Below are positions 1 through 64,000 of a DNA stretch of 64,000 nt, piece by piece. Source of the stretch: an uncultured Bacteroidales bacterium (lineage in GTDB: Bacteria; Bacteroidota; Bacteroidia; Bacteroidales; Paludibacteraceae); the NCBI GenBank assembly GCA_900316845.1, contig ONEG01000007.1, positions 24,266 to 88,265 on the forward strand, written 5' to 3'. The notes beneath the pieces are model-generated. The model was not told the origin of the DNA and made no database searches. It was given only the letters and a program-made list of their open reading frames with translations. Position numbers and translations under genes: made by a program. Numbering within the stretch: position 1 is the stretch's first letter; each line of letters starts with the position of its first letter.

Positions 1-106
1 TGTGGCATCCCGGGCAATGACAAGGACACCCGGAGAGGTTGAGCGCAAGCGTCACCTCCCCGGGAATCTCTTGAAAAACGATGTCGTAAGATGCTACTTT
101 CAGCAT
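1..106 (-). CDS. nrdG: Anaerobic ribonucleotide reductase activating protein NrdG (N-terminal part, runs off window)
   Basis: Only the first 35 codons are inside the window. The peptide begins MLKVASYDIVFQEIPGEV and contains a CxxxCxxC radical-SAM cluster motif within CPCHCPGC at residues 27-34, where NrdG-type activases carry it. NrdG uses S-adenosylmethionine and a 4Fe-4S cluster to put the glycyl radical on NrdD. Its start codon overlaps the nrdD stop by a few bases (ATGCTGA), so the two are translationally coupled. The identification rests on the motif plus the nrdD neighbour and is strong despite the truncation. Confidence 0.88.
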   Translation of the reverse strand, partial: MLKVASYDIVFQEIPGEVTLALNLSGCPCHCPGCH

Positions 107-2199
107 TTCGGCGCTTTGGTTTTCTCTGCGTAGTAACGCTGAGCGGCCTCTTTCTGGCGTGCCTCAGAGAAGTTCGACACACGTTTCATGTAACCGATGA
201 CGCGGGTCAGGTAGTCCACGTTCTTCGAGTGGCAGTGAGGACACTCCTTCAGGTAACGCTTGTCGATATGACCGCAGTCGTTGCAGATCGTGTTCGGGAT
301 GTTGAACGTGAAGTAGTTACAGCCCTCGACAGCCGCTACGCGCAGCAGTTGGCGGTACTGCTCTTGGCTCAGGTGCTCCTCCAGGTTGCAGTGGAGAGCC
401 GAACCACCGGTCAGGTGCTCGATATATTTCTTGCCGTGCAGACGGAAACGATCCAGCACATTCAGGCTCTTGTCCTCAACGATGTAGAAATAGCTGTTGT
501 AGCAGTCACGCGGAACGACATAACCGTCCTCGCGATCCCATTTGGCGTGTTTCACACCGACGTTCTCCGCAGGAATCATCTCGCAGTTGAACATCACATC
601 TTTCGTGCGGTACTCTTTGTTCTTCTTCTCGATGATACCGAGTAGCTCCTGTACGAAATGCGCATACTCCGGCGTGTCTTTGATCTCCAGACCGAGGAAC
701 TCTGCAGCCTCTACCAGACCGTTCACACCGATCGTCAGATACTGACGGCCGATATTGATGTAGCCGGCGTCGAACAGCGGAAGCATGCCTTTCGCCTGCA
801 AGGCCTTGAGGTTCTCGTTGTAAGCCAGCTGAACCTTGTGCATCAGATCGACCACGTCCTCTACATACGCCTGATACGGGATGTTGTTACGTACGGCGTA
901 CTGGATAGCGCGGTTCAGGTTGATCGTCAATACCGACTTCGAACCCGTCGAGATACCGCCGGCGCCGAGGGTGTAGCTGAAGCTGTTGTCCGTGATCGCG
1001 TTACGCAGACGGCAGCAGCTCGAGAGGCTGTCCGCATTGTCGCTCACGTAGGTGAAGAACGAGTGGCCCTTCGCGTACATCTCTGCCGTGAAATCGGCGT
1101 ACTCCTTGTCTTTGATATCGCCGTTCTCTGCCAGCAGCGCCATCGTCTCTACCGGGAACGTGAGCACCGAACGGGTACGCTCTTCGTTGAACCAGTTCAT
1201 GAATCGCTTCTGCAGCCAGTTCAGGCTGTCCCAGTGAGGCGCCTCGCCGTCCGGGAAACGGAAGTTCTCAAACAGGCTCTGGAAATAGTAGCGGTCGTAG
1301 TAGCTGATATTCCAGAATACCGACTGGAAGTTACGGGCACCGCTCGGCTGGTTCAGGCTGTAAACAACCTGCTGGAAGCAGTCGCAGATGATGCGGTCGA
1401 TCGTGCGGCGTTTCAGACTCAGATCCACCACCTCGTCCGCGCGCTTGTAGTAATCCTCGCCGTACTCCTTCTCAATGAAGTAGTTCATATACATAAGGAA
1501 CTCGGGCGTAGCGCACGCGCCTGAGAGCATCGAGCTCACCATGAACACCATGTTGATGAATCCGCCGCAGAAAGACTTCAGGTTCTTCGGAGGCGTAGCG
1601 TTGCCGCCGATCGACTTCGTGCCGCCGATGAGCCACGGGTACATGGTGATCGACGCACAGTAGTTCGCGAGGTTCGTCTCGTCGTTCTTGTAGATGAAGT
1701 GCTGGTTCAGCAAACTCATGTACTTGTCGCTCAGCTCCTTGCCGAACATCTCTTTGATGCGCTCGGTCAACAGACGGCGGTTCAGACGGATGAAGCCCTG
1801 TTTCGGCAGCTCGCCGATCAGCGTAGCGATGTTCTTGTGCTCTACGTTCGCGTTCGCGTCAAATTTCGAACCCTCTGCTGCGTTACTTGCCTGAACGTAG
1901 TTCATCATGAAATCCAGGCGCTGCTGCGTCTCACGATCCTCCGTATGGCCCTGGCGATACAGGATGAACGCCTTCGCAACCTGGTAGTATCCCTCTGCCA
2001 TCAACGCCACCTCTACCTGGTTCTGGATCTCCTCAACGGTCTGTCCGTCATGTACGCGTAAGTGAGACAACACGGCGCCTAACGTCTCTTCCGTTGCAAA
2101 GGCGCCTACTGCTAAGAATGCCTTACTGATTGCATTCTTGATTTTGTCAAGGGTAAACAACTCGCGTTTACCGTCACGTTTGATAATGTATGTTTCCAT
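100..2199 (-). CDS. nrdD: Anaerobic (class III) ribonucleoside-triphosphate reductase NrdD
   Basis: This enzyme reduces ribonucleotides to deoxyribonucleotides under anaerobic conditions. The 699-residue protein has an N-terminal ATP-cone (about residues 1-95, starting METYIIKRDGKRE), a long catalytic barrel, a C-terminal four-cysteine zinc site (CNDCGH...CPHC) and the glycyl-radical loop TRVIGYMKR with the likely radical glycine near residue 669. The reading frame is open for 27 more codons upstream, but those encode a low-complexity peptide from a 16-bp tandem repeat, so the start at 2199 is preferred. It is followed directly by nrdG. A Bacteroidota-type promoter lies about 100 bp upstream. 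Confidence 0.95.
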   Translation of the reverse strand: METYIIKRDGKRELFTLDKIKNAISKAFLAVGAFATEETLGAVLSHLRVHDGQTVEEIQNQVEVALMAEGYYQVAKAFILYRQGHTEDRETQQRLDFMMNYVQASNAAEGSKFDANANVEHKNIATLIGELPKQGFIRLNRRLLTERIKEMFGKELSDKYMSLLNQHFIYKNDETNLANYCASITMYPWLIGGTKSIGGNATPPKNLKSFCGGFINMVFMVSSMLSGACATPEFLMYMNYFIEKEYGEDYYKRADEVVDLSLKRRTIDRIICDCFQQVVYSLNQPSGARNFQSVFWNISYYDRYYFQSLFENFRFPDGEAPHWDSLNWLQKRFMNWFNEERTRSVLTFPVETMALLAENGDIKDKEYADFTAEMYAKGHSFFTYVSDNADSLSSCCRLRNAITDNSFSYTLGAGGISTGSKSVLTINLNRAIQYAVRNNIPYQAYVEDVVDLMHKVQLAYNENLKALQAKGMLPLFDAGYINIGRQYLTIGVNGLVEAAEFLGLEIKDTPEYAHFVQELLGIIEKKNKEYRTKDVMFNCEMIPAENVGVKHAKWDREDGYVVPRDCYNSYFYIVEDKSLNVLDRFRLHGKKYIEHLTGGSALHCNLEEHLSQEQYRQLLRVAAVEGCNYFTFNIPNTICNDCGHIDKRYLKECPHCHSKNVDYLTRVIGYMKRVSNFSEARQKEAAQRYYAEKTKAPKC

Positions 2200-2218
2200 A
2201 ATATAGTGTATAGTATAA

Positions 2219-2275
2219 CTGTATTTCTGTATATTTGTATTTCTGTATATCTGTATTTCTGTATATTTGTATATA
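2219..2275. repeat. 16-bp tandem repeat, about 3.6 copies
   Basis: Three full units of (C/T)TGTATTTCTGTATAT at 2219-2234, 2235-2250 and 2251-2266 are followed by a partial fourth. The array lies in the nrdD 5' leader between the promoter and the start codon. Confidence 0.9.
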
Positions 2276-2302
2276 ACCACCGAACGCGGCCGAAAAACGA
2301 TG

Positions 2303-2334
2303 CAAAATTACTATAAAATTTTGAATTGTGCAAA
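2303..2334 (-). promoter_or_regulatory. Bacteroidota-type promoter for nrdD
   Basis: Read on the minus strand, the -7 element is TAATTTTG (2303-2310) and the -33 region is TTTGCACAATTC (2323-2334). Spacing is about 20 bp, as in the other promoters of this window. The 16-bp repeat array lies downstream in the leader. Confidence 0.6.
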
Positions 2335-2383
2335 TTTTTTGGCAAGAAAATTTTTCAACAATTTTGCAAAGTTGTCCAAAACA

Positions 2384-2420
2384 AAAATGCAAATCGCTTA
2401 TTTTCAGCAATTTGCATTTT
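2384..2420 (-). terminator. Stem-loop after the 2480-3679 gene; terminator or operator
   Basis: AAAATGCAAAT (2384-2394) and ATTTGCATTTT (2410-2420) form a perfect 11-bp inverted repeat with a 15-nt loop. It is 60 bp past the stop of the leftward secreted-protein gene, and T-rich sequence follows on the minus strand. It is flanked by two direct copies of AAAGTTGTCCAAAA (from about 2368 and 2433), so a regulatory role for nrdD is also possible. Confidence 0.45.
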
Positions 2421-2479
2421 TAAAAAACATTTAAAGTTGTCCAAAATAAAAAGTTTTCAACAATCCCCCGTTGAACTTT

Positions 2480-3679
2480 TTAACGAACTACTGATCCTTG
2501 CGCATTATACCGGACACCATTTTTCTCGATGATAAGCGCACCTTTCTCCAAATACTTGACGGCCTTGGTGCACTTGACGGCATTCTCTACTTCTAAAACT
2601 TCTGCCGACGGTGCAAAAACAAACTCATACAAAATATTGTTCTTCGCCAGGAACCAGCCCTCTAACGTATAGCTTCCATCCTGATTGCGTCTTCCGCTAA
2701 ACTCCGCGTCGGCAATCATGAAGTACTCCTCGCCTATATGTATATAGGTCTCATCCGCATTCAGATCTTCCTCCGTAAACGAACCCTCCAGATTTGACGG
2801 AACAACGGCAAAGACAATCGTATAAGACATATCGGCCGGAGTGGCAGTTATTTGATGCGAATAGCCTTTGCTTTGCGCTTGCGATGGAGACAACTTCTCA
2901 AAAACGGCATCCGTGAGACAGATCTGGACGGTATCATCCGCATGAGCCTTCTCGCTACGAGCCGTGAAGATATAATATACTCCGGAATTGGCATTATAAT
3001 CTACCTGGATATCAAAACCCGTCTCATCTTCTGTAATGACGGCATCAATCTCTTTGTAACGCATCGGAATCGTGTCGGTACCGAAAATCTTATAAAGAAT
3101 GGTGTACTTGGCATAAAAATCATTATTCTTTGTACTGAATACACCAGCCTCTGTATCGCTGTAGTAATCCAGATACAGCAAATACAAATCGCTCTCTGCC
3201 ACCAAGAAGTAATCCGGTCCGTAATCATCAATATATGCCTGCTCGGTAAAGGTGTAGCGGACAGTATCGATTCCCGTGGATTGGGTATAAGTCAGATGAA
3301 TATCAAACGCACGGCCTAAAGAGTCTGTACCGCTCGCAGTAAAAAGACTGCCGGTCGCGGTTTGCGAAAACGTAGCGGTCGAGACTACTAATCGAAATGC
3401 TTCTTTGTTGGAATCCACCACATTTATCTGAATATTACTCGCCTCGGAAGAATACGTCTTAAAATAACTGCCATTCGAAAACAAATAGCCTTCTACTACC
3501 CATTCGGTCGAACCGCCTGTCAAATAGCCGAAACTCATGGCCCCGTACGATTGCTCCGCGAACACAAGATTGCTACCATCGATCCGAATACTATCCTCCT
3601 GAGCGACCATCCCTACTCCCTCAGCTTTTGCGCCCAGCGCAAGAAATACGACACATAAAATCGACAAAATCTTCTTCAT
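2480..3679 (-). CDS. Secreted protein of unknown function with C-terminal tag
   Basis: The 399-residue product starts MKKILSILCVVFLALGAKA, a typical type I signal peptide, so it should be exported. No catalytic motif is recognised. The body is acidic and rich in beta-prone segments. The last 25 residues (G.L.I.KNG..YN..G..V pattern) closely resemble the end of the pectinesterase at 29046-31904, matching at 11 of 25 aligned positions, which suggests a shared sorting or anchoring tag. A longer in-frame start six codons upstream is possible, but the chosen one opens a clean signal peptide. A good promoter lies immediately upstream. Confidence 0.75.
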   Translation of the reverse strand: MKKILSILCVVFLALGAKAEGVGMVAQEDSIRIDGSNLVFAEQSYGAMSFGYLTGGSTEWVVEGYLFSNGSYFKTYSSEASNIQINVVDSNKEAFRLVVSTATFSQTATGSLFTASGTDSLGRAFDIHLTYTQSTGIDTVRYTFTEQAYIDDYGPDYFLVAESDLYLLYLDYYSDTEAGVFSTKNNDFYAKYTILYKIFGTDTIPMRYKEIDAVITEDETGFDIQVDYNANSGVYYIFTARSEKAHADDTVQICLTDAVFEKLSPSQAQSKGYSHQITATPADMSYTIVFAVVPSNLEGSFTEEDLNADETYIHIGEEYFMIADAEFSGRRNQDGSYTLEGWFLAKNNILYEFVFAPSAEVLEVENAVKCTKAVKYLEKGALIIEKNGVRYNAQGSVVR

Positions 3680-3694
3680 AATCGAAATTTTCTG

Positions 3695-3726
3695 CAAAGA
3701 TACTGCTTTTTTAGGACATATGCAAG
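3695..3726 (-). promoter_or_regulatory. Bacteroidota-type promoter for the 2480-3679 gene
   Basis: On the minus strand the -33 element is TTGCATATGTCC (3714-3725) and the -7 element is TATCTTTG (3695-3702). The start codon is only about 15 nt past the -7 element, which implies a very short leader. Confidence 0.7.
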
Positions 3727-3761
3727 ACTTTTCGAAAATTTCTGCGTACTATTTTACATAA

Positions 3762-3816
3762 TTCTTTAGTTATTCTTTAGTTGTTATTTAGTTATTATTT
3801 AGTTATTATTTGGTTA
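3762..3816. repeat. 11-bp tandem repeat, five units
   Basis: Five consecutive 11-bp units of the form TT(C/A)TTTAGTTA fill the spacer upstream of the promoter of the secreted-protein gene. Differences between units are single substitutions. Confidence 0.85.
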
Positions 3817-3878
3817 TTACGCGTACATTTGACTACAGTTCTGCCTCCTTACATACCCCGTTCTGCCTCCATTTTCAC

Positions 3879-3907
3879 AAAAAAAACAGCCACCGAAGTG
3901 ACTGTTT
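3879..3907 (-). terminator. Intrinsic terminator after the 3936-4928 lipoprotein gene
   Basis: AACAGCCAC and GTGACTGTT form a near-perfect 9-bp stem with a 3-5 nt loop. On the minus strand it is followed by a run of T (plus-strand A-run 3879-3886). It lies about 30 bp past the stop codon. Confidence 0.75.
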
Positions 3908-3935
3908 TCTCGTGTTTATGTATTGTTGCGATAGA

Positions 3936-4928
3936 TTACTTGCTCAACACTGCTGCCTCTTTGCGAGCGTTTTTGAAACCCTTAAAGGAAGTGCGTGCGC
4001 TTTTCTTCAACGCCTTGCGTGCAGGAGCTGCCTCTTCGCCACCTTCTTGTTGTTCTACACGGGTTGTAAGTTTTCCTTTGTACGATTTCAAAGCGGAGTT
4101 AAGCGCATCAACTTCGATAGAGCCATCCTCTTTTACGACTACTGTACCGCTCTGCAGATACCATGGTTTAGAAATCTGGCCTTCGCTAAGTTCAGCAGCA
4201 TACGACGGGGTAACAAAAGTAGAGCCCATATAACTCATAAGACCTTGACTTGCGGAAACGGTGCCTGCTTCACCACTTGCGCTGATAGAATAGGTGCCTG
4301 CCACTAAGTCGGTTGCGGTCTCTGCTACGTTGAACTCAAGATACAATGCGTGAGTTTCATCCTGTGCCGTAACATCAATAGTACCATAGGATGCAATATA
4401 TGACAAATTTACGGCATATTCAGCAAAGTCATGCTCCAAATCAACCAATGCCTCATAATCATCAAGAGGCTCACCCGGCTTACGAGCAGGAGTGGAGAAT
4501 GATTTTGTAACTATTTCACCTACAATCTCCATTTTTTCGTTGGTAATGAATGCGTATACAACGTACTCAGACTCCGCGTCCAAATCATAATCATACTCAT
4601 CCGCTCCGCCTTCTATAATCAGACCTCCTTTAACCAACTCTGCATAGGAATATTGGGAAGCGTAGTATTCAATTTCTTCCTTGGCATAGTCAGCAATCGT
4701 TAACTTATACTCGTCCAAATCTGCTTGAGCTGCAACATGCCAGAAGTAAATTGCCTTAGCATCAGACGGAGTAATTGCAACATGTGCACTTTTATAAGTA
4801 ATGTCGCTTACCTCAATTTTAAACGCAGCGTCCTGTTCCGGCTCCGGATCATTACCACCTTTCTTGTTGCAGGATGCGAGGCTGACAAGCATCAGCGACG
4901 CTGCTACAAATGCAAAAATCTTTTTCAT
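3936..4928 (-). CDS. Lipoprotein of unknown function
   Basis: The 330-residue product begins MKKIFAFVAASLMLVSLASC, a lipoprotein signal with lipobox LASC and lipidated Cys20, followed by a charged linker. It should be anchored in the outer or inner membrane. No enzyme motif is seen. The mature part is acidic, and the final 30 residues are strikingly basic (ARKALKKSARTSFKGF), which is unusual for this class. It has its own promoter and terminator and so appears monocistronic. Confidence 0.75.
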   Translation of the reverse strand: MKKIFAFVAASLMLVSLASCNKKGGNDPEPEQDAAFKIEVSDITYKSAHVAITPSDAKAIYFWHVAAQADLDEYKLTIADYAKEEIEYYASQYSYAELVKGGLIIEGGADEYDYDLDAESEYVVYAFITNEKMEIVGEIVTKSFSTPARKPGEPLDDYEALVDLEHDFAEYAVNLSYIASYGTIDVTAQDETHALYLEFNVAETATDLVAGTYSISASGEAGTVSASQGLMSYMGSTFVTPSYAAELSEGQISKPWYLQSGTVVVKEDGSIEVDALNSALKSYKGKLTTRVEQQEGGEEAAPARKALKKSARTSFKGFKNARKEAAVLSK

Positions 4929-5002
4929 TTCTTTTGTAATTTTTAAGTTAATAAAATTATTTGATTTTAGTTATTTTTGTTGACTTAATACTAAAAACGG
5001 CT

Positions 5003-5035
5003 GCAAAGTTAATACTTTTTTATCACATACGCAAG
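5003..5035 (-). promoter_or_regulatory. Bacteroidota-type promoter for the 3936-4928 gene
   Basis: The minus strand shows CTTGCGTATGTG (5024-5035) as the -33 region and TAACTTTG (5003-5010) as the -7 element with standard spacing. The leader is about 70 nt. Confidence 0.65.
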
Positions 5036-5084
5036 AAAAATCGCAAAAAACTACCAAAAATTTGCATATTTCACAATTTTTCTG

Positions 5085-5092
5085 TATTTTTG
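5085..5092 (+). promoter_or_regulatory. Probable -7 element for the winged-helix gene
   Basis: TATTTTTG matches TAnnTTTG and lies 33 bp before the start at 5125. No convincing -33 element sits at the usual distance. Confidence 0.4.
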
Positions 5093-5124
5093 CAAGACTT
5101 TTTGGTAAAAAATATGACAAAACC

Positions 5125-5604
5125 ATGTTTACCCCCATTAACGCGCATATAGAAATAGATCGCGTACTCAAGCGCGCGCGTAAGGACGGAAAAGAGATCC
5201 ATCTGACGAGCCTGGAGTTCGGCCTGCTGGAGTATCTCTGCTCACACCCCAACAAACTCTGCTCGCGGGACGAGCTGATCGATCAGGTCTGGGGAGAACG
5301 CTTCTTGTACGACCCGGGAACCATCGACCTCAGCGCCTTCTTAACCACCTGGCTCGCCAACCACGAGGCGGAAATTCGCGACGCAGGACTAACGCCACAA
5401 CTACGTCTCACGCCATTCGTCAACCAAATAACCATCTCGCCCGAAGCTCTCCGGCGGATGTTAGACAGCATCCTGGCTGCCCTTCTGCCAACAGCACAGG
5501 CCGGCTATCTGCGTCTTTCCAGCAAGCTAACCGTACAATCGTTCATCCTCGCCCTCGAAATCAACGGCACTATCTCCGAACTAATAGTACCCATCCAAGC
5601 ATAA
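5125..5604 (+). CDS. Orphan OmpR/PhoB-type winged-helix regulator
   Basis: The 159-residue protein carries a winged-helix segment at about residues 20-75 (LTSLEFGLLEYLCSHPNKLC, SRDELIDQVWG) that matches the DNA-binding domain of OmpR/PhoB response regulators. There is no receiver domain before it. The C-terminal 80 residues are not recognised. The start at 5125 (MFTPINAHIEID) is preferred because the preceding in-frame codons overlap the promoter. It is likely a one-component regulator or a stripped response-regulator output domain. Neighbours on both sides face the other way, so its targets cannot be inferred. Confidence 0.7.
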   Translation: MFTPINAHIEIDRVLKRARKDGKEIHLTSLEFGLLEYLCSHPNKLCSRDELIDQVWGERFLYDPGTIDLSAFLTTWLANHEAEIRDAGLTPQLRLTPFVNQITISPEALRRMLDSILAALLPTAQAGYLRLSSKLTVQSFILALEINGTISELIVPIQA

Positions 5605-5695
5605 TTTTTTACAAAATATTGTACAACTCGCTACCTCTATCCCAAAGTCCAAGTAGAAATCCTAAAATTCCGATGGCTACACCTATATTGCACGC

Positions 5696-7045
5696 TCATT
5701 GTTTTGATGTATATATAACTAATCTTAGTGGACGGGATTCATCGTCTGCTTTCTTAAATTGCAATAACACAGGATCATCCGGCTTAGGCAACTTCACACC
5801 CACTAATTCTGTCCATGGAGAAAATTTATCAACAGCCTTTCTTTTTCGCTGAATTTGATGAACATTCCGTTTCTTATACCGATGACTTACATCCGGCTGG
5901 AAAGGCTCAATAATTCCTTGCTGTTCCGCGGCTACTATCTGTTCGGCAGACGCTACATATAGTGCATCGTTAGCCAAACGACTGCAATATTCGGCAAAGC
6001 GCACACGTTCCGCCTTGCTCATTCCGAGAGCGATATTTTGAATCTTATCCGGTGCATCTTTTTGCATGATTTTCCGCCATAGATTACATGGTATTTCCTC
6101 CGAAATATAATAGGGCTGCTCAGCTGGCACATAGGCAAAACGGACTTTCTTTCCCTTAATGCGAACGGAGCGAGTCAAAGGAGGTTCTTCCTGTTGAACC
6201 GGCATCATTGGATCATCCGGTAAGGTAAATGCCACGCGGAATCCAATATATTCAGCAGAAGTCTCAGGGACATACCATCGACGTACAGACAAGTGGCTGT
6301 TGGCATTACATTCATCGTAACTGCCGCCCCGCACGACACGATAGGATCCGGTGTCTGCGCCGCACGGATTAGGAAGAGTACTTAACTGATAAGCGCCATA
6401 AATATCTTGACACCATTCGGACACATTTCCCGTCATGTCGTACAAGCCTAATTCATTGGGATGCTTGCGCCCGACCGGATGTTTCCAGTTTCCGGAACTG
6501 GAATAAGTCCACCCTATACTATCTGCTATGTTTCCTCCCGCAAAACGGAAAGACTTGCTTTTGTTTCCTCCGCGTGCGGCATATTCCCATTCCGCTTCCG
6601 AGGGGAGACGAAACGGAAGCCCCGTAATACTATCCAAACGACGCACAAATTCCTGGCATTCGTTCCATGACACATAGGAAATAGGAATAGTTGGATAGCC
6701 CCTTGGACTGATGATTTCGCTTTCGGGCATGACTGCACGCCATAATTCGACCGTGACTTCTGTGGTGGCTATATAATAGGGAGAAAGGAAGACAAGGTGT
6801 GCAGGTTTGTCCGTATAAATGTCAGGATCGTATTGGTCTTTTGTAGCACCCATCATAAACGAACCGCCTTCAACCCTTTGCATAATGAAATGCAAATCTT
6901 TTCCGTCCGTACTATCTTTTCCTGCTATATGAATCTTTATGTCTATCCGTTGTAGCGAGTCCGGCACAACTGATTTATGCCTCCGTGCTGCCAAAGGAAG
7001 CACGAACGTAAGCAACACGATTATTATCAGCCATTTTCGGAACAC
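5696..7045 (-). CDS. Exported formylglycine-generating-enzyme (SUMF1)-like protein
   Basis: A signal peptide (MFRKWLIIIVLLTFVLPLAA) is followed at about residues 50-275 by an FGE-sulfatase fold. Recognisable segments are GGSFMMGATKD, LPSEAEWEYAARGG, GLYDMTGNVSEWCQD, VVRGGSYD and YIGFRVAF. True FGEs oxidise a sulfatase cysteine, but many exported Bacteroidota members, including gliding and secretion proteins of the GldJ/GldK type, are structural. No sulfatase is nearby, so enzyme activity is not assumed. The last 170 residues form an unrecognised extension. It is convergent with the winged-helix gene. Confidence 0.8.
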   Translation of the reverse strand: MFRKWLIIIVLLTFVLPLAARRHKSVVPDSLQRIDIKIHIAGKDSTDGKDLHFIMQRVEGGSFMMGATKDQYDPDIYTDKPAHLVFLSPYYIATTEVTVELWRAVMPESEIISPRGYPTIPISYVSWNECQEFVRRLDSITGLPFRLPSEAEWEYAARGGNKSKSFRFAGGNIADSIGWTYSSSGNWKHPVGRKHPNELGLYDMTGNVSEWCQDIYGAYQLSTLPNPCGADTGSYRVVRGGSYDECNANSHLSVRRWYVPETSAEYIGFRVAFTLPDDPMMPVQQEEPPLTRSVRIKGKKVRFAYVPAEQPYYISEEIPCNLWRKIMQKDAPDKIQNIALGMSKAERVRFAEYCSRLANDALYVASAEQIVAAEQQGIIEPFQPDVSHRYKKRNVHQIQRKRKAVDKFSPWTELVGVKLPKPDDPVLLQFKKADDESRPLRLVIYTSKQ

Positions 7046-7113
7046 GCATGTGCATCTACAATTTCTGTGCCAAACATCAATTCTGGATAATTGAAAAAAA
7101 GATGATAAAATTC

Positions 7114-7144
7114 TTGCATATGTCAGAAAAAAGTAGTACCTTTG
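7114..7144 (+). promoter_or_regulatory. Strong Bacteroidota-type promoter, rightward
   Basis: TTGCATATGTCA (7114-7125) and TACCTTTG (7137-7144) match the best promoters in the window. It reads toward a gene remnant and the lipoprotein at 7511, and it converges on the leftward promoter at 7227-7257. Confidence 0.65.
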
Positions 7145-7159
7145 CGACCGATTTTGAAC

Positions 7160-7203
7160 GCAAGGGTACTATAAAAACGACACCCGATAGTTTGACTTGC
7201 GTC
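7160..7203. other. Inverted repeat between two convergent promoters
   Basis: ACGCAAG (7160-7166) and CTTGCGT (7197-7203) are perfectly complementary around a 30-nt loop. The segment would be transcribed from both strands by the promoters on either side. Confidence 0.5.
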
Positions 7204-7226
7204 AGGGACTACCGGGAATTCCGATG

Positions 7227-7257
7227 CAAAAGTACTACATTTTTTTGAATTGTGCAA
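7227..7257 (-). promoter_or_regulatory. Bacteroidota-type promoter, leftward, for the FGE-like gene
   Basis: On the minus strand TTTGCACAATTC is followed by TACTTTTG (7227-7234). The arrangement is nearly identical to the nrdD promoter, including the sequence around the -33 element. It gives a leader of roughly 175 nt for the gene starting at 7045. Confidence 0.55.
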
Positions 7258-7283
7258 ATTTTTGACAAAAAAAATCGTTTTTT

Positions 7284-7449
7284 ATGAAATATACTGAGGC
7301 TGAAAGGATGGGAAGATACCTCGTATATCATCTATGAGTATCAAAAGATACAAACTCTTTTTGCATGGATGGGCATAGATAGCCACGCGCTACTCTACGG
7401 TCTTGATCATGTACAAGCAGTTTGCAACAAGATCAATCAAGTAAAATAA
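7284..7449 (+). pseudogene. Remnant of a small gene with a frameshift
   Basis: ATG at 7284 opens MKYTEAERM and then stops after 17 codons. Shifting one frame near 7300 gives an open stretch of about 49 codons (GWEDTSYIIYEYQKIQTLFA ... NKINQVK) to TAA at 7447-7449. The shifted stretch reads like real protein. Family unknown. This is most simply a decayed short gene. Confidence 0.35.
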
Positions 7450-7510
7450 ACATCTATAATCAAAAGCATCACCAAAGACGGCTGTTATCCAATATAAAAA
7501 TAGCAAATAT

Positions 7511-8320
7511 ATGAAACGACTTATTTACATATGCATCGCTTGTGTGTTGTTTGCAGCATGCCAAAAGAAAAGTAGAAACAATTTGGACTTAACGAACGCC
7601 AATGTCCAAGAATATGTGGAAAAACAACATGTATACGCAGACTCATTGACAGGGTACGCAACTTTTTCTACAGACAACAGATTTACAATTGAGCCGGAAG
7701 AAATTACCGAGGAGCAATATAAGAAATTAGTTACTGACAAATACACCCTAAAACCATTTCGTGTAGTTAAAAATTCAGCACGTTATAAAGAACTCTGTCA
7801 CAAGTATCACTCTTTAATCTACAAATATGAGTGTTTGGAAAACATAATCGGAAGTGATGATTATCACGCTCTTTATGGTGGTGACATAACAATCAATTGG
7901 TATCAAAAAACAGAACAGTACATTATTTCCATTCCAACTCCTTTATCTTGGGAATCATTTGTTGTTTCAAAAGATTATCCCGATACGGTTTATATGCAAT
8001 CTGCAAGTGATACTTATGGCACAAATCATATTTTTGTTGGACAAGAAGGTCATGATTGCGACTTTCATGGAGACTTGTGGTTCTATTGGTACGATGAACA
8101 ACTACGTCATATGATTCCAATTTGTCATTACAAAGATTATCGTTGGGATGAAGAGGGAGATAATTTTGATTTCATGTGGATTAGTGAAGATGAATTGGTA
8201 GTTTCGGCTTATTCTACAGGAAATAATTATGAAGTTGGATGGGCTGGAGGCTATAAAGCTACAAATCTTCCACCTGCACACACTCCTGTTTTCTACAAAC
8301 TGCATCTCATCTATAAGTAA
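7511..8320 (+). CDS. Lipoprotein of unknown function
   Basis: The 269-residue product starts MKRLIYICIACVLFAACQKK, a lipoprotein signal with lipobox FAAC. The mature part is rich in tyrosine, histidine and acidic residues and matches no family I recognise. The coding sequence is noticeably more AT-rich than its neighbours, which could mean recent acquisition. It ends about 25 bp before a bidirectional terminator shared with the tRNA-Ser gene. Confidence 0.75.
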   Translation: MKRLIYICIACVLFAACQKKSRNNLDLTNANVQEYVEKQHVYADSLTGYATFSTDNRFTIEPEEITEEQYKKLVTDKYTLKPFRVVKNSARYKELCHKYHSLIYKYECLENIIGSDDYHALYGGDITINWYQKTEQYIISIPTPLSWESFVVSKDYPDTVYMQSASDTYGTNHIFVGQEGHDCDFHGDLWFYWYDEQLRHMIPICHYKDYRWDEEGDNFDFMWISEDELVVSAYSTGNNYEVGWAGGYKATNLPPAHTPVFYKLHLIYK

Positions 8321-8343
8321 TTAATCTCCGTAATACATAAAAT

Positions 8344-8373
8344 AAAAGGATGCAGTGCTTGCTACATCCTTTT
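8344..8373. terminator. Bidirectional intrinsic terminator
   Basis: AAAAGGATG and CATCCTTTT form a perfect 9-bp stem, extended by an inner AG/CT pair around TGCTTG. T-runs on either strand let it serve both the rightward lipoprotein gene and the leftward tRNA. Confidence 0.8.
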
Positions 8374-8380
8374 ATCTTTG

Positions 8381-8469
8381 CGGAGAGTGAGGGATTCGAA
8401 CCCCCGATACGACGTAATGCGTATACCGCATTTCGAGTGCGGCTCTTTCGACCACTCAGACAACTCTCC
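8381..8469 (-). tRNA. tRNA-Ser (anticodon CGA)
   Basis: The minus strand folds as an 89-nt tRNA with a long variable arm, the class II form expected for serine. The acceptor stem is GGAGAGT/ACTCTCC with discriminator G. The anticodon arm is CCGCA-CTCGAAA-TGCGG with anticodon CGA, reading UCG. The T arm contains GGTTCGAATCC. The 3' CCA is not encoded. A strong promoter lies 50 bp upstream and a terminator immediately downstream. Confidence 0.95.
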
Positions 8470-8470
8470 T

Positions 8471-8507
8471 CATTTACTATTTGGCCATTTACCATGTACC
8501 ATTTAGC
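8471..8507. repeat. Dispersed repeat of the ATTTGGTCATTTACC family
   Basis: This spacer reads CATTTACTATTTGGCCATTT and continues with near copies. Closely related sequence occurs at 14641-14674, 17954-17989 and 19678-19724, always at gene edges. Confidence 0.7.
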
Positions 8508-8518
8508 AAAAAAGCGTG

Positions 8519-8550
8519 CAAAATTACTGCTTTTTTTTGATATATGCAAG
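8519..8550 (-). promoter_or_regulatory. Bacteroidota-type promoter for tRNA-Ser
   Basis: Minus-strand CTTGCATATATC (8539-8550) and TAATTTTG (8519-8526) have the usual spacing, directly upstream of the tRNA gene. Confidence 0.7.
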
Positions 8551-8568
8551 TAAAATCGCAAAAAAATG

Positions 8569-9546
8569 CTATTTTACCTTAATTTTGTCAAAGCCGGAAC
8601 CAAAGACACCTCCTACATCGGCGATGGAGACGAGGGCATTTGGGTCTATCTCATGAACCAAACTGAAGACCAACGAACTCTCGGGTTTGCGTACCAACAC
8701 CGAAATCACTTTGACCGGTTTTTGGGAATACCACCCTGTGCCGTCGAGAACCGTCACTCCCCGGTTAACGGTAGTATTGATGGCGGTAGCTATCTCGTCG
8801 TACTTGGACGAATAGATCAGGAAATGGACGGACCGGTGCAGCCGCGCCATGAGCCAATCGACTGCGACAGTATAGGAGATCGTCATCGCCACACCATAAA
8901 GCACGCGTTTGATCTGAAGATAGACCGGATTCCCCCCCTCCGCCAACATCGACTCGGGCAGCGGCAGGAAGAACGCCGAGGCGATAATAACAATATCGCA
9001 CGCCAGCATGATATTTCCGAGCGATATATTCCGGTAATGATTGACGATCATCGCGACGATATCCGTGCCTCCGGACGACCCGTTAGCCGCCAGTACTGCC
9101 CCCAGACTGAGTCCGAAGACGAAGCCGCCGATGATGGCTCCCAGCCACGGATCCTCGATGATCGGTTCCGGCAGGATAGGTATCACGCGGTACCAGAACG
9201 TGATTGCCGCAACGCCTACCATCGTCCGGATGCAGAACCGCCAACCTACCGTGAGCCCTGCTATCAAAAGCAGTATGGCGTTGAACACGAAAGTCGTCAG
9301 CCAGACCGGGACCGCCCCCCCGTATTCGGGAAAGAGCGAGGGGAAGAGTCCGCCGGTGACATAATAGATCGCGGAGCAGATACCCGTCAGTCCGCCGCCG
9401 ACGAAGGCGTGCGGCAGGAGTACCCAGTTGACCATCAGTGCCATGGGGAAGATACCGAAAATGATCACCAGGTATTCAAACACCGTCCTTACCCGGGACT
9501 GACTCGGCGCATTGTGCGGATTTACAAAACGATGAAACCGTAACAT
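8569..9546 (-). CDS. YitT/DUF161-family membrane protein (second of a pair)
   Basis: The 325-residue protein has five or six hydrophobic helices (for example YLVIIFGIFPMALMVNWVLL) and the family signature GGGLTGICSAIYY, followed by ANGSSGGTDIVAMIVN. A soluble C-terminal DUF2179-type domain (about residues 235-320) ends GGVFGSGFDKIKVK. YitT proteins are membrane proteins of unproven transport function. It lies 12 bp after a paralogue and both follow gcvP, so the three are probably co-transcribed. Confidence 0.85.
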   Translation of the reverse strand: MLRFHRFVNPHNAPSQSRVRTVFEYLVIIFGIFPMALMVNWVLLPHAFVGGGLTGICSAIYYVTGGLFPSLFPEYGGAVPVWLTTFVFNAILLLIAGLTVGWRFCIRTMVGVAAITFWYRVIPILPEPIIEDPWLGAIIGGFVFGLSLGAVLAANGSSGGTDIVAMIVNHYRNISLGNIMLACDIVIIASAFFLPLPESMLAEGGNPVYLQIKRVLYGVAMTISYTVAVDWLMARLHRSVHFLIYSSKYDEIATAINTTVNRGVTVLDGTGWYSQKPVKVISVLVRKPESSLVFSLVHEIDPNALVSIADVGGVFGSGFDKIKVK

Positions 9547-9558
9547 TCTACTTTCTAC

Positions 9559-10503
9559 TTATTTCCCGTTTGCCATGGGGTCAAAGCCCTGCCCGAAAAC
9601 GCCCCGTACCTGGCTCTGCGACACAAACGCATTGGGGTCTATGGATCGCACGAGGCGGAAGATCGTAGCGGATTCGTAGGAGCGCGCGATGGTCGTGACT
9701 ACCTTCATCGGCTGTTTGTAATAGCCGCCTTCCGCCTCCAGAAACGTACATCCGCGGTGTGCCTGCGTGATGATCGCTTCGGCTATCTCATCGGGTTTCT
9801 GGGTGAAGATCATAAACTGGACAGACTGCCGCATCCTGTTCATCACCCAGTCCACAGCCGTCGAGCACATGAACGTATAGGTCAGACCGAAGAGTATTTT
9901 CTCTATCGCGCCTTGTGTGCCTGCCGCCTGAATGGTAGGCAGGAAGAACGCCGAGGATATCACCATCATATCCGCCATCAGCAGTACCCTGCCCATCGGC
10001 AGATGGTGGTACTTGTTGACGATCATGGCGACGATATCCGTACCTCCGGTAGAACCGTTGTTGAGGAAGCATATCCCTAAGAAACAGCCCGTGAACAGAC
10101 CTCCTATCACCACCGCCATGAACGAATCCGTGAGCAGCGGCACCGGAGCGATAGGGATCACTTTGAGCCAAATCGTGAGCCACAGTACGCCCCAGATGGT
10201 GCGTAATGCGTACCGCCAGCCTACCGTAACTGCCGCCAGAATGAGCAGCAGTATGTTGATCAACGCGCTGCTGAGCCATATAGGTACGTATGTTTCCGTC
10301 GCGAAATAGATGATCTCGCACAGACCCGTCACGCCGCCGCCTACGATAGCGTGCGGCACTAACAGCTGGTTCACAGTCAGGGCATAAGGGATCGTACTGA
10401 GGGCGATCATGAACAGCTCCTTGAGCATGATCCACGGCAAGGTACGCCTGTACCCTTTCAGATGCTCGCGGAGGTTGGACTTTTGTTTTATATTCTCTTT
10501 CAC
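9559..10503 (-). CDS. YitT/DUF161-family membrane protein (first of a pair)
   Basis: This 314-residue paralogue of the downstream gene shares the same layout: an N-terminal membrane domain with GGGVTGLCEIIYF and NNGSTGGTDIVAMIVN, then a C-terminal DUF2179-type domain ending GVFGQGFDPMANGK. The tandem pair arose by duplication and the copies have diverged substantially. It starts 11 bp after the gcvP stop, which implies one transcript. Any link to glycine metabolism is only suggested by position. Confidence 0.85.
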   Translation of the reverse strand: MKENIKQKSNLREHLKGYRRTLPWIMLKELFMIALSTIPYALTVNQLLVPHAIVGGGVTGLCEIIYFATETYVPIWLSSALINILLLILAAVTVGWRYALRTIWGVLWLTIWLKVIPIAPVPLLTDSFMAVVIGGLFTGCFLGICFLNNGSTGGTDIVAMIVNKYHHLPMGRVLLMADMMVISSAFFLPTIQAAGTQGAIEKILFGLTYTFMCSTAVDWVMNRMRQSVQFMIFTQKPDEIAEAIITQAHRGCTFLEAEGGYYKQPMKVVTTIARSYESATIFRLVRSIDPNAFVSQSQVRGVFGQGFDPMANGK

Positions 10504-10514
10504 AGGATGCCTGT

Positions 10515-13334
10515 TTAGAATTTAGCTACGAGGTTACGGTCGCCAAAGCCGTTATCTACGCGACCGACGGGGCACCAGAACTTTGTCTGAGCGACCCATT
10601 CTGTCGGGTACGCAGCCTGTTTGCGGCTGTAGGGATGGCTCCATTCGTCCGCCACTACTTCGTACTCGGGGTGCGGGGCGTTGAGGAGGACGTTATCACT
10701 CTTATCCGCTTTGCCGGACTCGACGTCGGCTATCTCCTGACGGATCTGCAGCAGGACGTCGCAGAAACGGTCAATCTCCTCCAAGGACTCGCTCTCCGTC
10801 GGCTCCACCATAAGGGTGCCGTGTACGGGGAAAGAGAGGGTTGGCGCGTGGTAACCGTAGTCCATCAGACGCTTGGCGATGTCCGACTCGGTGATGCCGA
10901 TGGCATGGAACTGGCGGCAGTCGAGGATCAACTCGTGACCTACCCTACCCGTCTCGCCGGTATAGACGATGCCGTACGCGTCTTTGAGGCGGGAGGCCAT
11001 ATAGTTCGCCGAGAGGATGGCTGCCGCGGTAGCGTGACGCAGGCCCTCAGCACCCATCATGGCGATATAGCCCCAGGAGATCAGTGCCATATTCGCGTTG
11101 CCGTAGAGGGCAGACGAGACGCGGTTATGATCTTCGCTCGGCAGACAGTCCGCCATCTTCTCCACGCAGCATACGGCTCCTGCACCGGGTCCGCCGCCGC
11201 CGTGAGGCGAAGCGAAGGACTTATGGAGGTTGAGGTGGCACACGTCCGCACCAATGAAAGCAGGATTGGTCCATCCTATCTGCGCGTTCATGTTCGCGCC
11301 GTCCATATAGACGTAGCCGCCGTTCGTATGAATCGTATCGACCATCTCACGGATAGCTTGCTCGAAGATGCCGTGGGTCGAAGGATAGGTGATCATGCAT
11401 CCGGCGAGGTTGTCTTTGTGCTCCTCGGCTTTGGCTTTCCAGTCGTTCAGATCGGTGTTACCCTTCTCGTCGCAAGCGACTACGCAGGGAACGAAGCCTG
11501 CCTGTACGCAGGAGGCAGGGTTGGTACCGTGCGCCGAAGCCGGGATGAGAAGGACGTTCCGGTGGCTCTGACCCTGACGACGGAGGTACTCACGGATGAC
11601 TACCAGACCGGTATATTCGCCGGCAGCGCCGGAGGTCGGTTGGAGGGTACAAGCGTCAAAGCCGGTGATGGCGCAGAGCTGCTCTTTGAGTTCCTCCATG
11701 ATCGTCTGATAGCCGATGACCTGATCTTCCGGCGCGAGGGGATGGATATTCATTGCCTGCGAGAACGTGATAGGTATCATCGCTGCCGCAGGGTTGAGTT
11801 TCATCGTACACGAGCCCAGCGGAATCATCGATGTCGCGAGGGATATATCCTTGCGGTCGAGGCGCTTGAGATAGCGCATGAGTTCGGTCTCGGTGTGGTA
11901 TTTCCGGAAGACCTCCGCCTGCATGTAATCGATGTCGCGTACGCGGCTCTCGTCGATGGTCCAGAGACCTTCGAAGGCTTCGTCGCTGTCCTCTAACTGC
12001 GGCAGGTTACCCGATGCCTCGGCAAAGATGGTGATGAGGTCATTCATGTCGTACAGATCGACCGTTTCGTCTATCGAGAGACCTACCCATCCTTCCGGAG
12101 CGTAGTAGAGGTTGATACCCTTCTCTTCGGCTTTCTCACGGAGGGTCTGAAGGCTGACTTCGGAATCCTGCAGGCTGATCTTCAATGTATCGAAGAACTC
12201 CGCGTTCTCCTGAGCGTAACCATAAGCCTGGAGCATCTCGTTGAGGTAAGTCGCCTTGGCGTGAATACCTTCGGCAATTTGACGGATACCTTCAGCACCG
12301 TGATAGACGCCGTACATGCCTGCCATCATCGCAGAGAGGGCTTCGGCTGTACAGATATTCGACGTCGCGCGCTCGCGTTTGATATGTTGCTCGCGTGTCT
12401 GCAGCGCCAAACGGTACGCCGGGTGCTCGTATTTATCTTTGCTCAGACCGATGATACGTCCGGGCATGTCGCGTTTGTACTCGTCGCGGGTAGCCATGTA
12501 TCCTGCGGTAGGACCGCCGAAGCCCATGGGCAGACCGAACCGCTGGGCTGTACCGCACATGATATCTGCGGCGAGGGGTTTGAGCAGCGCGAGGGCGAGG
12601 AGGTCTGCTACGACCGTCACTTTGAGCCCTGCCTCGTGGCAGTCGTCGATGAAGCACTCGTAGTCCTCGACGGAACCGTCGCTGTTGGGCCACTGAACGA
12701 GCGCACCGAAGAACTCCGCCGAAGGGGTAAAGTCCGCATAAGAGCCGGTGACAATCTCGATGCCCTGTCCCGCAGCGCGGGTACGGAGCACGGAGAGGGT
12801 GTTCGGCCATATCTTCTCATCTACAAAGACCTTGCAGACGTTATTCTTCACCTGCTCGCGTGAGCGGAGGTTACGCATCATCGTCACGGACTCTGCGGCA
12901 GCGGTAGCCTCGTCGAGGAGAGAACAGTTTGCCAGAGGCAGTCCCGTGAGGTCGGAGACCATAGTCTGGAACACAAAGAGCGCCTCCAAACGACCTTGGC
13001 TGACTTCCGCCTGATACGGAGTATAAGAGGTGTACCAAACGGGGTTCTCCAGCATATTACGCCGGATGACCGCCGGGGTGATGGTACCGTACCATCCGCG
13101 TCCTATATAAGAGCGCGCGGGGACGTTCGTGTTGAGCAGAGTCTCGGCTGTCTCCAGATGCACCTGCTCCGTAACGGGTTCATCGAGTTCGATTCCCTCC
13201 GGCAGGAGGATATCCGCCGGCATGGTCTCACGTACCAGCGCATCGACGGACTCCGCACCGATAGTCTCTAACATCTTCTTCTCGTCCGCCTCGGAGAGCC
13301 CGATATGACGCATTTCCAGATAGTTAACTTTCAT
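10515..13334 (-). CDS. gcvP: Glycine dehydrogenase (decarboxylating), P protein
   Basis: The 939-residue protein is the single-chain form of glycine cleavage P protein, a PLP enzyme that decarboxylates glycine and passes the aminomethyl group to lipoyl GcvH. It begins with the family segment MRHIGLSEADEKKML and contains NVPARSYIGRGWYGT near the N-terminus. The PLP-lysine motif NLHKSFASPHGGGGPG is near residue 703. Length matches the family. GcvT and GcvH are not in the window. The spacer upstream holds a short repeat of CTAATTC units and no clear promoter, so it may be read through from the lipoprotein gene upstream. Confidence 0.96.
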   Translation of the reverse strand: MKVNYLEMRHIGLSEADEKKMLETIGAESVDALVRETMPADILLPEGIELDEPVTEQVHLETAETLLNTNVPARSYIGRGWYGTITPAVIRRNMLENPVWYTSYTPYQAEVSQGRLEALFVFQTMVSDLTGLPLANCSLLDEATAAAESVTMMRNLRSREQVKNNVCKVFVDEKIWPNTLSVLRTRAAGQGIEIVTGSYADFTPSAEFFGALVQWPNSDGSVEDYECFIDDCHEAGLKVTVVADLLALALLKPLAADIMCGTAQRFGLPMGFGGPTAGYMATRDEYKRDMPGRIIGLSKDKYEHPAYRLALQTREQHIKRERATSNICTAEALSAMMAGMYGVYHGAEGIRQIAEGIHAKATYLNEMLQAYGYAQENAEFFDTLKISLQDSEVSLQTLREKAEEKGINLYYAPEGWVGLSIDETVDLYDMNDLITIFAEASGNLPQLEDSDEAFEGLWTIDESRVRDIDYMQAEVFRKYHTETELMRYLKRLDRKDISLATSMIPLGSCTMKLNPAAAMIPITFSQAMNIHPLAPEDQVIGYQTIMEELKEQLCAITGFDACTLQPTSGAAGEYTGLVVIREYLRRQGQSHRNVLLIPASAHGTNPASCVQAGFVPCVVACDEKGNTDLNDWKAKAEEHKDNLAGCMITYPSTHGIFEQAIREMVDTIHTNGGYVYMDGANMNAQIGWTNPAFIGADVCHLNLHKSFASPHGGGGPGAGAVCCVEKMADCLPSEDHNRVSSALYGNANMALISWGYIAMMGAEGLRHATAAAILSANYMASRLKDAYGIVYTGETGRVGHELILDCRQFHAIGITESDIAKRLMDYGYHAPTLSFPVHGTLMVEPTESESLEEIDRFCDVLLQIRQEIADVESGKADKSDNVLLNAPHPEYEVVADEWSHPYSRKQAAYPTEWVAQTKFWCPVGRVDNGFGDRNLVAKF

Positions 13335-13339
13335 ATATT

Positions 13340-13380
13340 TCTCTAATTCTTAATTCTCTAATTCACTAATTCCCTAATCC
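13340..13380. repeat. Short tandem repeat of CTAATTC-like units
   Basis: The spacer between gcvP and the upstream lipoprotein gene is made of variants of TCTCTAATTC and reaches the upstream stop codon. Confidence 0.6.
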
Positions 13381-13856
13381 TTCTTCGTAGCTACGACTTC
13401 TACCTCACCTTTGCCGGTGATCGTTTTGTCCTGGTAGGAAGCGGTAACATCCGCGTAGGTCATTATCGTAAGCTTATTATCCTTGAGCGCGGCGCCACTA
13501 TAGGAGTATTTGAACACCATCTCCGCATCGCCGACGGTCATTATGTCGGTCGAAGGCTCCATATAGAGTTGGTTGTCTCTGATGTACGCCAAGGAAGAGT
13601 CTTTATCAACAATCACCCATACCGCTTTGTCTTTGTTCGCCAGGGTGATGGACATATCGCCTGACTCGTTAACCGGTAAGACATTGAGCGGCGCGGGGAT
13701 ACCGTCAAACACAACACTGCCTTCCGAGACGAAGGTATAATCGCCCACGAAAGGCGTACGCGGATCATCATCCACCGAAGACTTGCGTTCGCAGGAAACG
13801 AACACCGTTACAGCCATCAAGACTGCGCAAAACTTAGCAAAATACTTGTTTATCAT
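13374..13856 (-). CDS. Small lipoprotein of unknown function
   Basis: The product starts MINKYFAKFCAVLMAVTVFV and continues SCERK, a lipoprotein signal with Cys22. The mature domain of about 140 residues is rich in beta-prone segments (GDYTFVSEGSVVFDGIPAPL) and ends GEVEVVATKKD. It resembles the small exported lipoproteins common in Bacteroidales, but I recognise no named family. An alternative start three codons upstream at 13865 would leave almost no leader after the promoter, so 13856 is preferred. It lies 39 bp before gcvP in the same direction. Confidence 0.7.
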   Translation of the reverse strand: MINKYFAKFCAVLMAVTVFVSCERKSSVDDDPRTPFVGDYTFVSEGSVVFDGIPAPLNVLPVNESGDMSITLANKDKAVWVIVDKDSSLAYIRDNQLYMEPSTDIMTVGDAEMVFKYSYSGAALKDNKLTIMTYADVTASYQDKTITGKGEVEVVATKKD

Positions 13857-13879
13857 AGTAGTCATTTTTATTCCGACTG

Positions 13880-13910
13880 CAAAGGTACTACAAAAATTGC
13901 ACATACGCAA
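13880..13910 (-). promoter_or_regulatory. Bacteroidota-type promoter for the 13374-13856 gene
   Basis: Minus-strand TTGCGTATGTG (13900-13910) and TACCTTTG (13880-13887). The -33 element lies inside one arm of a long inverted repeat (13901-13999). Confidence 0.65.
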
Positions 13911-13999
13911 ATAAAAATGTATTTTTCCGCAAAAAATAGAATTTATTCTATTATTGGCTATACCTATACGGGCTTGGAAAATACATTTATTTGCGTATG
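13901..13999. repeat. Long inverted repeat with an internal palindrome
   Basis: Arm ACATACGCAAATAAAAATG... (13901-13928) is nearly the reverse complement of 13976-13999 (GGAAAATACATTTATTTGCG...). Between them AATAGAATTTATTCTATT is itself palindromic. One arm contains the promoter -33 element, so it may be an operator or a small mobile-element remnant. Confidence 0.6.
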
Positions 14000-14039
14000 C
14001 CCCGCAGGACGCGAACGTAGCAACTATTTCCCTTCGCAA

Positions 14040-14240
14040 ACCTCATTGCGATGAGTTTTACGTGAGGTCGCAACCGGCATAGTCGCTCAGGTCGATCACC
14101 TCGACCCGGTATACTTTTTTATTTTAGTGTAACAGTACGTAGAGGTCGCGGTCACGTCGCGGTCATATCGCGGTTTTGAGCCGTAAATAGGCCTCAGATA
14201 GGCCGTAATTAGGCAGTTTTAGGGTGGATGTCGGGTGGAT
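14040..14240. other. Gene-free spacer rich in short repeats
   Basis: No supportable gene is seen. Short direct repeats include GGTCGCGGTCACGTCGCGGT near 14134 and several TAGGC units at about 14170-14210. Comparable TAGGC repeats lie beside the DUF3987 gene at 58440-58500. Confidence 0.5.
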
Positions 14241-14305
14241 GTCGGATAACATCCGACCTAATGAACGATGTTTTGCCGCATAGCATGCGGCGCAATGGAC
14301 GAAAG
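14241..14305. repeat. Two tandem copies (A, B) of the hairpin-plus-tail element
   Basis: Copy A has stem GTCGGAT/ATCCGAC (14241-14257) and tail CTAATGAACGATG. Copy B has stem GCCGCAT/ATGCGGC (14275-14291) and tail GCAATGGACGAAAG. Each has a 3-nt loop. The same layout recurs at least seven more times between 58.5 and 63.8 kb. Confidence 0.8.
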
Positions 14306-14310
14306 TTTTT

Positions 14311-14412
14311 AGGCTGACAGGCTGACGGCTGACACCCTTGTTTATATATCTCACACACGCGTGGGTGTGTATAGTTTTAGGAAAAGGGTGTCAGCCTGTC
14401 AGCCGTCAGCCT
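14311..14412. repeat. About 100-bp inverted repeat built from GGCTGAC units
   Basis: Arm 14311-14339 (three GGCTGAC units, then ACCCTT) and arm 14384-14412 (AAGGGTGTCAGCC...) are reverse complements apart from unit order. The loop contains a second stem around CACACGCGTG. It overlaps the 3' end of the 14406-14639 gene and could act as a terminator for it. Confidence 0.7.
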
Positions 14413-14639
14413 CTACCTTCTATATTACGATTAGCATTTACCTCCTCTAATCCCCTCTCCCTTACTATCCATCCGCGCGTTCCCTTTTTCCCGATCCGCT
14501 TGCTCTGGTAGCCTGCCTGTTGCAGTACCATCCCTAAGCGGCTCATACTCATCGGCTTCTTGATGGAGCCCCAGGAGACGAGCTTGTCGGAGATCTCGGC
14601 GGTAGTCATGAACCGGCCTTCTTCTTGTCTATTTGCCAT
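14406..14639 (-). CDS. Small winged-helix-like protein resembling the C-terminal domain of VirE-type primases
   Basis: The 77-residue product has a compact helical domain (TTAEISDKLVSWGSIKKPMS, then RLGMVLQQAGYQSKRIGKKG and TRGWIVRER). This resembles the DUF3874-like tail found on Bacteroidota mobile primase-helicases. Here it stands alone behind its own promoter, so it is either a trimmed remnant or a small DNA-binding protein. Hairpin elements and TAGGC repeats downstream resemble those around the DUF3987 gene near 58.5 kb. The family call is an inference from pattern. Confidence 0.5.
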   Translation of the reverse strand: MANRQEEGRFMTTAEISDKLVSWGSIKKPMSMSRLGMVLQQAGYQSKRIGKKGTRGWIVRERGLEEVNANRNIEGRG

Positions 14640-14640
14640 A

Positions 14641-14674
14641 TCATTTACGATTTAGTCATTTACCATGTACGATC
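14641..14674. repeat. Dispersed repeat of the ATTTGGTCATTTACC family
   Basis: TCATTTACGATTTAGTCATT is followed by TACCATGTACGATC. It sits between the promoter and the start of the 14406-14639 gene. Confidence 0.65.
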
Positions 14675-14688
14675 TCCAATTCCGAGTG

Positions 14689-14718
14689 CAAAGGTACTAC
14701 TTTTTTTTGACATATCCG
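14689..14718 (-). promoter_or_regulatory. Bacteroidota-type promoter for the 14406-14639 gene
   Basis: Minus-strand -7 element TACCTTTG (14689-14696). The upstream region CGGATATGTC resembles the -33 element but lacks the TTGC start. Confidence 0.5.
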
Positions 14719-14736
14719 TTCCAGAAATCGGGAACG

Positions 14737-14955
14737 TCACATAACTTCCTGATTCATAAATGATAAGGCACGGCTAATTGTTGCCGTGCCACATTTTTTG
14801 TCGTTAGAAAGTTGGATGTAATTCAGCCCCGGATGCTCCAGATGGTAGGCGTAGATGTCCATCCATTGGGCGTACTTGAGGGGGAGAGCAGGAATTGATA
14901 CTTGGTCATAATGATTGTTTTTGGGATAAGTTATTATATAAAAAAACAGACCCAC
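14737..14955 (-). pseudogene. Remnant encoding a helix-turn-helix-like fragment
   Basis: The readable frame (PALPLKYAQWMDIYAYHLEH, then KCGTATISRALSFMNQ) looks like a real helical DNA-binding segment. It has only a GTG start inside a terminator stem. The natural-looking ATG (MTKYQFLLSP) is one frame off. This suggests a frameshifted remnant of a mobile-element gene. Family not identified. Confidence 0.35.
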
Positions 14956-14983
14956 GATTAAGTTTCGTAGGTCTGTTTTTGTT
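14941..14983 (-). terminator. Intrinsic terminator, usable in both directions
   Basis: AACAGACC.CACGA and TCGTAGGTCTGTT form a long stem flanked by A and T runs. It lies just past the stop of the leftward 14998-15606 gene. Confidence 0.75.
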
Positions 14984-14997
14984 AAAATGATGCTATT

Positions 14998-15606
14998 TTA
15001 TTTGAGTTCTTGCAGATCCCCTTTTTCTATTGCGATGGAGAGGTGCCGGTACACAATCGCCCATAGGCTATCTGCCCGATTACTCATATCGCATATGTTT
15101 GTGCCATCCTCATCCAGATTACCGTTCATTAGACTCAACAAATCGGCATTATACGACGTGTTGCTATATTTTGCCAAAGCCTCTGCTCTGATATATAGAA
15201 TTTCCTCTACAGGTTGGAATTCATGAGGTTCCGTTAGCGGCCAACGTTGCAGCAGATGGTCGCATTGATTCCATGTCTTCCCAGTCAGAACAGTCAATCC
15301 TGCGTTGTAGGGAAAATTAAACCATTTCCAATCTACTAATAGCCAGTCATTAGGCAATTCCCAGTACGGCGAAGATTCTGTTTGTCCGACAGCCTTTTCG
15401 CATCGGTTAAAACGGGTGGCTACAATGGAATCAGTACCTTCGAGATAGTTGGCCAAGATGTAATTCTTATATTCTGCTTTCTTGAATTTCATTACTACAA
15501 CGTGCGCCTCCGACTCCGGAGAATTTTTGTCCTTGCAGGCACGTAAACCGCCTGTGATGCAGATGCCAATCATGAGCATCATCACCATTCTCAAATTCTT
15601 TTTCAT
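14998..15606 (-). CDS. Lipoprotein of unknown function
   Basis: The 202-residue product begins MKKNLRMVMMLMIGICITGG and continues LRACKDK, a lipoprotein signal with the cysteine in LRAC. The mature region has a tryptophan-rich centre (LVDWKWFNFPYNAGL) and no recognised motif. It has its own promoter and terminator. Base composition is somewhat AT-rich compared with the neighbouring housekeeping genes. Function unknown. Confidence 0.7.
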   Translation of the reverse strand: MKKNLRMVMMLMIGICITGGLRACKDKNSPESEAHVVVMKFKKAEYKNYILANYLEGTDSIVATRFNRCEKAVGQTESSPYWELPNDWLLVDWKWFNFPYNAGLTVLTGKTWNQCDHLLQRWPLTEPHEFQPVEEILYIRAEALAKYSNTSYNADLLSLMNGNLDEDGTNICDMSNRADSLWAIVYRHLSIAIEKGDLQELK

Positions 15607-15645
15607 AAGCATAATTATTAGTTATAATATCTATTTTTGCTGCTG

Positions 15646-15678
15646 CAAAGGTATAGTTTTTTTTTGCAATCCGCCAAA
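15646..15678 (-). promoter_or_regulatory. Bacteroidota-type promoter for the 14998-15606 gene
   Basis: Minus-strand -7 element TACCTTTG (15646-15653). A TTTG (15675-15678) lies at the right distance for a weak -33 element. Confidence 0.5.
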
Positions 15679-15685
15679 TATATTT

Positions 15686-16093
15686 TCATTTTTTCAGAGG
15701 ATTAATTAGTACTTGTATTTCATTTGCTGTTGTAATATGCTGATGATACATATCTTCAATTATGGGCGCATAGTGTATGTGTCGAGAGTCGCTCGATTTT
15801 AATACTGTAAGGGTGAAGGAATATGGTATTTGAATGGGAGTAATAACACGTGATCCATATTCTACATGTATTGAATCCTGTACGTCTATGTTAAAGGACA
15901 ATACTGTATCCTTGGTAATTGTTTCTATGTAGTAGCCCTTATAGAAAGTAGTTCTCGTTGCTTCATCGTAGCAACCCAGTGTTCCTATAATTCTTCCAGT
16001 ATGGATTTTGGATTCCAGCTCCGGTTCATTGCCTTTACAAGAAACCAACGTAACCGCAATTACGGCAAATAAAAAGAATTTAAGCTTTTTCAT
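15686..16093 (-). CDS. Small lipoprotein of unknown function
   Basis: The 135-residue product starts MKKLKFFLFAVIAVTLVSCK with lipobox LVSC. The rest (GRIIGTLGCYDEATRTTFYK and later QIPYSFTLTVLKSS) suggests a small beta-sandwich but matches no family I know. It lies 80 bp upstream of another lipoprotein gene in the same direction. Each has its own promoter. Confidence 0.7.
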   Translation of the reverse strand: MKKLKFFLFAVIAVTLVSCKGNEPELESKIHTGRIIGTLGCYDEATRTTFYKGYYIETITKDTVLSFNIDVQDSIHVEYGSRVITPIQIPYSFTLTVLKSSDSRHIHYAPIIEDMYHQHITTANEIQVLINPLKK

Positions 16094-16132
16094 GATGTAA
16101 TCAATTTAGTTAGACAATATTATTTGACGGTG

Positions 16133-16163
16133 CAAAGGTACAACAAAAAAACAAGATACGCAA
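16133..16163 (-). promoter_or_regulatory. Bacteroidota-type promoter for the 15686-16093 gene
   Basis: Minus-strand TTGCGTATCT (16154-16163) and TACCTTTG (16133-16140). Confidence 0.65.
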
Positions 16164-16191
16164 GCAAAAGTAGGAAAAAAAGAAGAAAAAT

Positions 16192-16222
16192 TTGGTAGTT
16201 CGAAAAAAAAGCAGTATATTTG
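16192..16222 (+). promoter_or_regulatory. Bacteroidota-type promoter for the Crp/Fnr gene
   Basis: TTGG (16192-16195) and TATATTTG (16215-16222) are about 20 bp apart. The start codon at 16241 follows after roughly 18 bp. Confidence 0.6.
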
Positions 16223-16240
16223 CAGACGAAACTTGAAAAA

Positions 16241-16939
16241 ATGAAAGAGTCAGAGTTGCATTTTGCGCCGATGTGGGACCTGAATCCCCTTTGGAACACG
16301 TTAACAGAGAGCGAGAAGGAACAGCTCGCCAAGGACGTAGAGTTAGTACATTATGCCAAGAACGAGATCATCCACCACGACGGCGATGAGTCGGAGTACG
16401 TATGGATGCTGCTCCAAGGCAAAGTACGGATCTACAAGGAAGGTATCGGTCAACGGCAGCAGATCATCCGTCTGCTCAAGCCGTATGATATCTTCGGTTA
16501 CAGGGCTTGTACCGTCAACGAACCATATAACTCCAGCGCGAGTGCGTTTGAGGCATGTACGGTCTATCGGTTAGCCCGGGATAAATTCAACCGGCTGATA
16601 CAGGGTAACGGGGCGTTATGCTACCAGGTGATACTGATGATGGCGAAAGACCTGGCGTTCTCGGAGATCCAGACAGTGAACCTGACTCAGAAGCATATCC
16701 GCGGACGGTTGGCAGAGAGTCTGTTGCTGCTGCTGAAGAACTACGGGTACGAGGAGGACGGCAGGACGTTAGCGATGTTGCTGCCGCGCGAAGACCTCGC
16801 GAACATGAGCAACATGACGACCAGCAACGCCATCCGAACGCTGAGTCAGTTTGCCCAGGAAGGGCTGCTCGCCATCGATGGGAAGCATATCCGGATACTG
16901 GACGAGAAAGCATTAGAAAAAATATCGAGGCTTGGATAA
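16241..16939 (+). CDS. Crp/Fnr-family transcriptional regulator
   Basis: The 232-residue protein has an N-terminal cyclic-nucleotide-binding-like beta-roll (about residues 20-125, with VHYAKNEIIHHDGD and LLQGKVRIYKEG) and a C-terminal HTH_Crp domain (GRLAESLLLLLKNYG, then LPREDLANMSNMTTSNAIRT). The cysteines of an Fnr-type iron-sulfur sensor are not in the usual places, so the signal is unknown. The start at 16241 is chosen because seven upstream in-frame codons overlap the promoter. It is divergent from the lipoprotein genes and ends at a clear terminator. Confidence 0.9.
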   Translation: MKESELHFAPMWDLNPLWNTLTESEKEQLAKDVELVHYAKNEIIHHDGDESEYVWMLLQGKVRIYKEGIGQRQQIIRLLKPYDIFGYRACTVNEPYNSSASAFEACTVYRLARDKFNRLIQGNGALCYQVILMMAKDLAFSEIQTVNLTQKHIRGRLAESLLLLLKNYGYEEDGRTLAMLLPREDLANMSNMTTSNAIRTLSQFAQEGLLAIDGKHIRILDEKALEKISRLG

Positions 16940-16953
16940 AAGCCTGCCCCACC

Positions 16954-16978
16954 CCCTCCTTTCAAGGAGGTTTTTTTT
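16954..16978 (+). terminator. Intrinsic terminator after the Crp/Fnr gene
   Basis: CCTCCTTTCAAGGAGG is followed by eight T. It lies 15 bp past the stop and just before the end of the convergent M23 gene. The flanking CCCCACCCCCTCC sequence belongs to a small dispersed repeat family (see 31996 and 60214). Confidence 0.85.
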
Positions 16979-16981
16979 GTA

Positions 16982-17947
16982 TCAATCCATCATATTACCC
17001 ATATTCGAGGAGAGTTGGACCATGCGGTCGTAATCCTCAGGCGAGAGATCGTAGAAATAGTAGTTTCTGGGATCGATAGGCCGGTCGTTATAATGGACCT
17101 CATAATGGAGGTGTGGTCCGGTGGATTTGCCGGTATTGCCGACCTTGGCGATGACCTCTCCTCGTTTGACTTTCTGCCCTACCCTGACGAGTCGTTTGGA
17201 GCAGTGGGCGTAGAGGGTAGCGTAATGGAAGCCATGGTCGATCTCGACGGTCTCTCCGTAGCCCTGACGCCAGCCGGAATAAGTGACGGTACCATTACCA
17301 GTAGCGAAAATCTCCGTGCCGACAGGTGCAGAGAAGTCCATACCTTCATGGAAACGTCGGATATGATAGACGGGGTCGACACGCCATCCGTAGCCGGACG
17401 CCATGCGCTTGAGGTCCTTATTGAGGACGGGTTGGATAGCAGGGATATTCTCCATACGGGTCTCCTGGTTCTTCGCCAGCTCGACGATCTCGTCATAGGA
17501 GCGAGCCTGGACGTACAGCTCCTTCTCAAGGATGTCCACCTTGCGGCGGATATCGGCTGCGAGTTGGGTATTGGTCATACGGGCAAGGGAGTCGTAGTAA
17601 GAGATCTGCTGGGAGGCTCCCATACGCGCGGAGAGGGGGATAGGTTCGGCTCCTAACATCGCGCGATAGAGGTTATCGTCACGCTGGGAGAGGTCTGAGA
17701 GGATGATCTGCATCTGGTCCACCTGTTTGCCCATGACCTCCAGTTCGGCAGAAAGGTTGCGGTTATACTGCATGAGGGAAGCCTCCCTGGGCGATGGGTA
17801 GAAATACAGGAAGACATAGAAGAAGATGACTCCCAGACAGATACCTCCGAGGATATAGCCTCCGGAACGGCGAAGCCAGTAACGGAATCCGTGTTCGATG
17901 CGCTCGAGTTGGAGCGTCTCAGGGTTGATGCGATATTTCTTTGCCAT
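16982..17947 (-). CDS. M23-family peptidoglycan endopeptidase, membrane anchored
   Basis: The 321-residue protein has one N-terminal membrane helix (GGYILGGICLGVIFFYVFLY, residues 28-47), a coiled-coil-like linker, and a C-terminal LytM/M23 zinc peptidase domain (about 205-300). The domain carries the metal ligands in RRFHEGMDFSAP and the HxH motif in GPHLHYEV. Such proteins cut peptide cross-links or activate other hydrolases in the periplasm. The start at 17947 (MAKKYRINPET) is chosen because upstream in-frame codons are encoded by a spacer repeat. It lies 34 bp after ygiQ in the same direction. Confidence 0.9.
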   Translation of the reverse strand: MAKKYRINPETLQLERIEHGFRYWLRRSGGYILGGICLGVIFFYVFLYFYPSPREASLMQYNRNLSAELEVMGKQVDQMQIILSDLSQRDDNLYRAMLGAEPIPLSARMGASQQISYYDSLARMTNTQLAADIRRKVDILEKELYVQARSYDEIVELAKNQETRMENIPAIQPVLNKDLKRMASGYGWRVDPVYHIRRFHEGMDFSAPVGTEIFATGNGTVTYSGWRQGYGETVEIDHGFHYATLYAHCSKRLVRVGQKVKRGEVIAKVGNTGKSTGPHLHYEVHYNDRPIDPRNYYFYDLSPEDYDRMVQLSSNMGNMMD

Positions 17948-17953
17948 AAAGAT

Positions 17954-17989
17954 ATTTACTATTTGGTCATTTACTATTGGGTCATTTCT
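17954..17989. repeat. Dispersed repeat of the ATTTGGTCATTTACC family
   Basis: ATTTACTATTTGGTCATTTA and a further partial unit fill the spacer between ygiQ and the M23 gene and overlap the ygiQ stop. Confidence 0.7.
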
Positions 17990-19685
17990 TGTACCAGAAG
18001 AAGTACTGGTTTTGTTGTTTCTTCTCTTCAGGGGTGCGGGCGACATAGATCGGCTCGCGGGTATAGGGGTTGATGCCGGTATAGAACATCGTAGTCGAGA
18101 GGGTCATGGGCGTCGGTGTGAAGTCCTGGACCTGCTCAGGGCGGTAATGCATCTTCTTCGTCTCGTCGGCGAGGTGCTTCATCGCCTGCTTGGTACAGCC
18201 GGGATGGGAAGAGATGAAATAGGGGATGAGTTGTTGGTTCAGCCCGGCTTCCTTATTGATACGCAGGAAGAGCTCCCGGAAGCGGAGGTAGTTCTCCCAT
18301 GAGGGTTTGCGCATGATCTTCAGGACGGTATTGTCCGAATGCTCGGGTGCGACCTTAAGTCGTCCGGAGACATGACGGGTGATGAGTTGGCGCGCATAGG
18401 CGTCCGACATGAGGTCATAGCGAATGCCGGAACCGACAAAAGCATGCTTGATATACGGCAGGCGATCCACCGTGCGATAGATATCCAAGAGGGGCTCGAA
18501 ATCCTGATTGAGATTCTTGCAGATCGCCGGTTGCAGGCACGAAGGCCGCGCGCATTTCTCGCAGAGAGACATGTCCTTGCCATGCATGCCGTACATATTC
18601 GCCGAGGGTCCACCGAGGTCGGAGATGATGCCGTGGAAATCCGGCAGACGGCTCAACCGCTCTATCTGGCGGAGGATCGAGGCCTTGGAGCGCGAGACGA
18701 TCTGCTTGCCCTGGTGGGCAGAGATAGTACAGAACGAGCAACCGCCAAAACAGCCGCGATGCATGCAGACGGACCACTTGATCATCTCGTATGCCGGGAT
18801 GCGTTTGTCCTTGTATTTGGGGTGCGGCGTATATTGGTAGGGCAGATCGTAGATAGCGTCGAGCTGCTCGGTAGTCATGGGCGGGTACGAAGGATTGACC
18901 ACCACCCATCGGTCGCCGACCGGCTGCACGAGGGTTGTCTGGTGAATCTTATTGGACTCGATCTCCATGAGGCGGAAATTCTCCGCATGAGCACGTTTGT
19001 CCTTGACGGCCTGCTCATGGGACGCGAGCATGATAGCGTCTTGCGGGAGCTCGGATTTGTCGTTCGTCAGATAGGCCGTCTGAGGGATGGAATGAAGAGC
19101 CGAAAGTCGAAAGTCGAAAGTCGAAAGTCGATCAGCTATCTCTGTCATGGCTTGCTCACCCATGCCATAGACGAGGAGGTCGGCGCCGCTATCAACGAGG
19201 ATAGAGGGCATGAGCCGGTCCTGCCAGTAGTCGTAATGGGTAAGGCGTCGCATGGAGGCCTCAATGCCGCCGATAACGACAGGCACATCGGGGTAGAGTT
19301 GCTTGAGGATGCGGCAGTAGGTGACGGTACAGTAGTCGGGACGCGCCCCTGCCCTGCCCTCAGGCGTATAGGCATCGTCGGAGCGGCGGCGTTTGGCTGC
19401 CGTATAATGGTTGACCATCGAGTCCATCGACCCTGCCGAGACGGCGAAATAGAGCCTTGGGCGACCGAACTTCTTAAAATCCCGGAAGTCCCCATGCCAA
19501 TCGGGTTGGGGCACTATCGCCACCCGGTATCCTGCCGCTTCAAGCACGCGCCCCAAGACCGCCGCTCCGAAAGAGGGGTGGTCGATATAGGCGTCGCCGG
19601 TGAAGAAGACAATGTCCACTTCATCCCATCCGCGAAGGTCGGTTTCCTTCTTGGTAGTCGGCAGATATGACAGGAGATTTACCAT
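17982..19685 (-). CDS. ygiQ: YgiQ-family radical SAM protein
   Basis: The 567-residue protein matches the YgiQ/UPF0313 family. It has an N-terminal B12-binding-like domain with IDHPSFGAAVLGRVLEAAGY, then the radical-SAM cluster motif CFGGCSFC with cysteines near residues 312, 316 and 319. A C-terminal domain contains LKVAPEHSDNTVLKIMRKP and QDFTPTPMTLSTTMFYTG. The reaction is not established for this family. Residues about 185-197 (DRLSTFDFRLSAL) are encoded by a perfect CGAAAGT heptamer repeat (19101-19131), apparently an in-frame insertion in a tolerant loop. Confidence 0.92.
   Translation of the reverse strand: MVNLLSYLPTTKKETDLRGWDEVDIVFFTGDAYIDHPSFGAAVLGRVLEAAGYRVAIVPQPDWHGDFRDFKKFGRPRLYFAVSAGSMDSMVNHYTAAKRRRSDDAYTPEGRAGARPDYCTVTYCRILKQLYPDVPVVIGGIEASMRRLTHYDYWQDRLMPSILVDSGADLLVYGMGEQAMTEIADRLSTFDFRLSALHSIPQTAYLTNDKSELPQDAIMLASHEQAVKDKRAHAENFRLMEIESNKIHQTTLVQPVGDRWVVVNPSYPPMTTEQLDAIYDLPYQYTPHPKYKDKRIPAYEMIKWSVCMHRGCFGGCSFCTISAHQGKQIVSRSKASILRQIERLSRLPDFHGIISDLGGPSANMYGMHGKDMSLCEKCARPSCLQPAICKNLNQDFEPLLDIYRTVDRLPYIKHAFVGSGIRYDLMSDAYARQLITRHVSGRLKVAPEHSDNTVLKIMRKPSWENYLRFRELFLRINKEAGLNQQLIPYFISSHPGCTKQAMKHLADETKKMHYRPEQVQDFTPTPMTLSTTMFYTGINPYTREPIYVARTPEEKKQQNQYFFWYKK
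19101..19131. repeat. Heptamer CGAAAGT repeat inside ygiQ
   Basis: More than four perfect 7-bp units lie in frame within ygiQ. The same heptamer occurs in the MATE gene (26435-26464) and in the metK leader (34243-34260). Confidence 0.9.
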
Positions 19686-19724
19686 TTGGTCATTTACGAT
19701 GTACCGTTTATCGGGTCATTTAGT
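19678..19724. repeat. Dispersed repeat of the ATTTGGTCATTTACC family
   Basis: TTTACCATTTGGTCATTTAC and further partial units fill the dnaX-ygiQ spacer and contain the ygiQ start codon. Confidence 0.65.
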
Positions 19725-21387
19725 CTATTTGCAGGTCCAGTAATTCCTTCATCTGCGCAAGGGCAGGGTTCTGCTCCGCCATGAGGGCGTATTTCTCCTC
19801 GGCGGTGAAGGCCATCTGCTCTTGGTTAAACTCCTCTTGTATGACTTGTATATCCAGGAGGTCGTTATGGAGGGTTGCCCGTAGTTGTTTCAGGAGCGAG
19901 GGCATGGCTTTCTGCAGCTCTTTCATCTGCCATGGGTTGGGCATCTTGATCTGTGCAGAGGTGTCGGAGATGAGAGAGGGGGTGTAGGTCTCCATCAGCT
20001 GTTTGAGGCGCAGTTCATCGGCGTGCGACGCCGCCAGACCAACCCATGCGCCTCTGAGTTGGTCATCCGTAAAAGGGCGGTTTTCCTCCTGTTTGGGAGC
20101 CTCGGGAGCCCGGGAGGGCTGCGCCGGTTGCTCTTTTTTAACGCCGAGCCCAAGGGAGATCTTCGGCATCTTGGGCATACTAGGACTACTAGGGGCACTA
20201 GGGGTACTAGGACTACTAAAGCTAATAGGGCTACTAGGGCTACTAGGCTTACTGGGAGCACTAGGCTTACTCGGGCTACCGGGAACCACCACCTGGACGC
20301 CGAGTTGGCAGAGTTTGACGAGGGCGAGCTCGACGGTGAGGCGTTTATTACGCGCGGTGCGGTAGTTGATATCGCAGGTATTGAGGATGTCGAGTGCCTG
20401 GAAGAGCCACACAGGTGCACAATGAGCGGCCTGCTCGGCGTAGCGCTGGCGGATAGAGTCGCTGGTCTCGAGCAGCGGCAGGGTCTGCGGGTCCTTGGAG
20501 ACGAGCACGTCGCGCAGGTGCTGGGCCAAGCCCGTGACGAAATGCGAAGCATCGAAGCCATGGGAGAGGACGTCGTTGAAGAGCAACAACGAAGCCGTGA
20601 CGTCATGGCGGAGCGCTGCGTCCACGAGTTGGAAATAGTAGTCGGAGTTGAGGACATTGAGTACCGCTATCGTCTGCTCATAGGTGATGGTCGTACCGCA
20701 GAAGGCGACGAGTTGGTCGAAGATCGAGAGGGCGTCACGCATACCGCCGTCGGCTTTCTGTGCGACAACGTTAAGCGCATCTTCGGTCACGGAGATGCCT
20801 TCGTTCGCGGCAACCGATTGCAGATAAGCGATGGTGTCAGGGACGGTGATGCGGTTGAAGTCATAGACCTGGCAACGGCTGAGGATGGTAGGCAGGACCT
20901 TATGTTTCTCCGTCGTCGCGAGGATGAAGATCGCGTATGAGGGCGGTTCCTCGAGGGTCTTGAGCAGGGCGTTGAAAGCAGCGGTAGAGAGCATGTGGAC
21001 CTCATCGATGATGAAGACCGAGTACTTCCCTATCTGCGGCGGGATACGCACCTGATCGAGGATGGATTTGATATCTTCGACGGAGTTGTTCGACGCTGCA
21101 TCGAGCTCGTGGATATTAAACGACCGCTGCTCATTGAACGCCCGGCAGGACTCGCACTCGTTACAAGCGTCGTGCCCGTTCTGAGGGTTGAGACAGTTGA
21201 TGGTCTTGGCGAAGATACGCGCACAGGTGGTCTTGCCGACGCCTCGGGGGCCGCAGAAGAGATACGCATGCGCCAGACGATTCTGGCGGATAGCGTTCTG
21301 CAGCGTCTGCGTCAGGGCCTGTTGACCAACCACGGACTCGAAGGTCTGCGGGCGGTATTTACGCGCGGAAACAATGTAATCAGACAT
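19720..21387 (-). CDS. dnaX: DNA polymerase III gamma/tau subunit
   Basis: This is the clamp-loader ATPase of the replicative polymerase. The 555-residue protein has Walker A GPRGVGKTT, a zinc module with CNECESC, Walker B in VFIIDEVHML, and sensor motifs in ATTEKHKVLPTILSRC. After the conserved collar domain, residues about 369-404 form a low-complexity linker made almost only of S, P, K and A (SKPSAPSKPSSPSSP). It is encoded by a 9-bp repeat, and the C-terminal tau-like part follows. The gene overlaps the upstream phosphopantetheinyl transferase gene by 8 bp. Confidence 0.95.
   Translation of the reverse strand: MSDYIVSARKYRPQTFESVVGQQALTQTLQNAIRQNRLAHAYLFCGPRGVGKTTCARIFAKTINCLNPQNGHDACNECESCRAFNEQRSFNIHELDAASNNSVEDIKSILDQVRIPPQIGKYSVFIIDEVHMLSTAAFNALLKTLEEPPSYAIFILATTEKHKVLPTILSRCQVYDFNRITVPDTIAYLQSVAANEGISVTEDALNVVAQKADGGMRDALSIFDQLVAFCGTTITYEQTIAVLNVLNSDYYFQLVDAALRHDVTASLLLFNDVLSHGFDASHFVTGLAQHLRDVLVSKDPQTLPLLETSDSIRQRYAEQAAHCAPVWLFQALDILNTCDINYRTARNKRLTVELALVKLCQLGVQVVVPGSPSKPSAPSKPSSPSSPISFSSPSTPSAPSSPSMPKMPKISLGLGVKKEQPAQPSRAPEAPKQEENRPFTDDQLRGAWVGLAASHADELRLKQLMETYTPSLISDTSAQIKMPNPWQMKELQKAMPSLLKQLRATLHNDLLDIQVIQEEFNQEQMAFTAEEKYALMAEQNPALAQMKELLDLQID
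20176..20282. repeat. 9-bp repeat encoding the Ser/Pro linker of DnaX
   Basis: About eleven variants of ACTAGGGCT with 9-bp periodicity encode a tripeptide-repeat linker (S/P/A/K). The region is in frame and joins two conserved domains. Confidence 0.85.
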
Positions 21388-21931
21388 AAGCTATAGTGTA
21401 TATATATTTCTCTTTTTCTATTGTCGATATTTCGATATTTCGATATTTCGACAGGATCGTTTGCAGCTGTTCAAAACTCTCTATGCCGGTACCTTCCATC
21501 TTGAGGATCGCTTCTTTCTGCGTCCAGAGGCGCGTGAAAGCACGCTCGGGGTGGTCGGAAGCGGCGATAAGGGCTTGCTCGGAGGGAGACATCGTCCGGG
21601 TGACGAGTTCGGGATCAAAGCGGCGTATGGACTCGACGTCGATGCCGATAGGCTGATCATCCAGGGCGACCGCTATCGCTTCTTTGCAATGACTGATGGA
21701 GAAGAAAGGTCCCCCTTCTATATAGGGTTTCCCATGTTCATTGTACAAATACTCCATCTCTCCAATATGCATTGCACTCAGCATCAACCACGATTTCAAA
21801 CAGCAGAACTGTCCGAAGACATGGCGGAATCGCAGCGCCTGCTCGCGGCGTTGCTGAGAGACCTGAGGCAGCATTGCTTGGACCGCCTGTTCGGTACACT
21901 CCTCCATTCTATCAAAAATACGCACTCTCAT
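21380..21931 (-). CDS. 4'-phosphopantetheinyl transferase
   Basis: The 183-residue protein transfers the phosphopantetheine arm from CoA to carrier proteins. It shows the Sfp-superfamily motifs IGIDVESI (magnesium ligand Asp) and WTQKEAILKMEGTG (catalytic KEA..K). The start at 21931 (MRVRIFDRMEE) follows a long in-frame extension that overlaps the upstream pump gene and is not conserved-looking. The C-terminus (ILSKYRNIEISTIEKEKY) is encoded by an 8-bp CGATATTT repeat, so the natural end may have been replaced. It is coupled by overlap to genes on both sides. Confidence 0.88.
   Translation of the reverse strand: MRVRIFDRMEECTEQAVQAMLPQVSQQRREQALRFRHVFGQFCCLKSWLMLSAMHIGEMEYLYNEHGKPYIEGGPFFSISHCKEAIAVALDDQPIGIDVESIRRFDPELVTRTMSPSEQALIAASDHPERAFTRLWTQKEAILKMEGTGIESFEQLQTILSKYRNIEISTIEKEKYIYTIAYV
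21425..21451. repeat. Octamer CGATATTT repeat at the 3' end of the phosphopantetheinyl transferase gene
   Basis: Three 8-bp units in frame in the coding sequence. Related sequence lies just before the MATE start (27367-27399) and within the MATE gene (26708-26742). Confidence 0.75.
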
Positions 21932-24900
21932 AATTCTCCATCTCCTTATCTTTCTTCGCGTGCACGCGCCAATAGACGACAGGGAGTATCGTGACGGTAA
22001 GCGGCAGGGTGAAGATCGTACCGAAACAGATGACGACACCCATGGGCATCCAGAGGCTGGTAGCGGCGATGATCATCGGTAGGACACCGAGTGCCGTGGT
22101 GGCAGAGGTGAGGAAGACCGGACGCATACGTCGCAAGCCTGCATGGAAAGCTGCGTCTTTATAGTTATAGTGTTTATATTTGCGGCAGTCCTCTGCGTAC
22201 TCGTACATCATGATCGCGTTGCGGACGATGATACCGATGAGGCTGACGATACCCAAGACGGCGGTGATGGATATATCCAGGCCGAAGAGCCACAGACCAA
22301 GCATCGAGCCGAAGATACAGAGCACGGCGCTGGAGAGGGTCAGCAGGGCAAGGCCTATCTTCCCGAAATGATACAACAGCAGGACAAGCATGACCGCGAG
22401 CGCCGCTACGATAGACCATAGTATCTGAGGTATGAGCAGTTCGTTCAGTTCGGAAAGACCGCCGTAAGTGATCGTAACGCCGGGGGGCAAGGAGGTGATA
22501 TGCGTATTCACCCATTGCTTGACCGTCCGCTCGGCAGAGACCTGACTCGTCGTGCCGCGGAGATCGGCTCCTACGGTGATGGTACGGACGGAGTTGCGGT
22601 GCTCGAGGGAGGTATGATGCCAGTTAGGTTCGAGGGAAGCGACCTGTCGCAGCGGTACCCATACGCCGGGGAGGGCAGTCGGCACCTGCAGCGAGGACAG
22701 TTCCTCGGGGTTGAGCGCGTTGGCACCGGCAGTATAAAGCACTACGGGTACGCCGTAAGAGCCCTCATAGAGGGTGGTGATGGTTGCTCCCTGGGTAGCC
22801 TGACGGAGGTAGAGGGAGAGCATCGTCTGCGTGATGCCCAGACGCGTCGCTTCGTCGGCGTTCAAGACGATGCGGGTAGAGGGCGCCATGTTATAATAAT
22901 CGCTGTGGACCCATTGCAGGTCCGGAAGGGTGAGCATATAGTTCATGACACTATCGGCGTACACCGCCATCTCCTCCCAATCGTCGCCTTTGATACGCAC
23001 CTCGAGGGGGTTACGAACCGCCTGATAGTCGAGCTGCTTGAAGCGCGCATAGGCATTGGGGAAGAAGTTCTCATAGCGATCGCCGTACTCCTTGAGGGTC
23101 TGCGAGGTCGCTTTGGAAGAGGTCGTGTTGACGATGAGTTGGGCGAAGTTAGGCGCGGGAGTCTGAGGCGTATAAGTGGCATGGAAACGCGGCGAGGAAT
23201 GACCGATAAAGGCCGTGACGCTCGTCACGCGTTCGTCCTGTCGCAGGATGGTCGCCAGCGAGTCTGCAACGAGGGCAGACTCCTTCTCGGTAGCTCCTTC
23301 GCGCAAATGGATCTCCACGGCGAAGAACTCCCGTTCCGCTTTCGGCAAGAGCTGGAGGTTGAGGTTCGAGAGGAGCACGACGCCGATGACGATCGCGGCA
23401 ATCAGCATGCACCAAACCATCACAGGATGGAGGAAGCAAACCCGGAGGATACGTCTATAAGAGCCCTGGAGCCAGGTGAAGAAACGCGTCTGTACCCGCT
23501 CCACGAGGTTCATCTCTTCGGGTTTACGCTCACGCACGAAACGGAAAGCGAGGTACGGGGTGACCCAGGAGGCGTAGAAGATCGACGCCACGAGGGCAAA
23601 GAGGACCGCCCACGGGAAGAGCTGGACGAACTCGCCCAGAGGTCCCGTGATGATACGGGTCATAGGGAAGAACATGCCGCTGATCGCCATGGTAGCCAGC
23701 GACATCGGCACGAAGAGCATGCTGGTACTGACTACAGCGGAGTACCAACGCGAGTGACCACGAGCGAGGATATTCGTATAACCGTCGATGACGATCACGC
23801 TGTCGTCCACGATCATACCGAGGACGAAGATCAGCGCCGCGAGGGTGACGGTATTCAGCTCGATGCCGGTAAGATACATCAGGCCGATACAGATAGCGGT
23901 GCAGACCGGGACGCCGGTGGACGCCACGAGGGCCGTACGCAGCGGGAAGAGCAGCAGCATGACGGCGATCACGACGAGGATGGAGATGACGATATCCCGC
24001 AAGAAAGAGAGGACGGAGTCGTTGACCACCTTCGGTTGATCGGTGATGCGATGGAAACGGATGTCCGGCGGCAAGAGTGCCGCTACTTCCGCTAAGCGGC
24101 GATCGACCTCCTCACCGAAAGCAACGATATTATGTCCCGGCACCATCTCCATATTAAGGATGAGACAGGGCTTGCCGTTGAAATCGACGTACTGCTTCGG
24201 AGCCTGGTACCGGCGGGTGATGGTCGCCACATCCTTGAGCCGGACGGTAGCGCCAGAGACGGGGTCGGAGAAGATGATCTGCTCTTGCAACTCATACTCG
24301 GTGAGGTACGGGATGACGACCTGCAGGACGCCCTGTATATCACTCTCGCCACCGATGGTACGGAGCCCTTGCATCGCCAGCTGGGCTTGGAGCACCGAGG
24401 GGTTGATCCCGTAGCGAGAGAGCGACTCGGCGTCGATGGTGACGGCTATCTCTTCGGTCTGCTGGCCCATGATTCGCAGTTTGCCCATCTCAGGGATCGT
24501 ACGGAGGGTACTGCACACTTTGCGGGAGTACTCCTCCAGCTCGCGCGGACTGCGTTCGTCACTCTCCACGGCAATGAGCAGCGAAGAGGTGTTGCCGAAA
24601 TCGTCGATGAGAGCGGTCTGGAGGACGCCGGTAGGCATCTGGGTCTTCTGCAAGAGAGGCAGTCCTGCACGTATCTTCGTCCAGGCTTTCTCATTATCTA
24701 CATCGACGAGGCGCAGCATGATATAGACATACGCGATGCCATCCTCGGAGACGCTGTAGGTCAACTGTTTGTCAACCATCTCAAAGGAGTTAACGTAGTT
24801 CTCGAGAGGGAGAGTGACCTGCTGCTCCACTTCGCTCGCGGTAGCCCCCGGATAGAGCGCTACTACCAGGCCTTGACGGATGGTGAACTGCGGAAACTCA

Positions 24901-25013
24901 TCTTTGTTCATCCGCGGCAGCGACCAGATGCCGAAGGCCATTAATGCGATAAACAAAGCCATCACGATGCCGTGATGCTTCATTGCTCCTTCTATATGCT
25001 TACTTGTCTTCAC
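21912..25013 (-). CDS. RND-family efflux pump inner-membrane subunit
   Basis: The 1033-residue protein has the AcrB/HAE topology: one N-terminal helix, a large periplasmic loop, a helix bundle with LIFVLGMIVDDSVIVIDGYT, a second loop and a second bundle with GIVSLIGIIVRNAIMMYEYA. It exports small hydrophobic compounds or metals using the proton gradient. The adaptor gene lies directly upstream (overlap 14 bp). No outer-membrane TolC-like factor is present nearby, so one encoded elsewhere must be used. The 3' end overlaps the phosphopantetheinyl transferase start. Confidence 0.93.
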   Translation of the reverse strand: MKTSKHIEGAMKHHGIVMALFIALMAFGIWSLPRMNKDEFPQFTIRQGLVVALYPGATASEVEQQVTLPLENYVNSFEMVDKQLTYSVSEDGIAYVYIMLRLVDVDNEKAWTKIRAGLPLLQKTQMPTGVLQTALIDDFGNTSSLLIAVESDERSPRELEEYSRKVCSTLRTIPEMGKLRIMGQQTEEIAVTIDAESLSRYGINPSVLQAQLAMQGLRTIGGESDIQGVLQVVIPYLTEYELQEQIIFSDPVSGATVRLKDVATITRRYQAPKQYVDFNGKPCLILNMEMVPGHNIVAFGEEVDRRLAEVAALLPPDIRFHRITDQPKVVNDSVLSFLRDIVISILVVIAVMLLLFPLRTALVASTGVPVCTAICIGLMYLTGIELNTVTLAALIFVLGMIVDDSVIVIDGYTNILARGHSRWYSAVVSTSMLFVPMSLATMAISGMFFPMTRIITGPLGEFVQLFPWAVLFALVASIFYASWVTPYLAFRFVRERKPEEMNLVERVQTRFFTWLQGSYRRILRVCFLHPVMVWCMLIAAIVIGVVLLSNLNLQLLPKAEREFFAVEIHLREGATEKESALVADSLATILRQDERVTSVTAFIGHSSPRFHATYTPQTPAPNFAQLIVNTTSSKATSQTLKEYGDRYENFFPNAYARFKQLDYQAVRNPLEVRIKGDDWEEMAVYADSVMNYMLTLPDLQWVHSDYYNMAPSTRIVLNADEATRLGITQTMLSLYLRQATQGATITTLYEGSYGVPVVLYTAGANALNPEELSSLQVPTALPGVWVPLRQVASLEPNWHHTSLEHRNSVRTITVGADLRGTTSQVSAERTVKQWVNTHITSLPPGVTITYGGLSELNELLIPQILWSIVAALAVMLVLLLYHFGKIGLALLTLSSAVLCIFGSMLGLWLFGLDISITAVLGIVSLIGIIVRNAIMMYEYAEDCRKYKHYNYKDAAFHAGLRRMRPVFLTSATTALGVLPMIIAATSLWMPMGVVICFGTIFTLPLTVTILPVVYWRVHAKKDKEMENYESAYF

Positions 25014-26049
25014 AACTTATTTTACAACCTTTATAGAGTTTTTGATAACCTTCGATGATAAGTGTGTCTCCTGCCTGAAGACCGGAAGCGACACGTACGC
25101 CGTTCGCCTGATAACCGTCGAGGGTGATGGGGCGACGCTCCGCCTCGCCGTTTGAGAGGACCCATACGGTCGGTCCTTCGGGTTTCATGAGCACGCAGGA
25201 GGCGGGGATGATGAGGGATGAGGGGTTAGGGGTTACAGGTGAGGGGTTAGGGGATTTCTCCAGGATGACCTTGCCGACCATACCTGCCTTGAGGAGGTCA
25301 GCACCACCGCGGACGGCAGCGACGACGTCGTAGGTATGGGTCAATCGGTTGGCGGTCACCCCTTTCTCGGTGATGACGATCGGCAGGACGGTGTCGATAG
25401 CGCCGCACTCGACCGTACCCTCCATCGGGCGATGGTTCTTCTCGATGCCGTTGATCTCTGCTTCGGGCACCGTGAAACGCACGTTAAACGCCGTGACGTC
25501 GAGCAGCGAGCAGACCTTCGTGCCGGGGATGATGGTCTGACCGATCTCGATATTGAGACCGTCCACCAAGCCGTCACAAGGGGCTATCAGGGTACACTCG
25601 GCGAGTTGTTGCTTCGCTGCCTCGTAGAGCGATTTGGCTTGTGCGAGCTGGGACTCGATCTCCACCATCTTCTGGTCGGAAACGACGCCTTTAGAGTGCA
25701 CTTTCGACACGCGGTCGTAGCCATCCTGGGCATGTTTGAGCGAAGCCTCAGCGGTCTGCAGAGCGTTCATTGCCTGGGTGTTATCGATCGCCATGAGGGT
25801 CTGCCCTTTCTTCACACGCTGACCGTTCTTGGCGGAGATAGAGACTACCCTACCCACGCTCTGCAGGCTCAGCGGCGTCTCGCGTATCGGTTCGATCGTA
25901 CCCACGTACCGCGAGGTCATACCTCCGGTTGCGGGTGAGAGCACCATGGTTTTCACTTTCAGCGGAGCTTGCTCCCGCTGCGAATCATCGCGGTGCCCGC
26001 ATGCTACCAGGCAGAGCACCGTCAAGAGAAGAGTTAACTGTTGTTTCAT
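25000..26049 (-). CDS. RND efflux periplasmic adaptor (membrane fusion lipoprotein)
   Basis: The 349-residue protein starts MKQQLTLLLTVLCLVACGHR, a lipoprotein signal with lipobox LVAC, and has the HlyD/AcrA layout. There is a lipoyl half-motif with KVKTMVLSPATGGMTSRYVG, a coiled-coil hairpin around LQTAEASLKHAQDGYDRVSK, and a beta-barrel. It links the inner-membrane pump to an outer-membrane channel. Residues about 265-281 (KSPNPSPVTPNPSSLI) are encoded by a GGGGTTAG-type repeat and look like an in-frame insertion in the barrel-to-tail connector. It overlaps both neighbours. Confidence 0.9.
   Translation of the reverse strand: MKQQLTLLLTVLCLVACGHRDDSQREQAPLKVKTMVLSPATGGMTSRYVGTIEPIRETPLSLQSVGRVVSISAKNGQRVKKGQTLMAIDNTQAMNALQTAEASLKHAQDGYDRVSKVHSKGVVSDQKMVEIESQLAQAKSLYEAAKQQLAECTLIAPCDGLVDGLNIEIGQTIIPGTKVCSLLDVTAFNVRFTVPEAEINGIEKNHRPMEGTVECGAIDTVLPIVITEKGVTANRLTHTYDVVAAVRGGADLLKAGMVGKVILEKSPNPSPVTPNPSSLIIPASCVLMKPEGPTVWVLSNGEAERRPITLDGYQANGVRVASGLQAGDTLIIEGYQKLYKGCKISCEDK
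25208..25253. repeat. GGGGTTAGGGGTTACAGG-type repeat inside the RND adaptor gene
   Basis: Units of GAGGGGTTAGGGGTT alternate in frame and encode an Asn/Pro/Ser-rich stretch. Confidence 0.7.
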
Positions 26050-27365
26050 CCTACCACTTTGTTCCATTGGATTGTCAGATAAAATGCTCGCGCTATGAGG
26101 TGCGCGAAATAACCTATATATAATGCCTGCGGTCCCACGAAGGAGAAGGTCGCCGCATATCCTACTATGAATCCCACCGCTGCCCAGATCATCGAGTTAC
26201 GGATCTGTACGCCTGCCGTTGCGCCTATATACACGCCGTCCCACATGAACGCCAGCGTGCTGATAAGCGGCATGCCGATGAGCCAAATCTTATATTTCTC
26301 CGCCGCCATGAGGACCGTCGTGTCGCTCGTCATGAGGGCAAACGCTTCGTCGCCCCAGAAGGCGTAGAGGACCGTGAAGAGCAGTCCGACGACTAATGCC
26401 CAGCTAAAGAGCGCACGGACGGTGGGGGTGATGTCTTTCGACTTTCGACTTTCGACTTTCGACTCGCCAAAGACCTTGCCGACCAGCGCCTCTCCGGCGT
26501 AAGCAAAGCCGTCCACGAAGAACGAGAAGAACATAAAGAGCTTCATCATGATGCTGCTCACCGCGAGCTCCGTGTCGCCGTAGAGGCTCGCGAGCGAGGT
26601 ATAGCCCACATAGACCACCATGAAGCACAACGAGCGGATGAAGAGGTTCGTGTTGAGGGAGAGCATGTGTCGTAGCTCTGCGCCGCGGAGCGCCTCTTTC
26701 CACCGGTCGATATTGCGAAATACCGATATCCCGATATATCGGACAAGAAGGATTGCCACCGCTAGTATCAGACCGCTATACTGCGCCACGAGCGTGCCGT
26801 ACGCCACGCCGACAACGCCTAATGGCGTCTTCACCGCGAGGTAATAACTCGCCGCCATGTTCACCACGTTGACGAGTATATCTACCGCCATAGGACTCTT
26901 GGTGTCCTGCATGCCGATGAACCAACCCTTGAAGGTAAAGAGGCTCAGTGTCGCGGGTGCCGCCCAGATACGGACGAAGAAATACTCCCGCGCTACAGAC
27001 GCTACTTGCGTCGAGCAGGGCACGATAGCCAGCACCGCCGTCACGAAGAGCCATTGGATGGCTAAGATCACCACCGCCGCTATCATCGCGATAGAGAGGC
27101 TGCGGAACAAGATCCGACGGCATTCCGTCTGATCGCACCGTCCATATGCCTGCGCCGTGAGACCCGAAGTGCCGACCCTCAGAAAACCGAAGTTCCAGTA
27201 CAGCAGGTCGAAGAGCATCGTGCCTATCGCGATGCCGCCGATAGCCGCTGCATCGCTCAGATGCCCGACGATAGCTGTATCCACGATGCCTACAAGAGGG
27301 ATCGTGATATTCGCCAAGATGCTCGGGAGAGCGAGGCGGAGTATTTGTTGGTTGGTTTTCGACAT
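26046..27365 (-). CDS. MATE-family efflux transporter
   Basis: The 439-residue protein has about twelve hydrophobic helices and the MATE signature ALPSILANITIPLVGIVDTA at its N-terminus. It exports cationic compounds using sodium or proton gradients. The start at 27365 (MSKTNQQILRLALPS) is chosen because the upstream open frame is encoded by a CGATATTT spacer repeat. Residues about 300-312 (GESKVESRKSKD) are encoded by a perfect GTCGAAA heptamer repeat in a cytoplasmic loop. A second repeat-like stretch encodes RYIGISVFRNIDRW. The stop overlaps the adaptor start. Confidence 0.92.
   Translation of the reverse strand: MSKTNQQILRLALPSILANITIPLVGIVDTAIVGHLSDAAAIGGIAIGTMLFDLLYWNFGFLRVGTSGLTAQAYGRCDQTECRRILFRSLSIAMIAAVVILAIQWLFVTAVLAIVPCSTQVASVAREYFFVRIWAAPATLSLFTFKGWFIGMQDTKSPMAVDILVNVVNMAASYYLAVKTPLGVVGVAYGTLVAQYSGLILAVAILLVRYIGISVFRNIDRWKEALRGAELRHMLSLNTNLFIRSLCFMVVYVGYTSLASLYGDTELAVSSIMMKLFMFFSFFVDGFAYAGEALVGKVFGESKVESRKSKDITPTVRALFSWALVVGLLFTVLYAFWGDEAFALMTSDTTVLMAAEKYKIWLIGMPLISTLAFMWDGVYIGATAGVQIRNSMIWAAVGFIVGYAATFSFVGPQALYIGYFAHLIARAFYLTIQWNKVVG
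26435..26464. repeat. Heptamer repeat (sense GTCGAAA) inside the MATE gene
   Basis: Four units on the opposite strand to those in ygiQ, in frame, encoding SKVESRKSK. Confidence 0.9.
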
Positions 27366-27366
27366 C

Positions 27367-27399
27367 TCGATATATCGATTTTTCGATATTTCGATTTTT
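27367..27399. repeat. CGATATTT-family repeat between the AspT-type gene and MATE
   Basis: TCGATATATCGATTTTTCGA and a further unit fill the spacer before the MATE start codon. Confidence 0.6.
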
Positions 27400-29062
27400 A
27401 AATAAATAATAAAATCATCAACTGCCCCGTGAGGACACGGAGGAACATCGTCAACGGATAGACCGTCGAGTACGCTACCGCGGCGCGGTCGTTCGCCGAA
27501 GACTGCGAGGTCGCGTATGCCAGAGCCGGCGGGTCGGTCGTCGAGCCGGCGATGAGTCCCATGAGGGTGAAATAGTCGAGTTTGAGCCACTGCCGCGCGA
27601 TGAAGCCTATCAGCAGCAAAGGCAGCAAGGTGATGATCACGCCGTAACCTATCCAGACGTAACCGCCGTCCAAAAGGGTCTCAACGAACGAGCCGCCTGC
27701 ACCGAAACCTACTGCCGCGAGGAAGAGGGAGATACCTATCTCGCGAATCATGAGGTTCGCGGACGAGGTGGTATAAGTCACTAAATGCCATTTGGTACCG
27801 AAGGCGCCCATGAGGATGGCGATGATCAGCGTTCCTCCGGCGATACCGAGTTTGAACGGTTGTGAGAGTCCCGGCAGCGCAAACGGGATCGAGCCTAACG
27901 CCACACCGAGGATGATGCCGAAGAAGAGCGAAGCGAGGTTCGGTGCATCGAGTTTCTTGGTCGAGTTACCGAACACTTTCGCCACTTTGTCCACCGCTTC
28001 CTGCTCGCCCACGACGGTCAGACGGTCGCCTAACTGGAGGATCAGATCCGGCGTCGCTAACAGTTCGATACCGGCACGGCGGATACGGGTGATGGTGATC
28101 TGGTACGCTGCGCGCACCTTGAGGTCACCGATACGACGACCGTTCATCTTGGATTTGGTGACTACTATATGTCTGCTGATGAGATGCATATTCTTCTCTT
28201 TCTCATCCCATGCTACCTCGGTCTTCTCGCCGAGAAGCATGATCGTCCTTTCGTTCTTCGCGTCGCCGACAAAGCGCACGCAGTCGCCTACATGCAAGAT
28301 CGTGTCGGCATCGGGCATCGACTCCACGCCGTGGATATCCAGGAGACGGCTGACGACGAGGTTGACATGAGTCAGGAGCTTGAGGTCGCGTACGCGTATG
28401 CCCTCTATCTGCGGGTTCGTCAGCTTCATATCGAAGGACGCCACCTGCTGCTCCTCACCTTTCTCCGCCTTGACCTGCTCTTCCTCTTTGTCGAGCTGGA
28501 CGCGGAAGATCCATCTCAACACGAGCAGCGAGAAGAGGATACCCACAACACCCAAGGGATACGCCATCGCATAACCCGAAGCGATGTCGGGATTCGCGAC
28601 GCCCGTGAGGTCCTGATAGGTCTGCTGCGCCGCACCGAGACCCGGCGTGTTCGTCACCGCACCGAAGAGTACACCGGTCATCGTGGCGATATCCGTACCA
28701 CTGATAAGATGAATGACGTACGCCGTGACGCAGCCTAAGAGGACGATACCTGCGGCAAGCAAATTGAGCTGCAAGCCGCCTATACCAAACGAAGAGAAGA
28801 AACCCGGACCGACCTGCAAGCCTATCGAATAGACAAACAGAATCAGACCGAGGTCCTTCGCAAATGATTCTACCAATGGATCCAGTCGCATGCCGAAATG
28901 GCTGCACGCAATCGCGCAGAAGAGGATCCAGGTAATACCCAGAGTAATACCTTTGAACTTGAGCTTCGCGCCCAAGAAAATACCGATAGCAATGGCAAGG
29001 GCAAGCACAAAAATAGAATGTGCTATGCCCGTGCCAAAGAATAAATTACTTAACCAGTCCAC
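27398..29062 (-). CDS. AspT/YidE-type transporter with two TrkA_C domains
   Basis: The 554-residue protein has two membrane halves of the Asp-Ala-exchanger duplication type around a central cytoplasmic region. Each half carries a family motif: FGAVTNTPGLGAAQQTYQDL in the first and GLIAGSTTDPPALAYATSQS in the second. Two RCK-C/TrkA_C ligand-binding domains (about residues 215-370) contain DADTILHVGDCVRFVG and PDLILQLGDRLTVVGE. The substrate is unknown. The start overlaps the upstream pectinesterase stop by 17 bp, so they are co-translated. Confidence 0.9.
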   Translation of the reverse strand: MDWLSNLFFGTGIAHSIFVLALAIAIGIFLGAKLKFKGITLGITWILFCAIACSHFGMRLDPLVESFAKDLGLILFVYSIGLQVGPGFFSSFGIGGLQLNLLAAGIVLLGCVTAYVIHLISGTDIATMTGVLFGAVTNTPGLGAAQQTYQDLTGVANPDIASGYAMAYPLGVVGILFSLLVLRWIFRVQLDKEEEQVKAEKGEEQQVASFDMKLTNPQIEGIRVRDLKLLTHVNLVVSRLLDIHGVESMPDADTILHVGDCVRFVGDAKNERTIMLLGEKTEVAWDEKEKNMHLISRHIVVTKSKMNGRRIGDLKVRAAYQITITRIRRAGIELLATPDLILQLGDRLTVVGEQEAVDKVAKVFGNSTKKLDAPNLASLFFGIILGVALGSIPFALPGLSQPFKLGIAGGTLIIAILMGAFGTKWHLVTYTTSSANLMIREIGISLFLAAVGFGAGGSFVETLLDGGYVWIGYGVIITLLPLLLIGFIARQWLKLDYFTLMGLIAGSTTDPPALAYATSQSSANDRAAVAYSTVYPLTMFLRVLTGQLMILLFI

Positions 29063-31904
29063 CTAAAACGTTGTATTCGTTATTGTTCTTTATAATGATC
29101 AATTGCCCGTCACGGAAGATTTTCTGCACCTTAGCAGCCTCATCCGCCGTGTTCTCGATGTTTTCCGGATTATCACCGGCATACACAATGGGACCGAATC
29201 CGCCGCGACCGTTAGCAAAACGTACATAGTATCCGCCTATTGGTTCCAATTCATCGCCATACATGGCATGGAACGCTGCGATCACTTCGTCTACATCCGG
29301 GAGTACAAAGGATGTCTCGGTAGTGATGAAAGGAACGCCGCTGACGCAAACCATGTAAACACCCACTTCAGTAGGATTCCAAGAAAGGGTTCTTGTTTGC
29401 TCATCAAACATAACGTTCTTTCTCAGTTGCGATGCGTCTGTCCGTGCCGTTGCAGCCCACTCGCCGAGGGTGTATTCCATGGTGTAAGTGGCTGCCTCTT
29501 CGGCTGTCAGGATGGTCTCGATATCCCGAGTGGCATTACCGTTCTTCGGATCAACGAAGGTTACCACATTGCTTGCCGGAGTCAGAATCGTACCATCGGC
29601 CAGATGTGTATTGTACTCTCCGAATTGTGGCCACGCGTCTTTGTTCATCAGCTCTTTGGTCCAACGCTCAATCTTGCTGCCGTCTGAGAAAGAGAATTGT
29701 CCTGCGCTGTAGTCCACAAGCGTGTTCAGGAACGCTACCGACGGTTTGTTGTTCCAAGCACGGCCAAACGATACAACCGGGCATTCGCTCTTGACGGTAC
29801 AGCCCTCGAAGACATATCCCTTATCCGTAGCCGGACCGTTGTTTGCCGTCAAAGCGTCAGAACCGCCACCATCTTTTTTACGTTTCTCTGCGTAGAGAAG
29901 GTTGTTCTTGAAATAAACGCTACCGTCACCGCAGATGAAATCGACCGTACCGTGGATCTCGCAGTCCTCGAAATACTTCACGGCTCCCTGCAAGTTGCTG
30001 TAATACGTATCCTGATAGCTCAGCAGACGTACGTTCTTGCAAACAGTCTGCGTACCTTGATCCCAGAGCGCAACAGCACGACCGTTGTCGTTCTTGTAGT
30101 AATCGAGTGCATTCTGAATCGTCAGGTCTTGCAGATATGTACCGCTGACATTCTTGTTGATCTTGATCGTTGCAGTCTTATCAATCGACTCGGTCTTAGC
30201 GTCCGGAGCGTTCTTGATGATCGTTCCTTCCATCGATTGACCGATGATAGAGATATTGTTCTTGCCGATAGTGGTCAGCACGGTCTCGCCCAGGTCATAG
30301 GTACCGTTCGGGAGGAAGATCTTGTCGCCGCTCTCGGCTTGTACGAGTGCCAACAGGAACGAAGCCACATCGCCTGCCGGAACCATAAAGTAACCCGTGG
30401 CTGCATCTTTCTCCAGGAAATCCAATACATTGTAAACCACAATCTTATGGATGTATTGTTTAGCGGTCCAGCTCAGCGTCAAGGTCGTAGCCTCGCCGGT
30501 ATATTTGTACGAATACTCGGTGCCGTCAGGTGTTGCAGTAGCACCTTCCGTTCCGTTCTTTACTACACTGGTACGTCCTACTTCGGTCTCGCCGTTGCTC
30601 AGAATCACGTCGCCGCTCTCCGAATAGGTGCACAGTGTCACTACTACGATTGCATTGCCTGCTACCTGAATCTCGATGTTTCCGTCGGCATTGAAATACC
30701 AACCATGGGTGTTGTAATAACTACCGCCGTTCGCCGTTACGGTCTCATGGTCCTCCGGATAAAAGATAGCCGAAGCGAAATCATACGTCTGCACGCTTCC
30801 GATAGTTGCCGTCTCAAACGGAGTAACCTTTGCCTGGATAGTGGTGTTGCCGGTGATAGCATCGCCTTCTTGTGCTTTCTTGCCGCTTGTGTAGAACCAG
30901 CCGCGGAACACATTACCCTCGCCTACTGCCGGGAGGTCATTCTCGTCATAAGGAATAGTAGTCAGCGTAGCGCCCTCATAGGTCTCAAAACTACCGATCT
31001 TCGTGCCGTTCTGGTCTTTGTAAATCACCTCGCAAGGAGTGATCTCCGTTGCCTCGGCGAAGAAATAAGGCATGTACGTCTGCGAGCCCAACTCAAACGT
31101 CAGCGTAGCTGCCTCGCCCGTATAAACATAAATCAGGTTCTGTGCGAAATTACCGGCAGTCTCGCCGCAAGCAGCCTTGTTGCTGAAGGTAGCAAAATAC
31201 ACGCCGTCCTTTTTGATAGTTATGTCGTGTTTGCTGTGCTGGCATGCACCGATGGTGAATTTCACTGGACCGTCAACCGGAACAGTGATCGTACCGCCAT
31301 AAACACCATGCTGTCCGCCATTGTAATTCGTTCCTTCTACACTCACGCCATCCGGCAGTTCACCGCCTTCCGGCAGCAGCACCGTATAAGGGTTCTCTCG
31401 GAACTCGATCTTGAAGTCCGTAAACGTACGTGCAACGTCCTCCACGAACTGGATCTTGGTCAGGACGGATTGAACACCTGATCCACGTTGGATATAGATA
31501 TTGTTTTGCTCAGCACTGAGTTCTACCGTAGCTGTGCGGAGTTCGGTGAAGTGCTCGGTCTCAGCGATAAGCGTCAGATTAGAGGTGGAGGGTGTTTCTC
31601 CGTCGGGGAATTGAGATACTTTAAGCCATGTCTCGCTGTTACCGGAACGTGCCGAGTAGGTCAATTTAAGCTTGCCGGCTACAGCCGCTTTCGTGAAACA
31701 GCAGTAGCCGCTACCATCCATTTTGATTCCTTTCAATCCATTTTGTGTGCCGGCAGCATCATTAACTTTGCTACCGTAGGTCAGTCCCTTGTCCGGATTA
31801 CTGCTCGGAGCGGCCTCCGTGTAGTCCCATAGCAGGTCATTTTCGCCTGCCCATATTGCCAAGCTCGTTAGAGCGGCAGCTACAAATAGTAGTGTTTTTT
31901 TCAT
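29046..31904 (-). CDS. Secreted multidomain pectinesterase (CE8-like) with C-terminal tag
   Basis: The 952-residue protein begins with signal peptide MKKTLLFVAAALTSLAIWAG. About 450 residues of beta-rich, probably carbohydrate-binding modules follow (the first starts LLWDYTEAAPSSNPD). The pectin methylesterase beta-helix lies at about residues 495-800, with RAVALWDQGTQTV, SYQDTYYSN, GTVDFICGDGSVYF and SFGRAWNNK, which match the QAVAL, QDT, DFIFG and GRPW motifs. The last 25 residues carry the tag shared with the protein at 2480-3679. It removes methyl groups from pectin outside the cell. A paralogue lies immediately upstream. Confidence 0.88.
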   Translation of the reverse strand: MKKTLLFVAAALTSLAIWAGENDLLWDYTEAAPSSNPDKGLTYGSKVNDAAGTQNGLKGIKMDGSGYCCFTKAAVAGKLKLTYSARSGNSETWLKVSQFPDGETPSTSNLTLIAETEHFTELRTATVELSAEQNNIYIQRGSGVQSVLTKIQFVEDVARTFTDFKIEFRENPYTVLLPEGGELPDGVSVEGTNYNGGQHGVYGGTITVPVDGPVKFTIGACQHSKHDITIKKDGVYFATFSNKAACGETAGNFAQNLIYVYTGEAATLTFELGSQTYMPYFFAEATEITPCEVIYKDQNGTKIGSFETYEGATLTTIPYDENDLPAVGEGNVFRGWFYTSGKKAQEGDAITGNTTIQAKVTPFETATIGSVQTYDFASAIFYPEDHETVTANGGSYYNTHGWYFNADGNIEIQVAGNAIVVVTLCTYSESGDVILSNGETEVGRTSVVKNGTEGATATPDGTEYSYKYTGEATTLTLSWTAKQYIHKIVVYNVLDFLEKDAATGYFMVPAGDVASFLLALVQAESGDKIFLPNGTYDLGETVLTTIGKNNISIIGQSMEGTIIKNAPDAKTESIDKTATIKINKNVSGTYLQDLTIQNALDYYKNDNGRAVALWDQGTQTVCKNVRLLSYQDTYYSNLQGAVKYFEDCEIHGTVDFICGDGSVYFKNNLLYAEKRKKDGGGSDALTANNGPATDKGYVFEGCTVKSECPVVSFGRAWNNKPSVAFLNTLVDYSAGQFSFSDGSKIERWTKELMNKDAWPQFGEYNTHLADGTILTPASNVVTFVDPKNGNATRDIETILTAEEAATYTMEYTLGEWAATARTDASQLRKNVMFDEQTRTLSWNPTEVGVYMVCVSGVPFITTETSFVLPDVDEVIAAFHAMYGDELEPIGGYYVRFANGRGGFGPIVYAGDNPENIENTADEAAKVQKIFRDGQLIIIKNNNEYNVLGGLVK

Positions 31905-31960
31905 TGTGGTTAAAAATTAATGTTGTTTAATATCGTTGTTGTTTGTTCGATTTTTTTAAC

Positions 31961-31994
31961 TTAGGTCATCCTAGGTTTTCCTAGGTTTACCTAT
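31961..31994. repeat. CCTAGG-containing decamer repeat
   Basis: TTAGGTCATCCTAGGTTTTC and following units fill the spacer between the two pectinesterase genes. The same family occurs at 33446-33510 and 36086-36133. Confidence 0.75.
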
Positions 31995-33442
31995 CTCCTC
32001 CCCTCCATGGGGAGGTCGGGTGGGGCTGCTAATATCGTATTCATCGTCCGGCTCTTGCCGTCGAGGACGAAGGTCACCTCGTTCGTCTCCGGTGAGACTA
32101 CCCTGCCCTCTTGATCCATCGTCCAGTACTCGCCGAAGAGCTCCGGCAGCGCCATCATCCCTTGTATCGTCCATCGGCGGATCCCCTTGCTCTCGAGGCT
32201 GAACTCGCCTGCGGAGTAATCCAGCCGCGTATTCAGAAAGACGCACTTAGGGTAGTTCTTCCAGCTTCTTCCGAGGCTCACGACGGGGCACTCGCTCTTT
32301 ATCGTGCAGCCCTCGAAGACGAAACCCTTGTCGTCCTTCCCGGCACCGGAAGCGGTTATCGCGTCTGTACCTTCGCCGCTCTTGCTACGTCTCTTGCAGT
32401 ACAGCAGGCAGTTCCGGAAATACACATCGCCGTCCCCGCAGATGAAATCCACCGTCCCGTGGATCTCGCAGTCCTCGAAATAATGCGTTCCTCCTTCGTT
32501 ATCGGAGAAATAGGTATCCTGATGCCCAAGCAGCCGCACGTTCCGGCAGACGGTCTTCGTGCCCTGATCCCAGAGCGCCACGCCTCTTCCGTTATCGTCG
32601 TGGTAGTAATCCAAGGCGTTCTCTATCGTCAGGTTCATAAGCCTCGTTCCCTCTACGCCCGGGGCGATACGCAGCGTCGCACTCTTGTCGATGGACTCAT
32701 AGCGGTAGTCGGGTTGGTTGCGGATGATCGTGCCTTCCATCGACTCGCCGATGATCGTCACGCCGTTGGTCTCGATGGCGGTCAGCGCCAGCGGACCTAA
32801 GTCATAGATACCGTCAGGCAGCCGGATCATTTTCTCGCCGCCCGCGTTCGCGTTCATGAGCGCGCGTATAAAAAAAGCAGCGTTCGCGTCCATCGAGTCC
32901 GTACGCATGCCTGCGCTGTATAGCGGCACAGGGTTCTCCAGAGGTGCACAAGGTGAACTCTCCGCGAACGAGCCCTCGACGAACTCTATCCGCTCTAAGA
33001 CCGTCTCCTGGTGCTTCTCGCGGGTTATATAGACGTGGTTCTCCTGCGCGCTGAGGAGGATCGTCTGCGTCTGCAGACCGTCCACCTCGCAGGTCACGCC
33101 TACTAAGTGGTACGTCCCTGCATCTTCGTTCTCGGACGCAAAGACCTGCAGCGACGTGGGGTTCTTGCCGCTACGCGGACCGAAGGTCAGCCGCAGCTGT
33201 CCTGCCACGGGCGCTTTGACGAACGAACACCAGCCGGAGCTGTTGAGCTTGATACCCTTCAGCCCGTTCTTCACTCCCTCATCGTCGTCGACGGTCGAGG
33301 AGTACGAGAGTCCCCTGTCGGGGTTCGCCGTCGGCGGCGCTGTCCGGTAGTCCCATAGCTGGTCATACGTGCCGGCGGCGATGCTCCCCACATAGAGAAC
33401 CATCCCCACCAGCATTATTCCTATTTTGCTTATTCCTTTCAA
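31991..33442 (-). CDS. Secreted pectinesterase (CE8-like), C-terminally shortened paralogue
   Basis: The 483-residue protein has a signal peptide, one N-terminal module (DQLWDYRTAPPTANPDRGLS) matching the first module of its neighbour, and a CE8 beta-helix with RGVALWDQGTKTV, GHQDTYFSD, GTVDFICGDGDVYF and SLGRSWKN. Compared with the downstream paralogue it stops inside the final strand region at RTMNTILAAP and then ends PPDLPMEGRR, encoded by a small GGGGAGG palindromic repeat. The tag domain is therefore missing. It probably acts on pectin outside the cytoplasm, but its sorting may differ. Confidence 0.85.
   Translation of the reverse strand: MKGISKIGIMLVGMVLYVGSIAAGTYDQLWDYRTAPPTANPDRGLSYSSTVDDDEGVKNGLKGIKLNSSGWCSFVKAPVAGQLRLTFGPRSGKNPTSLQVFASENEDAGTYHLVGVTCEVDGLQTQTILLSAQENHVYITREKHQETVLERIEFVEGSFAESSPCAPLENPVPLYSAGMRTDSMDANAAFFIRALMNANAGGEKMIRLPDGIYDLGPLALTAIETNGVTIIGESMEGTIIRNQPDYRYESIDKSATLRIAPGVEGTRLMNLTIENALDYYHDDNGRGVALWDQGTKTVCRNVRLLGHQDTYFSDNEGGTHYFEDCEIHGTVDFICGDGDVYFRNCLLYCKRRSKSGEGTDAITASGAGKDDKGFVFEGCTIKSECPVVSLGRSWKNYPKCVFLNTRLDYSAGEFSLESKGIRRWTIQGMMALPELFGEYWTMDQEGRVVSPETNEVTFVLDGKSRTMNTILAAPPDLPMEGRR
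31996..32027. repeat. Palindromic CTCCCC.GGGGAG repeat forming the 3' end of a pectinesterase gene
   Basis: CTCCCCTCCATGGGGAGG is followed by TCGGGTGGGG. Similar sequence occurs after the Crp/Fnr gene (16945-16970) and in frame in the VirE_N gene (60214-60240). Confidence 0.55.
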
Positions 33443-33445
33443 TTT

Positions 33446-33510
33446 CTTAGGTTATCCTAGTTTTTCCCAGGTAATCCTAGGTCGTCCTAGGTCATCCTAG
33501 GTAATCCTAG
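33446..33510. repeat. Decamer GTCATCCTAG repeat
   Basis: Six units with 10-bp spacing, most containing CCTAGG, lie between hpf and the pectinesterase gene. The pitch equals about one DNA turn. Confidence 0.8.
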
Positions 33511-33538
33511 TTTTTTTCCTATTTCTTCCTATTTCGCA

Positions 33539-33814
33539 TTAACCGTTTTTCCTTCTTTCCAGTTGTCCTTCCAGCGCAGCGAGACAAGCGTCGATAGCTT
33601 CCTCAAAACTATCTGCGGTCTTCTCCGCAAACAGCCCTGCGATACGCACCTTCACTTCTTTATTATCGTTCGTCTGCGGCTTGACAACCGACATGCGGAT
33701 CTCTACCTTGTCATCGGCGTTCAGGTGACGCTCAAAACGATTCATTTTCTTCTCGATAAACTGCTCGAGTTTCTCCGCCATCTCAAAATTCACGGCATTA
33801 ATTGTCAGATTCAT
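33539..33814 (-). CDS. hpf: Ribosome hibernation-promoting factor (short form)
   Basis: The 91-residue protein matches the HPF/RaiA family. It begins MNLTINAVNFEMAEKLEQFI, has a KMNRFERHL helix and ends with EEAIDACLAALEGQLERRK. The short form helps make inactive 100S ribosomes in stationary phase. It has a strong promoter of its own and is followed by a decamer repeat and the pectinesterase genes in the same direction, so some read-through is possible. Confidence 0.93.
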   Translation of the reverse strand: MNLTINAVNFEMAEKLEQFIEKKMNRFERHLNADDKVEIRMSVVKPQTNDNKEVKVRIAGLFAEKTADSFEEAIDACLAALEGQLERRKNG

Positions 33815-33849
33815 AGCAATAATTTTTAAGAGTTAAACTAATTTGGGTG

Positions 33850-33880
33850 CAAAATTACAAAAAAATATTGATATACGCAA
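33850..33880 (-). promoter_or_regulatory. Bacteroidota-type promoter for hpf
   Basis: Minus-strand TTGCGTATATC (33870-33880) and TAATTTTG (33850-33857). Confidence 0.7.
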
Positions 33881-33945
33881 GAGTGTATGGCACTTTTTGA
33901 AATTTTTCGGAAATTTAACATCTATGAACCGTATACATACTATAT

Positions 33946-34050
33946 ACTATATAACACCTAAACCATTACTATATAACACCTAAACCATTACTATATAACA
34001 CCTAAACCATAGGATCACCATAAGATGACCATAGGATCACCATAGGATGA
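33946..34050. repeat. 22-bp repeat (three copies) followed by 11-bp repeat (four copies)
   Basis: ACTATATAACACCTAAACCA.. repeats at 33946, 33968 and 33990. CCATAGGATCA-type units then repeat at 34007, 34018, 34029 and 34040. This spacer separates the divergent hpf and metK promoters and holds no gene. Confidence 0.9.
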
Positions 34051-34125
34051 GACCCCTGTTTTGTCATTTTTGCTACATTTACTATATATACGTAGTATAT
34101 ATACTTTTTTTTTGTTATTTTTTAT

Positions 34126-34156
34126 TTGCATATATCATTTTTTTTTTGTAATTTTG
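34126..34156 (+). promoter_or_regulatory. Bacteroidota-type promoter for metK
   Basis: TTGCATATATC (34126-34136) and TAATTTTG (34149-34156) with 20-bp spacing. A long leader of about 170 nt follows. Confidence 0.75.
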
Positions 34157-34192
34157 CAGCCGATTTTGAAAAGATAGCGCCTCAGGCGCAGA

Positions 34193-34243
34193 AAGAGGAT
34201 GGATTTGACTGCTTGCAACCTCGTAAAAAAAATGCTAAAAAGA
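34193..34243 (+). promoter_or_regulatory. SAM-II-type riboswitch upstream of metK
   Basis: The leader has the SAM-II order of conserved elements. A P1 strand GAGG (34195-34198) is followed by GGATTTGAC and CTTGCAA. The matching P1 strand CCTC (34219-34222) with CGTAAA follows, then the conserved 3' strand GCTAAAAAG (34234-34242). SAM-II aptamers bind S-adenosylmethionine, the product of MetK, which gives feedback control. A GCGCC-TCA-GGCGC hairpin precedes it (34177-34189) and an intrinsic terminator follows. Confidence 0.8.
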
Positions 34244-34272
34244 GTCGAAAGTCGAAAGACAAGAGACAAGAG
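34243..34272. repeat. GTCGAAA and AGACAAG short repeats in the metK leader
   Basis: Two GTCGAAA units and two AGACAAG units lie between the riboswitch and the terminator. Confidence 0.7.
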
Positions 34273-34274
34273 TT

Positions 34275-34301
34275 AAAGCAGCCTTGTGGCTGCTTTTTTT
34301 T
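34275..34301 (+). terminator. Intrinsic terminator in the metK leader (probable attenuator)
   Basis: AAGCAGCC-TTGT-GGCTGCTT is followed by a run of T, about 32 bp before the metK start and directly after the riboswitch. This implies control by premature termination. Confidence 0.8.
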
Positions 34302-34332
34302 AGGGGAAGATAATAATTAAAACAACAACGAT

Positions 34333-35586
34333 ATGCATTATTTATTTACCAGTGAATCGGTGTCGGAAGGACACCCGGATAAAGTGAGCGACCAGATCTC
34401 GGACGCGATCTTGGATAATATGTTGGCGCAGGACGAGCATGCGCACGTAGCGTGTGAGACGCTCTGTACGACCGGACAAGTGGTCATCGCCGGCGAAGTG
34501 AGTTGTAAAGGATGGGTAGATATCCAGCAGATTGTCCGTAAGACCATCGCAGAGATCGGTTACACGAAGGCGGAGTATAAGTTCGAGGCGGAGAGTTGCG
34601 GCATCCTGACTGCCCTGCACGCGCAAAGCCAGGACATCAATATGGGCGTGAGCCGAGAGGTAGCGGAAGAACAAGGTGCCGGCGACCAGGGCATGATGTT
34701 CGGTTACGCGACGGACGAGACGGATAACTTCATGCCCTTGACGCTGGACTTGGCGCATACCTTAGTTTATACGCTTGCGCGTATCCGCAAGGAAGGCAAA
34801 CAAATGCTTTACCTCCGCCCGGACAGTAAGAGCCAGGTAACCATCGAATATGACGAGCAGAACCGCCCGGTACGTATCGACACCATCGTTTTATCCACCC
34901 AACACGACGAAGGCGTGACGCCGGAGATGATCAAGAGAGATATCATCGAGATCCTCCTGCCGCGCGTAGCGACGCGTGACAGCCGTTACGGACATCTGCT
35001 CCATGACTTCCTTGAGGACAAGAACGCGAAACTTTTGGTGAACCCGACGGGAAACTTCGTCATCGGCGGTCCTCACGGCGACACGGGTCTGACGGGCCGA
35101 AAGATCATCGTGGACACCTACGGCGGTCGCGGCGCTCACGGCGGTGGTGCGTTCAGCGGCAAGGACCCGTCGAAGGTCGATCGCTCGGCAGCCTACGCGG
35201 CACGATGGATCGCCAAGCACTTGGTAGCAGCCGGCGTAGCGCACGAGGCGCTGGTACAAGTGAGCTACGCCATCGGCGTAGCCGAGCCCGTTTCCCTCTA
35301 CGTCAACACCTACGGAACGGCGCAGGTCAAAGCAAGCGATGCGGAGATCGCGCAGAAAGTGTCGGAACTCTTTGACCTCCGTCCGGCAGCCATCATCCGC
35401 GACCTGAAGCTGACGCAACCGATATACGAAGAGACCGCCAAGTACGGTCATGTAGGCCGCACGAACGAGGTAGTGAAGAAGACCTTCTTCGACGCCGACG
35501 GCAAGAGTTTTGAACGCGAAGTAGAGTTATTTACATGGGAGAAATTAGACCGGATAGACGCAGTCAAAGCCAAGTTTGGCTTGTAA
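34333..35586 (+). CDS. metK: S-adenosylmethionine synthetase
   Basis: The 417-residue protein makes S-adenosylmethionine from methionine and ATP. Family motifs are plain: [20 protein letters not shown] at the N-terminus, [12 protein letters not shown], and [20 protein letters not shown]. Length is slightly above the usual 390-400. It is preceded by a SAM-II-type riboswitch and attenuator. Its 3' end overlaps lspA by 52 bp in another frame, so the two are coupled. Confidence 0.97.
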
Positions 35587-36089
35587 TAGCGATCGTGGTG
35601 CTGTCGCTGATTATTGATCAGGCGATCAAGCTCTATATTGCTACGCATTTTGCATTAGGCGAGAGCCACGAGGTAACCTCGTGGTTCTGGCTGTGCTTCG
35701 TGGAGAACAACGGCATGGCGTTCGGCATCGAGTGGTTCTCGAAATTAGCGCTGACATTATTCCGTCTCTTGGCGGTAGGTCTGCTCGGATGGTATATCCA
35801 CACGCTGATCCACCGGCATCACGCCAAGACCGGCTATATTGCCACCATCGCCTTCATCATCGCCGGCGCGTTAGGAAACATCATCGATTGTGTGTTCTAC
35901 GGCAAGCTCTTCGGATACGCAGGCTGGTTCTACGGCAAAGTGGTAGATATGTTCTACTTCCCGCTCATCCGAAACAGCGCGGGCGAAGTGCTGTTCTTTA
36001 GGCCGGTGTTTAACTTCGCCGATAGCTGCATCACCTGCGCCGTAGCGGTGATACTGCTGTTTTACATGAAGGAGATTAATAAAAACTAG
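35535..36089 (+). CDS. lspA: Lipoprotein signal peptidase II
   Basis: The 184-residue membrane protein cleaves lipoprotein signal peptides after lipidation. It has four hydrophobic helices, the N-terminal Asp motif in [21 protein letters not shown], and the catalytic aspartates in [10 protein letters not shown] (Asp118) and FNFADSCI (Asp163). An insertion between helices 3 and 4 is typical of Bacteroidota. The start lies within metK. The many lipoproteins in this window are its expected substrates. Confidence 0.95.
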
Positions 36090-36133
36090 GTCGACCTAGG
36101 ATGACCTAGGATGACCTAGGATGACCTAAGATT
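36086..36133. repeat. Decamer ATGACCTAGG repeat
   Basis: Four units of 10 bp fill the spacer between lspA and the DUF4296 gene. This is the reverse complement of the family at 33446-33510. Confidence 0.85.
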
Positions 36134-36649
36134 ATGATGAAACGCCATCTATACATAGTTTTGCTCGTGGTAGCGGTCTTATCGACCGGTTGCCGTCCGA
36201 GGGGTATCATGCACTCGGGAAAGATGCGGGATGTGTTGGTCGATCTGCATAAGACCGACGCGTTGCTGCAGATGGCGGGTCAGCAGAATATCCCCATCGA
36301 GGAGAAGAACCTGTACTACGCGCAGGTGCTGAAGAAACACGGCATCACCCAGGCGCAGTTCGACTCGTCCATCGTGTGGTACACGGCGCACCCGCAACTC
36401 TTCGATAAGATCTACCCCAGAGTGATGGCAGAGCTCAAAGACGAAGAAACCCGTTTCCTGGAGGAAAACGGGTTAGCGTTCGCAGATACGGATGAGTCGG
36501 TGAGCGATACGATCGCTCTGCCGGCGTTCCGCAAGGCGGATCTGGACAGTGTCCTTTGGGTCACTCGTCACGGCTTGCCGACAAGCTGGCAGCCTTTAGT
36601 GCATGATCTTGAAGATGAGTTCTTTCCACAAGTCGGGGTCCTTCGCTGA
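36134..36649 (+). CDS. DUF4296 lipoprotein
   Basis: The 171-residue product begins MMKRHLYIVLLVVAVLSTGC, a lipoprotein signal with Cys20. The mature part fits DUF4296, with LVDLHKTDALLQMAGQQ and KKHGITQAQFDSSIVWYTAH. Genes of this family often follow lspA in Bacteroidota. Its role is unknown. The last 54 bp overlap the convergent holA gene, so the two 3' ends are read on both strands. Confidence 0.88.
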   Translation: MMKRHLYIVLLVVAVLSTGCRPRGIMHSGKMRDVLVDLHKTDALLQMAGQQNIPIEEKNLYYAQVLKKHGITQAQFDSSIVWYTAHPQLFDKIYPRVMAELKDEETRFLEENGLAFADTDESVSDTIALPAFRKADLDSVLWVTRHGLPTSWQPLVHDLEDEFFPQVGVLR

Positions 36650-37630
36650 GGGGTTATTGATACCCTTTAGACGCGCGTCGGTATCCCGCAGATAGCCGAT
36701 GATAAGGAAGACTTTTCCCGCAGGGTAGCGCTTCGCTGCCGCCTCATAATCCCGTACGAAATAGGGGTTGATCCCCAACTCTTTCGCCACGACCGCCGGG
36801 GCTTTTACCGGCATGTAATGATACATCAACAGATTCGAGAAGAAGGTATATAACGGCGCTATCTCCCGAATCATCGGATGGTCTTTCGAGCCGCCGAAAT
36901 ACTGCGCAATACGGTTGGCTTTGGCTACATCGCCGCGAATCAACGCCGCCTGCAGCTCCATAATATTATAATCCTTCGAGATACCTATATTCCGCTCCAC
37001 GAGGGCAGCATCAATCGTGTTGACGCCTTCGGGTCGTCCGTCGATGAGTTTCTGCAACGCGCCGACGATCGCAGAGAGGTCGGTACCGAGATGGTCCGCC
37101 AAAAGCGGAGCAATACGAGGGTCGATCTTCAGTGTTCCGCCGTTGGATGCATTATAGTCGGCGATATAGGCGTTGATCCATTTCTCCACCTCGTAGTCGC
37201 GAAGCTTGTCCGATTGCAGCCAGACGACCTGCGGGTGGTCGGTCAACTTCTTCCATACCCCCTGCCGTTTGTCGGGTTTGCCGTTATAGCAGATGACAAG
37301 TACGGTCTGGGGCATGATGACGGAGAGGTACGCCTCTAACGCGTCCCATTTCTTGATCGCCTGCGCTTCGCGCACGATGACGACCTTGCGTCCTCCCATC
37401 ATCGCAAAACCCCGTGCGGCACCGATGACCGGGGAGATATCAAAGCCCGGAAGATCACGGCCGTAGAGGACCTGCTGGTCAAACTCCCGCGCCATCGGCT
37501 CCAAGGCATTCTCCGCAATAAACGAATACACCCGGTCGGTGTAATAAGGTTCTTCGCCGCAAAGGATATAGATCGGCGCGTACGTACCCGCCTCAAGCGA
37601 GCGCATGATATCATTGAATTTCTGAATCAT
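36596..37630 (-). CDS. holA: DNA polymerase III delta subunit
   Basis: The 344-residue protein is the clamp-loader delta subunit, which opens the sliding clamp. It has the N-terminal IYILCGEEPYYTDRVYSFIA segment, the central DYEVEKWINAYI and a C-terminal helical domain with KELGINPYFVRDYEAAAKRY, as expected for HolA. The start overlaps the stop of the upstream membrane-protein gene by 20 bp. It is the last gene of the leftward envelope cluster and is convergent with the DUF4296 gene. Confidence 0.9.
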   Translation of the reverse strand: MIQKFNDIMRSLEAGTYAPIYILCGEEPYYTDRVYSFIAENALEPMAREFDQQVLYGRDLPGFDISPVIGAARGFAMMGGRKVVIVREAQAIKKWDALEAYLSVIMPQTVLVICYNGKPDKRQGVWKKLTDHPQVVWLQSDKLRDYEVEKWINAYIADYNASNGGTLKIDPRIAPLLADHLGTDLSAIVGALQKLIDGRPEGVNTIDAALVERNIGISKDYNIMELQAALIRGDVAKANRIAQYFGGSKDHPMIREIAPLYTFFSNLLMYHYMPVKAPAVVAKELGINPYFVRDYEAAAKRYPAGKVFLIIGYLRDTDARLKGINNPSAKDPDLWKELIFKIMH

Positions 37631-39173
37631 CGGTCGTTAGTAGTTGGTCATTAGTCGTTGGTATATAAATCATGTATTTGTATTTACGGCGGTCGAGTTC
37701 GCGGTAACCTTCTTCGCGTAACATATTCTCCAAGGCAGACTGCGTGTCCTTGTAGGATTTCTTGGTCTTGAATCCGGGCGCAAAAGAGCAAAAGACAATA
37801 GGCTGCTCTTCGCGGATGATATCTCTGTACTTAGCGGTATAAACGGAGTCGAAGATATTCGACCAAAACTCATTAAACCGCGCCGCCTCACCCCCCGTGA
37901 CAGCACGCATGCGATGCATGTCTTCTCCCAAAGCCAGGACTTGTACCGGGGAATCACTTGTGAGGGAGTCAAAATCCTGAATATATTGGTTCAGACGACG
38001 CTCATCATACTCCTGCACTCGGATTCCATCATACGGGGCAACGGACGAGACAACCGTAGCTTTTGAGAGGTTATAATTGCCGATAGAGTTCACATAAAAA
38101 CGTACCATCGTAGCCGCTGTCAGACCGACCAATACAGGGAAGAGATACGCACGTATCTTCGACTCGTAAGCCCCCGCCGCAACCGGCAGTAGGCAAAGGG
38201 AGATGGGGAAGAGTTTGAGCCATGCGGTGTCGGTACCTAAGGTCGCCACGAGACAAAACGCCGCACCGAAGAGCAGCTCCTTGCGCTTCGTCATCAACGC
38301 CAAGACCAAACAGCCGACGGAGATGAGGTACGTCAAATCGAAGTTATACCACTGGTGAGTTGGTGGCACAAAATAGATATAATAGTAAAGCACGGCGCCT
38401 ATGAAGATGCCGACGAGGAGTGTCAGGAATGATGGATTGATCCGCAGCTTCGCTGTTAAATGAGCCGCAGCAGAACTGCTTAATGATGGTATCGCCAACA
38501 CGCCGAGCCACATAAGGACATAACCGAAAACCTTGCCTCCGTTCTCCCATAGTTTGGTAATCATCTCCCCTACTCCATGACTTCCCATTGAGGGATCGAG
38601 AGGAGCCGGCGTGAGGAAGAGCGCACCCAATAGGTAAAAAACACCTGCCGTTAGAGCAGCAATGGGAATATACCAAAGGCTTTTCTTCTTCCACAGTGGA
38701 AGGAGCACCAAAAGCGCCAGAATATTCGGGAATCGTGCCGCTACAGCGAGGCCTAAGACAATCGGCGATTGCGTTACCCACAGGGCGGACAACAATAGGA
38801 CGCTGAGCGTACCGGGACTGTACTCTTGGAAGGCGCCGTAGCCCATGAGGCCAAAGGCAAGCGCAAGCCAATGGAGGTTATTACGCCTACCCTCACGGTC
38901 CTGCAAGGCGCAGTAAGGCAGCGCGATAGCGGTTACCGTACAGCACCATCCGAAGATACGCAAAGGCAGCAGGTGTGCACCGAAGAGCTTCACGATGAGC
39001 CCACCCGTGAGCACCGTACCCACCGTCATCCATCCACCCTTGAGCGTCTCATATCGATATAGCCAGAAACAAGGGTCCTGCGGATTGCCGAAACCTGCAA
39101 AGACGTACCATAGTGACCACCCGAGTGTGAAGACCAGAAGGCTTATTGAAAGTATGTATCGATAAGATCGCAT
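37611..39173 (-). CDS. Polytopic membrane protein, probable GT-C-like glycosyltransferase
   Basis: The 520-residue protein has ten or more hydrophobic helices in its first 380 residues and a soluble C-terminal domain of about 140 residues. No catalytic motif can be named with confidence. The fold pattern and the company of ArnC-, ArnB- and EmrE-like genes suggest a GT-C enzyme that uses a polyprenyl-phosphate sugar in the periplasm. The C-terminal end (YIPTTNDQLLTTDDSEIQ) is encoded by a TAGTCGTTGG-type repeat and may not be original. It overlaps both neighbours. Confidence 0.6.
   Translation of the reverse strand: MRSYRYILSISLLVFTLGWSLWYVFAGFGNPQDPCFWLYRYETLKGGWMTVGTVLTGGLIVKLFGAHLLPLRIFGWCCTVTAIALPYCALQDREGRRNNLHWLALAFGLMGYGAFQEYSPGTLSVLLLSALWVTQSPIVLGLAVAARFPNILALLVLLPLWKKKSLWYIPIAALTAGVFYLLGALFLTPAPLDPSMGSHGVGEMITKLWENGGKVFGYVLMWLGVLAIPSLSSSAAAHLTAKLRINPSFLTLLVGIFIGAVLYYYIYFVPPTHQWYNFDLTYLISVGCLVLALMTKRKELLFGAAFCLVATLGTDTAWLKLFPISLCLLPVAAGAYESKIRAYLFPVLVGLTAATMVRFYVNSIGNYNLSKATVVSSVAPYDGIRVQEYDERRLNQYIQDFDSLTSDSPVQVLALGEDMHRMRAVTGGEAARFNEFWSNIFDSVYTAKYRDIIREEQPIVFCSFAPGFKTKKSYKDTQSALENMLREEGYRELDRRKYKYMIYIPTTNDQLLTTDDSEIQ
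37631..37662. repeat. CGTTAGTAGTTGGTCATTAG repeat at a gene junction
   Basis: Units of GT(C/A)GTTGGTCATTAGTCG cover the last codons of the membrane-protein gene next to the holA start. Confidence 0.6.
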
Positions 39174-40288
39174 ATATGGTTCACTTCCTCAATCGTCAGA
39201 TCATAAAACAACGGCAACCTCACCAGACAATCTGCGTAACGGTCACATTGCGGGAGCGCACGGCCGTCGTGTCTGGACTTATAGTACTCACTAGAATGGA
39301 GGCTCAAATAGTGGAAGACCGCCCCTACTCCATTCTCCTTGAGGTACTTGATAAACGCCGTGCGTGCCTCCAAGGACGGCAGGACGATATAGAACATGTG
39401 AGCATTATTCGTTGCATATTCAGGGATGTCGGGCAAGGTAAAAGCCCCCTTTGCCGCTATCGGTGCGAGCCGCTCGTAGTACGTCTTCCAAAGGCTCTTA
39501 CGCTTCGACTGGATATCGTCGATATTCTCCAGTTGCGCCCAGAGGAACGCAGCGTTCACCTCGCTGGGCAGGAAAGACGAACCCATATCTACCCATCCGT
39601 ATTTATTCACCTCACCGCGGAAGAACTCCGCGCGGTTGGTACCCTTCTCCCAGATGATCTCCGCCCGGCGCACGAAACGCTCGTCGTTCACGACCAGGAG
39701 ACCTCCTTCGCCGCCGGCGGTCACGTTCTTCGTCTCATGGAAAGAGAACGCCGCGAGATGGCCGATGCCGCCAAGGGGAGATGTTTGATGTGTGATGTTT
39801 GATGTGTAGTAGGAGTCGATGGCTTGGGCAGCATCTTCGACGACGAGGAGGTGGTGCTTCTCGGCAACCGTCATGATGGCATCCATATCGCACGCCACGC
39901 CGGCATAATGCACCGGGACGATGACTTTGGTACGGGGCGTGATAAGCGCCTCTAAGGTCTCGGCATCGAGGTTAGGGTTACGTTGCATCGAGTCCGCGAA
40001 GACCACTTTCGCTCCCTCGCGAAGGAAAGCCAGCGCCGTAGAGACGAAGGTATAAGAAGGCACGATCACTTCATCGCCGGGCTTCAAGCCGCATAACATG
40101 GCACACATCTCCAAAGCATCGGTACCGGAGGTGGTGAGCAAGGTCTTACGAAAGCCGTACCGCTCTTCAAACCACGTCTGGCAGCGCTTGGTGAACTTGC
40201 CGTTACCGGACAACTTACCGGCAAAGACCGCTTCGTACATGTAATGGGCTTCTTTGCCCGTGAGATGAGGTTGATTAAAATTTATCAT
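39143..40288 (-). CDS. wecE: WecE/RffA-type sugar aminotransferase (DegT/DnrJ/EryC1 family)
   Basis: The 381-residue PLP enzyme converts a nucleotide-linked 4-keto-6-deoxysugar to its 4-amino form. It shows LLTTSGTDALEMCAMLCGLK, VVEDAAQAID, the PLP-lysine motif SFHETKN (Lys187), and FHYLSLHSSEY, all hallmarks of the WecE branch. Residues about 161-171 (YTSNITHQTSP) are encoded by a TGTTTGATGTG repeat and look inserted next to the active-site loop. The gene overlaps both neighbours. Confidence 0.88.
   Translation of the reverse strand: MINFNQPHLTGKEAHYMYEAVFAGKLSGNGKFTKRCQTWFEERYGFRKTLLTTSGTDALEMCAMLCGLKPGDEVIVPSYTFVSTALAFLREGAKVVFADSMQRNPNLDAETLEALITPRTKVIVPVHYAGVACDMDAIMTVAEKHHLLVVEDAAQAIDSYYTSNITHQTSPLGGIGHLAAFSFHETKNVTAGGEGGLLVVNDERFVRRAEIIWEKGTNRAEFFRGEVNKYGWVDMGSSFLPSEVNAAFLWAQLENIDDIQSKRKSLWKTYYERLAPIAAKGAFTLPDIPEYATNNAHMFYIVLPSLEARTAFIKYLKENGVGAVFHYLSLHSSEYYKSRHDGRALPQCDRYADCLVRLPLFYDLTIEEVNHICDLIDTYFQ
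39779..39811. repeat. TGATGTTTGATGTG repeat inside the aminotransferase gene
   Basis: Near-identical units in frame encode TSNITHQTS, next to the PLP-lysine region. Confidence 0.7.
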
Positions 40289-40617
40289 AAGAAAAATACA
40301 ATTACTCCAACAATAATAATTCCGATAGCTACCATCTTACGCCGCGTGATGGGCTCTTTGAATATCCACCACGCTCCCAGCGGAATCAGGAGATAGTTGA
40401 TACACTCGATGATGCTGACCTCCTGCGCCAAGACGCCGATATGAATCGCCCAGAGATTGATCAGCAGGCTAAGCACCATAATGCTATAGCCGGAGATGAC
40501 CCATATATTGATGTACTCACGCCACCAGGACGCGTACCGCTGCTGCGCGCTGCGCTTAAGCATCATCTGGCTCGCAGCTCCCATAAGGGTACTTATAACG
40601 ACTAAGAGATATCCCAT
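40285..40617 (-). CDS. EmrE/ArnE-like small membrane transporter subunit
   Basis: The 110-residue product has four hydrophobic helices and fits the small-multidrug-resistance/EamA half-size fold (MGYLLVVISTLMGAASQMML, and near the end RKMVAIGIIIVGVIVFF). The start at 40617 is chosen because upstream in-frame codons lie inside the neighbouring gene. With the adjacent paralogue it probably forms a heterodimeric flippase for a polyprenyl-phosphate sugar, as ArnE/ArnF do for aminoarabinose. The substrate is inferred from context. Confidence 0.75.
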   Translation of the reverse strand: MGYLLVVISTLMGAASQMMLKRSAQQRYASWWREYINIWVISGYSIMVLSLLINLWAIHIGVLAQEVSIIECINYLLIPLGAWWIFKEPITRRKMVAIGIIIVGVIVFFL

Positions 40618-40619
40618 AA

Positions 40620-40955
40620 TTATGCCTTGGCGTATAGGGCGATGCCCACCACGATGATACCCGTTCCGATCATCTTCATCGGCGTGATCGGTTCGCCGAA
40701 ACACAGGTACAAGAGCAGCATGATGAAAATCAGGCTCACGCCCTTGAACATATAAGCGGTGCCGAGATCGATACGCTTGAGGATCTGCTGCCATACGACG
40801 GCATAAATGCCGAGCGTAAGGATGAGCCCCGCAAAACCCATGCACCAGGAGAGCGTCAAGGGCTCCTGCAAGCCCGTATATTTGAGGATCACAGAGATAC
40901 TGGCGTAAAACAAGTACACCAAGATGAGGGTGATATATTGCTTCGTCTTACTCAT
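40620..40955 (-). CDS. EmrE/ArnF-like small membrane transporter subunit
   Basis: The 111-residue product has four hydrophobic helices (YITLILVYLFYASISVILKY at the start, GEPITPMKMIGTGIIVVGIA at the end). It is directly adjacent to a paralogue of the same size, 2 bp away. Paired genes of this type encode heterodimeric lipid-sugar flippases such as ArnE/ArnF. The start at 40955 (MSKTKQYITL) overlaps the upstream acyltransferase stop by 8 bp. Confidence 0.75.
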   Translation of the reverse strand: MSKTKQYITLILVYLFYASISVILKYTGLQEPLTLSWCMGFAGLILTLGIYAVVWQQILKRIDLGTAYMFKGVSLIFIMLLLYLCFGEPITPMKMIGTGIIVVGIALYAKA

Positions 40956-41496
40956 GGGGCAGGGTCTTAATGGGTTTAGCGGGATTGCCCGCGACAAGGG
41001 TGTAGTCATCGACATCATGCGTCACGATAGCACCGGCAGCCACCACAGCACCTTTGCCGATACGCGAGCAGGACGGCAGGATGGTCACGTTACTGCCGAT
41101 ATAGGCTTTGTCAGCAATCTCCAGCGAGGTCTGCTCCGTGGGGTTAACACCCGTACGACGCAGCTCCCCGATGTCATGGCGATGGGTGATGACATGCGTC
41201 CCTTGCAGGATCCACACCTCGTCGCCGATGGTCAGATGACCCGTGTAGTCCAACAGTACGTCGTGGCTGATGAACACATTCTTGCCGATGGAGATAGATC
41301 CCGTGAGTTGACGGTGCTCGCGGTCGATAAACACCCGATGACCTACGTGCAGACCTTCTCCGGCATGGAAGAGCCGGCGGTACTTACTATCCCGCCACTG
41401 CAGACCGATAGGCAGGTCGAACCATGGGGTCATCACCAACCGTTGCCCCACCATACGGTGGAGCTGCTCTAAGTTATATCGCCTATTAGCGTTCAT
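40948..41496 (-). CDS. Hexapeptide-repeat acyltransferase (WcaF/LacA-like)
   Basis: The 182-residue protein has left-handed beta-helix hexapeptide repeats (SISIGKNVFISHDVLLD, LTIGDEVWILQGTHVITH, AYIGSNVTILPSCSRIGKGA) and ends with the usual ViAGNPAK-type motif (LVAGNPAKPIK). It likely acetylates a sugar of the surface glycan made by this cluster. The start overlaps the GT2 stop (ATGA type). Confidence 0.88.
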   Translation of the reverse strand: MNANRRYNLEQLHRMVGQRLVMTPWFDLPIGLQWRDSKYRRLFHAGEGLHVGHRVFIDREHRQLTGSISIGKNVFISHDVLLDYTGHLTIGDEVWILQGTHVITHRHDIGELRRTGVNPTEQTSLEIADKAYIGSNVTILPSCSRIGKGAVVAAGAIVTHDVDDYTLVAGNPAKPIKTLPHE

Positions 41497-42422
41497 ACTA
41501 TCTCTCCAATCATGAATTTAGGCCGCTGCTTGGTCTCGAGGAAAATGCGGCCGATATACTCTCCCAAGATACCGAGGAACGCGAAGTTCAGGCCGAAGAG
41601 GAACAACATCAGTACCATCATCGAGGTCCAACCGGCAACGACGTTTCCGACCAACTTATAGATCACCAGCGCCAAGGCGGCGACCATACTCCCTATACAA
41701 AGAAAGGCGCCCATGTACGTCACCATACGGATGGGGAACATCGAGAAAGAGAAGATGCGGGCGAAAGTGAGCGCCAGCATTTTCGAGAGGTTATAACCGC
41801 TTTTGCCTGCAAACCGTGCGTCCCGTTTGAGCGGTACGGCCACGTAGCGGCTGCCGATATAATAGAGCAGGCTGACCGTCGTGGCGGTCTTCTCTGGGAA
41901 GTTACGCAGTTCCTCCACGACGCTCTTCTTCATCACCCGGAAGATCCCCAGCCGCGGTACCGTATGGATCTCCGTGATCGTGTTGCTGACGCGTTGGAAG
42001 AGGCGCGAGACGGCGAGTTTCATGCGGCTGTCTTTGCGTTCCTCCCACTGCGCTATCGCCATCATCGCCTGAGGATCCGCGAGCAGCGCATCAATAAGCG
42101 TCGGGATATCTTCCGGACGGTCCTGCAGGTCGCTGTCCATGAGCACAATCAGGTCGTTGGACGTCAACGAGAGCCCGGCAGCGATAGCACTCTGCTGACC
42201 GAAATTACGGCTCAGCCGCACCGCGCGGACATGCTCGTTGGAGCGGCGAACCTGTAACATCTCTTCCCACGAGTGGTCACGGCTACCATCATCGACAAGG
42301 ATGAGCTCGTAACGATCGGTGATCGCCTCCAACACCGGACGCAGCCGGCGGTGTAACTCGGCGATGACCTCTTGGTCGTTGTAAATCGGCACGACGACCG
42401 ATATAGATTGCGTATATTTCAT
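41493..42422 (-). CDS. ArnC/DPM1-like family 2 glycosyltransferase with two membrane helices
   Basis: The 309-residue protein has a GT-A domain (ISVVVPIYNDQEVIAELHRR, ILVDDGSRDHSW, LIVLMDSDLQDRPEDIP with the DxD-like site) and two C-terminal membrane helices before FAFLGILGEYIGRIFLETKQ. This is the layout of polyprenyl-phosphate glycosyltransferases such as ArnC and GtrB. It makes a lipid-linked sugar on the cytoplasmic face. The EmrE-like pair downstream would flip it. Confidence 0.9.
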   Translation of the reverse strand: MKYTQSISVVVPIYNDQEVIAELHRRLRPVLEAITDRYELILVDDGSRDHSWEEMLQVRRSNEHVRAVRLSRNFGQQSAIAAGLSLTSNDLIVLMDSDLQDRPEDIPTLIDALLADPQAMMAIAQWEERKDSRMKLAVSRLFQRVSNTITEIHTVPRLGIFRVMKKSVVEELRNFPEKTATTVSLLYYIGSRYVAVPLKRDARFAGKSGYNLSKMLALTFARIFSFSMFPIRMVTYMGAFLCIGSMVAALALVIYKLVGNVVAGWTSMMVLMLFLFGLNFAFLGILGEYIGRIFLETKQRPKFMIGEIV

Positions 42423-42425
42423 TGT

Positions 42426-44735
42426 TTATTCGTTTTTTTGGATTTCTACAAAGGGGAAAGATGCTATCTGCTCGTCAAACACTCTCTTCAGCCCCTCCAT
42501 CGTCTCTGCGCGCATGACCACATGTCCGATGCGGTCATAGGCGGTGCGGAAAGCGTGTACCTCTTCGCCTACCTCCGGATAAACGCAACAATCCGTCACC
42601 TCCGGCATCGACGGTACATGACAAGCCTTCACGATACCGCTTCTCGTCACGTACGGCGTGAAGACCAGAGCCGGATGCAGGGTCTCCCTTCTCATCGACG
42701 GCAGACTCAGCCCGCAAGCCCCGCGGAGGAGGTAATCGTAATAATTCATGCCGTAACACTCGCTCACCAGCTCGGGCAGGCAGGTAGCACCGGCACGTGC
42801 ACCGATCTCCAAGACGTACACCTGCCCCTCATGCAGGATAAAATCCGCATTGATGGCGCAGTTATCAATATTGAGTGCCTTTATACAGCGGCGTAGCTGT
42901 TCTTCGGCATCGTTCTGCAGCCCCTCATACTCCGTCATCGCCGGTGCATAATGACCGACCGGCACGCCGCTCTCTCCATGATAAACGATATCGCCATGGA
43001 GCATGACAAACTGCAACTCTCCGTTCGAGACGTACGCTTGCGCCCCGAACTCTTCTCCGTTGATATACTCCTCGATGACAAAATACGGATGATGGGTCAA
43101 GCCCTGTACGTCGCCAAAAGCCTTCCGGAGCGCCTTCTCATCTTGACAAATCACCACGCCCTTGCTGCCGCTCCCATCGACAATCTTCAGCACCACCGGG
43201 TAGCCGATCTCTTTCGCAGCGATAGCAGCTCCGTCTTCGTCCCGCACCTCGCGATACGCGGCGGTACGCACTCCTTGACGCGCAAAAGCCTCTTTCATCA
43301 ACAGCTTGTCACTCGCCACGACGGAGGATTGATAGCCCGGTCCCGGCAGCCCTAACGCGTCCACCACCTTGCCGATGGTCGGCAGGATGAAATCCGAGCC
43401 GCAGCCCACGATACCGTCTATATGCTCCTCTCTCGCCACGCGGATAACCGTCTCGGCGTCCATGATATCTACGTTGTACCACCGGCTCGCATAGTGATAG
43501 CCGGGGAAGTCTCCGGGCCATCCCATGACGAGCACCCGGCAGTCGGCTTCGCGTCCGGCGCGGATCAACGGCAGCTGATATCTTCCGCCGCCAAGCACCA
43601 TGACCGTCTTGCCCCGCAGGGTCTCGAAACGTCCGTGCTCGCTTTGATACAGGAAATAGCCGCTTCTATCGGCGCTGCAGGTGAGCGGACGTAACTCGCT
43701 GTCTGTCTGCTCCGCCGCGACGATCTCCTTATACTCTTTTGCGTGGGCGATATACGGCAGTACCTCCGGTGTCTCGCCGCTGAGGAAATACACGCCGGCG
43801 TGCGCTATCTGTCGGGGCTGAGGATGAATCGTCTCGCCTAATGCCACTTCGATCACGCCTTTTAGGAAGTCATAACCGGTACTGAGTTGCACGAGGTCGG
43901 AACCGATGAAGTCTCCGCCCATGCGCCCTCCTATCTCCATGACGACAATACGGCCGTTAAGGGTGATCTTATACTCCGAATGGCTGGCACCCGAAGTGAG
44001 CCCGAGAGCGTCCAACGCCCGTTTGGTGATCTCAAAGATCCGTGCTTGTGTCTCGCACGGCAGGTCAGACGGCTGATGGTGCGCCAACTCAACGAAATGC
44101 GGTGCGTCCGTAGTCGTCTTATCGGTGATCTGCAGGGCATAATGAACACCCTGACACGAGATCATCTCCACGCTTATCTCTCTTCCCTCGATAAACTCCT
44201 CCACGAGTGCTTCGTGCGCCATCGAGGTCTCCTGCGCCTTGTCTATAGCGGGTTGGAGGTCTTCCCATCGCTCCACTTTCGTCACCCCAAGACTCCCGCT
44301 GCGGTCGGTCGGTTTGACAATCAGCGGCAGCGTTAACCCGTTCACTGTTAACCCTTCACCCTTCACCGTTACTTCATACCCCGGGCAATCGACGCCGGCA
44401 GCACTCAGAGCGTCCCGCATGGCATGTTTGTCATGCGCCCGAAGCGCCGCCTCGTAGCTGTTTCCCGCCAGCCCCATCGCTTGCGCCACGTAGGCAACCG
44501 TTGGAGCCGCCACATCGCTCGCGATGGTGCAGATACCATCGATATGCTCCTTCCGGCAGAGGGCTAAGATCTCTTCCTTCTCGGTGATCGAGACGGGGTA
44601 AAAGAGGTCGCAGAGGTCCTTGCAGACCGCACCCTGCTCCCATGCAAAACAAATGGTGTAAAGCCCCATCTCTTTTGCCCGCAGCACCAGAGGTCGCTGC
44701 AGATAACTCGCTCCTATAATGGCTAATCGCTTCAT
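42426..44735 (-). CDS. Double ATP-grasp protein (two fused carboxylate-amine ligase-like units)
   Basis: The 769-residue protein is an internal duplication. Residues 1-395 start KRLAIIGASYLQRPLVLRAK, and residues 396-769 start KTVMVLGGGRYQLPLIRAGR. Each half has a Rossmann-like N-domain followed by an ATP-grasp fold. Examples are LIVKPTDRSGSLGVTK with EEFIEGREISVEM in the first half, and VVLKIVDGSGSKGVV with EEYINGEEFGAQ in the second. ATP-grasp enzymes join a carboxylate to an amine through an acyl phosphate. In a glycan cluster, adding an amino acid to an amino sugar is plausible but unproven. Residues 120-134 are encoded by a repeat. Confidence 0.82.
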   Translation of the reverse strand: MKRLAIIGASYLQRPLVLRAKEMGLYTICFAWEQGAVCKDLCDLFYPVSITEKEEILALCRKEHIDGICTIASDVAAPTVAYVAQAMGLAGNSYEAALRAHDKHAMRDALSAAGVDCPGYEVTVKGEGLTVNGLTLPLIVKPTDRSGSLGVTKVERWEDLQPAIDKAQETSMAHEALVEEFIEGREISVEMISCQGVHYALQITDKTTTDAPHFVELAHHQPSDLPCETQARIFEITKRALDALGLTSGASHSEYKITLNGRIVVMEIGGRMGGDFIGSDLVQLSTGYDFLKGVIEVALGETIHPQPRQIAHAGVYFLSGETPEVLPYIAHAKEYKEIVAAEQTDSELRPLTCSADRSGYFLYQSEHGRFETLRGKTVMVLGGGRYQLPLIRAGREADCRVLVMGWPGDFPGYHYASRWYNVDIMDAETVIRVAREEHIDGIVGCGSDFILPTIGKVVDALGLPGPGYQSSVVASDKLLMKEAFARQGVRTAAYREVRDEDGAAIAAKEIGYPVVLKIVDGSGSKGVVICQDEKALRKAFGDVQGLTHHPYFVIEEYINGEEFGAQAYVSNGELQFVMLHGDIVYHGESGVPVGHYAPAMTEYEGLQNDAEEQLRRCIKALNIDNCAINADFILHEGQVYVLEIGARAGATCLPELVSECYGMNYYDYLLRGACGLSLPSMRRETLHPALVFTPYVTRSGIVKACHVPSMPEVTDCCVYPEVGEEVHAFRTAYDRIGHVVMRAETMEGLKRVFDEQIASFPFVEIQKNE
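44333..44374. repeat. GTTAACCCTTCACCC-type repeat inside the double ATP-grasp gene
   Basis: Alternating TTAACCC and TTCACCC units in frame encode VKGEGLTVNGLTLP in the linker before the first ATP-binding strand. Confidence 0.65.
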
Positions 44736-44736
44736 C

Positions 44737-46302
44737 TTATGGCTCTAAGGCGTTCACTTTGACGATCGCAAAACGTCCGTTTCGGTATTTCCATTTGACC
44801 TCCGTCCGCACGCCGTAGTGGTGCTCGATTTGTGCGCAGATGATAGAGAGCTTCGTGTGCTCCGCCTCGTAGTTTCGATCGGTAAAGACGTACATCTCAT
44901 CGCGCAACAACGCCCGGTAGCTGTGCCCCATGGTCTTGTTGAGCGGCAGCCAGGTGGTCCAACCCAAGGTATATTTGCGGCACTTATACGGCCATATATG
45001 CCAGGGGTTCATCGCTTCTATATGCAGCGCGCTGCCGATGGTCACTACGTACGCCTCGTCGGGCACGCGGTCCAAGAGGGGTTGTTGTAACTTCTCCCAG
45101 AAGATCCGGCAGTACTCTTTCTCCAGCCGCTCCTGGCTGATCTGATAACCGTACCAGCCGCTCAGAGACAGCAGTGCGAGTACGATACCCCACCGCCGTT
45201 TGAGACCGGTCGTCTTCGGCAGTAACATGAAATCCGTCATCAACAACGGTAGCAACATGCAAAGGAAAACGCGGTTCTTGAGGAACCCGTCCAGACTCAC
45301 ATGGATCATGAGCGCCACGATGAAAAGGGAGTATAAGATCAGGAAGATATATTTCGTTCGGTTGCCCGTCGTTAAGATCATCAGCACCAACAACACGGCG
45401 AGGATCGTTAGTTCCACGGCATATCTATTGAGCCGGTGGAGGTTCTGCGCCTGCATCTTAATCGGCATGTTATCCACCACGGCGCTGATCTGTCTTATCG
45501 TCGGCAGGTCGATCCGCTCGGGGTCAGGAAGAAAACTAAGCAGCAACCTATAATCCATCCACTCCACCCCTTCGGGCAGTTGTTCCGGTTGGAGTTTGTA
45601 CGCATTAGGATTGTCGGTGAGTTGTGCGCGGAGCTGGTTATACTCGCGGTAGTATTTCCACTCCGGATCGCTCTCGTACACATATCGGTTCACCATGCGG
45701 CAGCCTACTACTGCCATCAACATGACGACGACCGCCATGTACTTACGCCATTCCAGACGGTAGGTATAGACGATGATCGGCGCCATGAGCAGTCCCACTA
45801 AGCCAGCCGCTATGAACCGGATCAGCGCTGCTATAACGACCAGCAGGACACCGCTCCACCGGGCTTTCTTGCTCTCTCTGAGCAGTAACATGCACCCCGC
45901 GAGGCATACTAAGCCTGCCGTCGTCGTGAATTGTAACGCCACGATGATACGCGCCCAGAGGACATACAGCACGATAAGCCACAACCACCGCTCCCATGAC
46001 GAGCGGTTCTCCGTCGTCAAGATGCAGTACACCAGCACGCTCATCGACAGTACATGCAACGCCGCAAAAGCGAGCGTGTACCACTCGACAGCTCTCGTGA
46101 GCCCGTACAGAAAGGCCAGTACCGCACCGTAGATGACGTTGATATATACCAGATGACCGTCCGGCGAACCGGAGTACGTGCCGTTCGCAATCATCGCCAT
46201 CACTATGTCGTCGTTCTCTTCAAACTGCATGGGCAACAATGCTGCCATCAGTGCAAAGAACACGACATTAAACGCCAGTAGTATGTATTTTAACCCCTTC
46301 AA
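44737..46302 (-). CDS. Polytopic membrane protein of the glycan cluster
   Basis: The 521-residue protein has about ten hydrophobic helices (first LLAFNVVFFALMAALLPMQF, then an acidic EENDD loop that resembles the first periplasmic loop of GT-C enzymes) and a soluble tail. It may be a glycosyltransferase or polymerase acting on lipid-linked sugars in the periplasm. I recognise no specific family. It abuts the double ATP-grasp gene with a 1-bp gap. Confidence 0.6.
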   Translation of the reverse strand: MKGLKYILLAFNVVFFALMAALLPMQFEENDDIVMAMIANGTYSGSPDGHLVYINVIYGAVLAFLYGLTRAVEWYTLAFAALHVLSMSVLVYCILTTENRSSWERWLWLIVLYVLWARIIVALQFTTTAGLVCLAGCMLLLRESKKARWSGVLLVVIAALIRFIAAGLVGLLMAPIIVYTYRLEWRKYMAVVVMLMAVVGCRMVNRYVYESDPEWKYYREYNQLRAQLTDNPNAYKLQPEQLPEGVEWMDYRLLLSFLPDPERIDLPTIRQISAVVDNMPIKMQAQNLHRLNRYAVELTILAVLLVLMILTTGNRTKYIFLILYSLFIVALMIHVSLDGFLKNRVFLCMLLPLLMTDFMLLPKTTGLKRRWGIVLALLSLSGWYGYQISQERLEKEYCRIFWEKLQQPLLDRVPDEAYVVTIGSALHIEAMNPWHIWPYKCRKYTLGWTTWLPLNKTMGHSYRALLRDEMYVFTDRNYEAEHTKLSIICAQIEHHYGVRTEVKWKYRNGRFAIVKVNALEP

Positions 46303-46315
46303 ATCTCAATTTCCG

Positions 46316-47830
46316 CTACGCGGAGTGGGTCTTGCGCGTCACGATGGATCGCATGGTTAAAAAGAAATACTTGATATCTGTCCTAATCGGGTGCTCCAGG
46401 TACTCCGTCAGGTATTTGTCTTCGCTGGCAAACAGCTCGTCGAACGTGTTCGGATGGTCGATATAGAAAGGCGGAATGAGTCCGGGTTTGGACTTCGTTC
46501 GCTTCTCCTGCAGCCACTCCGGGTAGGTCTCAAACATCGTCCGGCTCAGCGGCCGCACGCCGACTAACTTCACGTCCCGTTTGATCCAGTTAATCAACAT
46601 CGGCAACTCGTCCAGCCAGTACTTTCGCATGAACTTACCCCAGGTCGTGATTCGCCAGTCGTCATTGCTCTTATCGGAGATGTCCATACCGCCACGGGCG
46701 TCAAAGACATATTTCTGGATGTACTCGGCATAAGGGTGCATCGTGCGGAACTTATAGAAATACTTGATCTCCTTGTTCTTGCACACTCGCGGCAGCTTGA
46801 TCAGCGGGCCGTACACCTTCAGTTGTTCCTGCGGGTAAGGCTGCGAATGACGATGCGCAAAAACATATTCTATATGCCCCATCGGCACTATCTCATCCAC
46901 CTCAAAACCGCAGTAATAAAGCCGTCCCAAGACCTCCGTCTTACTCAACATGCGCTTCCTTCCTTTCGTCACGTCGTAGTACAAACGGCTTGTCAGCAGG
47001 AGTCTCGGCAGCACGCGTTTACGGAAGAAATAGAGGCAATAGACGATCCAGTTCAGCCCTTTCGGGAACCTCGCTAAGAGTTTGGCTTTCATGTACTCCT
47101 GCGGCCGGTAGCAACAAACATAGATACCATCGTCCGGCAGCTTCTGGTTGACGATACAGAACCGCCGGTTGATACCTTTGGCATCGTTCAGAAGCGTCAG
47201 ATCGACGAGCGTCTTATACTGGTAGTCGGGTATCTGCAGGAAGGCAAAACGGTTTCGGTCACAGATCACCTTGGTCTGCCGGGAATCCAACCTTGCGCGC
47301 TTGCGCAGCATGTAGTAATCGGCCTCGGTCGTGACGGACAGTACGGACTGGTGGATGGACTTGATCGACTCCTGCCGCCTTTTCTCATCGGGTCGTGTGA
47401 CATGCGCGTTCTTACGCTGCTCGATCTGCATCGCCGGCACGGTCATGTTCGTCGCATACTTCCAGTAATGCGCTGCGAACACCAGCACCGTCTCTATAGC
47501 CCCTACGATCAGTACCGACCAGGTCGCTACTTTCGGCGACAGCTGGTACGGCAGTTGCGGCAGTAACCACCAGATCAGACCGATCAGGATAGCCGCGTCG
47601 GCAACTAACGACACCATCGCTTGCCACAACCAGGCGTCTTTATACGACCGGTAGAGTTGCACCGCGAAACCGATGAGTACCCACAGCACCGCCAAAACGC
47701 CGAACATGCCCCAATAAACGGCGATCGAGCTCTTGGCATCAATCCATCGCCAGAGCATGCACAGCAGACCAACGACTACCCAGACCATCAGATCTGCTGC
47801 TACCCGTTTATACCATCCTTCCCGAATCAT
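46316..47830 (-). CDS. Polyprenyl-phosphate sugar-1-phosphate transferase (initiating sugar transferase)
   Basis: The 504-residue protein has four N-terminal membrane helices, a central variable region and a C-terminal bacterial sugar transferase domain. The domain shows YFYKFRTMHPYAEYIQ, GKFMRKYWLDELPMLINWIK, LVGVRPLSRTMFETYP and KPGLIPPFYI. Such enzymes move a sugar phosphate from a nucleotide sugar to undecaprenyl phosphate and begin glycan assembly. The usual lysine-arginine-aspartate motif just after the last membrane helix is not obvious here, a divergence seen in some Bacteroidota members. The start overlaps the MMPL stop. Confidence 0.85.
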   Translation of the reverse strand: MIREGWYKRVAADLMVWVVVGLLCMLWRWIDAKSSIAVYWGMFGVLAVLWVLIGFAVQLYRSYKDAWLWQAMVSLVADAAILIGLIWWLLPQLPYQLSPKVATWSVLIVGAIETVLVFAAHYWKYATNMTVPAMQIEQRKNAHVTRPDEKRRQESIKSIHQSVLSVTTEADYYMLRKRARLDSRQTKVICDRNRFAFLQIPDYQYKTLVDLTLLNDAKGINRRFCIVNQKLPDDGIYVCCYRPQEYMKAKLLARFPKGLNWIVYCLYFFRKRVLPRLLLTSRLYYDVTKGRKRMLSKTEVLGRLYYCGFEVDEIVPMGHIEYVFAHRHSQPYPQEQLKVYGPLIKLPRVCKNKEIKYFYKFRTMHPYAEYIQKYVFDARGGMDISDKSNDDWRITTWGKFMRKYWLDELPMLINWIKRDVKLVGVRPLSRTMFETYPEWLQEKRTKSKPGLIPPFYIDHPNTFDELFASEDKYLTEYLEHPIRTDIKYFFLTMRSIVTRKTHSA

Positions 47831-50800
47831 TCTTCTCCTGTATATCTGTTTTTCTTACCGTAAACAACCCACTTGTCCAGCGCTACCAATACCGCCGGTA
47901 CGACGGTTAGCGTCAGCACGACCGCAACGAACGCACCTACCGCCAGACAGCCGACAATATTACTGATCATCAGATCGTCGATAAACAACGCCATCGCACC
48001 CGGACCGATGACCATAATGATGCCTGAGGTCAAGATCGTGCGTATCGATCCTCTGTATGCCGCGCAGACCGCATCCACCGGCAGAGATGTCTTTCGGAAC
48101 TCGCGGTAGTAGTTCGCAAACAATATTCCGTAATCAATCGTCGCTCCCATGAGGATCGCCTGCACGATGAGGTATGCCAAATAGAGCATCTGTCCCGACA
48201 CCACACCGGCTACCACCACGTTCACATATACCGCCGTCATCACCGCTACCACAAGGATCGTCGGCACAATGACTGAACGGAACGTGAGGGCGACGATGAG
48301 GAAGATCGACAAGATTGTCAGCAGCGACACCACGTTCATCTCATGGTCAAAGCCGTCCCGCATCTCCGTGTACATCACCGACTCGCCGACGTAATAATGC
48401 TCGTGTTCGAGCCGTGCGTCCGCCAGGGACGTGAGCAGTTCCACGAAATCATAGGTCTCTTTCGACTCCGGCGGCAGCGTGGAAAGCACGACGAGCAACG
48501 AGTGGTTCTCCTTGCGCAGTTGCCCTAAACCGTCCTGTACTTGCGCTTTAATGCCTTTCGCTTGCGCGCTCATACTGTCCGGTAAGAGTTCCGCTATCCG
48601 CGGGTCATACACCAGCGTATCACAAAGGAAATTCAGCAGCGGTCCGAAGCCCAGTTTCAAGGTATCTGCCGAGCTGTGCACCGAGCCGTAATAATCGTAT
48701 AACAAGGACATCTGCGCCGGCGTCACTGGCTCAGAATGCACATCCGACAGCTTCATCAACCTCGCTAACTTAGCCGCCATCTGGTCGGCGGTATAGGTCT
48801 TCTCGCCGAAGACTAACTCCGTAAACAACTCTGCCTGCAGATCCGCTTTGCTCGGACCTTTCTGCTTTGGCGCCGCAGGTTTCTCTTTCGTCTGCGTCAC
48901 CACCATCGCAGCCCTCGTCGTGTCGGTACTGTGCAGCGAGCGTTGCATCTGGGCTAAGTTGCTCACCATCTGCGCGGCATCTTCTTCCGTCGGTTGTTTG
49001 GCGACCGGGACGGCTTTCTTCGGAGGATTAGCGATCGCCAATAACTCCTCGTCTGTGAAGTCTTCTATACCAAACGCCCGTAGCAGTATATTCAGCGCTT
49101 CCGGCGTCAGGGATGCATTCTTATCCGCCAGATCCATGAGGTACGCACGCTGGCCTAATAAGGTCCGTTGCTCGTCGGAGATCATGCCCGCGAGGCCCTT
49201 CCTTTGGAACAAGTCATCCACCAGCAGATGGACGTACTCCAACGGCGTCAGTTTCTTCGCTTTGCCCGGCGCGTAACCATACACAAGCTGCGTCTGGATC
49301 TGCGTCGAACCGATGAAGATAGACATCTCCTTCACGCTCATCGGCAGACGGATAGCTGCCGTGTCGGTCAGTTTGCGCATCTCTACGGAGATAGCCGACG
49401 TCTGCGTCGCGTTCAGGCGCTCGATGAACGGCACCACCGCTATCTTCTCCACCTCCACACTCGGCATCTCTACGCTGTCTTCGTCAATCGCCATCATCGC
49501 CGGACTGATCGTCAGCGGTGCGATCGTCTCACGTACCGGCACTACGGTATCCACCAACTCTTCTGAAAGCTGATGGCTGATAGCTGAATGCTGAACACTG
49601 ACGTCCTTCTTCGGTTCCGCCGGTGCGACATCTAACATCGATTGCAAGGCCTCTATCTGCTCCTTCATCTCATCGTCCAGATACGGCGCCAACAGCTCGT
49701 TCTGCGCGACATGAGAATGTAAGAACCGTGCGACATCCGGGAACGCTAACCGCTGCTCTTCGTCGCCTTTCGCCTCCAGGTAATACAGCAGTCGCATCGT
49801 CTCCGGCGTCAAGGCATCCAAAGCCTCTGCCGGCACCATCGTGCCTTGAGGCATCATATCTTTGAAATCCGTCAGTAAGGACTTTACATGGCTTGCCATC
49901 TCCGCCGGTGTCAGAGGCCGGCTCATCAACGTCGGATACGAGATCACACTCTGGATACCCGGTTGCGCAATCAGGCTGTCCACCAACTCGTACACTTGTC
50001 CCTCGTCCTGTGTGTTATAAACCAGCACAAACGGATTCGGCGAAGGGAAGATCTTCTCGATCTCGGATTCTTTCTCTGCGGAGAAGAAGATGGTCGTTTG
50101 TTGCGACAAGTACCATGACCCGCCGAAGAGGATCACTGCACCGACCGCCATCGGCAGTTTATGACGCGAGATGAACCTCGCCAGACCGTCCGTCGGCGGC
50201 ACATAGGCTTTCTTCGCGGTCTTATTGATGGTCTTACGGAAAAGCATCATCAGCGACGGCATCGCCGTGAAGGTGCAGATGAGCGAACAAACAACGCCTT
50301 TAGCCAGCACTACGCCCATGTCCGTACCGATCTTCAGCCGCATGAAACATAGCATCAACAAACCGACTACGGTCGTCAGCGCCGAAGAGAGAATCGACGG
50401 TGCGGCTTTCTTGATAGCCCGGTTTGCCGCCAGCACTGCGGTCTTTCGGTCGGTGTGTTCGTCCTGCTCCTGGCGATAGCGGTTCAGCAGCACAATACAG
50501 TAGTCCAGCGACAAGACGGCCTGCAGGATCGAACCGATGAAGTTCGTCGTGATAGAGACGGACGGCAGCAGCGCATTCGTGCCCATGTTCAGCAAGATAG
50601 CAAGACCCGTGGTCATAAGGATCACCACCGGCTCAAACCAACTCTGCGCCATCACAAAAAGCACCACCATGATCAGCACGGCGGCAAAGATCATCACGGA
50701 TATCGGCGGCGTCGCACCATCCTGGCTCGTCTCCACCACGCAGTTTCCGCCGAAACGGTTACTGATCTGCTTGCCGAGGGCTTTCTGATCCACGGACTTC

Positions 50801-51132
50801 GGTACGTCCAGATCAAAGACCGTGTGGGTGCTGTCCGCCGAATAGCGGTACGACACTCCGCGCACATCTTCGTAACCCTCTAACAAAGTGCGGATACCCG
50901 GCACCTCGTTCGGCCGCATCCCTTCGAACATCACATGGACATCCGCTCCGGACATCTGCGCCGACGAACCGAACTCGTTCATGACGATCTCCAGACCGCT
51001 TTTCATCTGGCTGTCGTCCGGCAGGTATTTCGTCATGTCGGCATTGACGTTCACATGCAGCATCATAATGCCGCACACAACGCCTAATGCCACCGTGATC
51101 GCAAATAATATGTAATGAAAGCTTCGCTTCAA
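47827..51132 (-). CDS. MMPL/RND-superfamily lipid transporter
   Basis: The 1101-residue protein has the MMPL layout: an N-terminal helix, a periplasmic domain, five helices with FIGSILQAVLSLDYCIVLLN, a long second periplasmic domain and five more helices with QAILMGATIDYGILFANYYR. It probably moves lipids or lipid-linked products across or away from the inner membrane. The second loop is unusually long and rich in Ala, Pro and Glu. Residues about 510-522 (VQHSAISHQLSEE) are encoded by a GCTGATG-type repeat. It precedes the glycan cluster in the same direction. Confidence 0.88.
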   Translation of the reverse strand: MKRSFHYILFAITVALGVVCGIMMLHVNVNADMTKYLPDDSQMKSGLEIVMNEFGSSAQMSGADVHVMFEGMRPNEVPGIRTLLEGYEDVRGVSYRYSADSTHTVFDLDVPKSVDQKALGKQISNRFGGNCVVETSQDGATPPISVMIFAAVLIMVVLFVMAQSWFEPVVILMTTGLAILLNMGTNALLPSVSITTNFIGSILQAVLSLDYCIVLLNRYRQEQDEHTDRKTAVLAANRAIKKAAPSILSSALTTVVGLLMLCFMRLKIGTDMGVVLAKGVVCSLICTFTAMPSLMMLFRKTINKTAKKAYVPPTDGLARFISRHKLPMAVGAVILFGGSWYLSQQTTIFFSAEKESEIEKIFPSPNPFVLVYNTQDEGQVYELVDSLIAQPGIQSVISYPTLMSRPLTPAEMASHVKSLLTDFKDMMPQGTMVPAEALDALTPETMRLLYYLEAKGDEEQRLAFPDVARFLHSHVAQNELLAPYLDDEMKEQIEALQSMLDVAPAEPKKDVSVQHSAISHQLSEELVDTVVPVRETIAPLTISPAMMAIDEDSVEMPSVEVEKIAVVPFIERLNATQTSAISVEMRKLTDTAAIRLPMSVKEMSIFIGSTQIQTQLVYGYAPGKAKKLTPLEYVHLLVDDLFQRKGLAGMISDEQRTLLGQRAYLMDLADKNASLTPEALNILLRAFGIEDFTDEELLAIANPPKKAVPVAKQPTEEDAAQMVSNLAQMQRSLHSTDTTRAAMVVTQTKEKPAAPKQKGPSKADLQAELFTELVFGEKTYTADQMAAKLARLMKLSDVHSEPVTPAQMSLLYDYYGSVHSSADTLKLGFGPLLNFLCDTLVYDPRIAELLPDSMSAQAKGIKAQVQDGLGQLRKENHSLLVVLSTLPPESKETYDFVELLTSLADARLEHEHYYVGESVMYTEMRDGFDHEMNVVSLLTILSIFLIVALTFRSVIVPTILVVAVMTAVYVNVVVAGVVSGQMLYLAYLIVQAILMGATIDYGILFANYYREFRKTSLPVDAVCAAYRGSIRTILTSGIIMVIGPGAMALFIDDLMISNIVGCLAVGAFVAVVLTLTVVPAVLVALDKWVVYGKKNRYTGEE
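49565..49602. repeat. GCTGATGGCTGATAGCTGAA repeat inside the MMPL gene
   Basis: About five variants of (A)GCTGAT in frame. They resemble the GGCTGAC units of the inverted repeat at 14311-14412. Confidence 0.7.
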
Positions 51133-51166
51133 CTTTAAACTTTCAACTTTTAACTTTCAACTTTAG
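51128..51166. repeat. AACTTTCAACTTTTAACTTT repeat
   Basis: Units of CAACTTTAAACTTT fill the spacer between the pseudouridine synthase gene and the MMPL gene and touch both genes. Confidence 0.65.
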
Positions 51167-52212
51167 AACTGTCCCATCTGCAGGAACGCTACCTCTTTCG
51201 GAGTCAGGAAACGCCATTTACCGCGACCTACGTTCTTCTTCGTCAAACCGGCGAAAGACACGCGATCCAGGCTCACCACTTTGTATCCTACTTTCTCGAA
51301 GATGCGGCGAACGACGCGGTTCTGCCCCGAGTGGATCTCCAGACCGATATGCTTGCGGTCCTGTTTGGGGAACTCCAAGGCATCGGGGATGATGCGCTCG
51401 TCATCCAGCGTCACACCGGCACGGATGATCGCTTCATCTACTTCCTCCAACTCGTGATCCAGCGTCACCGCGTAGATCTTCTTCTTGTTGTATTTCGGGT
51501 GCGTCAGTTTGGCTGCCAGATCGCCGTCATTGGTCAGCAGCAGCACACCGGTCGTGTTTCTGTCCAGACGACCTACGGGATAGATACGCTCCGGACAAGC
51601 GTTACGAACGATATCGATCACCGTGTGACGCTCCTGCGGATCATCGGTCGTCGTCACCGTGTTCTTCGGTTTGTTGAGCAGGATATACACCTTGCGCTCA
51701 CGACGGACAGGCTGGTCGTGGAAACGGATGTCATCCGTCGGTAGCACTTTGGCGCCTAACGAATCCACCGTCACGCCGTTGACGGTAATCACACCGGCCT
51801 GAATGAAATCATCGGCCTCGCGACGCGAACAGATACCTGCGTTCGCCAGGTACTTGTTCAGACGTACCGGCTTGGTCGGATCTTCGTGTTGCTCACGATA
51901 CGCTTGTTGTTTACGGTTGGAATACACACCGTTGTTACGGTTCGGCTTCTTGAATCCGAAGCCCTGCGGACGACGCTCGCCGCCTTCGTGGCTGAACGAA
52001 CGGCTCTCACCATCGCGGCGAAAACGCGGACGACCTTCGCCGTCATGGCTGAAATGCGGACGACCTTCGCCGTCATGGTTAAACGGTCGGCTCTCACCCT
52101 CACGGTGAAAACGGGGACGCGGAGAATGCATCGGTGCTCCTTCTCCTGCTTCGCGGCGGAAACGCGGTCTTGGCTTGCGCTCGCCGTCATTGTTGTTGAA
52201 CTTGTCAAACAT
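51163..52212 (-). CDS. RsuA/RluB-family rRNA pseudouridine synthase with repetitive N-terminus
   Basis: The 349-residue protein has a C-terminal enzyme part with an S4 RNA-binding domain (RLNKYLANAGICSRREADDF) and the pseudouridine synthase catalytic motif YPVGRLDRNTTGVLLLTNDG. It converts a uridine in rRNA to pseudouridine. The first 105 residues are an arginine-, glycine- and histidine-rich disordered region with a repeated unit like F.HDGEGRP.F, encoded by 30-bp repeats. Such tails on Bacteroidota RluB proteins probably bind RNA. The exact rRNA target is not determinable from sequence. Confidence 0.9.
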   Translation of the reverse strand: MFDKFNNNDGERKPRPRFRREAGEGAPMHSPRPRFHREGESRPFNHDGEGRPHFSHDGEGRPRFRRDGESRSFSHEGGERRPQGFGFKKPNRNNGVYSNRKQQAYREQHEDPTKPVRLNKYLANAGICSRREADDFIQAGVITVNGVTVDSLGAKVLPTDDIRFHDQPVRRERKVYILLNKPKNTVTTTDDPQERHTVIDIVRNACPERIYPVGRLDRNTTGVLLLTNDGDLAAKLTHPKYNKKKIYAVTLDHELEEVDEAIIRAGVTLDDERIIPDALEFPKQDRKHIGLEIHSGQNRVVRRIFEKVGYKVVSLDRVSFAGLTKKNVGRGKWRFLTPKEVAFLQMGQF

Positions 52213-52239
52213 GTTTGTTAGGTTTTTTAAAAATTGTTG

Positions 52240-52310
52240 TACTTTTGCGCTCTGTTGATCAAACGCGTCGTAACCCCTCTCGGGCTACATACGTGCGTCA
52301 CGCACGCGTT
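52240..52310 (+). ncRNA. Candidate small structured RNA
   Basis: A -7 element TACTTTTG (52240-52247) faces right into a 120-bp gene-free region. The expected transcript has CGTGCG-TCA-CGCACG (52292-52306) and an alternative pairing of AACGCGT (52262-52268) with ACGCGTT (52304-52310). No family is recognised. It would run antisense toward the rpmF terminator. Confidence 0.3.
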
Positions 52311-52321
52311 AATAATAAATA

Positions 52322-52362
52322 AGGTGAAAAGGCAAAAGGTACATTTCCCTTTCGCCTTTAAC
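52322..52362 (-). terminator. Stem-loop after rpmF
   Basis: AAAGGC.AAAAGG and CCCTTTCGCCTTT pair on either strand. On the minus strand the stem ends in TTTTCACC, 20 bp past the rpmF stop. The sequence is built from AAAGGCGAAAGG units. Confidence 0.55.
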
Positions 52363-52381
52363 CATTAGCCTTTCGCCTTTA

Positions 52382-52564
52382 TCAAGCCTCTGCCTGCTCG
52401 ATTGCCAGTTTACCACGGTAGTAACCGCAGCTCGGGCAAACGGTGTGGTAGATGTGCAGTGCTCCGCAGTTCGGGCATGTTGCCAGTGTCGGAGCTTTTA
52501 CTACGTCATGCGTACGACGTTTCGCTTGTCTGGTGTGGCTTTGTCTTCTTTTTGGATGTGCCAT
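52382..52564 (-). CDS. rpmF: Ribosomal protein bL32
   Basis: The 60-residue protein matches L32: MAHPKRRQSHTRQAKRRTHD at the start and a zinc-finger with CPNC and CPSC. It is a component of the large ribosomal subunit. It follows a DUF177 gene, the usual partner, but with an unusually long 152-bp spacer that folds into several hairpins. Confidence 0.97.
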   Translation of the reverse strand: MAHPKRRQSHTRQAKRRTHDVVKAPTLATCPNCGALHIYHTVCPSCGYYRGKLAIEQAEA

Positions 52565-52567
52565 GTC

Positions 52568-52700
52568 GCGTTCGGCAATCGGTGTGCATTGGTTTATACC
52601 GCTCCGCTAAATAAACGGGCAACCGATGCCTCCGCTCTCCCCATCGCAAACACTACGTTGGTTTACGCTGGGGACCCTCTATGCCGATTGAGAGGGTTTA
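52568..52700 (-). ncRNA. Candidate structured leader of rpmF
   Basis: The minus-strand spacer before rpmF can form CCCTCT...AGAGGG, then CCCCAGCGTAAAC paired with GTTTGCGATGGGG, then GTTTAT...ATAAAC inside GCAT...ATGC. CAATCGG and CCGATTG near the two ends can close a multibranched structure. Ribosomal-protein leaders often have this form. No known family is recognised, and the fold was made by eye. Confidence 0.4.
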
Positions 52701-52716
52701 AATTATTAAACGATTC

Positions 52717-53190
52717 TTATTCTATCTCTTCGGGTTCCGGCTCGTCACATAGGTGATCTTGGAGGAGAAGTTCCATTTGCTTGTTGCACTCACCCGCCTG
52801 GTGACAGTGAACGACCGGAATATTTATACTTACTATTTCATACGCGAGCCAAGTCAAATCCAATACATCATTAGAAGCCTTTGGCTCATCATTGAGCGAC
52901 TCGTTCGCGCTCATTTCATCATCGGGAGACGACGTCTCCGAAGCGTCTATTTCAAGGGACATCGGGTCGAGGCACCGGTCACACGTTACAAACACAGTTC
53001 CATGAACTGCTATCGTGAGCCAATAATCCTCCTCCCGGAGATTAAGCACTATCTTGGCTTCCACTTTCCCGCCTAAAACCTCCGTCTTTTCTAACTCCTT
53101 AAAAAAGCCGTCATCCAGCGTTACTTCGAACTCGTGAGTGCCTATTTTCAGGCGCTTCAGATCGATCGTATAGTGGCTTTCCATGCTCAT
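52717..53190 (-). CDS. DUF177 (YceD-like) protein
   Basis: The 157-residue protein fits the YceD family: a beta-rich domain with FVTCDRCLDP (CxxC) and a later C/H pair in VHCHQAGECNKQ. YceD genes are regularly found directly before rpmF and are linked to 23S rRNA or ribosome assembly. It has a promoter about 20 bp upstream and precedes rpmF here. Confidence 0.88.
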   Translation of the reverse strand: MSMESHYTIDLKRLKIGTHEFEVTLDDGFFKELEKTEVLGGKVEAKIVLNLREEDYWLTIAVHGTVFVTCDRCLDPMSLEIDASETSSPDDEMSANESLNDEPKASNDVLDLTWLAYEIVSINIPVVHCHQAGECNKQMELLLQDHLCDEPEPEEIE

Positions 53191-53207
53191 AAGCGCAAAA
53201 TCGGCTG

Positions 53208-53239
53208 CAAAATTACAAAAAATTCTTCACATGACCAAA
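53208..53239 (-). promoter_or_regulatory. Bacteroidota-type promoter for DUF177-rpmF
   Basis: Minus-strand -7 element TAATTTTG (53208-53215). The -33 region is TTTGGTCATGTG, weaker than in other promoters. Confidence 0.5.
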
Positions 53240-53256
53240 TATTTTTGCGTTTTTCT

Positions 53257-53373
53257 TGCATTTTTAAGAAAAAAGCAGTACTTTTTGCACCGCAGTCCCG
53301 GTAATTCCTCTCCCGGATATGACGCTGATGATGGCATAATCGTACGAAGTTAAGAATCCGTTTTTTTTGTCTC
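53257..53373 (+). ncRNA. Possible small RNA between divergent promoters
   Basis: TTGCATTTTT (53257-53266) and TACTTTTTG (53279-53287) resemble a promoter with one extra base. A gene-free stretch of about 75 bp follows and ends in eight T (53361-53368). CGGAT (53314-53318) can pair with ATCCG (53356-53360) just before the T-run. No open frame is present. Low confidence. Confidence 0.3.
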
Positions 53374-53392
53374 GCAGCAAATGTGATACACA

Positions 53393-53421
53393 AACCGCCT
53401 CGCTAACTAAGCGGGGCGGTT
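53393..53421 (-). terminator. Strong stem-loop after the type III R-M genes
   Basis: AACCGCCTCGCT and AGCGGGGCGGTT form a 12-bp stem (one G-T pair) with loop AACTA. It is 44 bp past the res stop. The U-run is weak, so termination is likely but not certain. Confidence 0.55.
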
Positions 53422-53464
53422 GGGTTTACTCCATCGGTTTAATCATCCTTTCAATGAAGGAAAT

Positions 53465-56143
53465 TTAGAAGAAATCCGGATCTGTTGTATAGCCTGTAAT
53501 TTCTTTAAATTGAGTCTTGAAGTTTTCTATTTTCTTTGGTACATTAGGATCTCTATTAAAGAACGGCAGACCATAGATATTGAATTTCTCGCCTTTTAAG
53601 CAGAACTCACCGATATCCGCTCCTTGGATTTTGTTGAGAAAATCTTCCTTCCACTGGTCGTTTGCCAATAAGTGTGTTCCTTTCGGCTCTATGAAGATTT
53701 GCAAGTTGTCGTAGTCTTCGCCATCTTTGCGGCGCAAGAACAGCACAAAGTCCGGTGCAAAGGCTCTACCATCCTCAAAATTATAGATCTTAAAGTCCAA
53801 CTCATTGCGCACAAGCCATACTTCTTCGCTGTATTTCTCGCGCAGTTTGGCGTAGATATCATCAATATATTTCACCAATTCTTTTTCCTCAGAGGTACCA
53901 AAACAATCGGTATAAGCGTACCAATCTTTCTCACTTAGATTCAAATGGTAACCGGTATTATAGGGATTGTTCATTGACTTACCAATTTGCTCATTGCTAT
54001 GCGTATTCTCAAAACGCAGTTTATGGTCGCGGAATATCAACTTCACGGCAGCGGGCTTGAATTCCGTTGTACCTTTGTATTGTTTCTCCTGTGTGGATAA
54101 CTGCGGCACTATTTGCCGGAGTACCTCAGCAGCAATATAGAGTTTGTTTTTCTGGCTCATTTTGCCCGGTTCTATCTCATCCGAGGCACCTATTACTACA
54201 AACTGAATATGGCTCAAGTATCGGGCATCCTTCATAAACATCTGGATAGATGTCAGCGATGGGAATAGACGATGCAGTTTGTCGAAATGCAGTTCCGAGA
54301 AGCGGTTAATTGCCGTCCGCACTACATTTTCGCCTAAGTCCGAGAACTTCAGTTGTTGGCGACTTTGTGCTGTCAATTCAGCTGAGGTATAACGCCCGAA
54401 GATATCACCGGATTTTTGTTGCCCGGTCGGCATAGTTACTTCATAGCGTTTATTGCGGATGGCGTCACTCAGACCGTCCACATTCTTTTCTTCCGGTTTT
54501 ATTTCGCGCTGTTCGTTTGTGAAGATAATTCCTTTTTGATACAAGCGCGATTGTTTGAATTCCTCTTTTAGATTCTCGTCCACCTCCACATATTGCTCGG
54601 CAATGATACCTGTCTCCACTAAAGCAGAGTGCAACTCTTGTATATATCGCGGATTATGCTGGCTATGATAGTGCAATTTCTCTATGACACGCAGCGGATT
54701 ATCCATATCATCGTCATACTTACGCACGCCATTCTTGCCGGACTTATTCGGGTCTTCAAAGGCGTAATAACGTGCGCCACGACCGATAAGTTGCGCTTCT
54801 TGCATGGTAGTCTTTCCGGGCTTATTGCCTTTCGCGTCACGCGTATCATACAGGCGCACAATATCAAACAGGTTGAGCACATCCCATCCTTCGTTGAGCA
54901 TATCTACCGCAAAGACCGCACGGTAATCATTATTCGGGGACTCCAAAGAATTGAGGTGTTGCTGTTTTTCAGGTGTGATATTATTGCCATCTACCAAGAG
55001 CAAGCGTTCCTCACAGAAATCCTCTTGTAACTCCAAAATCAGGTTCTCATCCGTAATGCCGTGTTCTTCAAAATAGCGGAAAGCGGCTTGCAAATCATCA
55101 CACGCCAAGCCTCGCAGGAAAGCAATCTTATCTGCCTTGAGGTGCGAGATGGCCTCTACGAAAATCTGCAAGAAAGCGTTATTATCTTTAATGGTCTTGG
55201 ATTTGAACATGACTACCGGCTTGCGGTTGAGACCCAGTGTTGCAAAGAGTTTGCGTTTGTACTGGCTCATTACCACCGCTTGCAAGGCTCTGTCTATTGG
55301 TGCAAGGTCGGCTTCCACCACTTCTATATCTTTGGAATACCCATCCTCACGGAAACGTTTGAGCGGATAATCAAAGATGATTTTGTCGTAGTATTTCTCA
55401 GCGATGAAAGGATTTGTGAGGTCAGCCGTTGCCGTGAACTCTAACAGCATATTCTTCTCGTTGCTTTGGAAGATACGCATAACCGTCTGTTCCCAGTTGG
55501 TCGTTTCCTCGTTCGCTTCGCCCACATTGAAATTGATGGTCGTTTGCTTTCCTCCGTCGCGTGTCTCGGAATTGATGTGATGCGCTTCGTCCGCAATCAA
55601 CACTACTTGTTGCTCCGCAAAATCATCTATCGTCACGCTGTTCTCGCGTGGATTATTTAGTGTCGTGTGCAAGCCTTGAATGGTAGTAAGGCAGAAATTG
55701 ATACAATCGGGATTAGCGCCTTGGAAATTCTCCACTTCGTTGATCTCTACTTGCTTGCCGTTGATCTCTATCTTCTTGGCAAATAGGTACTTATCCGAAG
55801 CGGGATTCAGGAAGTTATCCCGCGTCTTTTCCACAATGTTTGTACTATCCACGAAGAAAAGGAAATTGCGGTAACCTTGTTCGTACAGATAGAGCATTGC
55901 GCCTGCCATGACTAACGTTTTACCGGAACCGGTTGCCATGTGGAAGAGCAAATGCGGACGCATAGGCTTTCCTTCAAACGGCTCGCTGATAAAGGTAGTG
56001 AAATAACGGAAACATTCGTCCTGATACGGGCGAAGCGTGCGCGACAGCGAGGTATAGAAATACTGCGGCAACTCTACGCGGTCAAGGTAACGCTTGCCGA
56101 ACTCCTCTACCAATCGTTCTTGTAGTTTCTTATCTGCGGGCAT
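53465..56143 (-). CDS. res: Type III restriction enzyme, Res subunit
   Basis: The 892-residue protein is the ATP-driven restriction subunit. It has Walker A HMATGSGKT (about residue 70), the DEAH-box VLIADEAHHINSETR, helicase motifs including QLIGRGARYYAF, and a C-terminal PD-(D/E)xK nuclease pattern with APDFVLFLRR and IFIEPKGTH. It cuts DNA when two unmethylated sites meet in opposite orientation, together with Mod. The start overlaps the mod stop by 14 bp. The gene is intact. Confidence 0.93.
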   Translation of the reverse strand: MPADKKLQERLVEEFGKRYLDRVELPQYFYTSLSRTLRPYQDECFRYFTTFISEPFEGKPMRPHLLFHMATGSGKTLVMAGAMLYLYEQGYRNFLFFVDSTNIVEKTRDNFLNPASDKYLFAKKIEINGKQVEINEVENFQGANPDCINFCLTTIQGLHTTLNNPRENSVTIDDFAEQQVVLIADEAHHINSETRDGGKQTTINFNVGEANEETTNWEQTVMRIFQSNEKNMLLEFTATADLTNPFIAEKYYDKIIFDYPLKRFREDGYSKDIEVVEADLAPIDRALQAVVMSQYKRKLFATLGLNRKPVVMFKSKTIKDNNAFLQIFVEAISHLKADKIAFLRGLACDDLQAAFRYFEEHGITDENLILELQEDFCEERLLLVDGNNITPEKQQHLNSLESPNNDYRAVFAVDMLNEGWDVLNLFDIVRLYDTRDAKGNKPGKTTMQEAQLIGRGARYYAFEDPNKSGKNGVRKYDDDMDNPLRVIEKLHYHSQHNPRYIQELHSALVETGIIAEQYVEVDENLKEEFKQSRLYQKGIIFTNEQREIKPEEKNVDGLSDAIRNKRYEVTMPTGQQKSGDIFGRYTSAELTAQSRQQLKFSDLGENVVRTAINRFSELHFDKLHRLFPSLTSIQMFMKDARYLSHIQFVVIGASDEIEPGKMSQKNKLYIAAEVLRQIVPQLSTQEKQYKGTTEFKPAAVKLIFRDHKLRFENTHSNEQIGKSMNNPYNTGYHLNLSEKDWYAYTDCFGTSEEKELVKYIDDIYAKLREKYSEEVWLVRNELDFKIYNFEDGRAFAPDFVLFLRRKDGEDYDNLQIFIEPKGTHLLANDQWKEDFLNKIQGADIGEFCLKGEKFNIYGLPFFNRDPNVPKKIENFKTQFKEITGYTTDPDFF

Positions 56144-58085
56144 AGAACTGACGAGTTAAGAGTTTGTCATTTTCCGTGAGCGTAAAGTGGGTATCATCAA
56201 TATCTGCAAACGGAATATAGAGCATATTCTTGTCGAGGCACTCAATTAAGAAACGCTTTTGGTCGTCTAAGGAAAGATCGTTGAAATCTTCCGCGTGCTC
56301 GTTGAATATCTTCGGCGATACCTTATAAGACAAGAAGCCTTTTTCTTGCAACTGCTGCCACATTTCTTGCAGCTTAAAAGGTTCTGTAGCCGCCATTATT
56401 TTCTCCACTAACTGCTGATTTGCTTGTGCTAATTCGCAATAAACAAAGGAATTATGCGCATACTTGTCGCCATCCAACAATCCCGGATTTTGCGGATTCC
56501 ATCCAACAGATTTAGAGCATCCCCCTTGTTCACCTTCTATAACCATTTGCAATCTTTTAGCTATAATATCCTTAATGTAGTCCATTTGTTCTACACCAAC
56601 ATATCGTCTGTTCATTTTGTGAGCAACAGATGCGGTTGTTCCACTACCCAAATGAAAATCCAAAACAATATCTCCTTCGGCAGATGCAATTTCAATAAGT
56701 CTTTGAATCAAAAATTCAGATTTGGGGTAGTCAAATACTTTATCTCCAAATAGTTGTTGCAAGTGCTCTTGAGCACGGTCATTAATAATCGCTGAATCTA
56801 TGATGAAGGTTTGCGTTTTCTGCCCTTTTGTCTTTCCCTCTTTAACTAAATAATCTTTTACATATATATCGTACTCATCTTGAGAGTTTTTTTTGCAAAC
56901 AAGTAATTCAGTGTTGTTTTCTACATTGCTTCTTTGCCATCTCCATCTTCCTTCTGTACCATCTGTCTTTATCGGAAATATTTCTATGTCGCTTTCCGAA
57001 GATTTATTAATGGAGATTTTGTTAGAGGTTTCATTATAATATATTGGATAATACATATTAGGCCGATCTTCCCTCCGAGAAGCATTTCCTGATTTGCGGA
57101 GGGATAGTAATCTGTACACATCTTCGGAGTTGTTATCCTCTTTTATTCCGAAATTGTAAAAAGTTGCCATATCCTCTTTCCTAGAATAACACAAAATGTA
57201 TTCGTGCGATTTAGCAATAGGATAAGCCGATTCTTGTCTTCCTCGTGGATTCATTAAGGGAATTATGCAAGCAACAAAGTTCTTCCTTCCAAATATCTGA
57301 TCTAGTAATACCTTCAAATATGCCTGCTCGTTATCATCGCATTGTACAAATAGAACTCCATCATTCCTCAGCAATTCTTTCGCAACCTCCAAGCGGTTCT
57401 TCATAAAAGTCAGCCATGTGGAATGGTTGAAACTATCATTATAACCGAAACTATCGTTGCCTGTATTGTACGGTGGATCAATATAGATTAGTTTTACGCT
57501 ATTACGGAAACGCTCGCGGAGAGAATAAAGCGCAAGCAGGTTGTTTCCTTTGATGATGAGGTTATCGTCCGGACGCAGTTCAGTCGCTTCGTGCTCGCCT
57601 TTGCTGTCATAGCGTCGGAAATGGCATAGTGCTTTGGGTTCGGTCAGGCGGTTTATCTCGTCCGGCGCAAGCGTCTCATTCCAGAAAATCTCTTGGCGTT
57701 TGGCATCTTCTTTCGTCTGCCCGCCTTCCAACATACAATCTTTGTACGGCCACGAGAGAACCACCTCACGACTTTCGCTCAAGAACTCACCATTCTCATT
57801 TGTAAGACCCACTTTGTTCTTAAACGCGGTATAGGAATCCGGCAAGAACTGCTTGTTCATCACAAAGCGTTGGAACTTCACTTTGTCGAACACCAACAGC
57901 CCATCGACCTCTGAGAAGAACTGCTTTTTCAGTTTCTCGTCGGCTAACAGGTAATGCAGCAGTTTCGGATCAAGCGCCAAAGCTGCTTCCACGACATTAT
58001 TCTTCAGCAAATGACCATCTTCCGTACAAAATCGGCTGTCCATGCGAAGCACTACTTGCTCCAGATGATTGAAAAGATTTTCCAT
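56130..58085 (-). CDS. mod: Type III DNA (adenine-N6) methyltransferase, Mod subunit
   Basis: The 651-residue protein has catalytic motif IV DPPYNTGNDSF (near residue 203) before motif I DFHLGSGTTAS (near residue 477), the order seen in type III Mod enzymes. The target-recognition region lies between them. It is visibly more AT-rich than the flanks (about 56540-57370), which suggests that it was exchanged by recombination. The start at 58085 (MENLFNHLEQVVLRMD) is chosen because the upstream frame overlaps a structured leader. No simple repeat for phase variation is seen in the gene. Confidence 0.93.
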   Translation of the reverse strand: MENLFNHLEQVVLRMDSRFCTEDGHLLKNNVVEAALALDPKLLHYLLADEKLKKQFFSEVDGLLVFDKVKFQRFVMNKQFLPDSYTAFKNKVGLTNENGEFLSESREVVLSWPYKDCMLEGGQTKEDAKRQEIFWNETLAPDEINRLTEPKALCHFRRYDSKGEHEATELRPDDNLIIKGNNLLALYSLRERFRNSVKLIYIDPPYNTGNDSFGYNDSFNHSTWLTFMKNRLEVAKELLRNDGVLFVQCDDNEQAYLKVLLDQIFGRKNFVACIIPLMNPRGRQESAYPIAKSHEYILCYSRKEDMATFYNFGIKEDNNSEDVYRLLSLRKSGNASRREDRPNMYYPIYYNETSNKISINKSSESDIEIFPIKTDGTEGRWRWQRSNVENNTELLVCKKNSQDEYDIYVKDYLVKEGKTKGQKTQTFIIDSAIINDRAQEHLQQLFGDKVFDYPKSEFLIQRLIEIASAEGDIVLDFHLGSGTTASVAHKMNRRYVGVEQMDYIKDIIAKRLQMVIEGEQGGCSKSVGWNPQNPGLLDGDKYAHNSFVYCELAQANQQLVEKIMAATEPFKLQEMWQQLQEKGFLSYKVSPKIFNEHAEDFNDLSLDDQKRFLIECLDKNMLYIPFADIDDTHFTLTENDKLLTRQFYARR

Positions 58086-58384
58086 GCAAAAAGCGTGAAT
58101 TATTCGCTCTGCGCTTATACAATTTCTGTGGGCTCCGCCAAGAACCTGTGTACGATATATAAGCACGAATAATCCACGCCGAAAACGTGAACTTTCAACT
58201 TGCTTATTCTCTCGTACGTAAAAATTTGGCGGATTTTACAGAAATGAGAATAAGAGCAAAAGCTCTGTTAATTAATTTATTTAAATATGTTATTGCGCAA
58301 CGCTTTGCGCGGTTTATTTCAATTTATTCTATGTACTCACTTTTTACGCTGCTGAGCTCAGCGGGATTGGTTATGCACCCAAAT
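58086..58384 (-). promoter_or_regulatory. About 300-nt structured 5' leader of mod
   Basis: Between the promoter and the mod start there is no gene. In minus-strand order the leader has GCTGAGCTCAGC (58351-58362), GCGCAA-AGCG-TTGCGC (58295-58310), AGAGC-TTTT-GCTCT (58253-58266), and a nested long-range stem. That stem pairs 58163-58179 with 58093-58107 (14 positions, one mismatch), with GCTTATA/TATAAGC inside. The last stem ends 7 nt before the start codon, well placed to control translation. Confidence 0.5.
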
Positions 58385-58389
58385 CGGGT

Positions 58390-58421
58390 GCAAAGATACT
58401 GCTTTTTTTTGACATATGCAA
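58390..58421 (-). promoter_or_regulatory. Bacteroidota-type promoter for mod-res
   Basis: Minus-strand TTGCATATGTC (58410-58420) and TATCTTTG (58390-58397), one of the best matches in the window. Confidence 0.7.
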
Positions 58422-58439
58422 GTTTTTGAGCAGAAATAT

Positions 58440-58503
58440 GCCGGAATACGCCAATTTTAGGCAGGAATAGGCAGATTTAGGCATAGATAGGCAAAATAGA
58501 TAG
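58440..58503. repeat. TAGGCA-type short repeats
   Basis: Units such as TTTAGGCAGGAATAGGCAGA repeat irregularly. Similar TAGGC units lie at 14170-14210 beside the other primase-related remnant. Confidence 0.6.
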
Positions 58504-58556
58504 AGGCAAAGGACGAACAGATATTTTTGTGTGAATGTGTGAATCTGTGAATGATA

Positions 58557-58586
58557 CTCGGATGACATCCGAGGCAATAGACGATG
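58557..58586. repeat. Hairpin-plus-tail element, copy C
   Basis: Stem CTCGGAT/ATCCGAG (58557-58573), loop GAC, tail GCAATAGACGATG. Confidence 0.8.
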
Positions 58587-58589
58587 AAA

Positions 58590-58618
58590 TAAAAAACGAC
58601 CGCGTGATGCGGCCGTTT
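58590..58618 (-). terminator. Intrinsic terminator after the DUF3987 gene
   Basis: AAACG.CCGC-GTGAT-GCGG.CGTTT is followed on the minus strand by six T. It lies between hairpin elements C and D. Confidence 0.75.
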
Positions 58619-58621
58619 GAT

Positions 58622-58653
58622 GTGCGGATACAATCCACACGCAATAGACAAAG
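58622..58653. repeat. Hairpin-plus-tail element, copy D
   Basis: Stem GTGCGGAT/ATCCACAC (58622-58640, one mismatch), tail GCAATAGACAAAG. The tail begins 2 nt after the DUF3987 stop codon on the minus strand. Confidence 0.75.
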
Positions 58654-58655
58654 TA

Positions 58656-60110
58656 TTATAACTTCTTGTACTTAGCTTCGCCGATTTGCTCGATCTTGTG
58701 GTTGGTGCGCCAGCGGTTAAGGACCATACAGATGGCATTGTTCTTGACCGATTGACCTTTACGGGCACGGAGTTTGATGAGATCGGCAGTACTAAACTCC
58801 GCGGGCAGTAATGCCAGGAGAGAAGCGGCTGAACCTCTTTCGCCGGAGAGCACTTCGAGTGCGCCGGAAAGTTCTTGCTCCATCTGTTCGCCCCAGAGTT
58901 CCATCTGATTGCGGAACACATATTCGGCAACCCATTCCGCGAACTGACCTACAGTCTTGGTGAACTTGCGGTTTTCAAGGAGATAGCAGAGCATACCTGC
59001 GCGGAAGCCGATAACACCGGCACGACGGCGAAGCGTATCCATAGCGTGAGAGTCTGCGTCGATGGCTTGTTGGCGCTTGGCTTCGAGCCAGTTGGCAATA
59101 ACCGTGTTCAGTTGCGGACAAACGAGTGTGCCTTGTTCGGCATCGAGACGACGCGCCCAACGGATGATCTCCTCTTTCTCCGCTTCCGTATAGGGAGCGA
59201 AAACGGGAATTTCGGTAAACGAAGTGTCGGGCAGTTGCGCGAAACAAACACGTGTTGCAAGACCGTTTTCGAGGTCTTTGAAGAACCGCTTCATAGAGTT
59301 GGGTGTGCCGGTAAGAAGCAAGTTGTAATAGACCTTGATATGCGCATTAAAACTGGAATCGGACATGTAGGCTTGACCATATTCGGCATTGTCGAACGCA
59401 AGACGATAGATGTCGGATTTCTGACTCCAGACACCTGCACGTTCGGACTTGACCAGTGTGTCCATTTCCTCGCCGATACCGATGAGGTGTTTGCCTTCTG
59501 CGTAGGTTAGCAGTTGGAGCAACTTGGCAATCGAAATGGCTACGCCATTGTTACGCGGACAAGCGTGCGGGTCTTCAGGTTGGTTCTTGCTGTTCTTCGA
59601 GGCACGGAGTTTCTCCTTGTACGATTGCTCTTTCTCGCGCTCGATGGCATCTTGCTCGTTGATCGGAGTGAGCAGCAGATCCAGCGGTTTGCGGATAAAG
59701 GACTTACCGGATGCGGCAGGTGCGGTGATACACGAGAAGAAGGACAGCGATTGCTCTTGGCGGTCGAGGTACTCGAAGCGGATGCGTGTTGCCAAAGTGC
59801 CGAGGACAGGAAGCGAAGCAATGATCATCGCAGCACGATAGTCTTCGGGCAAGCGGCGGCATACCAGTTTGAGCAGACGCGGCAGTTCGGGCAAAGGCAA
59901 CGCCGTAGATTTCTCCAGTGGTGATTGTTCGTCCAGATGCGCTTCCTTCTCGCAAATGGCGATTGCCGATTGGAGCACCATGGGTTTCTGCGACTTACGC
60001 GGACGACCGATGGCGGAAGCGATGGCGCTGCGTCGTTCGGCTTCGGACAGACCAAAATCCGGCAAGATACGAAGCAAGAGATCGGCATTGAAATCGGTGA
60101 TGTACCGCAT
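58656..60110 (-). CDS. DUF3987-family primase-helicase-like protein of a mobile element
   Basis: The 484-residue protein matches DUF3987, the ATPase part of Bacteroidota mobile-element primase-helicases. The segment LPVLGTLATRIRFEYLDRQE precedes a Walker-A-like APAASGKSF, and later IGIGEEMDTLVKSER, FDNAEYGQ and LLTGTPNSMKRFF are family-like. It follows the VirE_N gene after 41 bp. The two are often one protein and here are split. A lone tail domain of similar proteins lies at 14406-14639. The gene ends at hairpin element D and a terminator. Confidence 0.82.
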   Translation of the reverse strand: MRYITDFNADLLLRILPDFGLSEAERRSAIASAIGRPRKSQKPMVLQSAIAICEKEAHLDEQSPLEKSTALPLPELPRLLKLVCRRLPEDYRAAMIIASLPVLGTLATRIRFEYLDRQEQSLSFFSCITAPAASGKSFIRKPLDLLLTPINEQDAIEREKEQSYKEKLRASKNSKNQPEDPHACPRNNGVAISIAKLLQLLTYAEGKHLIGIGEEMDTLVKSERAGVWSQKSDIYRLAFDNAEYGQAYMSDSSFNAHIKVYYNLLLTGTPNSMKRFFKDLENGLATRVCFAQLPDTSFTEIPVFAPYTEAEKEEIIRWARRLDAEQGTLVCPQLNTVIANWLEAKRQQAIDADSHAMDTLRRRAGVIGFRAGMLCYLLENRKFTKTVGQFAEWVAEYVFRNQMELWGEQMEQELSGALEVLSGERGSAASLLALLPAEFSTADLIKLRARKGQSVKNNAICMVLNRWRTNHKIEQIGEAKYKKL

Positions 60111-60151
60111 GTACGTGGAGAGCGAGAAATAGACCGTGTTGCGCTCGCCTA

Positions 60152-61021
60152 CTATTGCTCCCCCGGCATTTTGATGTCGGCATACGGAATACCGCGGTAA
60201 GATAAGGAGCCTACCTCCGACTCCTCCCTAAAGGGAAGAGATGTTCCCGAATTAAATTCGGGGCTAACAGACGAAGGAACAACGTGTGGCGGGAGAGCGA
60301 GACGCGGAGATTTCTCGCTCGCGGGAATAGCCGCGAGAGTTGAACCAGCGGATGGATGCGGCTCTGGTGAGCCGTTGTCCGGATTCAATCCGGACGCAAT
60401 GGACGAAGAAAACAGACCAGACTCGTCGATATAAAGGATATAATCGCGGGGAACGACATACGAGGCACGAGCGAGATCCTTGGTGACCGCATCGTACTCG
60501 GTGATGTTGAGTGCGGTTGCCATGCGGAGTTGGGCGGCTTCGATGGATTCGAGTTGTCGGATACTATCCGACCCAATGGACGATGTTTTCTCCGCGCTGA
60601 CGCCCGGAGCACCTGACAAAGAAAGACGCTCGCCGATGATGCGGAGACCTTTTCCGCTGGCGGTGATGGAGACCAGATAGATGCGATTGTCAGACAAGAG
60701 TTGTTTGGCTATGGAATCAAACCACTCTTTCGGATTGTCCACATGATCCACGTCGAGCATAGCGAGACCGGAGGGGATGGCATCGGCGGAGATGCGCTTG
60801 CCGTTACGGAAAGAGGCGGCGTGCGGGATGATGATAGGCAGACGACGTTTGAGCGCTTGTTTGCGGTCGTTGTAGTCTGGAGTGGACGGATCCAATGCGG
60901 CGATCTGGTCGCAGATGGACTTGACTTCGGGACTGTCGATGAGTTGGTCCCAGATGGCTTTGGTCAACGGCTTGGGTTGACCTTTGGTTACAGATTGTTG
61001 AAAAGAGATTCTTGATTCCAT
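60152..61021 (-). CDS. VirE_N (BT4734-like) primase-associated protein carrying three in-frame palindromic elements
   Basis: The 289-residue protein has the BT4734-like N-terminal domain of mobile primases, with SGLAMLDVDHVDNPKEWFDS and IYLVSITASGKGLRIIGERL. Hairpin elements F, E and G lie in its coding sequence at about residues 145-155, 204-215 and 248-258, all in the same reading frame and starting TCGTC. They encode SSIGSDSIRQL, SSIASGLNPDN and SSVSPEFNSGT. A GGGGAGG-type repeat encodes part of the end. The conserved domain stops near residue 190, so the insertions fill a tolerant tail. Confidence 0.8.
   Translation of the reverse strand: MESRISFQQSVTKGQPKPLTKAIWDQLIDSPEVKSICDQIAALDPSTPDYNDRKQALKRRLPIIIPHAASFRNGKRISADAIPSGLAMLDVDHVDNPKEWFDSIAKQLLSDNRIYLVSITASGKGLRIIGERLSLSGAPGVSAEKTSSIGSDSIRQLESIEAAQLRMATALNITEYDAVTKDLARASYVVPRDYILYIDESGLFSSSIASGLNPDNGSPEPHPSAGSTLAAIPASEKSPRLALPPHVVPSSVSPEFNSGTSLPFREESEVGSLSYRGIPYADIKMPGEQ
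60214..60240. repeat. CTCCTCCCTAAAGGGAAGAG repeat inside the VirE_N gene
   Basis: In-frame copy of the CTCC.GGAG-type repeat also seen near 16945 and 31996. Confidence 0.5.
60246..60276. repeat. Hairpin-plus-tail element, copy G (in coding sequence)
   Basis: Stem CCCGAAT/ATTCGGG (60246-60262), loop TAA, tail GCTAACAGACGAAG with one extra base. Confidence 0.75.
60377..60408. repeat. Hairpin-plus-tail element, copy E (in coding sequence)
   Basis: Stem GTCCGGAT/ATCCGGAC (60377-60395), loop TCA, tail GCAATGGACGAAG. Confidence 0.85.
60556..60585. repeat. Hairpin-plus-tail element, copy F (in coding sequence)
   Basis: Stem GTCGGAT/ATCCGAC (60556-60572), loop ACT, tail CCAATGGACGATG. Confidence 0.85.
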
Positions 61022-61030
61022 TTGGTTTAA

Positions 61031-61408
61031 TTATTTGATGTTACTTTTGTTAGCATTCCACTTGTCTTGGTGCTTCTCTGCCGCAAGGGCGCGATTAACT
61101 GCGTTTTTCCAGTTGTAGCCGACAGGATGAATTTCGGCATGGTCGGACGGATATTCCTTGCGGACTTTCTTGGCACGCTTGTGGACGGAGTGCTGCATGG
61201 TTTGCCATTGTTCATCTGACACTTCGAGTTTCTCGATAGTTTGCGAATTGAACTTGTCGCAATCGATGATGATGTCTTGCATCGTACCTCGGCAGTGCGT
61301 TTTAAGCGGTACACCATTGACACCGCGCACCCATCCATTTTCGGCGTAGAAGGGGCAGTCCTTTGAACAAGGACCGCCACCTATCGTTACAGAAATTACT
61401 TGCCGCAT
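61031..61408 (-). CDS. Small cysteine-containing protein of unknown function (mobile region)
   Basis: The 125-residue product begins MRQVISVTIGGGPCSKDCPF and has further cysteines in KTHCRG and IIDCDKF, so a metal or zinc-binding knuckle is possible. The rest is basic and helical. I recognise no family. It lies 9 bp before the VirE_N gene and overlaps the upstream gene by 13 bp, so all four leftward genes here are probably one transcript. Confidence 0.65.
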   Translation of the reverse strand: MRQVISVTIGGGPCSKDCPFYAENGWVRGVNGVPLKTHCRGTMQDIIIDCDKFNSQTIEKLEVSDEQWQTMQHSVHKRAKKVRKEYPSDHAEIHPVGYNWKNAVNRALAAEKHQDKWNANKSNIK

Positions 61409-61830
61409 TTTGCTACCTCCTCCTCCATGTTGATGTCAGCCAATGCTTCGCCTATCTGCTCCGCCTCGGAAACAAGAAGGTCAGCGAGTTGGCATGCGTC
61501 GGTTAGGTACTCTTCATGTCTTGCGTACAGGATCAGCATTGCGCCATTGGCATTGACTGATACCTTGCCGTGTAGCGAACCTGCCAGCGGATGCCATTGG
61601 AGGTCGCTGCGCTTGGTCGGCGCTTTCGGGGCTTTGCTCATTGAAGACCCTTCGGGTTCATCGTCTTCTACAAAAGTCGAATTATCTTCGCCCTCGTAGG
61701 TTAACGTGCCATGATAGGACTTGCCTTCAATGGCGTGATGCGCATTAAGCAACAGTTTGAGGTCGGTACAGCGTTTGGTGTCCGGATTCTTAGCAAAAAT
61801 CGATTGGACGTTGTGGGTTCTCTTACTCAT
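61396..61830 (-). CDS. Small protein of unknown function (mobile region)
   Basis: The 144-residue product starts MSKRTHNVQSIFAKNPDTKR, has a Ser/Lys/Pro-rich middle (SSMSKAPKAPTKRSD) and an acidic C-terminal helix (LLVSEAEQIGEALADINMEE). No family is recognised. It is the first gene of the leftward group leading to the VirE_N and DUF3987 genes. No clear promoter matching the local consensus is found in the 270 bp upstream. Confidence 0.6.
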   Translation of the reverse strand: MSKRTHNVQSIFAKNPDTKRCTDLKLLLNAHHAIEGKSYHGTLTYEGEDNSTFVEDDEPEGSSMSKAPKAPTKRSDLQWHPLAGSLHGKVSVNANGAMLILYARHEEYLTDACQLADLLVSEAEQIGEALADINMEEEVAKCGK

Positions 61831-62006
61831 TTTGGTAGAAAATTGTGCCAGTCGTAATCCCTTTATTCGATGGTCAACTCTGAGGATGTTCGAGGGTCGA
61901 GCCTTCCATCGATTATTATACCCTCTTTGGATTGGCGAGTGTTACAATTTTTATTATTTTACCTTGCGGCTTACACTATTAAATAGACGAAAAATGTGCC
62001 ATTCAA

Positions 62007-62092
62007 TTTCGTGAGAGGTTCACCTGTTTTCGTGAGTAGAGGTCTGCCACGAAAGTCATTTTCGCGAGCCATGAAACTTTTCGTGGCAGACC
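62007..62092. repeat. Iterated TTTCGTGAG units and a 14-bp inverted repeat
   Basis: TTTCGTGAG occurs at 62007 and 62028. Related forms are CACGAAA (62048-62054), TTTCGCGAG (62060) and TTTCGTGGC (62079). GGTCTGCCACGAAA (62041-62054) and TTTCGTGGCAGACC (62079-62092) are perfect inverted repeats. The layout resembles iterons or a regulator-binding site. Confidence 0.6.
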
Positions 62093-62102
62093 AACCACCT
62101 CA

Positions 62103-62525
62103 TTATCGGGCACTCTCTTTGTTAAACAATCTGGTCAGATCGTTGTACAGAATGCGCCAACGTCGGATCATACCCGGATCGCGTTGGACTTCATTCCAAG
62201 GATAGCGTGCTCCGTTGATGTGTCTGTGCGCGAGACTCATTTCGTAGGCTGAATAGTGCGCTTTTCGCTGCGGAACGTTATTATCTCGCAGCCATTCTTC
62301 AAACGCTTTTAGTGGCGGACGCATGGGATTTCGTTTCATCAATCCGTTGTCTTGTAGCCATTGCAAGACCGCTAACCAGTCCCAATCTTCACAGACGAGC
62401 ATAATTCGTCCGGGGGAGCCGATCCATGAGGTGATGTCGATGGAACGGTTTTGCATGCGGTTTAAAACTACGAGCAATTGCTCTTTTCTCTTTTTGTCGT
62501 TTGACAATAAAATTTTTGTTCCCAT
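62103..62525 (-). CDS. Small protein of unknown function (mobile region)
   Basis: The 140-residue product (MGTKILLSNDKKRKEQLLVV ...) is basic, with several tryptophans and a helical C-terminal half (MIRRWRILYNDLTRLFNKES). No family is recognised. A possible promoter (minus-strand TACCTTTG at 62650-62657) would give a 120-nt leader. The stop codon lies next to the iterated TTTCGTGAG region, so that region could also be its terminator. Confidence 0.55.
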   Translation of the reverse strand: MGTKILLSNDKKRKEQLLVVLNRMQNRSIDITSWIGSPGRIMLVCEDWDWLAVLQWLQDNGLMKRNPMRPPLKAFEEWLRDNNVPQRKAHYSAYEMSLAHRHINGARYPWNEVQRDPGMIRRWRILYNDLTRLFNKESAR

Positions 62526-62649
62526 TGTGGTTTGTTTTTTTAGGGGTTACAATTGGCATCTACCGGAAGTCCATTTGTCGGGTTCGTCGGATGCTTTCTA
62601 CTATACCTGCAAAAGTTTGTTAGCGGTTTACTCTAGCGTTTTTTTTCTG

Positions 62650-62657
62650 CAAAGGTA
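62650..62657 (-). promoter_or_regulatory. Possible -7 element for the 62103-62525 gene
   Basis: Minus-strand TACCTTTG followed by GCAG, like the other promoters. The -33 region is not convincing. Confidence 0.4.
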
Positions 62658-62731
62658 GTGGTTGATTTGCGATTGTTTTGGTCGGTTTTGGTACAATCTG
62701 CATCTACGATACGCGAATTTAGTTGTAGGGG

Positions 62732-62905
62732 TTAGCTCTCGCGCGTGTACATCATGTGCGCCTAGACAAGTGTAAGTATGTAGATCCCTTCTACGACCCG
62801 GAGAAAGCCATGCAGTGGGTTACTTTCAGCCCGAAATGGCTGAAATCATTCACTACTTCACAGATTCACACATCGAAATATGTTGGTATTTTGGTCATAA
62901 TATAA
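62732..62905 (+). pseudogene. Possible gene remnant
   Basis: An open stretch without a good start codon reads RLDKCKYVDPFYDPEKAMQW, then VTFSPKWLK, which looks like real protein, and then decays into low-complexity sequence. Family unknown. A TTTCAGCC/GGCTGAAA stem (62824-62845) lies within it. Confidence 0.25.
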
Positions 62906-62928
62906 TATAATGTATTATATTATATTAT
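62897..62928. repeat. AT-only palindrome
   Basis: TAATATAATATAAT and ATTATATTATATTA are perfect inverted repeats around GT. It could be an easily melted or cruciform-forming site. Confidence 0.7.
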
Positions 62929-62929
62929 A

Positions 62930-63230
62930 TATTATGGAGATAAGATGAAGATAAAAAAATGTGTGAAAGTGTGAAAATGTTAATAGGAAGGGGAAAGATG
63001 TCTTGCGAAAAAATGTCGAGGGCACCGACACGGCAAGCCTTCCCACCTCGAAATATAAGTGGTGCTATTCTGAATATCAAAATTGCAGGTTACACCTTAT
63101 TGCTTAGCAGTCCTTTGTTCGATTGTGTACAAGCACACATCGCCCAAATGACTATAATCAATATTTTTGAAAAAAAATGCAATTTTGATAAAAAAGTTGC
63201 GGAAAAATTTGGAAAAGGTAAAATGTTTGA
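62930..63230. other. Gene-free spacer
   Basis: No convincing gene is seen. The one open frame (62959-63270) runs through promoter and repeat sequence and lacks protein-like composition. Confidence 0.5.
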
Positions 63231-63240
63231 CGTATCTTTG
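63209..63240 (+). promoter_or_regulatory. Bacteroidota-type promoter for the 63420 gene
   Basis: TTTG (63209-63212) and TATCTTTG (63233-63240). The transcript starts about 175 nt before the first start codon. Confidence 0.55.
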
Positions 63241-63288
63241 CAGCGTCGTTCGGGAAAGAGGGCAAGATAAGGCAGAAAGATGACGTCT

Positions 63289-63321
63289 AACCTCTGCTTA
63301 ACCTCTGCTCAACCGGTGCTG
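63289..63321. repeat. 11-bp AACCTCTGCTT repeat
   Basis: Two AACCTCTGCT(T/C) units and a third diverged unit lie in the leader of the 63420 gene. Confidence 0.6.
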
Positions 63322-63331
63322 TCGCCAAAAT

Positions 63332-63363
63332 GTCGGAATCATATTCCGACGCAACAGACAAAA
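63332..63363. repeat. Hairpin-plus-tail element, copy H
   Basis: Stem GTCGGAAT/ATTCCGAC (63332-63350), loop CAT, tail GCAACAGACAAAA. Confidence 0.8.
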
Positions 63364-63377
63364 TAATTTATTAACCC

Positions 63378-63398
63378 ATCCGCCATATATAGGCGGAT
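63378..63398 (+). promoter_or_regulatory. Leader hairpin before the 63420 gene
   Basis: ATCCGCC-ATATATA-GGCGGAT. A counterpart with CCATATATGG lies in the same position before the 63929 gene. Confidence 0.5.
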
Positions 63399-63419
63399 AC
63401 AAACCAAACTTTAACTATT

Positions 63420-63722
63420 ATGGCAAAGTATGTTCCTATTGAAATGGTCAAGTCGTATAGCGGCAAGATCTGTGAACACTCCGATGTGTATTTTGCGAAA
63501 AAAGGTAATACCCTGTACACGGGTAAAATCTGCAATCCTCGCACCAAACCGTTCAGCGAACAAGAGTTGGCTCGTCAGACGAAATTCCGTCAGGCGATTG
63601 CGGCTGTCAATGCGCTGACCGAGGAGCAGAAGACCGCTTACGCGACCGCGTTCAAGAACCAGAACAAGTACGGTACGCTGCGCGGATACATGTTCGCAAA
63701 AGAGTACGAGAAGTTGGCGTAA
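63420..63722 (+). CDS. Small protein of unknown function (mobile or phage-like region)
   Basis: The 100-residue product begins MAKYVPIEMVKSYSGKICEH and ends GTLRGYMFAKEYEKLA. It is basic and looks compact and helical, without a signal peptide or recognisable motif. The leader has hairpin element H, TTATTAACCC, a second hairpin and TTAACTAT just before ATG. The same module precedes the next gene, so the two are probably controlled alike and could encode structural or DNA-binding proteins of the element. Confidence 0.65.
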   Translation: MAKYVPIEMVKSYSGKICEHSDVYFAKKGNTLYTGKICNPRTKPFSEQELARQTKFRQAIAAVNALTEEQKTAYATAFKNQNKYGTLRGYMFAKEYEKLA

Positions 63723-63784
63723 TCTCGGCGGGATAGCGCCGAGGAGTAAACCTCAGAGTTGAAACTCGGCGCTGACGAGCCGAT

Positions 63785-63816
63785 GTCGGGATTAAATCCC
63801 GACGCAATGAACGAAG
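63785..63816. repeat. Hairpin-plus-tail element, copy I
   Basis: Stem GTCGGGAT/ATCCCGAC (63785-63803), loop TAA, tail GCAATGAACGAAG. A second small palindrome CCGCGG-AATA-CCGCGG follows at about 63821-63836. Confidence 0.85.
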
Positions 63817-63860
63817 AAAACCGCGGAATACCGCGGGAAACAAACAAAATTATTAACCCG

Positions 63861-63880
63861 ATCGCCCATATATGGTCGAT
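63861..63880 (+). promoter_or_regulatory. Leader hairpin before the 63929 gene
   Basis: ATCG.CCATATATGG.CGAT forms a nearly perfect stem, parallel to the hairpin at 63378-63398. Confidence 0.5.
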
Positions 63881-63928
63881 ACTGATAAGTAGAGAGCATA
63901 AGGGCGGTCACAAACCTAAACATTAACT

Positions 63929-64000
63929 ATGGCAAGTGTAACTTATTCAGCCGGAATTGATCATGTGTCCGGCGCATTGTCCAAACCCGGTAAGAGCGGT
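63929..64000 (+). CDS. Small protein of unknown function (partial, runs off window)
   Basis: Twenty-four codons are visible, beginning MASVTYSAGIDHVSGALSKP. The family is not recognised. The gene follows a leader with the same module as the 63420 gene. The rest lies beyond the window edge. Confidence 0.55.
   Translation, partial: MASVTYSAGIDHVSGALSKPGKSG

Follow-up and report, generated by a model that had tools for sequence, protein, structure and literature searches.

Palindromes that flank Y1 transposase genes in Bacteroidetes, and that also lie inside them, have been described (PMC6006769). The same source defines TnpA-REP subclass 2.4, present in Cyanobacteria and Bacteroidetes, with in-frame palindromes in the gene and double-foot forms, the motifs NH[IFV]H and YIxNNP, a median length of 194 residues and a GT[AG]G foot. 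Bacteroidetes also carry CGTC-tagged palindromes, two families of which are equated with RPE-4 and RPE-6 of Rickettsia (PMC3733652). These CGTC REPs are presented there with stems of 8-9 bp, loops of 4-5, the tag at the stem end, and without a transposase. Both sources report palindromes in Bacteroidetes, so the original prediction for the DNA studied here, which knew of no described family in Bacteroidota, was overstated.

In this study, we show that a hairpin-plus-tail element, found in a 64,000-nucleotide window of an uncultured Bacteroidales genome, is linked to RAYT genes. Its copies are probably REP-like palindromes of a REPtron-type system, in which a RAYT that bears a DprA-like domain at its C-terminus most likely acts as their cognate enzyme.

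A dispersed element in at least nine copies had been predicted from the window, and all nine places proved to hold a family-1 hairpin whose loop is 3 nt long, with a tail behind it (Table 1). The loop agrees with the prediction; the stems, expected at 7-9 bp, were found to be 7-8 bp, perfect in eight of the nine copies (the exception is at 58622). The stem predicted at 60246 reads better in the sequence from 60245, with a T-G outer pair. When the window was scanned for stems of 6 bp or more together with a tail of at most four mismatches, eight places emerged on the plus strand and none on the minus strand, an excess over 20 Markov shuffles, 18 of which gave none and two of which gave one. The tail by itself was rejected as a signal (32 matches, where shuffled sequence gave 20.3 on average and 2 of 100 shuffles reached 32). 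Conservation of the tail was borne out, but not as one fixed word: it varies as NNAA(T)(G/A)(G/A)AC(G/A)AAG. Among 63 distinct rows the tag in the tail is CGTC in 29, TGTC in 15, CGTT in 10 and TGTT in five, that is YGTY in 59, and it does not abut the inner stem, about six bases lying between. The foot composition of family-1 copies revealed no GTAG/GTGG guide at the hairpin's 5' foot, and we therefore do not class the element as a canonical GTAG REP.

Table 1. Palindrome copies and associated features in the window
Feature	Positions	Strand	Basis
Family-1 element, hairpin plus tail	14241..14270	+	Stem+tail scan; R2
Family-1 element, hairpin plus tail	14275..14304	+	Stem+tail scan; R1, missed by R2
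Family-1 element	58557..58586	+	Stem+tail scan; R1, R2
Family-1 element, one C.A stem mismatch	58622..58653	+	R1, R2
DUF3987 ORF; in most relatives shown fused to BT4734-like_N domain	58656..60110	-	
BT4734-like_N (VirE_N) ORF; three family-1 and one family-2 copies; early end compared with relatives	60152..61021	-	
Family-1 element in BT4734-like_N ORF	60245..60276	+	Scan; R1, R2; variable presence in relatives
Family-2 palindrome in BT4734-like_N ORF, stem 7, loop 6	60318..60352	+	R3
Family-1 element in BT4734-like_N ORF	60377..60408	+	Scan; R1, R2; variable presence in relatives
Segment for residues 135-156, missing in several relatives	60554..60619	-	Computed from ORF start 61021
Family-1 element in BT4734-like_N ORF, inside 22-residue insertion	60556..60585	+	Scan; R1, R2
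Family-1 element upstream of ORF at 63420	63332..63363	+	Scan; R1, R2
Family-2 palindrome adjoining family-1 copy	63724..63751	+	R3
Family-1 element downstream of ORF 63420-63722	63785..63816	+	Scan; R1, R2

Two covariance models of family 1, R1 and R2, each recovered eight of the nine window copies and all nine when combined. A covariance search had been proposed as a check, and R2 gave 69 matches in the genome of origin, matches in 53 of 61 genomes of the same genus and none in 40 other genomes. The median number of copies per genome is 18 where a RAYT1-clade gene, that is a RAYT of the element-bearing clade, is present and 3 where none was detected; against this trend, G027 and G047 possess such a gene and one match each. 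Element clusters show strand bias, counted on 65 of 70 R1 rows after removal of one row without sequence, two rows that duplicated others on the opposite strand and two that were linked to the C26 RAYT. Array size varies between near relatives, and 39-bp and 53-bp tandem arrays suggest that local amplification takes place as well. For the second palindrome family, model R3 found nine matches in the genome of origin, of which seven are its training copies and the other two lie in the window.

Concerning the presence of TnpA-REP-like genes, the search for which had also been proposed, the genome of origin has five genes for a Y1/HUH transposase (RAYT) with a predicted DprA-like domain, and two of the five belong to the RAYT1 clade. 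Of 30 RAYT1-clade genes, 28 contain the element at one loop. At loci of named genomes it occupies the same place of the RAYT in 69 of 80, and R2 adds nine of the other 11; this survey of internal positions covered the best 150 of 220 R2 rows. The outer stem of these internal copies covaries, as judged from 64 distinct of the 69 hairpins at six pair positions picked after the register table had been seen. Internal copies are inherited with the gene, and the loci are consequently not independent events. At 34 RAYT loci, 44 R2 matches fall within 250 bp (16.1 kb) versus five in the farther 67.2 kb, an element density near the RAYT about 37 times that farther away. Of the functions considered for the tail, that of a transposase recognition site is supported. 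Three other RAYTs of the genome have their own, different palindromes; for RAYT L095 no palindrome of its own was found.

The RAYT is about 330 residues long and is predicted to combine an IS200-like Y1/HUH domain with a C-terminal DprA-like domain. All 29 aligned proteins have H85, H87 and Y159, and at the 80 named loci the HUH pattern is present in 78 and the Tyr pattern in 80. The motifs are mostly DH[VLI]H and Y[VI]x[ML]NP. A sequence search of the PDB yielded weak ISDra2 matches only (E 0.28). The best fold matches of the C-terminal domain are DprA-family chains (E 2e-3, probability 0.97-1.00). Pfam reported nothing at the C-terminus in 17 proteins and hhalign against a DprA profile was weak (E 0.028, probability 1.8%), so that likeness to DprA is claimed from the fold only. 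In 89 other Bacteroidota genomes the match is limited to the Y1 part. Searches of open-licence literature, judged by title or beginning of the abstract, brought up no RAYT-DprA fusion, and PMC6006769 does not mention DprA.

Beyond the linkage itself, we infer catalysis and movement of the hairpin by the RAYT. Selfish palindromes without a dedicated enzyme, as the Rickettsia elements, could instead owe their dispersal to recombination, slippage or a generic transposase, with the RAYT loop serving only as a tolerant landing site. The tandem arrays and changes in copy number do resemble slippage, the linker of the BT4734-like_N gene gathers different palindromes, and some genomes in which no RAYT1-clade gene was detected are rich in copies (G050 with 57 matches, G021 with 28, G055 with 26, G032 with 20, G012 with 17, G016 with 15 and G029 with 14). 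We nevertheless regard this explanation as unlikely, since the enrichment within 250 bp lies outside the RAYT gene, where there is no loop, since three other RAYTs have distinct palindromes of their own, and since copy number tracks the RAYT1 clade.

Transcribed hairpins under selection for mRNA stability, termination or translation would account for stable stems with compensatory change and for the several copies that are intergenic. Pairing is indeed kept while the stem sequence changes, as predicted: in the covariance alignment of the genome of origin (68 matches, 64 distinct), 97 of 473 cells show compensatory change, where shuffling gives 26.6 on average. However, G-U intermediates are nearly absent beyond the outer pair, copies lie within reading frames and cluster at RAYT genes, their presence varies among relatives, and no Rfam family reaches its gathering threshold at the element places in the window; a function as RNA element is thus highly improbable.

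The claim of three in-frame copies that leave the protein unbroken holds in part. The frame of the BT4734-like_N ORF runs unbroken through the elements, yet it ends early: in most relatives shown, BT4734-like_N and DUF3987 form one ORF, which is split here between 60110 and 60152, outside the elements. In the proposed comparison of orthologues, the two sides of the segment with the 60556 copy are directly adjacent in six relatives (for example G145:C51, at coordinates 7007/7008), and this copy is therefore a clean in-frame insertion; the 60245 and 60377 copies are likely insertions too. By eye, neither an exact empty site nor a target duplication was seen in alignments of relatives. That the copies in this gene are ancestral coding sequence merely resembling a repeat is scarcely credible, even though the close relatives L101 and L102 have most of the segments in common, as the six relatives rule it out for the 60556 copy, L104-L108 carry other peptides at the linker and matches occur outside genes too.

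The REP-like reading can be extended to a mechanism. On single-stranded DNA, which may be the template of the lagging strand, the RAYT would recognise the hairpin in its folded form together with the tail as its foot, and would cut and join near that foot, while the DprA-like domain might bind single-stranded DNA and help annealing or RecA loading. Gene-breaking copies would be lost from the population of copies, so that genes which survive would carry theirs in frame, within loops and linkers. More tentatively, and with somewhat greater doubt than belief, we propose that RAYT-DprA fusions of a gut Bacteroidales lineage cut hairpins from single-stranded DNA and aid their insertion via the DprA-like domain, that each of several such enzymes in a genome inserts a palindrome of its own, in frame, in flexible loops and linkers of genes, starting with its own gene, and that at least one such palindrome bears a CGTC-like tag, a class reported without transposase. 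The proposed system offers a definite pairing of enzyme and element that lies outside the GTAG class, and with it an explanation, open to test, for the apparent lack of a transposase in CGTC-like and Rickettsia-type palindromes. A Y1 domain with a DprA-like extension suggests a possible hand-over of the excised single-stranded hairpin to annealing or recombination, and in-frame copies in RAYT genes hint at which palindrome and enzyme belong together.

REPtrons, composed of REP and TnpA-REP/RAYT, likewise have dispersed short palindromes beside a Y1/HUH gene, with feet by the hairpin, as far as described in PMC6006769 and PMC8266576; they have a GTAG guide, whereas here YGTY lies in the foot, several bases from the inner stem. 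Subclass 2.4 shares with our system the palindrome in frame in its own gene and the double-foot form, both found here, but the present genes, up to five, encode longer proteins, of about 330 residues, that include a DprA-like extension and have other motifs, and the foot differs (PMC6006769). With CGTC REPs the family-1 element has in common in-frame gene copies and Bacteroidetes hosts (PMC3733652); its tag is CGTC-like, with CGTC itself in 29 of 63 rows, and it may be their kin, though stem (7-8 bp) and loop (3) differ in size, the tag is about six bases off and a transposase stands alongside. The predicted likeness to Rickettsia palindromic elements, a likeness by description, is upheld by in-frame copies in genes. 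Among solved structures, IS200/IS605 transposases resemble the N-terminal part of the RAYT in fold and DprA the C-terminal part, the latter with weak sequence likeness; unlike either, the RAYT appears to unite both folds in one protein.

We read family 1, a hairpin followed by a conserved tail, and its RAYT, an IS200-like Y1/HUH transposase, as working like a REPtron, that is, REP elements together with a RAYT. A search for TnpA-REP-like genes, as the original prediction had proposed, led through Y1_Tnp matches in the own genome to RAYT1. Immediately 3' of RAYT1, 53-bp units with a family-1 hairpin in every unit are repeated in tandem, the first of them overlapping the stop codon, and a further element lies in frame within the gene. 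At 34 RAYT loci, with overlapping strands merged and E up to 0.05, the family-1 covariance model R2 gave 43 matches in the RAYT-matched span, 44 in the 16.1 kb within 250 bp of it and 5 in the remaining 67.2 kb. Of the 43, 11 (all at locus L093) are situated not within a gene but between two adjacent RAYT copies. Inside RAYT1-clade genes a match was present at 28 of 30 loci, near residues 113-148; none was found inside the RAYTs of L087 and L094, the latter nonetheless having a hairpin at that place. Since a few of the clade's genes carry stops (L078, L082), the internal copies are in frame in most of them, not all. Among 80 loci from named genomes, which represent the closest transposases and come mostly from records titled uncultured Bacteroidales or Paludibacteraceae (sheep, goat, deer or reindeer gut being named in many titles), 69 have a perfect hairpin at the same internal place (about 1 expected from window shuffles), although a few of these may be unrelated, and 9 of the remaining 11 have an R2 match there. 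R2 density at these loci was 0.70 per kb inside, 1.37 near and 0.057 far (best 150 of 220 rows); the two locus sets are not independent, with some contigs in common.

Of 61 same-genus genomes, 42 have RAYT1 homologues (E up to 1e-10), as against 0 of 40 genomes outside the genus; R2 matches occur in 53 of the 61 (own included) and in 0 of the 40, per-genome counts being lower bounds with 67 candidates scored in each. The median was 18 matches in genomes with a RAYT1-clade gene (n=31; best identity about 49% or more), 3 in those with distant RAYTs only (n=11) and 3 in those with none (n=19). This difference between the RAYT1 clade and the rest (one-sided p 4.5e-5; 0.003 among 29 genomes at least 90% complete) is blurred by incomplete genomes and has exceptions: many matches with distant RAYTs only (G050 57, G055 26, G032 20) or with no RAYT detected (G021 28, G012 17, G016 15, G029 14), and a single match each in G027 and G047 despite a RAYT1-clade gene.

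All nine copies originally listed in the window are present, with small corrections needed; eight have perfect hairpins, and 58622 has a C.A mismatch. Their excess over shuffled sequence was confirmed, the scan for hairpin plus tail finding 8 places on the + strand and 0 on the - strand, as compared to 0 (18 shuffles) or 1 (2 shuffles). The window contains 13 hairpins with a stem of at least 7 bp and a 3-nt loop, whereas five shuffles gave 4-5 each; AT-NNN-AT forms the centre of 9, of which 8 are listed elements. R1, a model built from five window copies, was scored on 150 of 431 own-genome candidates and gave at least 70 rows at E up to 1; R2, built from 68 matches, gave at least 69 in the own genome at E up to 1e-3. 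In 68 aligned own-genome rows (64 distinct), pairing is kept in 97.7% of 473 cells, and both sides are changed in 97, against a shuffled mean of 26.6 (sd 7.1) and at most 21 in slid controls, in an alignment that was fitted to the structure, includes a few poor rows and thus leans in favour of covariation. G-U pairs are scarce (7 cells, 6 at the outer pair), which is consistent with pairing maintained at the DNA level. In the tail, NNAA is followed by a variable stretch and that by AC(G/A)AAG; on its opposite strand the tag (n=63) is CGTC in 29, TGTC in 15, CGTT in 10 and TGTT in 5.

Many RAYT-internal copies show a double-foot form, in which an outer stem encloses the inner hairpin, and the tail of dispersed copies matches its 3' foot. 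The outer stem has 89 double changes (64 distinct copies), whereas 500 shuffles averaged 37.9 and reached at most 55; neighbouring registers have 37 and 19. In-frame 39-bp units (13-residue repeats) number 3 in L166 and 5 in L174, the RAYTs being otherwise nearly identical by eye. The records of these two loci are titled UBP6 UBA1196 and Spirochaetales (RUG11946), respectively, a mismatch due to a naming error, a binning error or transfer; the RUG prefix presumably denotes a rumen genome series. The 53-bp array is two units longer in the own genome than in L130, whose RAYT is 95% identical to RAYT1 and has unrelated wider flanks.

The proposed in-frame addition to a VirE_N gene is supported by relatives of the gene. 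The host gene of the three copies matches BT4734-like_N, which we take to be the current name of that Pfam entry; counting the own genome, relatives (E up to 1e-10) occur in 33 of 121 genomes of the genus. In six of them the DNA runs without a gap from the equivalents of residues 133-134 to those of 156-157, so the 22-residue segment with the 60556 copy is an insertion. Loci L104-L108 have different peptides at this linker, some palindrome-like. The presence of the 60245 and 60377 copies also differs among relatives, less cleanly, and most of these segments are common to L101 and L102. In most relatives shown, a single open frame of about 630-830 aa covers BT4734-like_N and DUF3987, whereas here they occupy two ORFs, so that the own copy is probably broken, at a point outside the elements; the break may also be an assembly error.

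Coordinates and loci of the features described
Feature	Location	Observation
RAYT1	G000:C20:112959-113951	Y1_Tnp match
RAYT2	C21	CTCGCCG-type palindromes, another tail, inside and at or beside gene
C28 RAYT	C28	ATCCGCCA-type palindromes inside and at or beside gene
C19 RAYT	C19	ATCGTGCA-type palindromes inside and at or beside gene
Relatives directly joined across the 22-residue segment	G145, G114, G120, G006, G046, G160	
ORF break, BT4734-like_N/DUF3987	60110-60152	
Similar stretches (by eye)	63368-63419, 63850-63935	Upstream of ORFs at 63420 and ~63930; hold TTATTAACCC and, in the common stretch, a small hairpin CATATATAGG/CATATATGG
SAM-II riboswitch	34189-34248	Rfam RF01726, 64.1 bits; upstream of ORF 34333-35586, presumably S-adenosylmethionine synthase
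tRNA match	8381-8469, - strand	Rfam RF00005

Other RAYTs come with other palindromes. Of five in the own genome, those on C20 and C26 belong to the RAYT1 clade, a family-1 variant lying both within the C26 gene and at its end, near which the frame changes; the three distant ones (L015, L098, L099) each have a different palindrome, both within the gene and at or next to it. A second palindrome family, family 2, recurs in and around a RAYT in G037:C67, and two of its copies are in the window (that at 60318 with stem 7, loop 6). No palindrome was seen inside or beside the distant RAYT in L095.

H85, H87 and Y159 are conserved without exception in the 29 aligned RAYT proteins. The predicted structure of RAYT1 (mean pLDDT 88) matches the ISDra2 and IS608 transposases and the REP-bound RAYT 4ER8, then DprA. 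Modelled alone (pLDDT 91), the C-terminal 138 residues best match ShosA (E 2e-3, TM 0.60), presumably a DprA relative, and H. pylori DprA (probability 0.97-0.98), other folds reaching at most 0.51 among the matches listed. Of 395 Bacteroidota genomes, the own one among them, 90 match RAYT1 (up to 5 candidates scored in each). Within this sample the C-terminal extension looks lineage-specific, since among the matches listed for the other 89 genomes none extends beyond position 188 of 332.

Of 70 R1 rows, 65 group into 33 clusters; all 19 multi-copy clusters lie on one strand (7.5 expected), and GC skew is positive on the tail strand in 26 of 32 clusters (p 5e-4), with local duplication and gene direction as confounders. 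Without being proof, this bias would agree with an enzyme that acts, like IS200/IS605, on the lagging-strand template; transposition of IS200/IS605 is described as strand-specific in PMC8266576. Family 1 is not a canonical GTAG REP, a test for the GTAG guide having had a negative outcome. Nor does it belong cleanly to one of the four CGTC families, whose stem and loop sizes it does not share and whose tag it matches in part. In CGTC-bearing species no tyrosine transposase gene is reported to have CGTC units at its flanks (PMC3733652), so the linkage between RAYT and family 1, whose tag matches CGTC only partially, is the point of most interest.
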